This document shows, one piece after another, positions 1-64,000 of a stretch of DNA of 64,000 nucleotides. The translations under genes were made by a program, and so were the position numbers. The stretch spans positions 415,670 to 479,669 of the forward strand of contig VCJN01003259.1 of the NCBI GenBank assembly GCA_006384855.1, given 5' to 3'. This stretch comes from Tetraselmis striata. Lineage: Eukaryota > Chlorophyta > Chlorodendrophyceae > Chlorodendrales > Chlorodendraceae. The stretch's first letter is position 1; each line of letters starts with the position of its first letter. The notes beneath the pieces are model-generated. The model was not told the origin of the DNA, made no database searches, and worked only from the letters and a program-made list of their open reading frames with translations.

Positions 1-183
1 GTAGCTCTAGTGAGGGTGGGTGGTTAGCGCCTGGTCAAGCACCTGCCGCCCAGGACCGTGAGGTAGGTGTGAGGTAGGTGTGAGGTAGGTGCGAGTGTGG
101 TTGCCGGATGGCTTCCTGCTGTCGATAGAGCCCCAAGCAGGGACGGGCGCCCGCGGCTGACTGGTGGCGCTTCCCGCCCGCAG

Positions 184-3100
184 GGGGAGCAGCAGAAGGA
201 GACGGCGAGCATCAACCTCGGCCTGCTGGCGCTGCGGAACTGCATCGAGGCGCTGTGCGAGCCGGGCCGCTCCCACGTGCCGTACCGCGCCAACAAGTTG
301 ACCCGTGTGCTGCAGGTCCCCCCCCCCCCCCCCCCCCCCGCTTACCTCTCCCCCTCTCTTCCTTAACGGCAACCACGCTGAAACAAAACCCACCCCAGGT
401 CTGCCTGACCCGGTCCTCGCTGCCGGAGGCATGCGCGCGATCCGATTGCCGCTGACTGCAATGCTCGCGGCTGTGTGCCCACAGGACAGCCTGGGCGGCA
501 ACGCAAGGACGGTGATGGTCGCGTGTGTCAGCCCGGCGCTCTCCTGCATGGTCCCCCCCCCCCCCCCCCCTTTCTCTCTTTCTTCTTGCCCTCGAGTGCC
601 TCGGGGATATTTGTCGTATAAGTACAACATTCGTATGACAAATCATACAATGTTCAGCGTCTCGAAAGGGGTCATGGTCGCACTCCTATACCAAAAGCCA
701 ACCCTCAGCGGGGTTTAGAAGGTCCTTCAAACCCTATTTGCCCTGAACTAAGTGTATTAATGCATTACGCCTCGGTGCCCTTTTACTCTGCGGCATGCAT
801 CCCGTGTTGACATTTCTCACACAACAAATATCCCGGAGGCACTAGGGGTGTCCCGCGCAATAACGAACCATCAAACGTACATCTGTACAAGCGTGCGGGT
901 GGTTTGGGGGCTTCTGGCTTTTAGGGTATAAACTAAGACACAGTCGCTTGCCTTTGAATTTGAAATTCACAGACAAGCTCTCCTACAACTGAATCCTGGG
1001 CTTGCCGCAGGCGGGCTGTCGTCTCCCGACCCGGCTTCCTGAACCCTAAAACCTAAAACCATGCACAGCGTCGGCTGGGCTCGTTGAGCGCCAATAGCTG
1101 ATCTAAATGCATTGATGTGGTCTTATCTTTAGAAATGTCTAAACATAACTTCTGTGCAGATAATGCCAGATATGAAAACGGGGTCGCGATGTCAGAGTTG
1201 CTGATCTGTTCACTTAAACCTTCTTTCCGTCATGGGAAACCCCACAGGAGGAGACGCTGAGCACGCTCAAGTACGCGTCCATCTCGCGGGGCATCAAGAA
1301 CCGTGTGGTGGCCAACCGCGCGGAGGACAAGGTGAAGGCCATGGCGGCGGAGATCGCGCGCCTGCGTGCGCAGCTGGCGGCGGCGGAGGTGGCGGAGGCG
1401 CCCGCCGGCGCAGGCCTGCTGGAGCGCAACCTGGAGGACGGCGCCGCGCAGCGCCTTGCCGCTCTGGAAGGGGAGCGCGAAGGGTGAGCGCCTGCCCGCC
1501 CGCCCGCCCTCCTCAGGTTTGGTTCGGCTGCAAACTAGTTGTGATACTTCGGAACCTCAGTATGTAACTCGCCAAGGACACACGCATCCTCATCGATGAA
1601 AATACCCTCGCAACAAGCAAACTTCGGATTCAGAACAGGTAGACGTGGATGTCGAAGAGATATGCCAACAGAGGCATGCGGAGGTTTAGCTGTCAGTCTC
1701 CCCATAAATTCGAAATTTATTGGGAATTGTTTACAATTATGTTCATGACTGTCTTCCAGCTACGCAGGCCAGCTGTCTTATTGCCCGGGTGCATGAACCC
1801 GCGTAGGGTTGGCCGTAGCCCGTAGCATACGGCCCTCTCAAGGTCAGGTCTCCCCATAGAAGACACAGCCGCAGCGGTCCGCTCGCTTGTGTGGGTATGA
1901 CGGCGACACACCAACGCCGCCATCCGCACAAGCGACCGCAAGTGCCGCAGGTTGTGGATTGCTTGATGAGGGAGTGGTGACGGTTCTATCAACAGAGTGG
2001 TAAAATGGGGCGTTTGATTGTCGGGCGGCTTCTCAAATGCTCCGAGACGGCAACCCCCACACCGCCAGCAATAATGGAAGGGCAGTGGCAGGCCTGTGTA
2101 CGGAAAGCCTAGTCGCAGGGGGACAGGGTACGGGTAGGGTTGGGAGGGTACTTCACAAAAGAAAAAGGAGACGGGTACCCGTACTACGCCCAGTAGATTA
2201 GGGACCTGGCCTTCAGAGGAGTACGGTTTACGGCGCCGACCCTATGCAAATTCATGCAGCCGGGCTGTAGCTGAATTCATGACAGCTGGCCATTATAGCT
2301 TTGAAAACAGAACTAGCAGGAATAAAGTTGAAACAAATTTCAAATTTATACTAGAGATACTAGTAGAGAGAGAAACCTTACGTGGAGGCATGGAGCTGTA
2401 GGTGGTTTGAGGGCATCACGGCATCCCAGTTGGGTAAACAACTCACCCCTTCTGGAAGGTGAGACATTATTGGTCTCACGGGTGAGTGACGACATGTCGG
2501 CGCTTGTAACAGTAGGGATAGTAGTCTGATTATAATAATAGAGATGTACGCAGTACACTAGACACCCGTACACGCAGAGCAGCTGCCTAGATAGGTAACA
2601 AAGCTATGGGTATAAGCATTCTGATACGCGAGCACCGGCATGCGTAGGTGTGTTACGCGTAGGACACGCAGTACTCAGGAATTCAAGCTGGGTACATACC
2701 ACTACGAGTTGTTATGGCTCAGTGTTGTCTCGTGCCTGAACTATTGCTGTGAGGGCGGAAGGGGGTGATTGCCGCTCCCACCAGCTGCGCAAACTTACGG
2801 ATTGTGTGTCGGCGGCTGCGTTGCTGCTCGCAGGTGGCTGAGCAGGGCGGAGCTGGCGGAGCGGCGCTGCGCGGAGCTCGCCGTGTTGCTGGAGGGGCTG
2901 CAGCAGCGCGACACCTCGAGCAGCAGCGAGGGGGGGGCGGACGGCGAGGAGGAGATTGACCTGGCCGAGCTTCCCCAGCACCTTGTCGAGGAGGGTGACC
3001 CCATGCCGCACGCCTCTGCGGAGCTGCCCGAGTCGATTGAGGATGGAGAGGCGGTGGCGCCGAGGAGACAGCTCCGGCGGGCGCCGAGCTGGCGGAAGCC

Positions 3101-3370
3101 ACGAAGGCTCTGGCGGCTGAGCGCGAGCGGCGCGCCGCCATTGAGGGCGAGGCCCGGGCCCTGGCGGAGCAGCTGGCCGCTATGAAGGCGGCGCTGGAGG
3201 AGCGCGAGAAGCAATCCGCCGCGGCCCCGCTGGAGGGCGGCGTCGCTGGGGGGCAGCCTGCCTGCGCCCGCCCGCGGGCCGATGCGCCCCCCAAGCGCGC
3301 CTGCACCCTGACCATCGTCGACGGGAAGTACCGCGTCCGCAAGTACCACCTCGCCCCGTCCGACGAGTGA
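184..3370 (+). CDS. kinesin, 3' part (motor C-terminal half, coiled coil, tail)
   Basis: ATP-driven microtubule motor; the gene begins upstream of the window. Exons read as 184-315, 485-550, 1248-1483 and 2834-3370, all GT-AG. The first three join smoothly into the end of the motor domain: the INLGLLAL segment, [20 protein letters not shown], then VACVSPA and [10 protein letters not shown] followed by IKN. This ending is closest to what I know of kinesin-4 (EETL.TL.YA..ARxIKN), but the subfamily is an inference. A short coiled coil follows (around [17 protein letters not shown]), then a Glu-rich linker and a second coiled coil ([18 protein letters not shown]). Exon 4 changes frame near 3050. 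Either one base is missing or there is a small intron; gt at 2995 to ag at 3050 would close the frame. The stop is TGA at 3368-3370. Introns 1 and 2 begin GT followed at once by 18-22 C. Intron 3 (1484-2833) holds two dispersed repeats. Confidence 0.85.
1753..1845 (-). repeat. dispersed repeat family A, copy 1
   Basis: On the minus strand this roughly 95 bp stretch matches 26050-26150 at about 80% by eye, sharing GCCAACCCTA, GCGGGTTC, GACAGCT and TGGAAGAC in the same order. It lies in kinesin intron 3. Family unknown; possibly part of a transposable element. Confidence 0.6.
2226..2300 (+). repeat. dispersed repeat family A, copy 2 (diverged)
   Basis: Shares GACCCTATGC, TTCATGCAGCCGGGC and GACAGCTGGCC, in order, with copies at 1753-1845 and 26050-26150. 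It is followed at 2370-2455 by a second short repeat (GAGCTGTAGGT, GTTGGGT) that recurs near 20290-20420. Confidence 0.45.
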
Positions 3371-5380
3371 ACCAGCCAACCATCCACCACACGCCAGCAT
3401 GCTCCCACCGGCACCCAACAACAGGCGGCAAGGCAGCTCGGAGGATGACTTCTCAATGGAGTTGGGAGATGCCCAGTCAAGCACCCAGATCCAACTTATT
3501 AAGCTACCTCGCAGTGAGACTCACGGCAATGTGATCTCGAACCTTGCTATAATGTATTAGGAAATGGTAGACAGTTTGGCGTTAGACTCAACACCAATGT
3601 GGGTGAGTAGCTTAGTGTACCAATGCGCAGCGTACCAGATGAGTGCGATGAGGACCAGGAGGGGGGTGGAGGAGTGGCAGCACTGAAGAGCGCCCAAATG
3701 CCGCTATTGTTTGCGTTCGATGCCCTTCCTGAGGCCATGTGCTGTGACATCCGCCACCGTGCTGGACAACACCAGAGGCCTGGCGGCGCTGCAAGAATGC
3801 GCTGTTGTGCCACGCACCATCCGTGTCAATGTAACAAACATGTATTATTGCTCGGGTGGCCCTCCGGGTGTTGTGTTTGCCACATATGTGCAAATTATGT
3901 CGTTGAGCTTGACAGTCTCGGCAAGCGCGGGGGCGTATGGCATCAAGAGCCTAAAGCGCAGTGACCATCGCGATAGTGCGTCGCGGTGGCAAGATAGTGC
4001 CATCCGTGCGATGTGTTGGGATAAATGATTCTGGCAGCTGTGGATCCTGCAAATGCAGACCGGCGACTACCGGCTTGCTGCCTTGCTCTCGCCGCGGTAA
4101 CAAGGCAGTAGGGCGATTATGCCGTATGCTACGCTGGACTGCAGCATACATAGTTTGCCGCGGGGGCTTCCGTTAATAGTTTGCCTGTGTATTCATATTT
4201 AACCAGTTCACATTATGATGGAGGTTCGGCAAGTAGAAACAGACGACGTGTTGATAGTTTGGATTATTTTGAAAGAAACTGACATCAAAATACATCTAAT
4301 TGGCTTATTGCGAATCGAAAGCAATGAGTATATTGTTTTAGTTGGTATTGTCCATGGAATGTGGATTACTTCACGTACATTATTTACGTTAGTTCATCCT
4401 TAAGATCGATACCCGTGTAGACGATTGAATAACGAATTGCCGACTACCGATTTATATCATACTGGTACGCGGTACTATTCATCACTTTTACGCGTTTTTC
4501 CTACGTGTTGTACCGCCGGTGATACGGAATGCGCTCGAAGAGTGGCAAAACACTACGGCTCGTCGCAGGCACCGCCGGGGGAAAAAAAGGATTACCACCT
4601 ACACGCTAGTTTTACTATATTCATCTAGCTTTACCCTAATTTAATGATTGAATCCGTTGCTTGCTCGTCCATGAAAGTGCCACGCACCATTTCACTACTG
4701 CCGAACTATCTACCACAGCAAGAATTCACCGACCACAAACTTGAAGTGTCACCAGGAAGACCAGAAGAGGATATAAATTGCAGCAACGTGTGAGATGCCG
4801 CCCTAGGTGACTTACACCATATTTCCGCGGGGACTAGGGCATGGTGGGGGGGGGGGGGGGGGGGGGGGGCACAAAACCTTACGCCTGCTTGTAAAAACGT
4901 GTCCGTCTTGAAAGGAAGTAGTCCGACGCTTGTGCAGAAGGCAGTGATGACATGATGGGGGTTGGAGCTCCTGCTGCGCTGCTGCGCTTAACCGTGAGGT
5001 ACAACAGCAACACCTCTAAAGGGCAAGGGGGGCTAGGGCTGAAAAGACCTTTGTGAGCGCTGCTGCCAATCTCACTGATGGCCAGTCCTTTACCTGCAGC
5101 TATTTAGCATTAACTAAGGGTGGGTAGCTCACAGCATTGAGACCACCTAACAAGGTAAGGCCCTAGTGGCAAACTGGCAATCTGCGGTTGCAATTTGACA
5201 CCCGACTCCTCTGCCACCATCTCAGCCAACGGCATAGGTGGGTTCTATGGAACTCCCCCTCCACCCCATCGTACTAGCCGTTGGTGAGCATGTTGGTCCA
5301 CTAACACGCCTCTCTCATCAGCCTCACGTCACCACACAAATGAGGCTTTGTGCATGTTGGGGTGACCTTAAGCACATGGT
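3371..5380. other. intergenic spacer, no gene recognised
   Basis: Small ORFs occur in all frames but none has coding character or a recognisable motif. From about 4180 to 4660 the DNA becomes clearly AT-rich and carries a 62-codon ORF (4215-4403, +) of no known family. A 24-nt poly-G tract lies at 4846-4869. Confidence 0.5.
4846..4869 (+). repeat. poly-G tract (24 nt)
   Basis: Uninterrupted run of 24 G in the spacer, one of more than 20 comparable G/C homopolymers in the window. Confidence 0.9.
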
Positions 5381-5767
5381 TTAAATTGTCGAATGCTTGG
5401 TCCAGCTCGGGCTGGATCGTCCGTCCGATGGCTTTTTTACGTTCTCGATAAAATAGCCAAACCGTGCCGGAGCGTTAGCCCAATCAACGTACCCACGCCA
5501 TTTGGCCATCAAGTAGTGAATGTCATTTAGGGCAGCTCGCAGTGGCACGACCGTGCCCGTGCGTTCGCCCTGCACTCCCAATTGCATGCCTAGCGGCGAC
5601 AGATCTGACACGTACGGTGGCTCCATTGTCACCACGTCCAGATGCCCTATGTGGTTTAACACCACCTCAGCTGTAAGATGTGTGACATCATGCCATGTTG
5701 CCTCACCGTGGTCAAACGCGTGCAGCGCAATGTGCTCCGGCATGCGGCCGGACCACAGCTCATGCAC
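5381..5767 (-). pseudogene. C5 cytosine DNA methyltransferase fragment, catalytic Cys replaced
   Basis: A 128-codon minus-strand ORF with methyltransferase landmarks in the right order and spacing. LDVVTMEPPYVSDLSPLG (about residues 43-60) looks like motif IV. GERTG (67-71) looks like motif V. FIENVKK (106-112) looks like motif VI (ENV). In active C5 methyltransferases motif IV is PC/PPC, with Cys attacking cytosine C6; here residue 52 is Tyr, so it should be inactive. It is much shorter than a full enzyme (300 or more residues): the SAM-binding N-terminus and the target-recognition and C-terminal motifs are missing. The surroundings are repeats, not genes. C5 methyltransferases are known as cargo of some algal and dinoflagellate retrotransposons, so a dead transposon remnant is the likeliest reading. 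A bacterial or viral transfer remnant is the alternative. Confidence 0.5.
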
Positions 5768-5795
5768 CTACTGCGACTGCTTGCGAGTAGCTTGA

Positions 5796-7253
5796 CGATT
5801 CGTAATAATGCGCCCGCACCGATGACTCTTTTATTTAAGCGGCAGCGCGCGCGGCTAGTGACCTCCACTCAAGCGGAAGGTGCCCCCACCCCACCCCCCC
5901 TGAGCTAGCCCTAATATGGTACGTTCGCCCTATCTAGTCGATGCACAACACAGTCCCCGACGTCCACGTGTTAGGGCTCGCCCAACTTGCCCCGACTTAT
6001 CTTTGGTCGGTCGAGACTCAAAGACAAACAAAGGTGGGTGTGCAGTGGCGGTGCAGAGGCGAGAGGCCTCAGTGTTTTTCATGATACAAGAATTGTTATC
6101 ACAACGCTTACCATATGGCAGCATTATACATTACATATACCCGCAGTCAAAGGTACACATGCACTCGTAATCACAGGTACTAGCTCGTAGTACAAGTATA
6201 TTGTACTCGTATAATTGTCACACTACATTCGTATAATTGTCATTTAGGGCTTGTGCAATACCCTTTGTGACCTAATTTCGGCGCCCCACACACCTGGTAC
6301 GTGCACCTCACACTAAACATGGCAGCATGTGATGAGCACGGCGTGGATTTGCGCTTTGGATGTACACATATGAAGGGATGGCGCAACTTGTGATTTTCCA
6401 GTGCAGGTTTTATAGCATTGATTTGTCATTTTTCGACGGGGGCAGAACGACGCATGTCTTGTCTCACGGTTGGGCCTAGATTGCGCCTCCTTTTCTTCTC
6501 GAGTCGACCTCGCCCTTAGTCACTTGCATGCAAACGCCCACGCCGTAAATTTTGCATTACATGCGCATGTCGATCAAAACAGCAAAACCCAAACTTATCT
6601 GGAGGGGTGTAGTACTCATAGGTGCTCATCACATATACTAACTCGTAGTATACATCGTACTCGTACAATTGTAGTCGCAAACTTGGCTGACCTACTAAAT
6701 GGGTTATACATGTATTCAACCAACATAACCTGCTCCGAATGAGCCAGTAGCAGACTTTTGTAGCAGACATGTTGTAGCAGACATGCTGTAGCAGACATCC
6801 TCGCTAATATATAATAATGAATATATGACGGCGATCGTATCACCGCTACTTTATTGATAGTCGGTACCAGATCGCGAACCTGCCTGGTAGGGTAGAAGGG
6901 TGGGACGAAAACACGGCCAAGCACCGCCGTTTCAAGTTTTTCCACCTTGAAGCATGTAGTCGCTACGCGGAACGAATTATGTTACAAATATATGACTACC
7001 ATTGTTGTTAATACTTATGGTCCAAGCACATTATTTCTATTATTATTATACATTGCTGCGACTGGTGGTTCCGTCATCCCGTAGTACTTTACCTCCACCC
7101 GACTCTGCCCCGTGGTGTAATACACGATGACGTCATTCCACAGGAGAGATAAAGAGATACAAGTAGTCGCTATGCTACCCTCTAATCCGCCTCATCCTGT
7201 TGTCGGCGCCTGGTGCTTGTGGTGCACTTTCTTGTCGGCATCAAAATCCGTTA
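5796..7253 (+). repeat. large dispersed repeat, copy 1 (with extra 0.7 kb)
   Basis: 5796-5988 and 6684-7253 match the two halves of 13317-14057 nearly base for base. The shared stretches include CGATTCGTAATAATGCGCCC, CAGTCCCCGACGTCCACGTG, TATACATGTATTCAACCAAC and GTGCACTTTCTTGTCGGCAT. The roughly 695 bp between the halves (5989-6683) is absent from copy 2. The extra part is AT-rich, with tracts such as GTACTCGTATAATTGT. No convincing ORF. Confidence 0.85.
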
Positions 7254-7736
7254 AGGCATAATCATGAAGACCGAGGTGGCTAATCCTCCTTGCCTACCTC
7301 CCTTTGAAAAGTTTAGAGCTGTGTTCTTGGGGTTTCTTTTCCCCTCCCTGCACCTTAGGGTATGTGCAGGTGTCGACACTGGCAGCCCGCGATCTCTGCG
7401 CCACGCCAGTAATCGACCGAGGGCAATCCTGCTGGTGCTTCATCAACATTGAGACGCAGATGTACGGCACTTTACGTGCCGTCCGCAGCGAAAGCATCGA
7501 TCACCTTAGTACCCATCAAATCTTGTAAAACCATCATCGTCCGCTAGACTGGACCACTCTCTTGGTTTTGTGCTGGCCTCATGCCCGCACAACCCGCCCT
7601 CCCTCGTCCCTCTTGTGGCTATGCCCCAAGTACCCCGCCCTTATTTCCGCCGTGTATAACCAACTGCGCACTTTCGGGTTGATCTCCCTTGCCTAGGAAA
7701 AAGGGCGATTATTGAGTCAAAATGGGCACATTTCTG

Positions 7737-7801
7737 GACTCAAAATTGCACCCCCCTTAACTCAATATTGTACCCCTTTTGGGGGGTGCAAATTTGAGTC
7801 C
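7737..7801. repeat. palindrome with GGACTC...GAGTCC arms
   Basis: Arms GGACTCAAAATTGCACCCCC and GGGGGTGCAAATTTGAGTCC flank a 24-nt loop. A related palindrome lies at 12152-12206. The two may be the ends of one larger element. Confidence 0.6.
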
Positions 7802-8603
7802 AGCCTAACACTGTACGAATGTACTGTGAAACTGGCTTCCTTTTCTTACCAACCCTGTACGAGGTACTGTTCAGTGAAATGAACCTTCACTATGTACTAC
7901 ACGCCTGTCCACCGCCCTTTGACGAGATGCGTCGCTACCCTTCCACGCCAACCGTTTTTTCTGGCCTCGAATGCTACGCCGCCACTGTGCTTCCCACTCA
8001 TCTACCCCTCGCAAGCTCCCTCACGCTTGTATTCTTTGAGGCATCTTAACGCTTCTCGGTGCACAAAAGCATGGCAGACCGTCCTCGCAGAGCAAAACGC
8101 ATATCTGCCCGCTTGCACAGTTCTGTGCGTGGCTGGGACATCTGCGGCTGCACTTGGCTTTGACCCAACGAGCAGGGCTCTCGACACACTGCTAGTGACC
8201 CCCATGGCGCAACATTCTCCGCAGATGCACTTGCGTTCCGGCAGGAGGGCGTCTCAGGCGCCAATACCCACGACTCAGCCCATGAGGCCCATGCAGCCGG
8301 GCGGTGGGCAACATGGAAGCGGACCGCTATGGCACGGGGCCGGAGATTCGCAGCCTTCTTCGCCTCACGGCGAGCCTCAGCCTGACCCCCCAAGCCTCAA
8401 GGTGTGCCACCTTTGGTCCCTCTCCCAGGAGCGACTCCAACGGTACGCGGACTCGCATCTTCGCTTGCATCTCTTATCAGGGCGCCGTGGGCTGCGTTAA
8501 GCGCACCTCGCCGTCGCGCATCTCGACATGAGTGGTGACACCCGCCCCGTTTCCCACCCGCTTCGTGTTTTCGTCCTTGTCTGCCAACGACCTCTAACAC
8601 ATC

Positions 8604-9209
8604 ATGCACGATCCGCGATACCCGATGACCTCAGACTGCAAGAGAGGGGCAGGGGCGAGAGGCAGCACGGTGAACATGCGGGCCTTCTTGGCCTCTGAGG
8701 ACCACCGGCTTGTGTACAACGAGTTGCGGGGGATTTGCAACGAGTATGTCCAAGAAGCTCACCGGCAGATGCGAATCTCGTCCCCTGGTAAAATGGCCTG
8801 GCAAAAGCCCTCGTCATGGCAGACCCGGACGACGGCTCGGGTCCTGCCAATGTCGACAGCGTGGCAGGGGAGGGGGGGGCTGCTCCTCATCATCTTTCTC
8901 AATTGCTGCGCGCCACTCACTGCCGTCAAGAGGGGGCGAGATGTGACAATTGTCGACGCCTTGAAGTTGGTCGTCGGACGAGATTCGGCGACTCTAAGGG
9001 CGCATCTCTCGGAGCACCTCGGCAACCAACGTGGGTTCGTGTATGCGAGACAGCGAGAACCATGGCGGCGGCGAGAGATGCGGCACTGGAACCCGGAGGC
9101 CCACATTGGGGACGACGGGTACGTCCTCCTGGACGTCAAAGCAACGGTGGCTGAAGCCACCGCTGGCACGACTGACGAGCAAGAGATGCGGAGGGTGGAG
9201 AGAATTTAA
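8604..9209 (+). CDS. hypothetical protein in repeat-rich region
   Basis: A 201-codon ORF of unknown function. The N-terminal part (FLASEDHRLVYNELRGICNEY) has ordinary amphipathic composition and could be real coding sequence. The middle has a hydrophobic stretch (GLLLIIFLNCC) and the end is acidic. About 75 bp within it (8967-9042) recur at 9560-9635, outside the ORF, so the region has been partly duplicated. No splice model, no domain and no start context could be established. It is most likely a decayed transposable-element gene. Confidence 0.2.
   Translation: MHDPRYPMTSDCKRGAGARGSTVNMRAFLASEDHRLVYNELRGICNEYVQEAHRQMRISSPGKMAWQKPSSWQTRTTARVLPMSTAWQGRGGLLLIIFLNCCAPLTAVKRGRDVTIVDALKLVVGRDSATLRAHLSEHLGNQRGFVYARQREPWRRREMRHWNPEAHIGDDGYVLLDVKATVAEATAGTTDEQEMRRVERI
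8967..9042 (+). repeat. direct repeat, unit 1 of 2
   Basis: About 76 bp starting GTCGTCGGACGAGATTCGGC, repeated with a few changes at 9560-9635, 593 bp downstream. Confidence 0.8.
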
Positions 9210-9559
9210 AGGTAGAGGGTGGGGTTACCCGCCGCATCTCCGCAGTGGGGGCATATGAGCGCTCGCATCTCTCGCGTACAAACCCGTGAACTATCGCTCC
9301 TAGCTCTTGTAACGCTGCCCTGTGCAAGGATCCCTTTGTCGTTGTCACGTCGCCTTGGTTCACTCACCTGAATTTGCTCCTACCGCTGCTGCCGGCCTAC
9401 AAGGCGGAAATCTGTTGCGTGCAGATTCCGAGCACCTACTTGACGCAAGGGCCCCGCCCGCAAATGAACTACCTCCACAGTTTGTTGAAAGCGGGTCGTG
9501 CACTTCTCATCGCGTCAAAGCACCCAAGAAACCCCGACACCAACGGACGCGCCTTGTGG

Positions 9560-9635
9560 TTGGTCGTCGGAAGAGATTCGGCGACTTTAAGGGCGCATCT
9601 CTCGGAGCACCTCGGCAAGCAACGTGGGTTCGTGT
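9560..9635 (+). repeat. direct repeat, unit 2 of 2
   Basis: Second copy of the 8967-9042 unit, differing at about five positions. Confidence 0.8.
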
Positions 9636-9801
9636 CTGGTCCGTGACAAAGGATTCATGCAGCTTAAAATTCGCTGCCATAGCTCCCTGGACAATACCTC
9701 ATTAATCATAATCAACTATCACAACAAATCATTCTCAACCGCAGATAAGAGTTTAATCGACTCCTGTCCGTCGATTTCACAAACCGCACTTCCTTTGCTA
9801 G

Positions 9802-9876
9802 CGCGGCCGGGGCAGCGGGGCGCCAACCCGCCGCGGCCGGGGCAGCGGGGCGCCAACGCGCCGCGGCCGGGGCAGC
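9802..9876 (+). repeat. 30-bp GC-rich minisatellite (2.5 units)
   Basis: Unit GCGGCCGGGGCAGCGGGGCG followed by CCAACCCGCC, two full and one partial copy, abutting the satellite that starts at about 9871. Confidence 0.85.
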
Positions 9877-10695
9877 ATCTTGCGGTGCAGCGCTGCAGCA
9901 ATCTGCGGCGTGCCGCCAGCAAATATAACGTATTATCCCTACTGCCCTGCAATCTGTATGGTATCGACAAGCAGGTGCGTGTTCATATCCCTTCTATGCC
10001 ATGCAGCCCCGCATACTAATAAATGGTTTGCAGCCATCCAGGCAATTTAAACATGCCTTAAGGCAGCATCTGCGGTGCAGCGCTTCAGCAATCTGCGGCG
10101 TGCCGCCAGCAAATATCAGGCATTAGCCCTACTGCCTTGCAGTCCGTATAGTATCGTCAAGCCGGTGCGTGTTCACATCCCTTTCATGCCATGCAGCCCC
10201 GCATACGAAATGGTTTGCAGCCATGTAGGCAAATGGCTGCAGCAATCTGCGGCGTGCCGCCAGCAAATATGAGGTATTATTAGCCCTACTGCCTTGCAGT
10301 CCGTATAGTATCGTCAAGCCGGTGCGTGTTCACATTCCTTCTATGCCATGCAGCCCCGCATACTAAATGGTTTGCAGCCATCTAGACAATTAAAGCATGC
10401 CTTAAGGCAGCATCTGCGCTGCAGCGCTGCAGCAATCAGCGGCGTGCCGCCAGCAAATATCAGGCATTAGTCCTACTGCCTTGCAATCTGTATAGTATCG
10501 TCAAGCAGGTGCGTGTTCACATCCCTTCTATGCCATGCCGCCCCGCATACGAAATGGTTTGCAGCCATCTAGGCAATAGAAGCATGCCTAAAGGCAGCAT
10601 CTGCGGTGCAGCGCTGCAGCAATCTGCGGCGTGCCGCGAGGAAATATCAGGCATTAGTGGTACTGCCTTGCAATCTGTATAGTATTGTAAAGCAT
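9871..10695 (+). repeat. satellite array, about 185-bp unit, 5 copies
   Basis: Units start near 9871, 10062, 10225 (5' truncated), 10406 and 10592. Each contains GCTGCAGCAATCTGCGGCGT, then GCCAGCAAATAT, CAGGTGCGTGTTCA, ATGCCATGCAGCCCCGCATA and GGTTTGCAGCCAT. No ORF persists across units. Confidence 0.9.
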
Positions 10696-11030
10696 ATGGG
10701 CAATTAAATCCCCTTTTTGTCATAAAAATTCTCATACTGGAAGGTTGCCGAGCCGGCTCTTTACCCCCCACCGTCTTGGTCGACGACCGCTACTACCAGG
10801 TCGTAGCGGCGCCGCGTCAGGCTGGCGGGTCCTCTAAGCCCGCATCTCAACCACCGCCACCGGGGTCCGGCGGAGATGGCTCCCAAAACGGCGCTGCAGC
10901 AGGTCTCTTGATAGAGCTTCGAGCAGCTCCGCCCCTCCCCCGAGCAAGCTTGGTCCCTCGGAGACTGCCAAGCCGCCGAGTGAGCCTCAGCCTTCGAGTG
11001 CGACGAAGCGCCCGCACGGTGCGTTGAGCA

Positions 11031-11790
11031 CGGGAGGCAAGACCAGCTTGTCGCCCATAAAGCTGCGCAAAAAGCATTCCAAGAAGCGCGGGCCGAGTCC
11101 TCCTTCAAGATGGCGATAGAGTTGGAGGACGACGACCCCTTCCAGACGCCTAAGCCGAAACGCGAAGCCACGTCAAGCCGTCAGGCGCCTTCGGGTGCCG
11201 TTGGTGGGAGTCGCAGGGCCACATCTTCCCGTGGCGGTGCCGCATCTCCGCCTCCCCGACCCGCATTTCCACCTATGGAGGCAAGAGCAGCAGCTTGTAG
11301 CCCAATAAGCTGCGCAAAAAGCATTCCAAGAAGCGTGGGCCGACTCCTCCTTTAAGATGGCGAAAGAGTTGGAGGACGACGACCCCTTCCAGACGCCTAA
11401 GCCGAAACGCGAAGCCCCGTCAAGCCGTCAGGCGCCTTCGGGTGCCGCCGGTGGGAGTCGCAGGGCCACATCTTCCCGTGGCGGTGCCGCATCTCCGCCT
11501 CATCCCCGACCCGCATCTCCGCCTATGGAGGCAAGAGCAGCAGCTTGTCGCCCATTAAGCTGCGCAAGAAGCATTCCAAGAAGCGTGGGCCGACTCCTCC
11601 TTTAAGATGGCGAAAGAGTTGGAGGACGACGACCCCTTCCAACGCCTAAGCCGAAACGCGAAGCCCCGTCAAGCCGTCAGGCGCCTTCGGGTGCCGCTAA
11701 TGGGAGTCGCAGGGCCACATCTTCACGTGGCGGTGCCGCATCTCCGCCTCCCCGACCCGCATCTCCGCCTAAGGAGCCCTCATCTCGGGA
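11031..11790 (+). repeat. tandem array of about 250-bp coding-like unit, 3 copies
   Basis: Units begin CTGCGCAAAAAGCATTCCAA at 11062, 11310 and 11560. Each encodes a similar peptide: an AAQKAFQEA-like helix, MAKELEDDDPFQTPKPKREA, then Ser/Arg/Pro-rich sequence. Spacing is about 248-250 bp, and each copy ends in its own stop, so no continuous protein is made. It looks like an internally repeated ORF that has decayed, probably from a mobile element. The recurrent string GCATCTCCGCC is shared with the ORF region upstream. Confidence 0.8.
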
Positions 11791-12151
11791 CGCGAAGCCC
11801 GCACCGCCGCCTGCGCCGACATCTCGCCCCAACGCCGCGTCGCTGTCAGCAGGGTTCAGGGGTAGCATCTCGTTGCGACGAACACAATCTCTGAGGTCGG
11901 CGATAGACTCGTAGGCCCGGGGCGTCTTCTCTGCGCGAGTGAGGCTCGATTTCCAGGCTTGAAACGCTTGAAACGCAGTCGCCATGCCCTCGCGTCCGCA
12001 ATCTTCCAAGGTGAGGCGGATAGTACTTTACGCGACTGAGGGCGCGAAGAGGACACGCCGATGTGCCATTTCTAGTACTCTCGTATAGTATTGCATTGCA
12101 CCTGAAATGTGACCGAAAAATGGGTACATATCCCAGCCTAAGCGATCACGT

Positions 12152-12206
12152 GGGGGGCACATTTTTGAGTCCAGGAATTGGACCGTTTTGACTCAAAAAT
12201 GTGCCC
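12152..12206. repeat. palindrome related to 7737-7801
   Basis: Arms GGGCACATTTTTGAGTCC and GACTCAAAAATGTGCCC. Shares the GAGTCC/GGACTC ends with the palindrome at 7737-7801. Confidence 0.6.
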
Positions 12207-12469
12207 TGTACCCCCTTGCCTACCTCCATTTGAAATAGGGGTTTTCGTACCGAAATTTTACAACCTACGGTCATAACAGGTTTTTATTGTAAAATACGGT
12301 CGTTTATTTATTCACACCCCCCCCCCCCCCCCTGAGATTCGCGCGTACCTGTACCTGTAAGGCTGTAATTTCTTCGTTATTCATCTATATCCGGCCTGCC
12401 AGCAATCGAAATCAACACACCAGCGAAAAGAACACCGACATAATAACTTTTTTTATTTTTCGCATCCAC

Positions 12470-12515
12470 GACAGGACTGGCAACAGCGAAACCCTTGCAG
12501 CGTCTCTACGACGGC
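12470..12515 (+). repeat. partial copy of the 54033-54165 foldback repeat
   Basis: GAAACCCTTGCAGCGTCTCT plus ACGACGGCC is identical at 54133-54161. The preceding GACAGGACTGGCA is a close match to 54116-54129. Confidence 0.7.
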
Positions 12516-12688
12516 CGTTAATTAAAGCAGGGATACAGCTAGGGAAAGCCCCCCCGGGTAGGCGACGTGCCGTTGTAGCCGACAAGCAAATTGCCGGAAA
12601 AACAAATTGCCGAAGCATTATGCAAGACTAATTGAACTCCAGTGACGGAATTTCCAACACTGTTGGATCGCCGTCTAACACACTGTCA

Positions 12689-13280
12689 TCAAAATACCCG
12701 GCACTGACCACGAAAGGTCCACCTTGCCTGTTTGGGCGTCGGCCCATTTACAGTTGTGCAAATTTGGGCAAGCCCCATCCCGCGGAGCAAAGCGATTTTA
12801 GGAGAGCGATAATGTTTACGTGTGCAACAAAAAAGGCAATGTGAGGGATGGGAGGGTCCGACGCTATAACTGGAAAATTTCCCATTCCTAGGGAAATCCA
12901 GGGCGCCATGAAGGGAGGGAGGGACCCCGCCCAAAATAAAGGCAGTTAAGTCCTTGGGTAGTGTAGACGACGCAATAATAACCTGACTACTAAGAGTAAA
13001 ATCCCTAAACTCCGGAACTAACACCCCCAAATTATGACGGTGATACCCCCGCCGCGGGCACTCCACCAACATATGTCATAGTCTAAGATTCACTTCCGCC
13101 ACATGCAAGGCGTAGTGTTCCAAGAAATCGCTCAGGCATGGCATGAATCCGGGCGAATCGGCGGGCAGTGGGAAATACTTGGGTGCGTAATTGTATCATA
13201 TTGTGCAGCCCGGCCACAGCCCTGCGGGACACCCGTACCGTATTGTGGCAACGGGTTTGACGCATAACACGCCTAGACAT
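12689..13280 (-). pseudogene. possible non-LTR retrotransposon 3' remnant
   Basis: Two adjacent minus-strand ORFs, 13083-13280 and 12689-13072, are separated by stops. Near the junction the reading ACGGSE...HMLVECPRRG resembles the C...H(M/V)L..CP motif that often follows the reverse-transcriptase domain of LINEs. Upstream is RTQVFPTARRFARIHAM, of ordinary protein character. No catalytic reverse-transcriptase motif (YADD-type) is present. This is a resemblance only. Confidence 0.25.
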
Positions 13281-13316
13281 ATATACCTCATGTGTTAATA
13301 CGGACTAACTTTACCG

Positions 13317-14057
13317 ACGATTCGTAATAATGCGCCCACATCAATGTCTCAACTGTTTAAGCGACATTGCGCGCGGCTAGTGACCTCAAGTGGAAGGTGC
13401 CCCCCCCCCCCCCCCTGCCCCCCCCCCACAAATAGCCCTTTTGGTATGTTCGTCCTATCTAGTCGATGCACCGCACAGTCCCCGACGTCCACGTGTTAGG
13501 GTTCGCCCGACTTCGCTAACCTGCGAAATGGGCTATACATGTATTCAACCAACATAGCCTTCTGAACGAGCCAGTAGCAGACTTTTGTCTTCACGTCCTC
13601 GCTAATATATTGTGACATAATAAATATATGATTGCGATCTTATCACCGCTAGTTTACCGATAGTCGGTACTAACCTGCCTAGTAGGATACAGGGGTGGGA
13701 TGAAAACACGGCCGAGCACCGCCGTTTCAAGTTCTTCCCACCCACGCGGAATGAATCGAGTTACAGCAGTATATGACTAGCTACCATTGTTATAACTAAT
13801 TATTGTCCAAGCAGCAAGCAAATTATTTATATCATTAATAAATAAAAATAACTGAGACTGTGGTTCCGTCATCACGTAGTACTTTACCTTCACCCGACTC
13901 TACCCCGTGGTGTACACTACAATGACGTCATTCCACAGGGGAGATAAGGAGATACCAGCAGCGACTAGTCGTTCGGCTACCCTCTGATCCGCCTAATCCT
14001 GACCTGCTGTCGGCGCCTGGTGCTTGCGGTGCACTTTCTTGTCGGCATCAGAATCCG
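13317..14057 (+). repeat. large dispersed repeat, copy 2
   Basis: Second copy of 5796-7253 without the central 0.7 kb. It ends about 120 bp before the Hv1 start codon, so it forms the upstream region of that gene and may carry its promoter or displace it. Confidence 0.85.
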
Positions 14058-14175
14058 TTTACGCACAAGTATTTGGTAGTCGCGTCGACGAAGCAGATAG
14101 GAGTGCTGCGTTCAACCCGTCCGGCTACTGCGTACTAAGGAGGCCACTACGATACCTCAGCAGCACGCGAGCGAG

Positions 14176-15328
14176 ATGGAGCGTAGCGGCTCATCCGCCA
14201 AGGCGATTAAGCCGGTCCGGCTGGATCGGAAGAGCATGACGGTGGGTGCCAGGCCGCGGTCTGCGGCGGGCCAACGGGGACCTACACCGCGACGTCTCGC
14301 TGAACGTCGGCGGCGGCTCGTGTTGCACTGCGCAGGTGCTGGACCGCCAGCTCAGCATTGCTTTGAAGCGTGAGCAGAGCGCCAAGCGCCTGCAGCAGCA
14401 GCAGAGCGGCGGCCGACCGGCCAAGGAGCAGCCGGAAGGGAAGGGGGCAGTGGAGGGGGCGGAGGAGGAGGAGGTGAAGCACCACTGGCGCCGCCGCCTG
14501 TTGCACTTCCTGCACATCCGATGGGTGCACACCACCATGACGGCGCTGCTCATCCTGGATCTCATCACCGTGGTGGTGCGCTGCCCCTTCCCCCTGACCC
14601 ACGCGCAACATACGCGCCGAGATCACTCGCAAGGATACTATTTACAAGACGACGATGGTGGTGGCGACAGCGACTGCGTTAAGTATCACCAGGAGGCTGG
14701 TCCTCCGAAAACTCGCATCATTAAACAGGCAGAGAGGATGGTATGCGACGTCTGAGATGATGCTGGTCTGCGTCTCCAGGCCTCGCTGGAGCTGCAGATA
14801 CAGAGCTCCGAAAAGGAGGGCCAGGCAAAATCGATTTGCCTACATGCGTATGAGTCGGGCTACGCTATGCCGCCCTACCTGGAGAACAACACGACGTGCA
14901 ACCCGGACGGCCAGCACGCCTGCGACTACACGGAGCAGGAGCCGTATCACATGGCGCACACGCTACACTCCGCGGAGCTGGGCCTCGCGTACACCAGCAT
15001 AGCCATCCTGAGCACCTTTCTCCTGGAGAATCTGGCTATGGTGGCAGCACTCGGCTGGAACTTCTTTCGGCACTTTTTCTTTGTGCTTGACATCGTGGTG
15101 GTCGCCGTGTCGCTGGCTTTGGAGATAGTTGCTGTTGCAAGTGCGCACCTAGAGCTGACCGTCGGCAACATTCTCATCGTCGCCCGCATGTGGCGCTTCT
15201 TCCGCGTGGCGCACGGCATATACTTTCTGGAGCACAGCGAGGAGGCAGCGCACGAGGTCGATGATAAAGATGCGGGTGACTCCATGGGCAAGAAGCAAAG
15301 CCAAGTTGAGAACGGCACAACAGTATGA
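14176..15328 (+). CDS. HVCN1-like: voltage-gated proton channel (Hv1 type)
   Basis: Membrane channel that lets H+ leave the cell when the membrane depolarises. Exons 14176-14241, 14336-14575 and 14780-15328 (GT-AG, phase 0) give 284 residues. Four membrane helices form a voltage sensor without a pore domain. S1 runs from about 87 to 102 with Asp97 (ALLILDLITVV), at the place of the proton-selectivity Asp of known Hv1 proteins. S2 is about 172-192 with Glu185, and S3 about 199-217 with Asp206. S4 is about 230-246 with R238-M-W-R241-F-F-R244, matching the family signature RxWRxxR. The S1-S2 loop is long (about 65 residues) and has two or three Cys. The N-terminus is Gln- and Glu-rich; the C-terminus is short and acidic. 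The donor of intron 2 could shift by three or six bases. Confidence 0.88.
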
Positions 15329-17399
15329 GTCCATGTCTGCCAAATTGAACTCTGAGCTCCAGGCTGCTTTACGGTACATGCAATACGAGGCTTGCGGTGT
15401 GTATACAGACGTAGGTAGGCGGAACGTATGGCCAGACAACCAGCCGTATTGTTCCAATCATGTGCAGTGCGTCGCAGTTGTCAAATTTGTCAAATTCAGA
15501 CCACTGTGGGCAAGCTAGCTAGTACATGTACTAGTATGTTAAGAACATTATTATTCACAAGTTTCATAAATCTGTGACAGGTTCACTGCGCCAGGAGTGC
15601 AAAAAGCGGCTACTGCGTTGCAATCTTGAGCGATTTTGAGTTGCGCCGCCTGGGCTAGTAATATTATTCTACAAACATCGGTCCGCTCAATGTATGCAGT
15701 ATGCCCACTGAAGAGTGGCCCACTGCAAAACATGCTATAGAACTCGCACCTTGTCCAGTTTCGAGTCACTCTCCATCGAGGCATGGAAGTGTCACTTTTT
15801 CCCACAGCTCCCATTAACGCTGCTCAAACCAAAGGCCTTCGGACAGCCAAGAGAACTCGGCTTGGCGAATTACGCGTTTGCCACTGCGTATCAACACTGA
15901 ATTCCCTGCTACCAGACCGACTGACATGATGAGATTGAAATGTGATTCTCCAGATGACATATTAGATCCTTTCATCCAGCGCGCATTGTCATGCTGTGGC
16001 ACATCAGGAATTACAAACTGGTGCGATTCTATTGTACTACTGCATCACCGTAACAATGGTGGATGCTGCGATGCTGCCAAATTGCGATATATAGCAACAC
16101 GGCAGCCTCAGTCCGTGCTCTTGTGTGTACACTCCCTAGGTGCTAGTGTGCTACTCATTCATGATGAGTGCAGTCATCGAATTACAAACATGTAGATATT
16201 ATGATAAAATCAAGTAATCCGAACTACTTGTAGGGACTACAGGTAGTCGCGTTATCCCCAACAACTGTGGCCGGGATACTGCCGTCAACACATCATACCA
16301 CGACGACGCCATGTCATCGCGGCGGCTGAGGGTCTTCGCGGTCCCCAGTCTGCGAAACTCCTCAGCTAAGTCTGCTGCTTAGTTCCGTGCGCAAGTGCCT
16401 TTGGTCCTTCTGCAGCGCGTCTCCAACGCTGTCCACGGCTGGGTGAACTTACAGCCGATCCGGATCCGGTTCTCCTTGGCCTCCATTTGCTTTGTGAGAC
16501 CACTGTCTCCTGGATGAACGAGCTGGACTGATTGCTTGCTGGGTTCCTGCTTTGGTTGCCCCGGTTTTTGTCTGGTTCTTTTTGGACTACTGTATGAGTA
16601 GGCGATTCTTACCGCCAGTAACATATTATTAATTATTGAATTTGATTTTCAATAATAAGCAGTAAAAAATGTGTGTCTACCGTTGTATTGTCGTTTAAAC
16701 CGGTTGATAGGCTACTATGACGGTGGCGATATCTGAAAATAGCCGCTTTGACGCTATATACTGCTACTACTTTGTTATGAGATAGTCGCCATGGTTGCTC
16801 AATCTGGGAGACTCGAATTAATATTCAGCAGCCGCCCGGAGCAACAATCATTCATGCTGCAGCATTCACCAGCATCGGGACGATATGCTGGTGACGAATC
16901 CAGATACAGGGTAGTCGCTATTTGATGTTACAGTACACCTAGTCGCTGTACGAGTGCACGGGGACGCAGCACGCGCGGCGGCAGGCAGCGCAACAAAAAG
17001 CGTGTAAATAATAAAGCGCACCCCGCATCGTACCTGGAGCGAATCTGCCGTTGTGGGCAACCAGCAAGCAGCGCAGCAGCCGGCAGCCCCACCCCCTGCA
17101 CCGCAGAGTCGGCTCGCAGCTGAGGCGTTTCCCGGGGACCACACACCTGCTCGTCATGTCCAGCTCGCTTGGCTCTGGCGTGCTGGCATCACAGCTGACT
17201 GTGCGCCACAGCGGCTTCGTAGTGCTCGCGGGCTTCAATTGGCGCCGCCCCGCGGCAAAGAGGCAAGTTGTCCCATCAGTGCCGCAACAGCGCAGCGCTG
17301 CTCGACCGTCGACCACCATCGCCCCGGCACCCCCGGGATTCATCCTCAGCGCCCTGGTGTATACCAGCTGTGGCTGTGCAGCTTGACTTCGCGCCTGGC
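15329..17399. other. intergenic spacer between Hv1 and lumen-protein genes
   Basis: No gene recognised. It contains one exact TAGTCGCTA (16912-16920) plus near copies, an AT-rich stretch at 16620-16720, and small ORFs (for example 15878-16195, +) without coding features. 17050-17399 is GC-rich and probably the 5' leader of the next gene. Confidence 0.45.
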
Positions 17400-19239
17400 A
17401 TGGCCGCTACCGGACCGGTCGCTTGTCCCGTGGGCAGGTTTGCTGTGGCGACAGCTGCGCGCTGCGATGGCAATGCGGCGGCGGACAGCAGCCGGCGTGC
17501 CGCGCTGCGGAGCGGAGCGGTAGCGGCGGCCTTGCTCAGTATGGCTCCCCCTCAATTACCCCCCTTCCCCCCTCCCTCATGCATGCCGAGTGTCCGTAGC
17601 TTGCATTCTGGGCAGCTGCCGCCGGCCCCCGCCGGTACCCGTCGGCATGAGGTGGTTGGTGTCTGCCTGCTTGTGCTGCATCGGCCACGCGCCAGCAGCC
17701 CCCGTCGATGCCTCTGCAAGTGCCCTACTATCCTTCGCCCCATCAGAGGTACAGATCATCTGCCCGACTTACGCACTAGGCCGGGCTTGTAGGAATACTG
17801 TGATGACGTCAGGGCCACATGCCCATATGCCAGACGCTTATTTATGCCCAGTGCCAAGAACCAACAACCAGACAGTGAAAAACCTGGGTAGTCCTCTTCT
17901 TACAGGGCCACTCCTGAATGTGGTGTCCTGTGCTTTGCATTCTGTGCTGCCGTTGTCATTCGGTGCCACCCATCCGGGCAAACACCCCAGGCCATGTTCT
18001 CACACTACACTCGTGTGGTCTCATTGCGGGCCAGTAGGGGATTAGTCCGCCGACACTTCGCCAGGACACATCCATCCAACGCCAGGATTACGGGCCCTTG
18101 ACATGCGCACGCATAGCCTGCTCCCGCATGACTCCCCGCCATCTTCCTCCACTGCAGACTTAGTCCTGGCACAGACCCATGCATAGAAACTCTGATGGTG
18201 GTTGGGGGGGGGGGGGGGGGGGGAAGGGACGGGACGGGGGTTTGCTCAGGGCATCACTTGCTGTGGTCCGTCTCCCCACCGCGCTGCGTGCAGTGAGCCG
18301 CGCCGCGGAGGCCGCCAGCAACACCGCCATCTTGCGGGACATCCAGAAGTACCAGGACAAGGACAGCGCGTTCAGCCTGGAGGAGCAGGAGGTGGCGGGG
18401 CGGGACCGGCTGCTGGTGAGCGCGCCCATTGGCCTGCCCTGGTAATGGAAGGGGACGGGGGGTCTCCATGAGAAAGGAGGGGGGGGGGGGGGGGGGGGGG
18501 AAGGCGGGGTTGCACAGGAGAGGCTGTTGTACATGAGAGAGTGAGAGGAGCGCGCGGAGGGGGGTAGATTGCCCGGGGGTATGTCAAGGCAAGGGTGAAA
18601 GCGGTCGAAGATGACAGGAGGGGGCTCGCTAAGGGTGATGCGTAGGCACTGCCGACGCGCTGATCGAGGGGAGCGTATGGTGGGTTGCAGGGCGCGCAGG
18701 CGCAGCTGGCGCAGGTGGGCCGCCTCGCTGCCTCGGGCAGGTACAACGACGCACGGCTACAGCTCCGGGAGGGGCCGATGCGGCGCGTGCGGGCGGACCT
18801 GCGCGCGGTGAATCCCCCCGCCAGGCACCCCGAGCCTTTGATCCTGCCCGCACGCCCAGGATCCCTCGGCGCGCTGCCCCCCCCCCCCCCCCATCCCCAC
18901 TCCCTCCCCCACAACACACACCGTGCTTGACCTTGTCCGCCCTCTTGCGGTTGTCAACACGCCCATAAAAGCCCTTTATAGATGCCCCCAATTGCAGCTG
19001 CGTGCTATTACTAGGAGCATTCGCGCTGGGTCCGCTGTAGCTCCATTATTTATTCAACCTCTGGCAGGTTGGGCGGGCTCGTATCCGCAGTGTTCTCATC
19101 ACTGTGTTGGTGCCCATGCAGGCAGAGCAGGAGTTTGACGGACTGCGCAAGGACACGGGCGACTCGCTGGTATCCCCCCCCCTCCAAAAAAATTACCGCC
19201 TTTGGCTGGGTCCGGTTGTCTGTTATGTTTGTTACCGCC

Positions 19240-19270
<31 letters not shown>

Positions 19271-20637
19271 TTTTCAAAAAGGTTTTCCGAAATTTCAGGA
19301 AAAGCGCCGTTCTCACATAAGCCATGACGTGAACCATGCCCAATGTCTTTGGGAAGTGGCCCGCGCCTCGTCCAGGAAATGCCTCTAGAGGCGGTCGGAG
19401 TACCCGCTCGTGGCGACTAACGCTGCGGCCGCACCCGCTCCCGGCATGAGGAGCGCTGAACACATGACTGCCCTCCTCGAGGCCGTGGCGCCACTGACCA
19501 GCATTGGCATTAACCATCCGCGCCGGCCCAATGTCTCACGCTGCGACGGATGCCTGGACTCGATACCCTTACCATTTGATTTTATTCGTGGGTTCCATAA
19601 GCAAAGAGTAGCTTTGCAGCATCAACTCGGAGTGCCCGAGATACCTTAGTGGTCTTTTATATGAACACACATATATGTATGTATGCTTGTACGTTTGTAT
19701 ATACATATACGTATATATACAGGCGCCGGCGCGGCAATAAGAGCACTGCAAATGAGGGCCCGCCCTGCCTGTCATAAGTCAAATATAAACATATATAAGG
19801 AGGAACTGTATCGAATGTTCTTCTGGGTTGTACGCAAGGCCAGTCTGAGGCTAATTATCAGGGTTCCATATATGGGACGGCACCTCTAAGGGTGCCGACG
19901 TATATCTATAAGCCCTTTCATTATGGTCAGCCTCGAATTCAGATTGTTTGCAGCCCATGTGAACATTCGCTGTAGTTCCGCCACAGTTTCGTCTACATTT
20001 GACCTATGACAGGCAGGGCGGGGCCCTCATGCGCAGTGCTCTTATTACCGCGTCGGCACCCATGCATATATATGACATATATGATATATACGACCCTATG
20101 TACGGTGTGTAGCTGTATAAAAGAAGGCAAGGTTAAACTCGCCCAGCACAAGGCCTAAGGGGTGACTCAGGGGCATCACCCAGCAGGCATCACCCGGCCT
20201 CGATTCGGTACCTGGCTATGGCCCCGTTTAGGGTGGAGTGTGTACACAACTTGGGCACCACAGACAGTGTCATGTGGTAGGTGCCTAGAGAGAGAGAGCA
20301 AGCGAGCTTACATGGAGCTGTAGGTAGCTAGAGGGGATCACCGCCTCCCTGTTGGGTCAGCAGCTGGAGCCCTATGTAGGCATCTGTATATCTGTCGTGT
20401 CTTACCCGGGAGCAGGTAAACAACGATAGATGTTCAGAGGACCCGCTGTGCGGTCACGGGGATGCTGATGCCGTTGGTGCGGGTGCTGCTGACGCCCGTC
20501 AGGTGAGCGCAATCGAGGCGCTGGACCAGGGGCTCAAGGCGCAGCTCCCACCGGACGAGCTGGGCAAGCTGCTGGAGGGCGTGTCGGCGGCGGTGGACGC
20601 GGTGCAGGCAGAGCTTGTCTTGCCCGACTCGCCCTAA
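17400..20637 (+). CDS. probable thylakoid lumen protein with twin-arginine signal
   Basis: Exons 17400-17538, 18294-18415, 18691-18807, 19122-19169 and 20503-20637 join in one frame to 186 residues. The N-terminus looks like a plastid transit peptide followed by a Tat signal: S31-R32-R33-A-A-L36, then a hydrophobic stretch to about residue 47, then A51-E52-A53 as a likely cleavage site. Tat signals of this kind direct folded proteins into the thylakoid lumen. The mature part (about 133 residues) is all helix-forming: DIQKYQDKD, GRYNDARLQLREGP, RVRADLRA, EALDQGLKAQL. It could be a small four-helix bundle like PsbQ-type proteins, but I do not recognise the family. Another small exon inside intron 1 (about 17600-17750) cannot be excluded. 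Introns 1, 2 and 4 contain poly-G tracts (20, 22 and 28 nt) and intron 3 a poly-C tract. Intron 4 carries two inverted-repeat elements. Confidence 0.65.
19240..19267 (+). repeat. poly-G tract (28 nt)
   Basis: Uninterrupted run of 28 G in intron 4 of the lumen-protein gene, about 70 nt after the donor. Confidence 0.9.
19721..19885 (+). mobile_element. MITE-like element, copy 1
   Basis: About 165 bp. The left end is GCGCCGGCGCGGCAATAAGA and the right end resembles its reverse complement (GACGGCACC). The internal landmarks CTGCCTGTCATA, AGTCAAAT and CGAATGTTCTT are shared with the other four copies. It has no ORF and lies in intron 4 of the lumen-protein gene. Confidence 0.7.
19890..20061 (-). 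mobile_element. MITE-like element, copy 2 (opposite orientation)
   Basis: About 172 bp, tail to tail with copy 1. The outer end CTCTTATTACCGCGTCGGCA is the reverse complement of the family terminus. The inner end starts GGGTGCCGACG, so it carries terminal inverted repeats of its own. Confidence 0.75.
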
Positions 20638-20769
20638 AGGCAAAGCGCACGGAAGATAAAAGACAAAGGGAGGGGAATTGTTGGGGAGTGGCTGCCTTTT
20701 GTGGTGCATGTACTGCTAAAGTACTGTGACAGAGTTCCGCATTGCCCTTCCAAAGATGACATGCAACGG

Positions 20770-20835
20770 GCCAAGCCGACCCTGTGCGGGTGCATGCAGT
20801 CGGCCCGTGAGACAGCCAGCCTGCGGCAGGCCCAG
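20770..20835 (+). repeat. dispersed repeat family A, copy 3
   Basis: GCCGACCCTGTGCGGGTGCA, TGCAG and GACAGCCAGCCTGCG match the order seen in copies 1 and 4. Confidence 0.5.
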
Positions 20836-21239
20836 GATTAAGCGGTCGCAACGCATTTTAAAGGCACTACAGCCCCTCTGCGCGAACCACGCGGCGTGCG
20901 AGCGCCATCCGAGGGCAAATGCCGCCACACGCCGCAACATTACCCGGAGCTCCCACGGCGCTTGGCCGGATCAGCAGGGGCGCCACACGGCGAATTCATT
21001 GCACGCCGCCGTGGGAGTCATGTCCCCTTCAACCCATCTGCTCTCCTCTCTGTCTCTCTCTCTCCCCCGCCGCCGCCACGCTTCCCACCTGCACAGCAGT
21101 CAAACCTGTGGCCGCTACTTGTCAGAGGCCGCTGGGGGCGGGCGGGGGGGGGGGGGGGGGAATTCGATGTTGGTTGTGGCTGACAGCCTGGTCCGCTGCA
21201 TGCCTGATGCTGCGGACCTAACAAGCCGAGTAGGCAGAC

Positions 21240-23230
21240 ATGGTGGTATTTCATAGTCAGTGCCGAGACGAAAAAAATTGGTAGGTTCTAGTACTGGTAG
21301 TCGGGGCAAGTAAAGCACTGGCCTTGCTGCTGAGGTTTGCATGGCACAGTGCAATTCCCGATCGGTGGTACTCGATGCACTCGGATGAGAAGTTGGCCAA
21401 GTTGGATGCCCAAGCAACGGTTCTTTGTGGCAACAGGGCTTTGCACTTCACAGCAGTATGCAAGCCGCTCTCCACGCTGAGGCGGTGGCCGATCTTCATC
21501 CATTTGTCACTTTTGCAACAAATATTAGATATTGTTGATGATGGCATTTTCGAGCACAAGGCTAATGAAACTGCCCAAAAACTAGGCGACACCTGGACAC
21601 ATAGGGGGGCAGCGCCGTAACCTGTTGGCGGTGCATCCACCGAACGCCGCCGCTTGTGTGAGCAACATTCCACAACTGCGGTTCGCTGATGCTACTCCGG
21701 CGAGTACATGTATACCATGCCACAAAAGTCCTTGCACATAGAAAACCTCGTGTGTATGTGGACTCGCATGGACGCCGAAGCAACGGTGCTTTGTGGTAAG
21801 GTGGCTTCGCATTCCTCAGCAGTATGCAAGCCGCTCTCCATGCCGAGGCGGCGGCCGCGGGGAGGTCCTCTTCAGGTTGTCGCACTTGCAACCTTGTTAG
21901 TTTTTTCTGCAATGGCATCCTCGAGCACAAGGCTATTTAAACTGTCCGGCAAACACTGGCGGTGCATAGGAGGTAACACTGCATCGGCGCAACATCTTGG
22001 CGGTGCAACCACCGGATGCCGCCGCTTGTGTGAGCGTTCCACGACTACAATTCGCTAATGCTACTCCGGACAGTGCGGACAGTGCATGTATACCACACCA
22101 CGAAAGTCGTCGCACATAGAAAACCTCGTATCTACTCGCCTGGATGCCCAACCAACGGTGTTTTGTGGTAAGGCGGCTTCGCATTCCACACCAGTATGCA
22201 GGCCGCTCTCCACGCCGAGGCGGTGGCCGGCTTTCGTCATCCAAACTTTGTCACACTTGCAACAATATATATGATTTTGACGATGGCGTTTTCGAGCACA
22301 AGCCTAATGAAATTGCCACAAGACCAGGCGAACCATGGACACATAGGGGGGCAATGCCGCAACATGCTGGCAGTGCAGCCACCGAACGCCACCGCTTGTG
22401 TGCGCATTCCGCGACTGCGGTTCGCTAATGCTACTCTCCGGCGAGTGCATGTATACCATACCACGAAAGTCTTCGCACATAGAAAACCTCATGTCTGCTG
22501 CTCCGGCCAGTGAAGATATAACATGCCACAAAATTACTACCCTTACAGTGTCTAGCAGTGTATCCTTCTTGGGCTTGCACATAATAGAATACCGCGTGTC
22601 TACAGTGTGTCCTTCTCGCATAGCCAAGGGGCTTTGCATTCCACAGTCTGCAAGCCGCTCTCCACGCGGAGGCGGTGGCCGGTTCTCCTCCGTTTGTCGC
22701 ACACTGGTAACAATTTTTTTATTTTTTTGTTTTATTCTTATTTGCTAATGGCTCTCTCGAGCACATAGAAGACTGCTAATGAAATTGCCTAAAAACAGTC
22801 GACACATAGGGGGGCAACACCGCAACATGCTATAGCGGTGCAGCCACCGTACGCCACCGTCTGTGTGCGCAATCCACTGCAGCAATTCAGCACTGCTCCG
22901 GCCAGGTTATATATACCCTGCCACAAAATATTTACACATAGAAAACCGCGTGTCTACTCTTCTGGAGGCCCAAGCAACTGTGCTTCGTAATGAAAGGGGC
23001 TTTGTATTCCACAGCATGCAAGCCGCTCTACAGGCCCAGGCGGCGGCCGCCGGCCGGTTCTCTTCCTTTTGTCGCACATGCAAAAATACCATTCTGAAAT
23101 GCCGTGCTTGGGCACAGGGCTAAAATTGCGTAATAGAACAACCGAGCGGCGCACACCGGTAAGGGGCAGCGGCATGTTGGCGGTGCAGCCACCGTACTCT
23201 AATGTGCGCACACCCCCGTTGTTGATTGCG
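21240..23230 (+). repeat. satellite array, about 365-bp unit, at least 5 copies
   Basis: The landmark TGCAAGCCGCTCTCCA (one or two changes per copy) occurs near 21459, 21823, 22193, 22647 and 23014, giving spacings of about 364, 370, 454 and 367. Each unit also has TACTCCGG, ATAGAAAACC, CGAGCACA and GGCGGTGCA in order. The longer third interval holds an extra segment at about 22500-22630. Apparent ORFs inside are short and inconsistent between copies. Confidence 0.9.
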
Positions 23231-24239
23231 TATGCGTACTGCTTGCATATACGTACTCACATGTGTTTGAGCCCAAGGCGTTTCTATCGGGCCGTGCAAG
23301 TAATGCAGACGTTATGTGCTAGTGCGATTTGTTCCCTATGCTCTGCTAGGGGCTGAAAGAAGACGTAGCACATGTAAAATATAAATTCTATATGGTTGTA
23401 ATCCTGGATATCTCGCAACGCTGGCTGAGCACGGGCTCGCCCTCTTGCCTTGAAAGCTCAGAATCAGGAAAGTGCGCGCATGTTTGAGCAGGTTTTGCGG
23501 AGCATGTCGTGCATATCCTTTGGGGCGGCGATGGCAAAATGGCAGCGCGGTCGCCACGACGTGAAGCTCAATCCAAAATGAAAGCCCCTCGCGCCCGCAA
23601 GCCTGCGTGAAGTGGCTCATAGCATGCCTCCATGATGTACATTTCCACAGTGATGTGGTTAGTTGGAAATTTCGCAGACGAAGTAAGGCGGTTCAAAATT
23701 TCAGCGTTTTCGTTGTTCATAAACGAATCGATTTCTAAGCCTCTAGTAGGAGAACCCATGGAAACCGTCGACCGTCGAAACGATGGACCCCGCACCATGC
23801 GCCAAGCAGCACCGGCGTGATTGATAATTTAAAATGCAATATATCTCGGAAGCCGTGGAGAAAGAATTGCCCCTGTTTGAGTAAAAATGCTTGCGTGCCA
23901 TGCGCTCAAATCAAATTTTGCGGCCCATGTCGAATGCACTTGTTATGTGTCCGCGTACCAGGTGCAGCCTCGTGCACTCCACTAACACGCACGTAAAATG
24001 GTCCCTATTGCATCATACACTCCTCGTCATGGTCGCAACGGCGTATATTGTGCGTGGGTGCATCGACTGGAAACGACCCAATCGAAATTAAATCCAGAGA
24101 ATGAGAAAACGGGCAGACTTTGTGGCCTGGTGTTATGTATTGAACGGCGGCGCAAGTTATTAGATTTATTTGCAGTTGCGCCTATCGCCCTGTGCACACA
24201 TAATGCCCCACATAGGCACATGGATAGCAATGAGTAGCC
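23231..24239. other. spacer between two satellite arrays
   Basis: About 1 kb with only short ORFs (for example 23568-23798, -). Nothing recognised. Confidence 0.4.
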
Positions 24240-25480
24240 TGCCTTGATGATAGCGAGGACGACCATATTCTGACTGCTTCGCTCCGCAGTTTAATTCACT
24301 GATGAGGTCTGCCAGTAGCGGAATTGCGCGCACCGGCTGTCCGGCACCGCATGCCAGCGAGCACAAACAAATCACCATACCGCTCATCATATGTAATCGA
24401 AAGCGCCGCAGCTGCCAATAGGGGCATGGCCCTACGCGCGTGGTATCCCCGCTGGTTGGTTCTCTGGTGACACTTGGACTCAGCTAGTAGCCTTGTTTGT
24501 TCCCTTTGGTGTTTGCTGCTGTTTTGTATTTTTGCTGGATATCCCCCGTCACTCACTCACTCACTCCGGTCAGTGCACAATACAAAGAAGACGAATGGCG
24601 CATTCGTAAGGTGTAACTATGGCCTGGTACCCATGTAACGGACCACATGGCTAAATTGATAGCATATCATCATCCATCATAGCATAGCAGACCGGGCAGC
24701 ATGCCTTCCTGGTAGTGAGGACCATAGCTTGGCTGCTCGCTCCGCTATTGCACTGATATTGCCCACCATCGGCACCTTTTTTTGCGGGCACCGGTCCGCC
24801 ACCACCGCATGCCACTGCGCACAAGGCACACCGCTCATGATAGACTTTACAGCATGACAGCTGTCTATGGTATATCGCCTCACGCAGCATCCCGGGACGA
24901 TGGGTCCTGACTGCACTTGACCCCCTAGTCAGCAAGGCGCCTTGTTGATTATTCTCTCCTGATGGCTTGTTTGGTGCGGTTTCTACTTATGCTGGATATT
25001 CCCCGCCACTCCTAGCTCCGGTAAGGGCACGGTACAAAGAAGAAGATTGACGCATCTGGCAGGTGTAACTATGGCTTGCTGCACATGCAGTGTCCTGCAT
25101 GGCTAGATGGATGGCATATTGGGCAGCCTTCCTTCCAGGTCGTGCTTGAGTTATGGCTTGGCGGGCTAGAACTATGGCTAGCTTATGACTATGGCTTGGC
25201 TGCCCGCTCCGCTAGTTCACTGATATGCTGCAGCGGATATGGCCCACCAATAGCGGCTTTGCGAGCACCGAGGACTGGCCGGCACCGCACGCCAATGCGC
25301 ACATCAAACTACTATACAGCATCCCTGCTGCCGGGTTCCCGATGGCACTTGACCTCAGCTGGGTGCCCTGCCCGTTCACTGTTTGCCTGGTTGCTGCTGT
25401 TTTGCTAGACACCCGTCATTAAATGCCGTGGCGAAGCCACAGAATACAATGAACAATGGCGCATTGAGGGAGTGTACGCA
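24240..25480 (+). repeat. tandem array, about 460-bp unit, 3 diverged copies
   Basis: Units carry GCTCCGC near 24281, 24736 and 25206, each followed by CACTGAT and by a GGCACCGCATGCCA-like string. Each ends with a CACTC..CTCCGGT..G.ACA.TACAAAGAAGA string, then GCGCATT and GTGTAACTATGGC. The sequence is unrelated to the neighbouring 365-bp satellite. Confidence 0.75.
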
Positions 25481-26171
25481 TGGCCTGCTGCACATGTAAT
25501 GACTGGTTGATTAAGACCGCGTGGGGGAGCCGAGCGCACGACACCACATGGCGGGGCCGGCTTGATGCTTGGCGTCGGCGTGTCACGACTGAACTGAGCG
25601 TGACGGTGTTCCGATGGCGGCGGCCCAAAGCGGATGGTTGGCGGGCTGGTGAGGTCTGCTGGCGTCGAGGAACAGTCCTGGCTAGGCAGGCAGCTCCCTG
25701 CACGGGAGTGCCGCCACGCTCCTTTCCGCTGGGTAGAGGGCAGAAATGACGTGACGTAAACCTCCAATAAGTTTGGTACAGCGGTTGATTTCGGGTGGCT
25801 TCCGCAATCAATGCAGAGGCTTTGGCTAAGGGCGTCTCCAGAGGGCGCCGCACTACATATCCCGACAGATTGCGCAGGCATCGTTGACCCTCCGTGGGCT
25901 TGCAGCACTACGAGCAGCGGAGGACGATAGGTTGATGTCTCCCCCCCGCCCCTCCCCGCCCTTCCCTCCCCCGCTTCGGAGCCCGGAGGGGCTGTGGCCT
26001 TCTGGTGGATGTTGCCTTTCCCCCGGTGCCATTCTTCTCCTTCGTGGCCTTCGGCAGGCTGCATGCTACGGGCTGCAGCCAACCCTATGCGGGTTCGTGC
26101 AGCCCCCCGAAGGACAGCTTGCCTGCGGAGTTGGAAGACTGGCAGGAATACAGGTGCGACAAATTTCAAAT
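25481..26171. other. spacer downstream of the TIR-ARM gene
   Basis: Contains dispersed repeat family A copy 4. Long ORFs here (for example 25405-26169, -) run through repeats and are low-complexity Pro/Arg/Ser; I do not call them genes. Confidence 0.4.
26050..26150 (+). repeat. dispersed repeat family A, copy 4
   Basis: ATGCTACGGGCTGCAGCCAA, then CCCTATGCGGGTTCGTGCAG and GTTGGAAGAC; best match to the reverse complement of 1753-1845. Confidence 0.65.
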
Positions 26172-29100
26172 CTAAGATGTCTTCCCCTTGTTTCCTCTCT
26201 TCAAGCGGCCGCCGGTGGCTTGGGGCGCCGTCGCGGCGGCGTCACCGGCCGTCGCCGCCTCGGCGTCCGCCACCATTTGCTGCACTTCCGCGCTGCCGGG
26301 GTGCGCGCGCCGGGCGGCGGCGAGGTCAGCCGCGAGGCCCAGGCGGCCCGCGGCGGCCCGGTTGGCGGCGCTGCCGGCGCAGAGGTGCGACACGGCGTCG
26401 CACGCGTTGGCCACCACTGACACGTGCCCCGCCGCGTGCGCGCGCAGCGCCATCTGCACGTCCGCGAGCAGCCCCAGGCGCGCCGCCGCCGCCTGGTTGC
26501 CGCCGTTGCCCGCGCACACGCGGCCCACTGCGCAGCAGGCGTGCGCGGCGACGGTGTAGTGCACCGAGCCGTGCGCCTGCAGCACCGCCTGCAGGTTGGC
26601 CAGCAGCCCGAGGCGGCCCGCCTCCGCCTGGTTGTTGGCGTCCGCGTAGCAGAGCGTCATCACCGCCGCGCACGCGGGGTTGGCCACGCCCGGGTCGCGC
26701 AGCCCGTGGCCGCGCAGCACGCCCTGCAGGTCGCCCAGCAGCCCCTGCCAGCCCGCCTCCGCCGCGTTGGCGCCGTTGTTCACGCAGAGCCCCGGCGACC
26801 GCGGACGCCACCTCGCGCGCCACGCGCCCGCTGCCCGCGTGCGCCTGCAGCGCGCCCTGCAGGTCGCCCAGCAGCCCCGCCTCGCCCGCCGCCGCCTGGT
26901 TGGGGCCGCTGTTGGCGCAGATGGCCAGCACCGCGCCGCACACGTGCGCCACCAGCTCGGGCGCCGTCCCGCCATGCGTGCGCAGCGCGGCCTGCCCGGA
27001 GGCACGGAAGCGGGCAGCGCCAAGCGTCAACATCAACGCCGCGTCAACCATCACATTTCAACCATCGCAATTCAACCATTCACGATACCTTGATGGCGAT
27101 GAGACAATATATTCCGGCCTGGATTCCCCAAGCGCTTTCTCTATGAATGCTCACCCAAGTAATGCCGTCCGCCGATATCGGCACTTGTCGTATAGGAAGG
27201 AGGCGATGCCCTTAAAACCACCAACAGCTACACGTAAGGTCCCCCCCCCCCCCCCCCCCTCTCACCTCTCTATGTATACAATTAAATGTTAATGTACAAT
27301 TTACTTAATATGTAAATATGTAAACATAAAACAAAAATATGTACACATCAAACATACACGGCTATATACAGACGCATGTAGACATATGTATTCGGGCGCC
27401 AACGCGGTACTAAGAACACCATGAACGAGACGCTGTCCTGCCTGTAGAGGAACCATTAAGAAAAAGTTCTCATGGGTTGCTAGGAGGCCCAACTTTAGGC
27501 TTGTGATGAGAGTTCGTAGCGATGAGTTCACACCCGTACACATGTCCACGAAAAAAAGCATGTAGAACATGTGCACATCTCTACACATCTGAAGGCACCA
27601 GCAGGTGATCCGGTGCGACAGTTGGTGCCGCTGCTTACCTGCAGGTCGGGCAGCAGCCCCAGCGCCGCCGCCTCGCCCTGCGCGCCTCCGTGGTTGAGGC
27701 ACAGCGCGCGCACCGCGCCGCAGGCCGCCTCCGCCACGCGGGCGTGCCCGCCGCCGAAGTCGCGCAGGCAGCCGCGCACCTCGGCCAGCAGCCCCAGGCG
27801 CAGCGCCTCGTCGCGCCCCGAAGACGAGCCGCCCGCGATGGTGGCCACCGCGCCGCAGAGCGCCGCCACGCCGTCGGCGTCCGCCTTGCTGGGGGACTGC
27901 AGCCGGCTAGCCAAGCTCACCTGCAGGCGGCGGCGCGGCCAGCCATGCCGCCGGTCAGCCCCACGCAGCACCGAGGACTTCGCGGCCACAACTACGGGTG
28001 CCGGTGCACCTACGAGAACGCTCACTATTAGCCTCAAATTGGGCTTGCATGCCACCTAAAAACATTCGCTGATATAGTTCCGCTATGATAAGTTCGTCGA
28101 CATTTGACCTCTGGGAGGAAGAACAGCTTCTCAATTGCGGTGTTCTTATCACCGCGCCGGAAACCGCATGCCTGCCGGCGTGAAATGGCTTGTCGCGGGC
28201 CGCATTGCCTCATCAAGCAACTGACTATAAGGGCGCCGCAGTGCTTTTGCCTAGCAATGGGCCTTTCAGCAAGGCGCCGGGGACCCTCAGCAGTACGCAC
28301 ATGGAGGCTCACCTACCTCTCACCTACACCATACATATGCTCAGATGGATAAGCCCCCTCCCCCCCCCCCCCTGGCTCCCCATCCCCCCCCTTGCAGCGG
28401 GGTGGCACTTGCCTGCATGGTGCCCAGTATCCCGCTGCGCGCCGCGTCCTCCGCATTGGCGCTGCTACCCTCGCACACGTCGCTCACTGCGGCCGCCACT
28501 GCCCCGACAAGCGCACTACCGGGTGGCGCATGCATCAGCATGCCCGCCAGCTGCCCCAGCAGCCCTGCGCGCGCCGCCTCCTCCGCGTGCCCTGCGTGCC
28601 CGCGGCACAGCGCCGACACCGCCTGGCATGCGGCGTCCATCAGCTCCGCGCCCGGGTCGGGGTGCGCCGCCAGCGCGGCCACCAGCAGCCCGAGCAACCC
28701 CAGCCGCGCCGCCTCCTCCACGCTGCCGCCGTTGCCCGCACACAGCGCCGCCAGCGCAGCGGCGCCCTCCGCCGCGACGCCCTCGTGGGTCGCGCCGTGC
28801 GCCTCCAGTGCGGCCCCCACCTCAGCGAGCAGCCCCAGCGAGGCCGCCTCCGCCTGGTTACGCGCGTGGCCGGCGCAGCAGGAGGCAAGCGCGCCGCACG
28901 CGTGCTGCGCCACGCCCGGGAGCTCCACGCCGTGCGCGTGCAGCACCGCCGCCAGCTGCGCCAGCATCCCCAGCCGGCCCGCCTCCTCCTGCTGCGCCGC
29001 CCCGCCGCCGACCAGCGCGCGCAGCGCCGTGCAAGCGCGCTCCGCGGCGGCGGGGTTGCCCTGCGCCGTGCGCCGCCATCCCGGGCGCCAGCTCCGCCAG

Positions 29101-32100
29101 CAGCCGCAGCCGGTGCGCCTCTTCGCGGTTGGCGGCGTTGCCGTGGCACAGCGTGGCCACCGCCGCGCACGCCGCGTCCAGCACGCGCACGTCCTCCGCG
29201 CCATGCTGCCGCAGCGCGGACGCCAGGTCCGCCAGCAGCCGCAGCCGGCCCGCCTCCGCCTGCACCGACGCGTTGCCAACCGCGATGGCCCACACGGCGG
29301 AGCAGGCCGGCTCCACGACCCCGGGGTGCGTCGCGCCGTGCGCGCGCAGCACGCCCTGCAGGTCCTCCAGCAGTCCCAGCCGCCGCGCCTCCCCCTGAGA
29401 ACCGGAAGGCAACAGGCGAGCCGGAGGGGGGGTGGGTCGGGCGGGGGGGGGGGGGGGGGGGGGCGTCAGTCCGCGCACTTGCTGACGCCCTGCGCGTACA
29501 GATGCCAGCGGAGCAGGGCACCCGGTGTCCCGCCGTTTCTGCATTATGTTTCGCCGTATTTTCTCCGATTCCGGGCACCGTCCTTCCAATCCAGGCAGCC
29601 GGAGTGGGTCGATGATGAGCCCTGGCTGCTAGCTTCCCCAGAGCCCCAATGCTGCGAGTTACCCGGGGCAGGCGATTGCCGGCCTGGTTGAGCTACCCCT
29701 GATTGCTTAGGGCTTCGTCCCCTCTACAGGGCTCTATGTATTGCCTGCGTGAATGGCTGCAACACGTGGCGGGTGCGGTGCGGCTGCACCCGATCAGAAT
29801 CCTACAATTGGAAACGCCAATGCTCCGCCCCCTCTTCCCCTCCTCACGCCCTCGCAATGCGCAACTCATCCCACGCCAAACTATCCCAGACGGGCTCCTC
29901 CGCTCAAATGTTACGAGAACAAGTCCGTTTTGGGAGGGGCGAGAAAGGCTGTAGATGTCAGGGCCTGGGCAACTAGCCACAAGGGAGTCTGCTCAGCCTG
30001 GGAGGATTGGGGGAGGGGGAGGGGGTGGGGGTGGGGGCCGCGCCTGGTTGTCGGACTGCCCGGCGCAGATGTTCATCAGCGCCGCGCACGCCGGCTCCAT
30101 CGTCCCGGCGTCGCCGTTGGTGTGCCAGCGCAGCGCCGCCTGCAGGTCCGCGATGAGGCCCAGCTCCCCGGCGATCACAGCGTTGTCCCCCGTCTGGATG
30201 AGGACCATGGGCGAGCATCAAGATGTCAGTCTCCTTAAGGATGCCGTTGGAGAGGGGGGCAGGAGGGGTCCGGAGATAGACAGTGAAGATCTAGAGGACC
30301 TCCAGGCGATGTGCATACGTAGGAGGAGAAGGAGGGGAGCATCGCAGAGAAGGAGGGGGGAGGAAAGGGGGGTGAAGTGGGGATGGCTGGCAGGTGGGCC
30401 AGATCTCGCAGTACAGCTGCTGTCACCTGGCACACGGCCCATATGGCGGCGCACGCACACTCTGTGAGCTCCGTGCTGAGCGCGCCATGCGCCTGCAGCG
30501 CCGCCTGCGTGTCTGCAAGCAACCCAGCCGCGCCGGCGGCGGCCTGGTTGGCGGGGCAGTGCGCGCAGAGCGCCTCCACCGCCGCGCAGGCGGCCGTGGC
30601 GATGTCCACGTGGTGCGGGCCGTGCCCCTGCAGCACCAGCTGCATCTCCCCCAGCAGCCCGAGCTCCCCCGCGGCCGCCTCGTTGTCCGGCATGTCAGCG
30701 GCAACGGCGCGCACCGCACCGCACGCCGCGCGCACGATGCCGAGGTCGGTGGCGCCGTGCCAGCGCAGCGTCGCCTGCAGGTCCGACAGCAGGGGCCTGG
30801 CCTCATTCTGGTTGGCGGGGTGCCCGGCGCACAGCGCCGCCACCGCGGCCGCTGTGGACTCGGAGGTCGCGGGGTCGAGCCGGCCCAGAGCGCGCTGGCA
30901 GTCCTCCAGCAGGCCAAGCTCCCCGGCGGCCGACTGGTTGGGCGCACAGTCGGCACAGATGGCGGCCAACGCGGCCGTCGACGCGGCCACGGCGCCGGTG
31001 TCCGTCGCGCCGTGCGCGCGCAGCACTGCCTGCAGCTCCGGCAGCAGCCCCGCCGCGGCGGCGGCGGCCTGGTTGGCCTCCTCGCCGCGCACCACGCGCT
31101 CCACCGCCCGCGCAGCGGCCTCCGCCACTGCGGCGCCGCTCGAGGCGTGGCTGCGCTTCAGCACCGCGCGCAGATCGGGCAACAGACCGAGTCGCGCGGC
31201 CTCCGCCTGGTTGGCGGCAGAGTCGGCGACGAGCGTGATAAGCGCGACGCAGGCCTCCTCCAGCGCCGCGACAGCGGGGCCGTCGTCCTCCGGCGCGGCG
31301 CCGCTGTGCCCTCGGATCACCGCCTGCAGGGCCGGCAGCACGCGCAGCCGGCCCGCTTCTGCGCCGTTGGCGCGGTGGCCAGCGCACATGTTGGTGACCA
31401 TACTGCAGGCGTGGCGCGCCATCTCGGCGTCGGAGGCCCCGTGCGCGACCAGCGCTGGCAGGATGTCGCGCAGCAGGCCCAGCCGGGCAGCTTGAACCTG
31501 CGGGAAGGGGCGACAGCAGGGGAGCGGCGGCAACATTGCGTCAGGGCTGCCACTCTCAAGCGCGGTGCCCAACCACCCGCCGCGCCTCTTGTCGACATAG
31601 GACTGTGACGGCTTTCAAAACACCTCTTTCGCGGTATATATGATTCCCCGACATTGCGGCATTTGCGAGATAGATACCGCGAGGTGGCGGCATTTCTAAT
31701 TTCTTGCTTTGCCCGATCGTAGCAGTACCAGCACACCAGCACAAAACTGCTCAAGCGCGACCTCATCTTATTATCTGGAGGCAATTACAGCTCATAATTG
31801 CCAGTGAGCCGAGCAGGCGGGCACAATCGAAAATGCACAATCGCGAGTTGTTGTGCACACAACTTATTCAGGCAAGCTGGCGAGAACATCACTGATACTT
31901 TGGCGAAAAGACAGCATAGTGTAGTATAGATAGTTAGTAAAGAACAACCGAGGCAACATGTACCGAAATGGAGTTCCATATTAATCATGTAATACTTTGG
32001 CGCATCTTAATGGGCTCGGACGACGACGGAAGGGCAAAAGCTCGGCATGAAGAATAGCAATTCGACAGCAATACCGACTCCAGAAACGTGTGGGAGGACA

Positions 32101-34464
32101 AAGGGCGCACACCTGCGAGCCGACGCTGGCCAGCCACGTGTGGTTCAGCGCAACGCAGGCCTGCAGCGCGACACCCGCGTTGGTGGCGCCGTGTGCCCGC
32201 AGTGCCGCGCCCAGCTCGGCCGCCAGACCGATGCGGGCTGCCTCCGCCTTGTTGGCAGGCGCGTTGGTGCAGATGGCGGCCAGCGCCGAGGCGGCGGCAA
32301 AGGCAATGCCGGGGTGGGCGGGGCCGTGGCGGCCCAGCGCGCCCTGCAGCTCCGCCAGCAGCCCCAGCTGGCCTGCCTCAAGCTTATTGGGCGTGCAGCT
32401 GGAGCAGATTGCTAGCACGGCCTTGCAGGCGCGCTCCGCGTCCGTGGGGCGCTCCCGGCCGCGGATGCGCAGCACAGCTAGCAGGTCGGCCAGCAGGCCC
32501 AGCCGACCCGCCTCGAGCTGGTTGCTCTCGTGGCGCGAGCAGAGCGCCATCACTGCGCCCGCGGCGGCGCTGTACTGCGGCACCGCCGGCTCGCCTCTTG
32601 TCGCGTGCGCACGCAACACGGCCTGGAAGTCGGCCAGGAGGCCGAGCCGCCCTGCCTCGCCTTGGTTGGCGCGCACCTAGCAGCGAAAAAGTATCATCGT
32701 CTTCGATCAGCCACGCGCCATCAAATTTATGAGAAAATGACACATAAAGGATTACATCGAATGTTGCAGCAAAGACAATGAATACCATTACAGATGGCAG
32801 CTGAAGATGTATAACAGGATGATGACAGGACATGCTTTGGCGCAGATATATGTTAAGATGTGAAGCACCATGTATCAGTGCAGTTTATGCATTGTGAATG
32901 TACGAATACGACTATTGGTACTATTGACATGCACCTGCAGTAGGACAAATGTACACACGTATAGATATGTAACGAATGCATGGATACAGTAACGATTGCG
33001 GAATTATAAGTGAAATCATGGCCATAGGGTGCGTCCTCCCTGCCGCCCTCCTATCACATGCGGCTGGCGCACCTTGCTGCAAACGTTAGCCGTTGCCACC
33101 GCCATGATGCCCACCACCTCGGGCTCAGTGCCGCCGTGCGCTCGGAGCGCTGCGCGCAGCTCACCCACCAGACCCAGTTTGCCAGCCTCCACCTGGAACC
33201 AGCAGCGCACTGCATGTGAGAGAACTTGTACCACGGACCAAGCTATTATCATAATGCCTGTCAGCCACCTTCACCTCGTGTGATGGTAATTCTCTTTCTC
33301 CCTCTCTCTACCAAGGACCAAGGACGGAGAGAGGAGGGGATAGGATGGAACTTCTTGCTGGTGTCCTTTACGTATGTCCCTATCCACGTGCTGGCTGATT
33401 ACGTGTATGTATTTGTGGAAAGGTGAATAGACTGAACAGACTTACCACTTGTGCTGGGGGATCACATACGCATAGAGAGGCAAAGGGTCGAAGCACTGGT
33501 AAAGCACTGAGAGGCTAAGTTGCTATATAAATTTGGACAAAGCGTCATGCCATCAGTGAGTACTTTGTTGCTGCAGCTGCCATGCTCGCAGTAACCGGCG
33601 GCTGTAGGTGGCGACGCTCTACGGGTTCAGACGCGGTAGTAAGAACACTGCGAGTAGGAATCTGCCCTGCCTGCTAGAGGTCAAATGTAGGCGGAACTAT
33701 AGCGGAAGTACAGCGAATGTTCTTATGGATTGCATGCAGGCCCGATTCGAGGCTAACTATCTGGGCTCTTCTTATAGGCGCGTTGGTACCCGTCGTTCAT
33801 CACGATGTAACGACGTCTTGTTCAGCCTTGCGCTTTGTGCTTGAGGACTGAGACACCACAACACCTGGCCAACGTCCTCACTCGCGGTGCTGACGATCGC
33901 GTCGACGCACATGTCAGGATAGGGCGACGAGGCTAGCGGGGCGCACCTGGTTGGCGGTACAGTGGTAGCATAGGTGTGCGACCATGGAGCCCACAGCGGC
34001 TGCCAGGCCTGCGTGGCGCCGCCCATGGGCCGTCATGGCAGCCGCCAGGTCGCGGAGGAGCCCAAGGCGGCCGGCGTGCGACTGGCTGGCAGGGTCCGAG
34101 GGGCAGACGGCGCGCATGGCGGACGCCACCTCCTTGGCCACCTCCGGCAAGGCGCCCGTGGCCACCCGCAGCGCGGCCTGCAGCTCGACAAGCACATCCA
34201 GCCGGGAGGCCTCCACCTTGTTGGGGCGGCAATGCGTGCAGAGCGCCGCCAGGGCGGCGACCAGGGCGGCAGTTGCGGCGGGGACGCCGGCGGAGTGGGC
34301 GCGCAGCGCGGCTTGGAGGTCGGCAATAAGCCCCAGGCGGCCCGCCTCCGCTTTGGCCGGCCCCGAGCTACCCAGCAGCGCCAGCAGCGCTCGGCAGACG
34401 CGCTCCGCGATGCCTGCGCGAGACAGGCCGAGCGTGCGCAGTACCGCCTGTTGGGTTGAAGGGG

Positions 34465-34495
<31 letters not shown>

Positions 34496-37400
34496 TTCGT
34501 GCATGGCGGAGCTTCAGAGCTTCAGACAGTCTCTCTTGTCTCAAACAGAGTGCACTCGAGTCGACTAGCTCCTAGTTCCAAGCTTGGTTGACTCATCTAG
34601 AAAACTGAAAACAAAATAAAATTGTTGCTGCGTGACATTCAAAGTCGACACACGCTGTGCGATTCATGAAGGCAACATCGCTGTGAGGTCATCAGTCTTT
34701 AACATCCAAAAACATCCAGTTATTGCACCAGAATAATTGGTACTATGGCTAGAAAGGCAATCGATAGTCAGCAATGGTAAAAGGATCCAATCAATCGCGT
34801 ATATGGGCAAGGTCAACACTTCGGGGCGCCAGTCGGAGGGGGGGGACTTGCCTGTAGATCGGCGATCAGGCCGAGCTTCACGCCGGCATCCCCAGCACTC
34901 TCCGCGCCGCGGCAGATGGCAGTCAGCGCCGCACAGCCCGCCTCCGCGATGCCGGCGTGCGTGGAGCCGTGTGTCTGCAGCGTCACCTGCAGGTCAGGCA
35001 GCAGCCCAAGCGCCAGGGCCTTGGCCGCGCTGGCGCCCGACGCGGCCGCCAGGGCTGTGATGGCGCCACAGGTGTACTCCGCAACGCCGGTGTGGCTCGA
35101 CCCGTGCGTCTGCAGAGCCGCCTGCAGCCCAGGCAGCGCCCCCAGGCGGGCGGCCTCTGCCCAGGCGGCGCCGCTCTTGGCGCAGACAGCGGAGAGCGCA
35201 AAGGGGGCGCGTTCTGCGACGCCGGCATGGGCCTCTCCGTGACCCGACAGCGTGCTCTGCAGCTCAGAGAGCAGCCCCATCTTCACAGCTTCGGCCTACA
35301 CGTGAAAAGCACAAGTGGCGGTTAAAACCCCGACAGAGGAGGAGTACTGCTCGGTCAGCATGTTAGACACAACAAAATATGCGTACGGATGTTTGTTTTC
35401 GGATTGGGATGGGGGAGGGTCGGGCAGTTCAGCTTCAGACCTGCAGACGTAAGCTGTTGGCGCAGATGTTGCCCACCGCAGCACAGGCCGTCTCGCACAG
35501 CAGGCCGTCGCCCGGCGCAGTGGCCTCCCGTAGCACAGCCTGCAGCGCGCGCAGGGCGTCCAGCCACGTGTCCTCCGGCGTATCGCGCAGCGCCGTGCCG
35601 GTGCACGCTGCGCGCACAAGCCTGGCGGCCGCGAGCACCGCCGCCGGCGGTGTGCGGGCGCTCTGCTGCAGCGTCTCGATTGCGGCTGGCAAGTCAGCAG
35701 TGGCTGCCCTCATCGTCTTGCTAAGTTCAGCTTCGCGCGGCTTGGGTCCCGCCGGCTTGGCTTCATTGGGCCTGGGCTTGATGCCTGGGTTGGATGCAGC
35801 CGGATCACCCCCCAATGGTTGCGCCATCGGCGACTCGGCATGCGACAGTGCAGGTTCTACCACCCCCGCTTTCTCCGCCTTGGCTTTGTCTGCCCTCGGC
35901 TCATCTGGCTTTGCCTCTCCGGGCTTGGCCCTATCAGTTGGCTTCGATCCGGGTGGTTCGTGCCTTGCTGGTCGAGTCTCCACCGGCTTGGCCAGTGGCG
36001 GCAATGACTGTGCTCGCTTTGACTGTTGTGCCTCGCTCTGCCCAGGCTTTGCTTCTGCTGGCTTTCCGTCTGCAAAGTCGGGCTCAGCCTGCGCCGATTC
36101 AGCATTGACATCATCCGACTTCCCCTCAGGCACGACAGTCTCATCCGGCGTGGGGCTGCGTTCTTCATGGGCCAGCAGCTTGAGGTCCAAGGGGGGTGGG
36201 TTGGCTGGCACGGGTTTCAGCAGCATCGGTGCCTCGCTGATGCCAGGCAGCGTGGAGTCATTTCTGCTGAGCTGAGTCGCCGCCGGCATAGCCTCCTTAT
36301 GGGCACGTGGCACTGTGTCAGGGACGGCTGGTACAGAGCGGTCTGGGGCGTTGGCAGTCTGGCTGTGAGGGGAGCTTGGACCGGGCATTACTGGATGAAA
36401 CAATTTATGAGAGGCATCTCCGCCTCCGGGACTAGCGATGGCCGCCAGTGCTGCGAGCGGTGGGGGCGGCGTAGCGGACGCCTGGGCGCCGTTGATTGGG
36501 GGCAGGATGCTCTTGGGGCTGCCCTCTCCTGCAGCGGAGGTCGCAGTCCCCTTGACGGGGCTAGGACTGCCTGTCCGGCCATCTGTGGGCGCCTGCTTCC
36601 CAGCTCTGCTGGTGCCGGCGGGAGGGCCGGGCAGCGGCGGCAGCGCAGTGGCGTTTGGGGAGCCGGTCTCCGGGAAGCTTAGCACAGGCTTGTTGGCGGC
36701 GCTGGGTTTGGGGCGGGCGCCGCCTGGGGACCTGGCTGCTTTGGGAGGGCTGTCCGAGAGAGAGAATGACGGCAGTGACACCACTGAGCTTGTGAGTGGC
36801 GGCAGCGCCAGAGGGCTGGGTGGCTGCGGCGCCTCAGGTGCGCTGGTTTGCGCAAGTGATGGCGCCGCTGCGGCGTAGGGAGAATGAGGGTGGGCACCTC
36901 CCGGCGAGTCCAGCGTTGGGGGTAGGGGCGGCACCCGGCTCATGGGTGGCGGAGAGGCGGCGCGGCTGCGTGTTGCCCTCGTTGGGCTGCCCCAGTCGCT
37001 CCACTGGCCGTTGCCATTGCCAGGACCGCCGTGCGTGGGGAGGCGCTGGGGGCTTCCGACAGCGGAGCCGGACTGGCTGTTGGGCTGGATGGCCAGAACC
37101 TCCGCCGTGCGGCTGGTTGCAGGTGACTGCGAGCCGCGGGCGGGGAGGCGGCTGTTGCTGTGCGGGAGCGAGGGGCGCTTCTTCTCGAAGAAGATGAGGT
37201 CCATGGGCGTGAAGCCTGCCTGCGTGAGAAACTCCGCTGGCGCCGCCGCGAGGTGCTCGGCTGTGCGTACCCCCAGGCGCGCCAATGACGAAATCGTCGA
37301 GCGCTCCAGCTGGCACTCCTCCATGAGAAAGGCATCCACCTCGGCGCTTATCAGAAAGCCGCCGGGCGGCACCCCGCCTGGCACGCTGCGCGCAGCCACA

Positions 37401-38072
37401 TCTGCTACCAGTGCATCCATACCCGCCCCATTGCCTGACAGGTCATGCAGTGCACCACCGCCGCGTGCCTCCCTGCACAGTTCAGCACAAGTGCCTGAAG
37501 TCAGGGCAAGCCCTGCCATTGGCACTACCCCACGGTGTCGCTCGGCGAGAGCAGATTGAGGGGAGAGGATAAGGAAATACTTGCCAGCAGCAGAGCACTG
37601 CGGAATGTGACATGGCATAGTCAAGCCAGGGTGCATTTGCATTCAGCAACTGATAGATGTCTTTTAGTGATCATTGTGGGCTGAGACCGGATGGGAGAAG
37701 CCATTTTTCCTGAGCAGCACTGTGACTGGAGGCATCTGATTGTGATTGTACGTTTGGGAGGCATGGGAGGTGAGAGATGGCGGTTGGCTGGGAGCCTGAC
37801 TCAGGGTGGACTATAGCATTAACGCACACATTGAGAAAGAAGAATGGCTGGGGGATTGGAGCCTATCGAATGGAAGGTGATAAGGCATTAGCGCATTAGC
37901 GCAGGAGTGCATGGCTGAAGAGGGATATTTAGGTAAATAAGAAAGTAGCATCCGTGCCCAGGTGGTGAAAAACTCCGTGCCCCGGTGGCTGAGCCCAAGC
38001 AGTGCGAAAGGAGTAAGTTGGATCAGAAATAGCAGCTCGATGAACTCATCAGCGTAATGGTGCAGCGCGAAA

Positions 38073-38105
<33 letters not shown>

Positions 38106-38485
38106 AGGGTGGCAACCCACCCGAGGGGGCCGCGCCAGTGTTCAGTCTGCAGCATTTCACGCTCGACCGCCACGAAGAGGAGAGACTCAGGGCGGCTCTC
38201 GCGCGCGTGACTAAACTCCAGGTAGGTGTCGTCCACAACACCGATGCCCTGCTCGACCGCTGCGACCTTGTCGCGGTATGCCGCGCTGGCCAGCACGACC
38301 ACCACGCGGCTGTCGTCGATGGCGGAGCGCAGCGCTGCCTTGCCGGGGGGGACGGGGCCCTGGTGCGTGCACGCCTGCAGCCCCGCCGACCAAAGCGCCG
38401 CGTTCACCGCCGCTGCTGTTTCTTGACTTGGTCCCCAGTCGTGTGATATGTAGGCGTCGTATTTGAAGGACGATGCCCCTTGCAT
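26172..38485 (-). CDS. TIR - SAM-like - disordered linker - armadillo-repeat array protein
   Basis: Exons, 5' to 3': 38485-38117, 37540-35441, 35295-34852, 34447-33947, 33192-33073, 32676-32113, 31497-30427, 30193-30044, 29394-28413, 27920-27639 and 26991-26172; about 2466 residues. The ATG follows an in-frame TGA directly. Residues 9-123 are a TIR domain (YDAYISHDWG; AIDDSRVVVVLASAAY; YLEFSHAR; W117-R-G-P-L-G). Its end continues in exon 2 (HDLSGNGAGMDALVADV). TIR domains with the conserved Glu can cleave NAD+; here that would be Glu90. Next comes a SAM-like helical segment (VDAFLMEECQLE to GFTPMDLIFFEKK), then about 480 Pro/Ser/Lys-rich disordered residues. About 38 repeats of 42-43 residues follow, typified by EAGRLGLLADLQAALRAHG and ACAALxALCAGNxANQ, which fit armadillo repeats. 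All ARM introns are phase 0, and three use GC donors. One-base frameshifts occur at 29052-29055 and 26790-26793. The exon 1/2 junction is the least certain. A cytosolic sensor is inferred. Confidence 0.8.
27394..27535 (+). mobile_element. MITE-like element, copy 3
   Basis: About 142 bp inside the last intron of the TIR-ARM gene. It starts GGGCGCCAACGCGGTACTAA and ends TTCACACCC, with CTGCCTGTAGAGG and CTAGGAGGCCCAA as family landmarks. Confidence 0.6.
27996..28165 (-). mobile_element. MITE-like element, copy 4
   Basis: About 170 bp. The outer end GTTCTTATCACCGCGCCGG is the reverse complement of the family terminus; the inner end is GGGTGCCGGTGCACC. Together with copy 3 in the opposite orientation it flanks exon 10 (27639-27920) of the TIR-ARM gene. 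Confidence 0.7.
33623..33791 (+). mobile_element. MITE-like element, copy 5
   Basis: The 169-bp copy with the clearest structure: start GGGTTCAGACGCGGTAGTAA, end GCGCGTTGGTACCC. Internal CTGCCTGCTAGAGGTCAAAT and GCGAATGTTCTTATGG. It lies in the intron between ARM exons 4 and 5. Confidence 0.75.
34468..34495 (+). repeat. poly-G tract (28 nt; poly-C in the sense strand of the gene)
   Basis: Lies in the intron just upstream of ARM exon 4, about 20 nt before the acceptor. Confidence 0.9.
38073..38103 (+). repeat. poly-G tract (31 nt; poly-C in the sense strand)
   Basis: The longest homopolymer in the window, about 14 nt downstream of the donor that ends the TIR exon. Confidence 0.9.
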
Positions 38486-39171
38486 TCAGACGACCTTTCG
38501 CGAGTCAGGTCGCGGTGCGTTTCATGGCATGTCCTTACCTGTACCGGTACGCGCTCTGCTGTCTTCGTAGATCGTGCGGACGTGGGGGACGGCCTACTAA
38601 TCGAGCGTCCACCGCGCCGTCCGCGGCACGGCCAGTGAGTTTCGCCTGCTCTACGGTGTGTTGCAGTTTTTATCGCCTACTGTCACCTGTCGCGATGCGC
38701 AAAGGACCGTTTTACACTGTCTGTGCTTGGAAGTGTGGTCGGCTAGCATGTGTGTAGTAAGAGAAGGGGACAACTGGCGGCATGCCTGTCGCCGTGGCAC
38801 GGGACATCTCAAAGCCATAGGGTAGTCGCCCTGAAACAATATAGAACATCAGAGGGCTGCAAAAACTATTTATGGTCGGCTGAATGGATTAAACATCATG
38901 GATTAATCATGGTATGCTGTAATAAAACATGTATTGCCCGTAGCTAGTTAGGCACAGCGCCAGACCTGTGACTGCATAGCAGCAGTTCGCGCGCACAGAT
39001 GCTCGGCGGGCGGGGCCGATGACCCAGGCCGGCGGCGGCGGGGAGCGAACGCAGTCCGATCCTTGGTTTAGTTTGGCGGTTTAGTTTCTACTGGTACTTG
39101 TACTTCATTCATATATGTACGACCTCCGTATATTTCTATCTCTCTGAATATGTAGTAATAATATGTACATC

Positions 39172-39398
39172 CCTTGTCCGCTCGGTAGAGCGGTCGTCTC
39201 GTGTGCGAGAGGTACCGGGTTCGATTCCTGGCCGATGTATTTCGGCAATATCGGCCCGGCGTGTCCCGGGTTTCCTCGGTTGATGCATTAGCCCTTCGGG
39301 GTTCGAATGAGGCAATGGTCTATGGGCTATGCCAGACCTACGACTGCGGTTGGCGCACGAGGTCAAGTGCTGGGGCGGCTTCGGCCGATGTCCCGGGG
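39172..39398 (+). mobile_element. tRNA-related SINE-like element
   Basis: The 5' part resembles a tRNA gene: CCGCTCGGTAGAGCGG forms a D-arm-like hairpin (box A), TCTCGTGTGCGAGA an anticodon-arm-like hairpin, and GGGTTCGATTCC is a good box B. The first five acceptor bases (ACATC) pair with GATGT after the T arm, but the next two do not. A tRNA-unrelated body of about 150 bp follows. The last 75 bp recur on the minus strand at 49946-50020. This layout fits a polymerase III-transcribed SINE rather than a working tRNA. Confidence 0.5.
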
Positions 39399-39975
39399 CG
39401 AACTTAATATGTAAGATACATCATAAATTGTATTTATTTCAGGACGTGCACGAAAATATGCAATACATGTAAATGTACTTCGTATATGTAAATCTCAATG
39501 TAGTTTTTCAGCAGTCAGTAGTCTCTCACTACTGAGGTATATTTATATTTTGTCTCTCAATACAGCTAGTAGGATGATTTTAAAAAAGGGGGCGGAAAAC
39601 CCAAAAGAGGATTTATCTACTCCGCTCGCCGTGCTGGACGACGCGCCATCTGTCGACTACCCTGTCGTCGCTACAGCAGGTAGTCTGAGCGCGGCCGATC
39701 GTCGTCGCGATCGACACCATGGGAGATCACTGTTTCCAGTCCAGAGTAAGGCACAACGCCACTTCGACGCGTGAACGCGGCACTGTAATCTGAGTCTTAG
39801 TGCTGGAAGGTCTGCCCTGCCTTGTGTATAGCCGCCAGCGTGGGCGCCTGCAGCTGCTGCCGGAGTGGGTTCGCGCCGCCGCTCAGGCTTCGCGCCATTT
39901 TTCCTCTCTCGTTCGCGACCCCGAGGCAAGGCGAGTGGACAGCGGTCGACAGCGCTGCCCGCGGGTCCGGCAAAA

Positions 39976-41540
39976 ATGGCGCTTTCCCTGGCTAGCGCCG
40001 TCAGGACTGCAGCCACTGTTCTGGCCTGGTTAGTCCCCGCCTGCTGCCTGCGCACCTCGCTCGAGCCCGCGAGCCCACCCGCGTTCCTGCGAGTCGTCCG
40101 CTCGCTGCGCGTCTTAGACCGACCCACCGCAGCCGACCCCCTGAACTGGTGGTCAGTACTTAGCCCCTCCTCGCCTCTGCTCTGCGGCAGGTATGCGCTC
40201 AACATAACAGTCATCATGACGAACCGCTTCCTGCAGACTACCGGGGGCCTGCGGGCCCCGGTCTCCCTGACGCTGATGCACATGATCGGCTGCACCATCT
40301 TCTCCAACTCCGCCGTCTACATGTGTGGTGCCAATTTCACGCCGCAGCCCTTGATTTCTAAACGACAGCTCATGAAGGTGCGTGAAACAGCATTGAGCAG
40401 CTCGCCGGCCAGTGGCCGCACGCGGAAGCAGGCTCCAGGAGGGTGCAGGCGGTTGTGCATGCTGGTAACACAGATGCGAGGTGGTGCATGCCGCGCCAAA
40501 TGAGTGACCCAGGTGTCCCTTAATAGGCTCCGCATTGAGCCGTGCGTGGCGGCATTCCGCCTTGCCGCTCTCAGGTGCTCCTTCTCACGGTCACATTTGC
40601 GCTCAGCATAGTCTGCGGAGTAGCGGCGCTCGGCTACATCCCAGTCTCATTCAAGGTACGCAGGCACTCACTTAGATAGATACTTGCAGCAGCTCGCAAA
40701 CTACCTGTGGCAAGCAACAGGGACAGCTGTGCGAGTCGGCCCCAGTCTTGCCCTGGTGAATCCGGGAGTGTGGGGCGCGGCGAGCTTGGCTTACGCTGGG
40801 ATCCCCTGCAGGAGATGATCGCTGCGACGACCCCCTTGTTCACCGCGATGCTGGCCTTCTCTCTGGCTGGTGAGCGGGAGGATCTTGCGAGGTCGCTCTG
40901 CCTGGTCTGTGTTGCCGTGGGGGCAATCATCGCCACTGAAGGGGAGCCAATGTGGAACTTGCTGGGGTTTATGCTGGGCATGGGAGCCACCGTCACGCGC
41001 GGCCTGAAGTCCGTGCTGCAGCACATCCTGCTATCCAACGAGGAGGAGAAGCTGGACAGCATGAACCTGCTGCGGTACATGAGCCTCTTCGCGGTGGCGC
41101 TGCTCATCCCGGGCGTGCTGATACTAGAAGGCCCGATGCTCTTCATTGACATCGTGCTCGACCAGTACGACGCGGGCAACATGGTGTTCATCATGTGGCT
41201 GGTCCTCAACATCACGAGCGCCTTCCTGCTCAACCTCTTCCAGTTCCTGGTGACCAAATGCGTCGGGCCCACAGCCCTGCAGGTCCTGGGCAACTTCAAG
41301 GGAGTGCTGTGCGCGTTTCTGTCCATCCTCATCTTCAGGAACCCGGTGACGGTGCAGAGCGTGGGCGGCTACATGCTGACAACCGTTGGGGTCTTCCTGT
41401 ACTCGTACTTGAAGAATAGCGCAAGGATGTTGCAGCTAAGGAAGAAGCTGGACGTTGCCAGCCCCGTCAAGCCCAACCCGCATGGCTACGGCGGGCAGTC
41501 TGATGGCAGTGACAAGCCCCTTATCAGCAGCAACATTTAG
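39976..41540 (+). CDS. nucleotide-sugar / triose-phosphate translocator family transporter
   Basis: Exons 39976-40028, 40191-40377, 40575-40655 and 40812-41540 (GT-AG) give 349 residues in one frame. The protein is almost all hydrophobic helices, about ten, as in the drug/metabolite transporter superfamily. Family landmarks: W18-Y-A-L-N near the N-terminus, IMTNRFL, then SFKEMIAATTPLFTA, RGLKSVLQHILLS, EEEKLDSMNLLRYMS, NFKGVLCAFLSILIFRNPV and GVFLYSYLK. The ATTPLFTA and KSVLQ..LLS.E.EKLxSMNLL strings closely resemble the plant Golgi subgroup that includes the UDP-uronic-acid transporters. That points to a Golgi antiporter exchanging a nucleotide sugar for UMP; the substrate is inferred. The tail is polar and ends SDKPLISSNI. 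It is divergent from the TIR-ARM gene, with 1.5 kb between start codons. Confidence 0.88.
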
Positions 41541-44500
41541 GCCCTACTCATGCACTATTTGCTTAAAAATCCGATTACCCATTGAGTCTGCAGATGCAGC
41601 CTAGAGTTGGGTAGCACTGTTCCAGCGTTCGGTATGGATGCAGGTAAGGGAGCGTCTACTAACTAGACTGTGTGCTTAGGTGCTGCAGCGGGGAAGCTCC
41701 TCTCGCATTGCACATATTCCTGCCAATACGCCGTATAGACAGCTTCCTGTAGCATGGCATGCCGCGTAAGCCTGGCCAGCAGGGGTGTGAGCAAACACCG
41801 GGCTGTGTGAGTGGTGTCAGTGAAAAGTCTACATGGTGTAGCCACGATGCAAGAGTACCCCTCATCCGCCACAGCATTCCGTACATAAATGGGATCTACA
41901 CCTGTCATGTGGCCCAGCAACCTGTGCTGATGCATGCTGGTCAAGGGAATGTTGCAACTGCTTGCTGCCATAGGGAACAGAAACGCGCACAGTACAGTGC
42001 CGCACGTGCGCCGGGATCCCTTGATGGCAAAACACGCTGCATGCAGCGTTGTGCCGGCTTGGGCTCTAGAGTTCCACACATGTGCATGTTTGATTGCCCC
42101 TCGACTACTATAGTCGGGAATTCTCTGCAAGTTGCAGGTTTTGCTTCTAGCCCCCTGCGTCATCATCCGTGCTCTCTCCTCCTAGCCTTCGCAGCTCCTG
42201 TGAAGAATAAACAAACGAACCATCTCTCAGCATGCAGCCACTGAGCGACACTATCCAAACAGCCGGCACAACTGCAACATTGACAGTGACATGCTGTCTG
42301 CGCATTGGCCATGCACTGGCAGGTATTAATGCCGAGCCATACGCAAAGGCAGCACCTCAATTTGGCGCTCCCTCTCGGCCTCCTTTTTGCTTTTAATATA
42401 ATTGCGAATGCGCCTCTGCAACAGTAACACCCAGCGCCGTAAACGCACGCTCGGGCTCGCCCCCATTCAAATTCTACCTGCAGATGAGGACCCAACTGCG
42501 AACTCGATTAGAATGTTGAGGCGCCCACCCCCAAAAACGGCACGCTCATCGACTCCAGCGCCGCATCCACGCCAAAGATACCCAACAGGACGCATGCAAA
42601 TGTGGCGGATGGGTCAACGCGCACGCCCGGCTCGAAGCTGCACGTGGAGCACACTCACACTGCAAGTCAATACCCCAGCCAGCACGGCTTTGGATGCTGT
42701 TTGAGTGCCCCGCTTGTGTGCAAAATGCGCACCGCACGCAGCAGCTGTGAAATTCCGGCCCTTCGCGGCCGGGGCGTCGCTCTGCTTTTCCAAACATACT
42801 ACCTAAGGGCTGTGCTTATGCAAGTTATGCGACAATCAAACACAGCTGTGTATCGGGACGAGTTTTCAAATTTGGTGGGTGATGCCTTTGGGAGATCGCC
42901 GCTCAAGGTATCATGAGACGAGCGAGCGGACTGGATACATGCTAGTCGACTGTGCTTTGGGGGCCGGGTTCACACTCCTCACCTTGAGGTTGGCGGACTC
43001 CAGTCCGCAGGAGGCGCCACGTCTGACCCAAAGTCCAGCGCCCCCAGATTCGATGAGCTGGCGAGCTGTGCAACCATCTGGAGGCATCCAATGCTCATGC
43101 CAAGAGGCAGGTGCTTGCGGATGAAAGCCCGAGAAGCCTCCAAGCACCAATCAATATAGTTCAACGGGAATTGTGTAAAATCCCTTGACATCCCGACCCA
43201 CTCCCCGCACTGGCGCGTTTTGCTTCGCAAGAACGCGCGCACCTGGGGTCTTTCCCTAATGTGAAATTCTGGCACCGCAAGGGACGGTGGCACATCAGTG
43301 TTGAGCGGCAAGGCTCCAAGCCGCCAGACCCTCCTTGACAGCGGCTGCATCGGCAACGAGTGCGCTACTGACGCAGGGCGCCCGGCGGTCGCTGCTGGGC
43401 GGCAAAGGGCCATATTCGTCCCGACGGAGCGCACAACCACGCAGAGGGATGGGCTAGCTTTGGACTCCCTAAACTCTAGCAGCAGGAGGACACTCGCACC
43501 AACGAAACCGGAGTCTGTCTTCTCTGTACGACAGTGGTCCTACTGACTGCTGTAAACCGGAGAGCCGCCCTCTGTCACGCTACTCCGCCAGACCGATGCA
43601 GCACGGTGACACACGCTCATCATCTACTTTTACACACGCTCATCGAGCATATTAACAACTATTATACTTTGCTCTCAGATTAAATTGCGACTATTTTAGC
43701 GCTAATCCTGATGAATAATTGCTTTATGTGAAAGCGACAAATCCTGATACGGATTGAGGATTACATACTGCTACTGTACAATAAAAATACGCGTGGACCT
43801 GACTACGCTTTTCATTGATTGTCGCGTCGTCGTACGTCAGCCGCACAACTGCTGCTCCGCCGCCCCGCCGCCCCGCCGCCCGCCATGCGCATCGCGCGCC
43901 GGCGGCCCCGCACAGAAGCCGAGAAGAAGGACGATACAAACGCGTATTAGATGCGTAATAAAACGGCAAGGACGAGAATCCTGGATCGAGGCAGAGAATC
44001 GTCCGTACACCCCTGGCACCCTTGGTACCAACCATGTGGCGACTACTGTGACATGGTTCACTACTGTGACATACTGTACCAGGTACTACCGTGCGCTCGA
44101 GAGGGGCGCCAAAACGCGCGGCTGCTCATCCAGCGAGGACGACGCAAAAGCAACGGCACCCGCTCGCACCGCCACACATTACCTCCCACCCATCACGAAC
44201 ATTCCGGACCGAACCACTGCCAGCCCCGTGTACAGCACCCACATACGCTCTCACTCACAACAGGTAAGCCGCCAGCTGCCGACCCCCGGTTGTTCCTGTG
44301 CAGACCGTGACTTCTTACGGCGCGACGACGCCCCTCCGGTGCGCCGCTGTCGTCGTCTGTGCTGTGCTGTCAAGCGACGCTGCTGCCACGCCGGGAGTCC
44401 ACCCACGCGCTCTTTAGTAATTCCGGTACCTGGTCGTACCTAGATCGTTGCTTTCTTAGTGTCCGTTCGCATATCTAGCGACCATATACTTGCCATTCTG

Positions 44501-44805
44501 GTGCCCGACATTAACTAGCGACTACCCTTAGATACGCGCTGATATTTTATTCGGCCTACTGGCAGGGCTCTCCCCGCCCCAGCGCGAGTGACAGCAATTT
44601 CCGCTCGCGCAGCCAGCCCAACTTCAACAGCCGCACTACGTGTACCCTCCCCAGTCGACCGCAGTTTCCGCAAGGTGCATGCCACTCGACCCCCTCGCTT
44701 TGTCCGTGTTTCGAGCACTGCGCCGGGAGGCTCCGGGTACTACACGGCGTGTAGTTCTCGTAAGGCGTCAGGCGGCCGAACCGCCGCCGTTGATCGCCCC
44801 ATGAA

Positions 44806-44840
<35 letters not shown>

Positions 44841-44966
44841 ACACCTATGTTTCCAGTCGGCCCCGCTCCCGCTACCTCCGCCGAACCCAAATTGGCTAAT
44901 TGGCGCACCGGCCGCGTCGTTGCTGATAACTCTGCGTGTTCCTGCCTCAGGTCCCGCCTGCCCACC
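41541..44966. other. intergenic spacer upstream of VIPP1
   Basis: No gene recognised. The best ORF is 42979-43440 (-), 153 codons, with a plausible stretch FPLNYIDWCLEASRAFIRKH but no known domain or splice partners. 43840-44960 is GC-rich and probably includes the 5' leader of the VIPP1 gene. There is a 25-nt poly-C tract at 44806-44830 and one TAGCGACTA at 44516-44524. Confidence 0.45.
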
Positions 44967-47021
44967 ATGGCTACCGTCCAGTTGTCCGCTGGCAGCGTAT
45001 TGCGCGCCGCTGCTGCGCCCGCGGCGCGCAGTCGCTCATCTACGCCCTCGAGCCAGCATTTCGGGTCTGCCAAGAGCGAGATGATGCGCGTGGGCCGCCC
45101 TGTGGCCCCGGGTACCTTCCCAGCCTTCCCCTCTCCTGAACCCCGCCCCCCCTTTCCCTCCTCCACCAACATCTGCCAGCAAGGGAAGGGATGTCTCTGG
45201 CGCTGAGCCGCTGGATATGTGGGCCTGTCCAGGCATGCATGTCCTGAGCGCGGGCACGCGCCCCACCGGCGTGGCGTGCGGCGCCACCGGGATGCAGATG
45301 AACCTGTTCAGCCGCATGGGACGGGTCGTCAAGTCCTATGCCAACAATCTCGGTGCCCCCCCCCCCCCCCCCCCCCGCGCGCTCACCCCCCACCCCCACC
45401 CCCACCACCAACACACACACACACACACACACACAATCCCCATCCTTCCTCTCCCTCTCCACCCCCCGTTTTTCGACACTCCATCTCCCATTTTTTCGAC
45501 ATTGCGCTCTCGATGGCACACTGCTTACACTCATATGTCTTTAGTGCAACATGATTAAGCATAGAATAACATTGTATCATTGAAGGCACACATGTGACTG
45601 TATTCATCTCGGAGGTTTTCGTGGTGCCGCCTTGCCGCTGAGGTGGTTGTTGGCCTCCGGTGCGCAGTGAGCTCAGCGGAGGACCCAGAGAAGATCCTGG
45701 ACCAGGCGGTGCGTGACATGCAGGAGGACCTCGTCAAGATGCGCCAGGCTACAGCCCAGGTTGGAAGATCCCCCGGCAGTCACAGCGCCTCACCGCGCCA
45801 TGCTAGCTCCGGCGTCGTTGCGATGGCAGCCCTCATGACCCACTCAACGGACGCCCTGTGTCCCGTCACGCGCAGGTCATCGCTTCTCAGAAGCAGCTGG
45901 AGATGAAGCAGCAGCAGTCCAAGACGGCCGCGGTGCGCCCCCCCCCCCCCCTTCCCTTCCAACTGTATCCACCCTCAGCTGGGGTTAATGTCCCACCTAC
46001 CGGGCATGCGCGCCCATCCTGACACCAAGTACGCGCATTGGCCCCCAGGATGAGTGGTACCGCCGCGCGGAGCTGGCACTTCAGAAGGGTGAGGAGGATC
46101 TTGCGAAGGAGGCCCTGAAGCGCCGGAAGAACTACCAGGTGGATGCCACTATGCTTTTGATGCGCGGACTGCCGCATGTGTTAGCACAGCCAATTTGCCC
46201 AGCCCTTCCGTCGACCTGACATCCCCCTCACTGTCTGTGATTGCCCGGCCAGACCACCGCCGATCAGTGGCAGGAGCAGATTAACGCTCAGAAAAACGCG
46301 TCCGAGCAGATGATGGCCAACACAAGGTGTGGCCCTCGAGCTGGGGTGTCCTGGTTGCTGCGGGGCGGCTCTTCGCTAATCGGCTTCATTGACGTGGCTC
46401 TGGCTGGCTGGCAGGATTCTGGAGAAGAAGCTGATGGAGGCCAAGTCCAAGAAGGACACACTCAAGGCGCGCGCTGCTTCTGCGCGCACCAGCAAGGAGG
46501 TGAACGAGATGCTGAGCAGCATCGGCACCTCAAGCTCCTACGCTGCGTTTGAGCGCATGGAGGAGAAGGTCATGGCGAGCGAGGCAGAGGCGGAGGCCAT
46601 CGCACAGCTGCCCGGTGTCAGCGGCGCCAGTGGGGACGACCTTGATCGCAAGTTTGCCATGCTGGAGGGCGACGACGTCGACTCTGAGCTGGTGTGACCC
46701 TGCTCAGCATGTAGCATCCCATTGCCTGCTTAGCCGCGCTGCCCCTCATACCCATGCGCGTCCTCGTGTTATGCAGAGCGCGATGAAGAACAAGCTGTCG
46801 AGCGGGGCCAGCAAGGCGGAGCTGCCGGCAGGGCGCCCCCTGTCTGAGGCCATGGACCCCATTGATGCAGAGCTGGAGGCCCTCAGGTGAGGCCCACCAG
46901 TTGCACTTGGGCCAGCCACATGCCCCCATGGCATAAGCTGTGACATCCCATGCCCTCACTGCACGGCGCTGAGCGGCTTGTCCATACCCGCTTTTCCTGC
47001 AGGAGGAAGGCCCAGAACTGA
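44967..47021 (+). CDS. VIPP1: VIPP1 / IM30, plastid membrane-remodelling protein
   Basis: PspA/IM30 (ESCRT-III-like) protein that forms rods and rings on thylakoid and inner-envelope membranes. Exons 44967-45111, 45233-45352, 45668-45759, 45876-45932, 46049-46138, 46253-46326, 46415-46691, 46777-46886 and 47003-47021 give 327 residues. About 70 N-terminal residues, rich in Ala/Ser/Arg, look like a plastid transit peptide. The core then starts [17 protein letters not shown] (membrane-binding helix 0), [35 protein letters not shown] and so on through the long coiled coil. The end (KAELPAGR, then [13 protein letters not shown]) matches the plant/cyanobacterial VIPP1 C-terminal tail that PspA lacks. 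Introns 2 and 4 begin with GT followed within a few bases by poly-C. Intron 2 also has a (CA)n run near 45406-45434. Confidence 0.95.
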
Positions 47022-48018
47022 GGCAACGGCAATCCGACCCGTTGCTGCCCCCCCCCCCCCCCCCCCCCATCCACCTCCACCTGTCCTCCCAGGTAGCCTT
47101 ACTGAATTTTTTGTGTAAGAAGATTTCGCGGAGTCACCTGGGACTGCTGTTTTTCCGTTTACGCACCTTTCAATACACTCGATATGCCAGTCATTGTGTC
47201 AGGCGCAGCAATGTGCACTTGATTGCATGGGCCGAAGTACCTAGGGACCAGGAGACGGCATGTGTGAGGATCCATCATGTTACCGGAGGCGGGGGAGAGG
47301 GGGTGTCAGGAGATGGGAATTGTGCCGGAGCAGTCCAACCGTTTCGCCATCTTTAAAGGAGGACTCGGCCCGCGCTTCTTGGAATGTTTCCTACGCTACA
47401 CGCAGCAGTATGCCCCAGCCCGGTCAAGACGCCCACGAAATAGGCCATGATACCCTTGACAACATGGTGATCACTGCCCTGGCCGATCTAATTTGTAGGC
47501 ATGCTGTTGCTGTGGCTGCTAGATGGGAGCAAGCCGCGGAGAATTGGCGCTGCAGCGGGTTGGATGTTCGAGGATGGGTGTAATGAGTTCCCTGTGAGTG
47601 CAGGTGGCTTTCTTGCCGGTTTGTGCTTTTCACACGTGTGCATAGTTAACTACTCATTTTTGGGCTAGTGGCCTTCTTGAAAGTACCCAGGCCACCGCAC
47701 TTGCAGGTCTGACGATACGCAACCCAGAAGTATATCAGCAGCAAAGGCCACAGCTAACGCGTACTCCGCTTTGGAGTGAAAAACTGTGCGTACTTTGTCT
47801 TGCGATTTGAATATGGTATGGTTGGGGCAACATATTGCAAACGGTCACGGAAGAGGCAATGGACGATAGGGCCCAGGTGCACCAGCACAAGTATTTATTG
47901 CTTTGGCTACCAGGGCATGGCATTTTGGCTGGTATGCATACTCATGTGAAATAGCGACTACATATTAAACAGCAAATCTCTCTCCCTCCCCTCCCCCCCC
48001 CCCCCCCCCCCCCCTCTC

Positions 48019-48525
48019 TTGGTATTTAGTTGCTATTTTTGCCCCATGTATTTAGTCGCTATGTATTCTGTTCCTTCTATTGAAAATGGACGTATAGTAC
48101 GTATGTCTCGGAACATTTGCCCTTCAAATATCACCTTTACACCAATACAGCAATGCTGTGATGCGTCGGCCCGGAATATGTTGAATATGATGACAATTGC
48201 ACTTCTCTATCATCTTTATATTTTGATATCGTCAAAGCATCTAGTATCGAATGCCGACAGATCCTACTGTGCCTTCTGGTTAATCAACGGGGATGTTTAT
48301 AAGTTACCTAAATATAAGGGTTCCTAAATGAGGTACCCAAATTGCATCCGAGACTACACACTCATGCAGACAGAGGAAAACACAGATCAGAACCGGGACG
48401 GCCACTGTTTATACGATGATACTTTCATATTTCCAAATCAAGCACGTGATGTCGCCTGCTGGTACATCAACAAGCGGCGGGATCAGTCAGCTTATCAGTT
48501 TTACACACGTCCAATCACGACATAA
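48019..48525 (+). pseudogene. AT-rich ORF interrupted by one stop, unknown
   Basis: Two ORFs in the same frame (48019-48327 and 48328-48525) are separated by a single TAA. Together they make about 169 codons, with markedly lower GC than the recognised exons. Composition is protein-like (RDYTLMQTEENTDQNRDGH; CWYINKRRDQSAYQF), but I recognise no family. Chance, or a decayed element. Confidence 0.15.
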
Positions 48526-49945
48526 CGCCTGATCAAATTGCGCCTGATCAGGCACACAAGTGCGAAATCTCTGGGCACTGCTGATTGAGTGACTAGCTCA
48601 GGTGCAGTGGACGACGAGCGAGCGCTGCGCTGGTGGGTTCTCGGTACATGTCGGTAAATTATTATCAGGCAAGTGCTTGCAGCCACGACTTTTTCGCGGG
48701 TAATGTGGCGGATGTATGTGGGAGGTCGGCGCCCCAGGGCCTCGCCGCGACCGCATGGGCGGGCGCCTAGTACCAGGTACTCAGGAAGCAGAATACAGCA
48801 TCCATCATCGGCGGTGATGTGACGGCCCCGAGGTGGACGACTTCCTGTCTTGATGCAATGTGCAAACCTGACAGGACCAGTACGCACTTGCACGGTCCAT
48901 GGAAGGGTGAGGCAGCTTGGTCGGCGAGGAATTTCCGCGACTGCAAGTTCAATCCCAGTTTTTCGTCCATCATGTCCAATGGCATGTGACGCAGAGCCAC
49001 TAAACGTACAGATACCAAGTCCTCTCACCCGGCTGTGAGGCTGCACAGGCTCAGAAGCACCGAAGCCGTCATCGCATGTACCTTCTATAACGAGCCGCTG
49101 CCAGTCATCCCTGTGCATCCTGGAACAGCGGTGTTTGTCGACTCTAGCGGCAGCCAGGTGCTTCGCAAGCTGCGTTCTGCGTAAAACACTGCATGTCGGT
49201 TAAGTGTACATGCGGAACGACATGATTCTCTGCGCCCGCAAAGTCACTGGTAACTTCGAACGGTGCAAGGAAGATGTACTCAGACTCATCAACTCAGAAT
49301 TTTAGTATCGTAGTCTTCTATCTACGATCCCAATGTAAATTGACCCTCAAAGTGTTTCACTTGCAGTCCCAGTTGTAGTTCCGGACAGTCATGGTTGCGC
49401 ACATGGGGATTGTGAGCAACCGCAAGCAATGCTGAATTCCCTATCAACAACAATAGCGCATGCATCACTGCAAATCAATCCCATGCCAAAGTCCATGACA
49501 ACGGGGGAAGGTGCAGAAGGGGGCTGCGCGAAAGCCTGACTGCGGTTTATCGCAAACTCCCCGTCCCAATCCCACACCACCTTGTATGCAGCACACAAAA
49601 AGGCCCTGGGCCGGCAGGAACAACCACTGCTGGACAGCTGACACTAGCACGCAGTAGTAATGACAAAAACAGTAATCCAAGAACCATCAGATTATACTAA
49701 TGTGACGGCAGCCGAGGTACCATGCACCAGCCTGCCTCGGGCTGGCTGCATCTCGGCATGTCTGTGTCTGGGAATATTTAACCAACATCATCCAGGGGGG
49801 CGGAATGTTTCTACCGGGAACTTGTTTTCTATGCTCCGCCGGAGTTTGTATGGAGATGTATTGATAATGCCCCTGCGGCTGAGCGATTTTGCCCGATTTC
49901 AGTTTGCTGCAAATACCTACTTGGATGTACAGCAAAATCAAGGCC

Positions 49946-50020
49946 GCCCCGGGTGATCGGCCGAAGCCGCCCCAGCACTTGACCTCTTGCGCCAACTGCA
50001 GTCGTAGGCCTGGCATATGC
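49946..50020 (-). mobile_element. 3' fragment of the SINE-like element
   Basis: The reverse complement contains GCCTACGACTGCAGTTGGCG, GAGGTCAAGTGCTGGGGCGG and CTTCGGCCGAT, matching 39325-39395 at over 85%. It lacks the tRNA-like head, as expected for a 5'-truncated copy. Confidence 0.75.
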
Positions 50021-50462
50021 TTTACCGATTTGGTTGTGACTGATGCACGCGACGCGTCCTGCTGATATAAGTGAAGATTGGCAACAATGGCTATACTTTG
50101 CACACTACCTACTGCCTTGCAATACGATGTAAGATATCAATGACGCATCGCCGGCATTGGACTGCTTGTACTCCAGCTATATACGATTATTATGCGTATA
50201 GTGTTACACATACGCGCAAGTGTCACAGTTTCTGAATATGGGAATCGAGATGTGAACACCCATGCTGCTCCTCAAGATGGAACGCATATGCTCCACGGCA
50301 TATTAGCCCGCAAGTAGTTAAGGGGTAGTGGATAATAATGGCGTCTGAAAGGAATGAATTGCGCGTGCTGACAAGATGCGAGTGCGAGGATGAATGATGC
50401 ATGTGCTCAATGAATGGATTCCAAGTTGGGTTTGACTACTACTGTCAGCAATATTAGAGGTA

Positions 50463-50464
<2 letters not shown>

Positions 50465-50493
<29 letters not shown>
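50465..50493 (+). repeat. poly-G tract (29 nt)
   Basis: Uninterrupted run of 29 G in intergenic DNA. Confidence 0.9.
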
Positions 50494-51131
50494 TCCACGG
50501 TACCACGACACAAGCAGAGGGTCGCAAAAGGACACCATAACTGTAGTACGGTACTAAACCCCGCGTCAGCAATAATATAACAATAATAATGATAATAGTT
50601 TGGCCCATAATGCCCATAGTAACATATTTGGCGTGCTTCATCTGCTCGAATTATAAAAGCGCGGAACTGATGGTGAACGCAGCACATGTGTGGAGGATAG
50701 CACATGCCTAATTGCCTTCTCGGGAATAATAACCCTCTAACCCGGGCACACAAGGCATTAGAGTCACTCGCCCGGATAACAGCGTGGACTGGAATATTGT
50801 GATGACTTCAGACTGATGAATTCGCGACTAATCATCATACCCGTAGCAGGCGGAATGAAGTTGTCATAAATTTCACGTTTTATTTTTTTGATATCATAGT
50901 ACGAGCATTAGTCGTTGACCTAGGAAAATCCATGAGGGTTATACAATCCCAGTGCCTCAGTGCCCAGAGTCCATCCGCAATTTCCTATATGCGGCGCCCA
51001 TCGTCGTCCGTGATTTGGCATGTAATTTCATCAGGCGTAAAATCTCGATGAGACGTAGTAAGGATTAATGTCTTCCTATGTAACAGTGACTTACCGCCGC
51101 TACCAGTACCGGTACCAGCACTTCCTCAACG

Positions 51132-52390
51132 ATGCTCATGGGTCGGGACAGCTACGCCGCTGAGATGCGCGAGGCATGGGGCCGCCTCCAAGCGGCTACT
51201 GCTGGCCATCTCGGCGACGCATATGCACGCGTGATGGATGGAGCGGGAAGTGGAGGCTGCGTCGGGCTCGCAAAAGGAGCTGACGGCATTTCTAGACCAG
51301 GCCAACAACTCTCCGCTTCGAAATGAGGTGTGCGCTCTCCCTGTCACATGTAGGGAACGGATCTTGTTCAACCAGCTCGACGCGGCGTCGGGCATGTGGA
51401 CAGTGGCCATCCCCACCGCGCGGACGGTCATGACTCCGCATGAGCTGCGGGAGGTCGCTGCAGGGTACTTCTTTCTGCCTAGCCCGTGCTTGGCCCCGGT
51501 GGTTGGGAGCCAGATCATTATGCCCTCGACGGAGCACAACCCCGTCACTGTTGACCTATACGGCGACGCGCTCATGAATCTCCCGGCGCCTAGAGACGCT
51601 CATTGGCGTGTACAACACGACGCTATCGCAGATGCCTTCCGCGATCACTGTGCTCACGACCTAGGTATCGCTGTACGGCGGGAGGTGGATGACTTGTTCC
51701 AGCAGGCAGTGCCTCTAGATAGGCAACACCGTACCGAGGGATGAACTCAAGGAACTAGTGCCGGACGCAGAGCGCTCCCTTCCGGCGCTCAACGTCGTGA
51801 CCGGGAGCTATGATCCCCGGAGCTTGAAGTCCACGCTGTGGGAGTTCAAGACTATGAGGTACAGGGTCAAGTACATTGCAATGCCCCGGGCCACAGCTGT
51901 GGATCGGTTTGAGCGCTCCCTGTTGGGCGACATACAACGGGGGTTGGCAGCGCGGGATGCGGCGTGGCACAATACGGAGCCCGAACAGAAGGGTCCTCTT
52001 CGAGACATATCCTGGACATGTCGGGGTACACGGGCACGGTCTTCGGCGCAGTGGGTGAGGTGAGCAAGGGGGTGCGCCGCACAGTGCGCGGTATCGCATG
52101 CTTGGCTGCGGATCGGGGTGCCCTCTCATTGCGGGGCACTCGGTGCACCACCCGGGCTCACCAGGAGGCCTGACACGCAAGAGATTTCCTCGGGATATTG
52201 AGCTTAGTAGCGGCTCAAGAGCATGCTCGCAGCCTCATCAGACGGCGCAGATTCGTCTGCCAGCCCGTTGCTGAGGCTGCGCAGCACGTCCGAGGATCAC
52301 CCACACACACACGTGCACGCGTGGCCCGTACTCTGAACCGTGTGCGCATTACTCATCCATCCCGCCTCATGCGGGATGCGGGCCGCTTTT
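51132..52390 (+). pseudogene. decayed repetitive-family gene, probably transposable-element derived
   Basis: Coding-like sequence runs through three frames. 51238-51744 encodes LDAASGMWTVAIPTARTVMT, FFLPSPCLAPVVG, VDLYGDALM and RREVDDLF. After a stop and shift, 51758-52063 encodes LPALNVVTG, AVDRFERSLLGDIQRG. Another shift leads to SGYTGTVFGAVGEVSKGV. The order of these blocks resembles a family I associate with multicopy retroelement proteins of algae (SG.WT.A.PT; LPSP.CAP; FGAFGE), but that is from memory and no catalytic motif is present. Frame breaks show it is not functional. Confidence 0.35.
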
Positions 52391-52503
52391 AGGCGGCCTT
52401 GATGTGTTGATTTTCTAGTACTACTTTTAGCAGTAGGTGGATTTGTTACTGCCCTTTTTGTAATTCACACCAATACCATTACTATGTACCGCTATTGATG
52501 ACC

Positions 52504-52523
52504 GACTGACTGACTGACTGACT
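52504..52523 (+). repeat. (GACT)5 microsatellite
   Basis: Five perfect GACT units just before the left end of the element at 52560. Confidence 0.9.
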
Positions 52524-52559
52524 GTATGTAATCCGTACAGCTCGTCGTATATGCATTTA

Positions 52560-53598
52560 GAGGCATATCATACGGACATCGCGTCATCAGACAATCCTTG
52601 TCATCATCTACCGTTCGCGCAGCGTGGGCCGCCACGTCGACAACGCTAACGCATGACAAGAGATGTGATTCATACGGACAAACAACAACATTCGTTGGTC
52701 TGTCATCAGATATCGCAAGAAATCGGCCGGCGCTTCTAGTTCCGCCGCCGCCATCGGGCCCGCAAACACCATCTTTTCCCTTGTGTCTGTCGCCCTGTCC
52801 CTCCCGCCCATCCACACTGGATAGTCATAGAGCGTCCCAGCTTTGCCGTAGACGAAGTTGGAGGGTTTGCACTTACCTACGGCAACGCGCAGTCGGAGGG
52901 CAGCGCGTTCCCTCGGATGTTGGCCGTTGCCGGGGCCGCATTGGACATAGACATGGACACACCGCATACAGACAGAGCGAACACCGATGAGGACGACAAC
53001 GGGGCCACGCCCCATGGCAACGTGGGCGCACGCCATCCTAACCGTGCAGGCAACGAGAAGCGCGACAGGGATCAGGCACTGCGCCGGCTGTCGAGGGATG
53101 ACCATGCGCGGGCGGGCGAGACGGGCGCAGCGCGGTGGCGGCGGGCGAGGCGCCATGGCTGCAGCCGCTGCGCCCCGGCAGTGCACGGGCCTTCACGCGT
53201 AGCTCCCGCGGCGAAACCGTGAACCCAGGGGCAACAGGAACCCCCATAGTGCGGGGAGGGGGGGTCTCCCATGTGGGTTCGCCCCGCCTGGGTGTCCGTT
53301 GTGGAGATTGCTCGGTGGAGCCTTGCCATGGCGTCGGCGGGTGCCGGGCAAGTAGGTAGACTGGGCGAGAATGTTTTGAAAATTGGCTGGCCGAGGCCGC
53401 TATCTGATGACGCGTGTGCACTGTACACGGGGGCATTTCCAAATGGGAAATGCCCCCGTATACAGTATACATACACGCGGGTCTGTCATCAGATAGCGGC
53501 GCGGGGCATGTCATCAGTTACGACGTGGCACGCTCCAGTGCGAGTATTTATCCGATGACAGGATTATCTGATGACGCGATGTCAGTATGAAATGCCTC
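52560..53598. mobile_element. DNA-transposon-like element with about 40-bp terminal inverted repeats
   Basis: The left end (GAGGCATATCATACGGACAT, then CGCGTCATCAGACAATCC) pairs with the right end read on the other strand (GAGGCATTTCATACTGACAT, then CGCGTCATCAGATAATCC), about 90% identical. No transposase was recognised; the longest ORF is 52608-53186 (-), low complexity. Probably non-autonomous. Confidence 0.75.
53397..53499. repeat. foldback repeat nested in the 52560 element
   Basis: Outer arms GCCGCTATCTGATGAC and GTCATCAGATAGCGGC, inner arms GGGGGCATTTCC and GGAAATGCCCCC around a 4-nt AAAT centre (with one more matching base pair). It would form a hairpin over almost its entire length. 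Confidence 0.85.
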
Positions 53599-53610
53599 TT
53601 ATATTTGATT

Positions 53611-54005
53611 ACATGAGCTAGCAGCGGAAGGCGATATCAGGAAATCACCAAAAAAGGACGATCAGAAAGGTCCTCTACATTTATATTTGATCAATAAGGA
53701 TGCTTTCTTCGTGGTCAATCCGTTCAGGCACTTCGAAACTTTGTCGCCGGCCAACCTGCTGAGTTCCGCCGTCACCTGTCGCGCACACGGCGGGGGCTGT
53801 TGCAGCGGGTCTCGGCTTGCGTGCATGGTACCCTGGGCGACATTCTCTCTGCCGGTGTGCCGATGGCCAAGTCTGATGCGTGTGCTCGTGCCCACTCTGC
53901 GTCTTCTCATGTTACTGCTTCCACCCCGCAGTCGATGTAGAGGACCTTTCTGATTGCCTTTTATTTTGGTGATTTCCGATATCGCCTTCTGCTGCTAGCT
54001 CATGT
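53611..54005. mobile_element. MITE with about 68-bp terminal inverted repeats
   Basis: Left arm ACATGAGCTAGCAGCGGAAG through TCAGAAAGGTCCTCTACAT. The right arm is its near-perfect reverse complement, with small indels. Total 395 bp, starting only 12 bp after the previous element. The internal ORFs are short. Confidence 0.85.
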
Positions 54006-54032
54006 AAGTATATCAGTAAGGATTATATTATC

Positions 54033-54146
54033 GCTGCAAGCAGGGTTTCACTGGTACCAGTCCTGTCCCGGGGGCGGGGAAAAAAAGGATTATATTGTGT
54101 TGTTTTTCCGCCCCCGGGACAGTACTGGCAGTGAAACCCTTGCAGC
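54033..54146. repeat. hairpin element with about 45-bp arms
   Basis: Arms GCTGCAAGCAGGGTTTCACT...TGTCCCGGGGGCGG and CCGCCCCCGGGACA...AGTGAAACCCTTGCAGC. One arm plus its flank (to about 54161) also occurs at 12470-12515. Confidence 0.85.
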
Positions 54147-54739
54147 GTCTCTACGACGGCCATATTCTATATATCTATTCCATATATCTGTAAAATGTTG
54201 CGTCTCGCTCATGTAATCATATATCTGTATATCTATTCCAGATATCTACGACGGAATATTGTTCACGACCCTAAACCAAAAAGTTCACGGAATATTGTGT
54301 TCCATTTTAGCAGGCTCGTCGGCGCGGCCCGAACGAGCGCGCTTTGCGCGCGCGCGCCTCCCGCGGCCCTTGCGTCCAGCAGCACGCCAGGCCCAGCGGA
54401 ATTAAGGCGTCGGTTTAAATACTACGACCCTCCCGCCGCGGTCCAACCACAAGGGCGCCCACAGCCGGCAAGCGCCGCAGTCGAGCACGGCGGCAACTGG
54501 CAGCCAGCGACTAGAAAGCCACCGCTGGAGAGCGCGGTGAAAAATTCCTGGCAGCGGCGGCACCAGGCGGTGCTGTTCCAGCGGGGGGGCGCGGGAGCCA
54601 TCCGCTCCATTACCACAGGTCGCATCTGCTCTTTCTCGCGCGCGCTTCAGTTGGCTGCGAGGTGGACTGTGGTTATTTGGGCCGCCACTGGACGGATTCC
54701 CGCCATCGGGAGCAGAACGTGGTGCGCTAGGCTGGCAGC

Positions 54740-57700
54740 ATGGCTGACCTTGCGCCTAGCACGCCACCAGACCTGGTGAGTCGCCGCCGCCCAGCCCCTC
54801 GTGCCCACACATGCTGCATGGGGCGTCGGCGCCATCGGCATGCCGGCCGGCCGGGAAGGCGTAAATCACCACCGGCAGCCCGTCGATAAAAGTAGCAACA
54901 CGAGCACGCGGTCGTCCAAGAACGCTGCTCGGTCCAAGTGGCGAGGCGTGATAGCTTCCCAGTCAGGCTGCCAACCACCTCGCCAGCCGTCCACTGCGCA
55001 CGCCAGCACGTTGCTTCCCTTCGTGCCCCCCCCCCCCCCCCTGCCGCCGCAGCTCCTCGAGCGGCAAGACTCCCGGCGCGCAGCTCCGCTGTGTGCTCGT
55101 CGCGCTCTCATACAGTTTCGCTCCTGCGCTTTCTCGTGCACAGGCATACGGCAGCGAGCGACTCACGAGCGCAGGCGAGGATGGCGTGGACATCAACGTA
55201 AGGCTGGCATCCCTGGCAACCACACCCCACTCTTGTCCTTCCCTCCACCAGCCACCAACCCACCCACTCCACAACCCCTGCATGCTGCATGTTGCCCCAG
55301 CCTCGCCACGGCATCATCCAGGCAGCCCGCTCTCGGCGTTCCGGAAGCGCACATGGCAGGCAACTGAGCCTCCTTCGCGGCGCTCCCAGGCCCTGCACGC
55401 AGAGCTGGAGGATGATCCGCTCTACGACGACGCGGACGACTACAGCCTGGGCAGCGACGCCGGCGGCTTCGACGCGCACTCGGACATCGACGGCGCGGGC
55501 GGCTGGGTCGGCGATCACCACGGTGCGGCGGAGCTGGGCGGGGGCGGGGACCTGGTGGATGTCAACCAGGAGGCGTTGCTGATGGACGAGGACATGGACC
55601 CCGAGACGCATTCTGGGGGTGAGCCTGCGGCAGCCCCCCCCCCCCCCCCCCCCCCCCCCCTCCCCTCCTCCCCTACTGCTCCCCCCCTTCGCCCCCTCCT
55701 CCCACTTGTCTCTCCGCTTGTACTGAAGACTTGCCTCTGGACTGCCCACCTTCACCCTCACAGAGCTGGACAGCCGCCCGCTGTCGCCACTGGACTTGGT
55801 GCAGCCGGACAGCCCGCCAGCATCGCGTTGGGAGGACCCAGCGCGGGAGGGTGCGGGCCATGCGGGGGACACCCGCCCAGGCAGTGGCTACACAGACGAG
55901 GGCTTTGAGGTAGAGGGGTCGGTGGAGCGTGTGCAGCCCAAGCCGCGGCCAGCGAGCATGGAGGCAGGGTGGCAGCAGGAGCGGGAGATGGATGCTGTGC
56001 AGCAGGCGGAGCAGGCGCCGCTGCCACGGACTCATGAACCTATGATGGTGGTGGAGCAGGAGGAAGAATCGGCCGAGCTACTGCCGGTCCCCGCGCTGCC
56101 CTCGCTGCCCTCGCCGCCAGCCATTGAGAGGCAGGGCAGCGCCATAGGGATAATGTCCCTGCCTGTGGAGACGCACAAGGCGCGTGAGCTGCAGCAGGAA
56201 GCGGAGCCTGTGGCGCCGCCCTCGTCGCCCCCGCCGCACGGCGACTCGCCTGACAGCACTCGTGAGGAGGCGCCCGTGCACGTGACCCCTGCCCTTGCTG
56301 AGGCGGTGGGGGAGGCGCCCTTTGGCGGGTCGCCCAGCGCAGGCAGCAGCCCGCGCGGGTACTTGGGCGAGGTGTTCACGCTGGACCGGCTGGGGGCCGG
56401 CGCGCGCAAGTCGGCCGCACCCAGGTCAGAGACTGCCACGGGAGGCAGCGGCGGTGGCGGCGCAGAGAAGCCCTCGCAGCTGCGGCAGCCAAGCGCAGCG
56501 GCGGCGGCGGCGGCGGCGGCGCCCGCTGACGACATCGACGCGCTGTTTGCGCGGCTGGAGGTCAGCCAGGCGCCGCCGCCGCAGGCCACTGGCAAGGCGG
56601 CCAAGCGGCAGGGCAACGGCGGGGAGAAGGGCAGGAAGAAGCCAAGCGTGGCGGATGAGGTAGCGCCCATGCATATGTGCGCCGCGATGGAGGGCAAGAT
56701 GGGGATGGGGTACAATCCAATACAATCCTTATTCGTCTAAGGCGTTGAACTCGGATTGTAATATTGACGATGGGCGGCGTCGTTTACTATCCGATTGAGA
56801 GTGAGGAAAGGAGGGGACAGTGGTGGACAAACTAGGATTCCATATGATGAGCGAAGATAGCGTTGCCCCGGCCGCGCTGGGACGCACCTATACCGTGAAA
56901 TCATGTCATGAATGGCGTGAATCACAACTCTCTTTGGTGTTATTGTTCCAACACTGATGGCAGCTTGTTTCAGGCTGCATGTGTTACTTTTGGGAAGTTC
57001 ACCAGTTAGTGTCACTTTGGCAGTCTTAGTAGCTAATCCAGGCTGGATACTATCATATATTTGGTATCTGTTCGCAGTCTATATAAACACACTGTTTCGC
57101 CCCCACGCAGGACTAGAAATATATAATATGAACACATATTTGCACAAATGTGATGATGCTGGATGACAATGGTGATGATAGGAGGAAGCGTGTTGCTCTT
57201 GTTGGCGGTATCTGTGTGAGAGCTGACTGCCGCTGTCCGGCCTGGTGCGTCCCTCCCGGGCCCCGCAGATCAAGGGCGTCGTGGACGAGATGGAGCGGGA
57301 CGCGGCGCTCAATGAGCAGCACGCCAAGCAGACGGGCGCCGCGCGCGCGCGGCGGCGCGTGGATTCAGCGCACGCGGTGGACGGCAGCCCGAAGCCACGC
57401 TCACGGTCCGTGGTGCGGCAGCGGCCGTCGGGGGCCGCGTCGGATGGCAGTCCGGAGCAGCGCGGCCGGCGGGCGCACTCCTCGGGGCCGTCCGCCAGAG
57501 AGGAGGCGCGTGAGAAGGGATGGACCTTCAAGAACAGCAGCCCAGCGGGCAAGGTGAACGATGAATTACTTTGGCCGGCAATGTTGTAGTAACTTGGTGT
57601 TTCGCGGCGTTGAGGTGTTATATTGCATTCCCGTCCGCGGAGCCATGCGCTCACATGGCGACCGACTGACCACACTAAGCGCTGGGCGCAGGTCAAGATG

Positions 57701-60700
57701 AAAGATGTGGAGGTGTCCAAGCCATCGGATGAGGAGATCCGACAGCGCCGCAAGTGGGCGGCCGAGAAGGTGCGGTGCTGTTGCAGCGCTCCGATGATGT
57801 CGGTGTGAACGCCAGTGAAGGGCCGCCCATGCTCACTCGCCCCGGCGTGTCCGCCCGCGCGCAGGCGCGGCTGCAGAAGGAGCAGGAGGCCAAGGCGGCA
57901 GTGCGCGCCAAGCGCGCCGAGGAGAGGGCGCGGCGAGAGAAGGAGGCCCGCGAGCTGCAGATCAAGGAGAAGCTGCAGGCGCGTGCGCAGGCGCGGGCGG
58001 CAACGAAGGAGCAGCAGCAGGGCGGCAAGACGAAGGGGCAGGTACGTGGCTGCCGCGCCGCCCCTGCAGTACCCCCCCCCCCTGTCAGGGCACACGAAGC
58101 CTGCTTGATGTTACTCTGATGCCAACCTGACTTGTGGAGTGGTCGCTGTGTGCGCAGGCTGCCCAGAAGGTGAAGCCCTTGTACCAGCGTCTCGAGGAGA
58201 AGGCTGCGCGGCGCGCGGCGCGGGAGGAGGCAGAGAAGATGGACAAGTACAACCGCGAGCTGGGCGAGGCTCGCCGCCGCAAGGTGCGTGAGACTGCTTT
58301 GGCACCCATGCCCCCCCTCCCCCCCCCCCCCCTCGGGGGCCCTGCTTCCTCTCATTCATTGCCGAGTCTCCCATTTGTACAATGCAACCATGGTCGCTGT
58401 CAATGTTACCGCCATCACGAGCACCAGTCGTGGTAATTGCGGGGTGCCGACATGAGAAATAAGTACGACTGATACTCGGTGCACACTCCACCCGCCATTG
58501 AGACCTGTGTTGACATTGGATTCGTCATTGTGCTGGAAGCATCAATTCGAGCGCTCCCTTCCTTGGGTCATATATTTTGATGGGTATCCTTCTGCACTCG
58601 CAAAATTGCGTCATCACACCATCATCAGAGTATCAGTTTAACACATGCCACATTTACATGTTTCGCATCTGACGATGCTTTCAACAACGGACTCGCTCGC
58701 TGTTCGTACTGAGCCCTGCTAATATTCCGTGGCGACATCGCAGACAGACCGTCACAAGTGTGGGATGGCATCGGTCAGCTGACCAAGTGAATTAATCCCA
58801 TGTTGATGCTGGTTACCCCGCTCGCAGACAACAGCCATCATCCAGGAAAGCAAAGCCACCTACGCCTCCGCACATCCTAAGGACCGCCACTGCGATGAGA
58901 TGGCGCTGGTGCTGCCGGAGCTGATGCACTCGCCGTCCAGCAAGGGCTCCCCCAAGTTCTTCAGCTCCCACGACACGCCCGAGCGCACCTCCCCCCACAC
59001 TCTGAACCTGTCGCCCAACAAGACGCGCTTCCCCAAGGTGCATGGCGCTTCGCCAGCGGAGCCACCGCCCCGCCCCCCGCGACACCCTGACGACCAGGGC
59101 TTCCTCGGCATGGGCGACCTGCCAATGCCAGTGGGCGCACCCCCGCCGCACCTAATGTTCTACGCGCCAGGGCAGGCGGAGATGGGCGGCCATCACGCGA
59201 TTGACCCTTACGCCACGCAGGAGGTGCGGCCACGGTTGCTGTTCTGCCGCATGATCTGATCGTACGGGTTGTCATCTGCTGGAAACCACATGTTTGCTCT
59301 GTTGCTTGACGAAGCCGCACGTGCTTTTCAATGCTCGCTCAACGTGTGACTGCCGAGGCTGCGTATTTGCGGACGAAGATTGGGTAGGAATCATGTTGGT
59401 GACTTCGGTCGCTGAATATAACGCATCGCATATGCACCGCTGCAGGGAGCGCCTTTCGACATTGTGCCCTACGGAGAGATGCCACAGGCGTTGCCACCGA
59501 TCGAGGAAAGCCCGGAGGAAATGGAGCGCCGGTCGCAGCTACTGGCTCTGGAGGCGGCTGCGGCGTCATTACCCGGCAAGGACGGCCGTGGTGACCTGCT
59601 GAAGGATGCTGCGACCAGCGTGAGTGGCAGCATCAGGTTCGACGGCGCGGAAAAAAGAGCCGTCGCGCTCATTCCGGCCGCAGCTCACCGACGTCCTCGC
59701 CTTCAACATCATGATCAGCGCGCCCGACGCGCGTCCGGCCGGCGCGCTTGCTTGACGAGACTCTGACACTAGAGGAGCTGGCAGCGGCGATGCCTCCGCT
59801 GCCCTCCGAGCAGGACACACTCCCGGGTAGCCTCCGCTCCAAGCATGGCGAGGCAGGCCAATCTCCCATCGCAGTGCACTTGTCGATCGATGACAGGCGC
59901 CGCATATTTGTCGGCGACACTCGCACGCCGGCGGAGATATTGGCCGACGCTTCCGCCAAGGTTAATCCCCCATCAGCTGCTCCAGAGCGCCCCCAGGGAC
60001 CATCTGGGCGAGAGCCTATTGCTATCGACGGCGGGGCGGACGAGTCGGCATCGTTGCAAGCCTGCAACGATCGACTGTCGGACCTGGCGACTGTAGATAT
60101 GGAGGTGGGAAGCATGACCCGTGGACGCGGAATGGACATGGTGATAGAGGCTGTCGACGACGGGCTCTGGGGCAGCCCGGGCCCCATGCTCGACGGCCTC
60201 CGACCTGCGCCCCGCCGGGGCCTTCCAGGGCTCCTCGAGGCTGTCGATCGACGACACCGCAGCAGTGGCGATGGATGACGAATTTGCAGCGGCCGACGAA
60301 CGACTTGTCTATCGGTTTTCTACTACGCCGGAGTCGGAGCAGGCGATCGATGCGAACGAGGCGGCTCAAGCTGAGATGAAAGCGATTCTTACGGCATCGT
60401 TCATTCCTGCAGCAGCGCAGCCGGACAATCAGGCCTCCGATGATGCGTCACAGCCACGCTCGACTCGCAGCAGTCGTGGAAGCAGCCGCACCCGCAAGGC
60501 TGTGTCGAACCGCACTTGCGACAAGACAGCCAGCGCGCAAGATGAGGGCGGATCACTGGGGCCACAGGAAACTTCTGGAGTCAGCGAGTCGGCCAGTGTC
60601 AACAATGACGACACCGCGCTCCGTTGCATCGATACAAAACTTGGCGAGTCGCCTGGCAGTCGTGAGAGCGCACAGAGTCGGAATTCGGCGTCGAGCCGCG

Positions 60701-62436
60701 TTGATCGTGATCTCCCTGTAGAGTCCTCCATTCCACATGTCTCTAAGCAGAAGAATGGCAATGACGACACCGGCAGTGCCAATGCTGTCTCTGAGCCCGC
60801 CGCCGCCAACACCGTCGATGTCAATTCGACGCCGGGCAGTAGCCGTGAGAGCGCTCGCAGCAAACTCGCCTCACTGAAGAACCGCCGCGGCGGGAGATCC
60901 GCCGGCTTAAGCAAAGCAAGCAGCCGTCGGACGAGCGTCACAGGCGAGGTGGAGGTCGCAGCGACGGGCTCGGCGGCGCCATCTACGCCACAGAAGGAAG
61001 GCCTCGATCGGTTGCGCTCCCAGAAAGAAGAACGTCGCGTCTCGGCCATCACGGGCGACGCGTCCTCACCGGCCGATGTAGGCAAGACCCACACGGGACT
61101 CGCAGCGCTGCGGCGGTTGTCATCCTCGCGGCGAAACAGCATGACAAGCCAGCGCGCCCCCAGCGAAGCGTACGCCGCTTCCGATGCTGCGGCAGCTGTC
61201 GAGGGCTCCTCATCATCGATGACAAAGCTGAAGCAGCCCTCACGGCGGGTCTCAAGCACGGGCTCGAGGCGCGCAAGCGATGCCCCATCCACCTCATCGA
61301 AGACAGGGCTGGCCACACAGGGGAGCGGCAAGGTTCGGCGGGTAAGCGATGCGACAGCGCCGCCCGAGCCAGCTGTGGGAACGCTGGCGCGTAAAATATC
61401 TCGGCTCACGAGCCAGCGTCGCATCAACGGTACGACGAGTACCGCGGGCGCCGCAGCAGTCGTGGTGCAGGCGCAGGCACAGCGCTCACTATCCAAGCAG
61501 CGGCTGGGGGGCAGCCGTGGGCGGCGCGTCAGCGACGTCGACGCGACGGCCGCGGCTGATGCCTCGGTGGCGTATAATCCGACGACGACGCCGTCGTCGG
61601 CGCTTCCAGAAGCCGACGGCGTGTTTGAGGCGGACAGTGAGCCGGCTGCCAAGGCCCCGGCGACCGAGGATTCTGCTGTCGAGCCGCTGCTGGATGCCAT
61701 CAACGAGGAGGACGGCGTCACGAGCTTCCTGTTGGACGCTGACATTGGCGCCAGCCTGGATGAGTCGGTGTCACGTCCTCGCCCCGATGGTGGCGTTCGC
61801 ATGAGCAAGGCCCTGTCGTCAGCGGAATTTCCGCATTTGCCTGCCGAGCCTGAGGGTGAGCCCTTCGAGGCAGCACAGCCGGAAGCTGAGCTTGAGGTAC
61901 CCGTCGAGCGACGCGTGTCGGCACGCAACGGTCTGGAAGATGCGGACGGTAGCGTGCTGATGGGTTCGCCGCTGAACATGACGAACGATGGCATAACCCC
62001 TAGGACGTCGGACTACCAGCCGAGTGGGCTGGCGCAGGGCAGCGGGCCATTGGAGTCGTCCTACCAGGACGCAGACGGCTTTGAGGCGGCGTCGGCCTCG
62101 GAGATGTTGGCCGGGGGGGCGCCAGCCGCCGCCGAGGTCGACGACGACGTGTTTGGGAACGGGCCGACAGCGGCCGCGTTGCCGCAGCCCGCAGGATACC
62201 GTGGCTCGTCCGCACTTGGCAGCGACGTCGAGATCGACTTTGGCTCGATGGTGGGGCCTGGCAGCTCTGCTGGTCGCGGCGACGCCACTATGGAGAATGT
62301 TTCTCCGGCGGGTGCAGAGGGGGGCGCCGGTGGCACGAATCGGATCGCAGCACCGGTTCAACACGCGGCAGAATCTGGCGGGTACAGCGGAGAGGAGTTT
62401 GATGACTACGAAGACGACTTCGAGGACGATGCTTGA
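54740..62436 (+). CDS. large coiled-coil protein with acidic C-terminus, unknown function
   Basis: Twelve exons close in one frame (1672 residues): 54740-54775, 55144-55197, 55360-55618, 55764-56659, 57269-57553, 57692-57769, 57865-58041, 58158-58283, 58828-59223, 59446-59619, 59775-60104 and 60229-62436. The start is ATGGCTGACCTTGCG. The acceptor of exon 3 (55360 or a later AG) and the borders of exon 11 are least certain. Layout: an acidic N-terminus (DDPLYDDADDYSLGSD), a Pro/Ser/Glu-rich stretch with an Ala run, then a highly charged coiled coil in exons 6-8 (RQRRKWAAEK; RAKRAEERARREKEARELQ; KPLYQRLEEKAARRAAREEA). Then comes a Pro-rich part and about 730 mostly disordered Ser/Arg-rich residues, ending EEFDDYEDDFEDDA. 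No enzyme motif. KPLYxRLEEK and DDYEDDFE ends are seen in ciliary and microtubule-associated proteins, so a cytoskeletal or ciliary role is a weak inference. Confidence 0.7.
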
Positions 62437-64000
62437 GGCATCTTTCAGGCCGGACCAGGCACGCTGACAAGAGCTGGTGGGTATTTCAAACAAACCAGAG
62501 GTGGCAACTTAAAGGGGTGCTACTTCAACGAGTGCGATATACGAATATTAAATTACACCTCAAGAGCCCGCAGGCGATATAAATACAAACACAATCACTC
62601 TACCTTCGATCGCTGAATAATAATGTGCTGCTGGCGCATTGACTGCATGCTGCCATGCCCGCTGGCCATTGGGACCTCCCTCATGCACCCATCCATGCCA
62701 CTGCTCGCTGCAGCACACAGATAAACTCCTCTTGTGCCAGCAGCCGTGCCTCGCCATTGCATCGCGTTGTTTGAAGTGGCGCACCCCGCATTTATACAGC
62801 ACATGTAGAATACCTGGTTGAGGTGGAATTCAATCTTTGTTAAGTACTTTGCTGTTGCTTCCCATGCAACTACAACACACACCCATTGTTATTCGCGCAA
62901 TCTTCCCTCCATTTATTTGGTACTACTGCTACCGGATGGCATAGTTCTGGTGGTGCCATGTTTGTTGGAATCTGCCCCATACCCTAGCACCGACCCATAC
63001 CCTAGCACCGGTCGGGCACATGTGCTGCGCTGCGCGCCTTGGCGCGCGGATGTCTGTCTCCCGGCCCGCCGGGCGCTCTGCTTTCACTCTCTTCCTGTCC
63101 ACAGTCCTCGCAGCTCGAGCCCGGCTCGCTGCTCCCACAGTAGTAAGATACTCCGATTCCACTCATCATCATCATCATTAATGGTTGAGCCGTTTAATGT
63201 TAGTTGGTAAAATAGTGCAAGGAAGTCCCCCCCCAGGCACTATATATACATGTGAGTATTGCGAGCTTATTATCCTCAGCAAATGCCATAGCTCGGGTTG
63301 GTATCTCAGTGTCTGGGAGGTAGTGCGCTGTTGCATCCGTAGACGCAGCATCGGTTATGCATCAACGATAGCTCTCAAAGGCACGGCCTCGTATCCCTGT
63401 GCCGCGCACTCGTTCCAGACAGTATTCTTTCCATAGCATACTAGCAACCAGTATTGTTCTGCAGCTAATGCGATGTTTTCTGGCGGTTCGGTGCCTCAAG
63501 TTGTACCTTGCAAAGTACTCGGGCAATGTCCGTCAAGCATAAAAAAGGAAACCCGTTCATATCCCCCCGCCCCCCCTTGCTAGTATTCTAAACGAATCCT
63601 GGCAGCATGTGCATGAAATACTTGCGGCGCCCGAATTGTCAGTGATGGATCAGCCGCAGCATTATATGAGGAGATCTGCACCCTAGTAGGCTTATTGTTT
63701 GTTTGATCCTGAGCCTGAGCGCTTGAAGAGGCCCGGCGGGGGCTGACAGGGGGCATCCCGCATCGTTTCTGGCTGTCGTCTGCACTATGCCACTTGGCGC
63801 AGGAGCCAAGCCATTCATGCGGCAGTGTGGCAAGCGGCGCACAGCTCTGTCGACAAGTGTATATGGGTTCGACACAATAAGCCACACAAGAAGCCGCATT
63901 GCATGCTGACCTGCATCTCTGATGCATCAGTTTGCCCGCATAGGCACTTGTAATATGAATCGGACTCGTAGGTTTAAGATGCATATGTATACATATGTAT
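62437..64000. other. intergenic, nothing recognised
   Basis: Only short ORFs (the longest is 63580-63984, -), without motifs or splice partners. It contains a short direct repeat, CATACCCTAGCACCG, at 62986 and 62998. Confidence 0.45.

Follow-up and report, generated by a model that had tools for sequence, protein, structure and literature searches.

A TIR-SAM-armadillo gene family in a green alga as candidate receptors of the recognition-and-death type

Animal SARM1 is an NAD+ hydrolase with the domain order ARM-SAM-SAM-TIR. A first-pass annotation of the window (the whole stretch of 64,000 nucleotides of Tetraselmis striata DNA analyzed here) described a giant gene with these modules in the opposite order. 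Does this locus encode a SARM1-like metabolic sensor turned around, or a protein of another kind? We find that TIR, SAM, and ARM are combined in one gene and that this gene has a family in the same genome; of this architecture we are nearly certain. As to function, we favor, with a probability of roughly 0.55, a receptor of the recognition-and-death type, similar to an NLR in which SAM takes the position of the NTPase.

One gene from TIR domain to armadillo array

The gene lies on the minus strand. Its ATG is at 38485, immediately downstream of an in-frame TGA, and its stop codon at 26174–26172, so the coordinates first assigned to it, 38485–26172, are correct. Eleven exons can be traced, with AG at all ten acceptors and GT at seven of the ten donors; the three GC donors follow exons 3, 8, and 9. 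Once joined, exons 1–8 form a single open frame of 1749 amino acids. A Pfam scan of nine other open frames of at least 230 amino acids in the window, which covered overlapping opposite-strand frames only partly, and a tRNA search yielded nothing informative.

Exon 1 (38121–38485) contains the start codon and the TIR domain from its first to its fourth strand, as identified by Pfam TIR_2, a family TIR profile, and alignment. The last strand and helix (GGALHDLSGN...) sit at the start of exon 2 (37382–37472), and thus the first intron interrupts the domain. A profile built from six other TIRs of this genome, of which five occur with ARM and one stands without it, scores exon 1 alone at 52.5 bits and the spliced exons 1 and 2 at 59.4 bits, a gain of 6.9 bits, with E = 2e-16 for the spliced form. 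The Pfam TIR_2 match of the window TIR (E = 3e-4, 21.7 of 28 bits) is under the curated cut-off, which the paralog TIRs exceed. The family-profile match bears out the N-terminal TIR domain of the first-pass annotation. An intron at the same position is found in relatives, bounded by GT-AG on contig C2782 and starting with a GTAAGG donor on C1305.

Searched against the PDB, the TIR profile gave 16 matches; those that are TIRs come from plants and bacteria, with Roq1 the best (E = 1.6e-4). No SARM1 chain is among the 16, a result still compatible with kinship to SARM1. The single window TIR-SAM sequence returned only one, chance-like PDB match (E = 0.94), and four canonical TIRs gave none at E ≤ 0.01. 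A glutamate in exon 1, E90, is invariant in all seven aligned TIRs and would correspond to SARM1 E642; the four PDB alignments displayed end before it. SARM1 carries a tryptophan four residues ahead of its catalytic glutamate. No tryptophan is present four residues upstream of E90 in the window TIR, and the NADase activity of this domain is therefore uncertain. A structural scaffold or adaptor, in which a non-catalytic TIR would accompany a long ARM rod that organizes a complex, for example in the flagellum, we hold to be unlikely.

Exon 2 (35441–37472, GT donor) by itself encodes, in one frame, the TIR tail, SAM, a linker, and the first ARM repeat. The SAM-like domain (37163–37366) is a single copy with KRP at its end. 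It has no Pfam match, and six of eight homologous segments match PF22931 SAM_TNK at E ≤ 0.1. A six-segment profile, built without the window and C2782 segments, picks the window copy out of 6536 open frames with E = 3e-4, and a structure model shows five helices (pLDDT 84.7). Fold and profile together identify the helical segment after the TIR as one SAM domain, as had been proposed, while a PDB search with the SAM profile gave no SAM match better than E = 0.92. The linker, rich in Pro, Ser, Ala, and Lys and of low complexity, occupies 35555–37162 together with the lead-in to the array. No Pfam family, and hence no NTPase, was detected in the exon 2 frame between TIR and ARM, and neither LRR nor NB-ARC was found within the gene.

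The armadillo array (26262–35554) spreads over exons 2–11: exon 3 (34852–35295), exon 4 (33947–34447), exon 5 (33073–33192), exon 6 (32113–32676), exon 7 (30427–31497), exon 8 (30044–30193, the weakest splice call), exon 9 (28413–29394), exon 10 (27639–27920), and exon 11 (26172–26991), which ends in the stop codon. A profile made from 11 of its own units gives 37 repeat matches at a domain E ≤ 0.01, 31 of them above 20 bits, with a period of mostly 45 amino acids. Exon 7, the longest ARM exon, was modeled with three helices in most repeats, and fold searches with it match ARM chains. Model and searches place the array among Armadillo proteins, which have three-helix repeats in a superhelix; HEAT- or TPR-type repeats were rejected on the same grounds. 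The array of about 38 ARM repeats announced earlier thus stands, with the count corrected to 37 matches. Pfam Arm or ARM_LRRK2 exceeds its cut-off in paralogs; the scanned pieces of the window gave no match of this strength. SARM1 is absent from the matches listed, the best 50 of each ARM fold search, which is uninformative on kinship. Searches of viral contigs with exon 7, and of prokaryote contigs with the SAM-ARM frame of C2592, confirmed no relative.

The joining of these parts is read here from genomic sequence, which would leave room for a TIR gene next to an ARM gene, the two mistaken for one. We reject this extremely improbable alternative: the first intron lies inside the TIR domain, the exon 2 frame runs from TIR tail to first repeat, the order recurs on seven other contigs, and on C2782 the TIR tail, SAM, and ARM share one uninterrupted frame of 487 amino acids. 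The claim of one gene from TIR to ARM therefore holds.

The frame shifts once in exon 9 (near 29.06 kb) and once in exon 11 (near 26.79 kb). If these changes are real, the protein would stop in exon 9, after 24 repeats, and they could mark decay of the window copy, from which TIR-SAM and about 24 repeats, or nothing, would be made. The lack of a helix-3 excess in the window array (see below) would fit such decay, and no near-identical second copy of the gene was found in the genome for comparison; the best-scoring match of exon 9 elsewhere is 67% over 690 bases. However, exons 1–8 are open, and so, apart from the two changes, are the frames downstream of them; the repeats stay in register. The assembly may contain frame errors elsewhere: at C765:35–36 kb, the TIR of an inverted second copy is broken across several frames, which may reflect such errors or a real pseudogene. 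We consider a decaying copy distinctly unlikely.

A family with exchangeable effectors

The order TIR-SAM-ARM occurs on eight contigs (that of the window, C2782, C40, C2592, C1400, C765, C645, and C1704). At C1305, ARM matches lie downstream of the TIR and no SAM was found. Thirteen TIR_2 matches were obtained in the genome, not including the TIRs of the window, C2782, and C1305. Six of the 13 accompany an ARM array; four (C613, C828, C2490, and C200 at 28.6 kb) have no ARM within 1.5 kb, and three (C200 at 5 kb, C2273, and C1973) were left out of this check. Among five recent paralogs, dN/dS of the TIR is 0.29–0.84 and lies below 1 in all ten pairs.

Contig C1484 carries two loci in which a caspase-like part replaces the TIR. 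One open frame combines the second part of Peptidase_C14 (E = 2.6e-6) with SAM_TNK (E = 1.6e-4, 22.1 of 25 bits), and downstream of it lies an ARM array built from the repeat type seen in the TIR members. The caspase-like part contains SGHG and DACR, which we take to be the usual caspase His and Cys motifs. Peptidase_C14 has five matches on three contigs in the genome; no ARM was found near those on C1979 and C201 in the stretches read. A Pfam scan of the uncharacterized N-terminal parts of C85 and C363 was uninformative.

Like NLR/STAND proteins, the family joins an exchangeable N-terminal effector to C-terminal repeats: a common SAM-ARM part carries either a TIR or a caspase. The TIR and caspase parts would kill and the repeats would sense. 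No NTPase was found between effector and sensor. Across the genome, NB-ARC gave no match among 79 candidates scored, and NACHT gave 12, all over the family cut-off and none on the 14 contigs that carry ARM; NTPase receptors may therefore coexist with the SAM-ARM family. Plant and algal TIR-NB-LRR proteins share the N-terminal TIR and C-terminal repeat sensor, a likeness matched by Roq1 as best PDB hit, and differ in the NB-ARC and LRR parts that we did not find in the window gene and, for NB-ARC, in the genome.

With SARM1 the window gene shares TIR, SAM, and ARM in one protein, and here too SAM is proposed to cluster the protein and ARM to control it. It differs in its reversed order (TIR, one SAM, ARM, not ARM, tandem SAM, TIR), single SAM, 37 repeats, and membership in a multi-gene family with effector exchange. 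The opposite order described in the first-pass annotation is thus real and not unique to this gene: since seven other contigs share it, a unique rearranged SARM1 is weakened, and of the two origins suggested there, independent assembly seems more likely than rearrangement.

Variation between repeats

In standard ARM geometry, helix 3 lines the binding groove. We compared columns 24, 25, 28, 31, and 32 of the repeat with the rest, counting deviating codons as non-synonymous:synonymous in every repeat found by the ARM profile at E ≤ 1e-3; the loci on C765, C1400, and C2592 as read end inside their arrays. The columns were fixed after inspection of C1484, C40, and TIR-member units. Seven of ten arrays show an amino-acid excess in helix 3 at p < 0.05, uncorrected; these p-values are too small because the repeats share ancestry, and four of the seven fall between 0.03 and 0.05. 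The counts for helix-3 columns versus the rest are 35:0 vs 60:32 and 85:3 vs 128:59 in the two C1484 arrays, 33:3 vs 98:54 in C40, 11:0 vs 15:8 in C1400, 11:0 vs 18:10 in C765, 10:0 vs 17:11 in C645, and 8:0 vs 34:21 in C2782. Two arrays, C2592 (p = 0.23) and C1704 (p = 0.26), fall short of significance, and the window array has no excess (95:28 vs 480:171, p = 0.50). Solvent exposure alone can explain part of the excess.

Over all units, repeat identity is 59–85% in the other arrays and 40% in the window array. Restriction to pattern-fitted units, which retains, for example, four of seven units in C1400 and three of six in C645 and drops three C1484 end units, inflates identity to 70–95%. It likewise inflates the helix-3 excess (C1484, 52:2 vs 59:36; TIR set, 18:0 vs 24:16; C40, 32:5 vs 50:46; C1704, 17:1 vs 37:15, p = 0.053). 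In such units, pN/pS at columns 24, 25, 28, and 32 is 1.43 in C1484 against 0.54 at the rest; in C40 it is 0.60 against 0.49, with no sign of positive selection.

Effector exchange and the helix-3 concentration in most other members both point away from a metabolic switch and toward a receptor for recognition, with the window array itself free of the excess. Such a switch would bind a nucleotide such as NAD+ or NMN through the array and restrain a TIR NADase until the ratio shifts. Divergence of the repeats is too great to place the residues of an NAD+/NMN pocket on them. The same three module types as in SARM1, the modeled ARM fold, the family-invariant glutamate, and the lack of helix-3 excess in the window array are consistent with it. 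Order need not matter either: according to an excerpt of PMC7282519, the SARM1 SAM activates a plant TIR when placed at its N-terminus (the C-terminal fusion being cited there as unpublished). Yet the gene has one SAM, not two, and 37 repeats instead of a compact array, SARM1 is absent from the PDB matches of the TIR profile, the SAM-ARM part bears a caspase in C1484, and a helix-3 concentration in most relatives is unexpected for a metabolite pocket. A metabolic switch is accordingly quite unlikely in our estimate.

Recognition without a nucleotide-binding switch

In the receptor that we favor, the C-terminal ARM superhelix would bind a ligand, probably foreign or marking self/non-self, in a groove presumably lined by helix 3. 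SAM would cluster activated copies, and the N-terminal TIR effector would be turned on by proximity to other TIRs. The output may be cell death, through NAD+ cleavage in the TIR members or proteolysis in the caspase members. Our confidence in this reading was lowered by the recount over all repeat units and by the NACHT matches, all of which are over the cut-off. The window gene is a giant, old-looking member, which may have a fixed ligand because its repeats are only 40% alike and show no helix-3 excess.

The fungal NLRs HET-D and HET-E of Podospora offer a parallel, with an exchangeable N-terminal effector and similar C-terminal repeats that vary at few positions. In excerpts of PMC12222747 and PMC4986451, fungal WD40, ANK, and TPR repeats are similar to each other, with a few codons at the binding surface under diversifying selection, and 85% identity is used for highly conserved repeats. 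The algal arrays, 59–85% alike, are below or at that value, and the family has ARM in place of WD40, ANK, or TPR, and SAM in place of the NTPase; diversifying selection on the algal repeats is putative. Choanoflagellates have intracellular TIR proteins with Arm domains (PMC6040629, seen as an excerpt), an association of TIR and Arm like that in the window gene, and the part of a eukaryote-wide TIR atlas consulted (PMC13142454) places a few green-algal sequences inside the SARM1 clade. Searches of the open-licence literature turned up no description of algal proteins with a TIR-SAM-ARM or caspase-SAM-ARM architecture.

We tentatively propose, as somewhat doubtful, that green algae possess immune or self/non-self receptors of an independent class, which have no nucleotide-binding switch and are composed of a variable ARM superhelix as sensor, a SAM domain for assembly, and exchangeable TIR or caspase effectors. 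NLR-type immunity is usually thought to require an NTPase switch; a TIR or caspase coupled to a repeat sensor via SAM would suggest that clustering alone can suffice. If the proposal is true, evolution has arrived at a SARM1-like architecture for receptors on more than one occasion, and ARM belongs with LRR, WD40, ANK, and TPR among the scaffolds that diversify for recognition. The domain order of the family would show that SARM1 parts can be assembled in reverse. The helix-3 positions are a direct prediction of the receptor binding site, and the C1484 arrays would be a natural experiment on how an alga might diversify recognition.

A single gene from TIR to ARM

The window gene starts with an ATG at position 38485 of the minus strand, immediately preceded by an in-frame TGA, and ends with a stop at 26172 after 11 exons; the window spans C2631:415670-479669 in a 224 Mb assembly of 2903 contigs. 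The assembly has one RuBisCO small subunit match, on contig C1745, with a sequence of apparently green-algal type. All 10 introns end in AG, and their donors are GC after exons 3, 8, and 9 and GT elsewhere. Exons 1–8, when joined, encode 1749 aa free of stops. Exons 9 and 11 contain one frame change each, with the repeats in register on both sides, and these changes may be real. Long homopolymer runs of C or G are located in the introns at ~38.1, 34.5, 29.4, 28.4, and 27.2 kb, and 3/10 donors are GC.

The TIR domain is split: exon 1 encodes its first part, and exon 2 opens with the codons for its last strand and helix. A profile made from six other TIRs of the same genome scores 52.5 bits on exon 1 alone and 59.4 bits (E=2e-16) on the spliced exons. 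Exon 2 by itself encodes the TIR tail, SAM, linker, and first repeat. In a paralog on contig C2782, a GT-AG intron occupies the place matching the exon 1–2 intron, and the second exon is a single 487-aa open frame comprising TIR tail, SAM, and ARM; a GTAAGG donor lies at the matching place on C1305. A TIR that spans the exon 1–2 splice and the shared C2782 frame argue, at the sequence level, for the single gene that the first-pass annotation had claimed.

A common SAM-ARM part behind different effectors

A DNA search with window exon 9 returned at least 91 matches on at least 14 contigs, and stretches read around these matches defined the family composition by contig. Eight contigs (C2631, C2782, C40, C2592, C1400, C765, C645, and C1704) carry the order TIR-SAM-ARM. 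C1305 encodes TIR-ARM, with no SAM found, and C1951, judged by match positions alone, seems to hold another copy of this gene. The C40 gene shifts frame between SAM and ARM; adjoining it in opposite orientation is a 488-aa open frame with ankyrin-like repeats, recognized by eye (92.9–94.4 kb, minus strand). C765 holds a TIR-SAM-ARM gene and an inverted second copy (23.3–27.3 kb and 35.2–39.4 kb), the latter with its TIR spread in pieces over several frames; this broken copy may stem from an artefact of the reads or the assembly, or it may be a pseudogene.

Profile matches place two caspase-SAM-ARM loci in C1484:106016-130456. In one uninterrupted 373-aa frame, a match to the latter part of Peptidase_C14 (E=2.6e-6) is accompanied by one to SAM_TNK (E=1.6e-4), which within this longer frame falls slightly under its cut-off; the full caspase piece, joined by hand, reaches E=2.9e-21. 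At the second locus, matches were limited to the first 48 caspase-profile positions, SAM, and the array. One array places 29 repeats within one open frame of 1320 aa. These loci may stand out even more than the window gene.

ARM arrays of the same repeat family also follow a different N-terminal part at C85:214.5–219.5 kb and at two C363 loci (11.3–15.3 and 56–60 kb). This helical-looking part (DYLRR..., GGC.KV...) had no match in a Pfam scan and is possibly a third effector. C554 has weaker ARM matches, and no effector was recognized at its N-terminus. Thus, the TIR and caspase members have the SAM-ARM part in common, and the effector ahead of it varies.

Variation within the ARM repeats

In the main count, which takes every unit found by the ARM profile, mean amino acid identity among repeats is 78–85% on C2592, C1400, C765, C645, and C1704, 75–76% on C1484, 62% on C40, 59% on C2782, and 40% in the window. 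ARM proteins have a partner-binding groove lined by helix 3, so that the helix-3 columns 24, 25, 28, 31, and 32 would face a ligand. Codons deviating from the commonest were counted as non-synonymous:synonymous at these columns v the rest. Seven arrays show an excess at p<0.05, four of them at p=0.03–0.05: C1484, 14 units (35:0 v 60:32); C1484, 31 units (85:3 v 128:59), the array with the 29-repeat frame, where the excess is strongest; C40 (33:3 v 98:54); C1400 (11:0 v 15:8); C765 (11:0 v 18:10); C645 (10:0 v 17:11); and C2782 (8:0 v 34:21). The C2592 (11:1 v 18:7, p=0.23) and C1704 (14:1 v 32:10, p=0.26) arrays fall short of this level. The excess is absent from the window array (95:28 v 480:171, p=0.50). 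This giant member may have a structural role.

When units were instead picked by pattern, the direction was unchanged and identities were higher; among these units, pN/pS at columns 24, 25, 28, and 32 v the rest was 1.43 v 0.54 for C1484 but 0.60 v 0.49 for C40. Since the columns were chosen after inspection of C1484, C40, and recent TIR units, and repeats are non-independent, the p-values serve as a guide and do not prove positive selection. Between the TIRs of five recent paralogs, dN/dS is 0.29–0.84 in 10/10 pairs.

A candidate receptor family and its TIR domains

Fungal NLRs contain highly similar repeats in which, as the consulted parts of two reports describe, four codon positions on an interaction surface are under diversifying selection (PMC12222747; PMC4986451); the ARM repeats of most other family members show a comparable, weaker pattern. 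Activation of plant TIRs by SARM1 SAM, fused to the N-terminus or (unpublished) the C-terminus, is reported in PMC7282519, so the TIR-SAM order would be no obstacle to clustering-driven activation. Drawing on both, we propose a mechanism in which the ARM superhelix would bind a ligand and free the N-terminal part, SAM would cluster the freed parts, and TIR or caspase would then execute; ligand, clustering, and output are the parts that we infer. NB-ARC had no match in the genome among 79 candidates scored. NACHT had twelve, all over the family cut-off and on contigs other than those of the ARM family. These matches and the all-unit recount lowered our estimates: that the family comprises receptors of a recognition and death type appears somewhat favored (probability roughly 0.55), and an independent green-algal receptor class, with an ARM sensor, SAM in place of the NTPase, and TIR/caspase effectors, is a tentative suggestion at slightly under even odds.

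In the section consulted, which omits domain orders, a TIR atlas places a few green-algal sequences in the SARM1 clade (PMC13142454). Excerpts of other papers describe an association of TIR with Arm domains in choanoflagellate proteins (PMC6040629), green-algal TIR-NB-LRR genes (PMC7282519, PMC7145615), and NB-armadillo proteins (PMC7145615). An open-licence literature search found no algal TIR-SAM-ARM or caspase-SAM-ARM family.

E90 is invariant in 7/7 aligned TIRs and is the putative equivalent of SARM1 E642. SARM1 has a tryptophan four residues ahead of E642; none is present four residues ahead of E90. NADase activity of the family TIR is thus an uncertain prediction. TIR genes of the same class on C828, C2490, and C200 had no ARM within 1.5 kb; on C2490, a segment starting IHASAGTFCAD is present three times. 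Among the TIR_2 matches in the genome, the strongest (C613:103805-104098) lies inside a 1054-aa open frame of a different kind, with a hydrophobic stretch behind the TIR.
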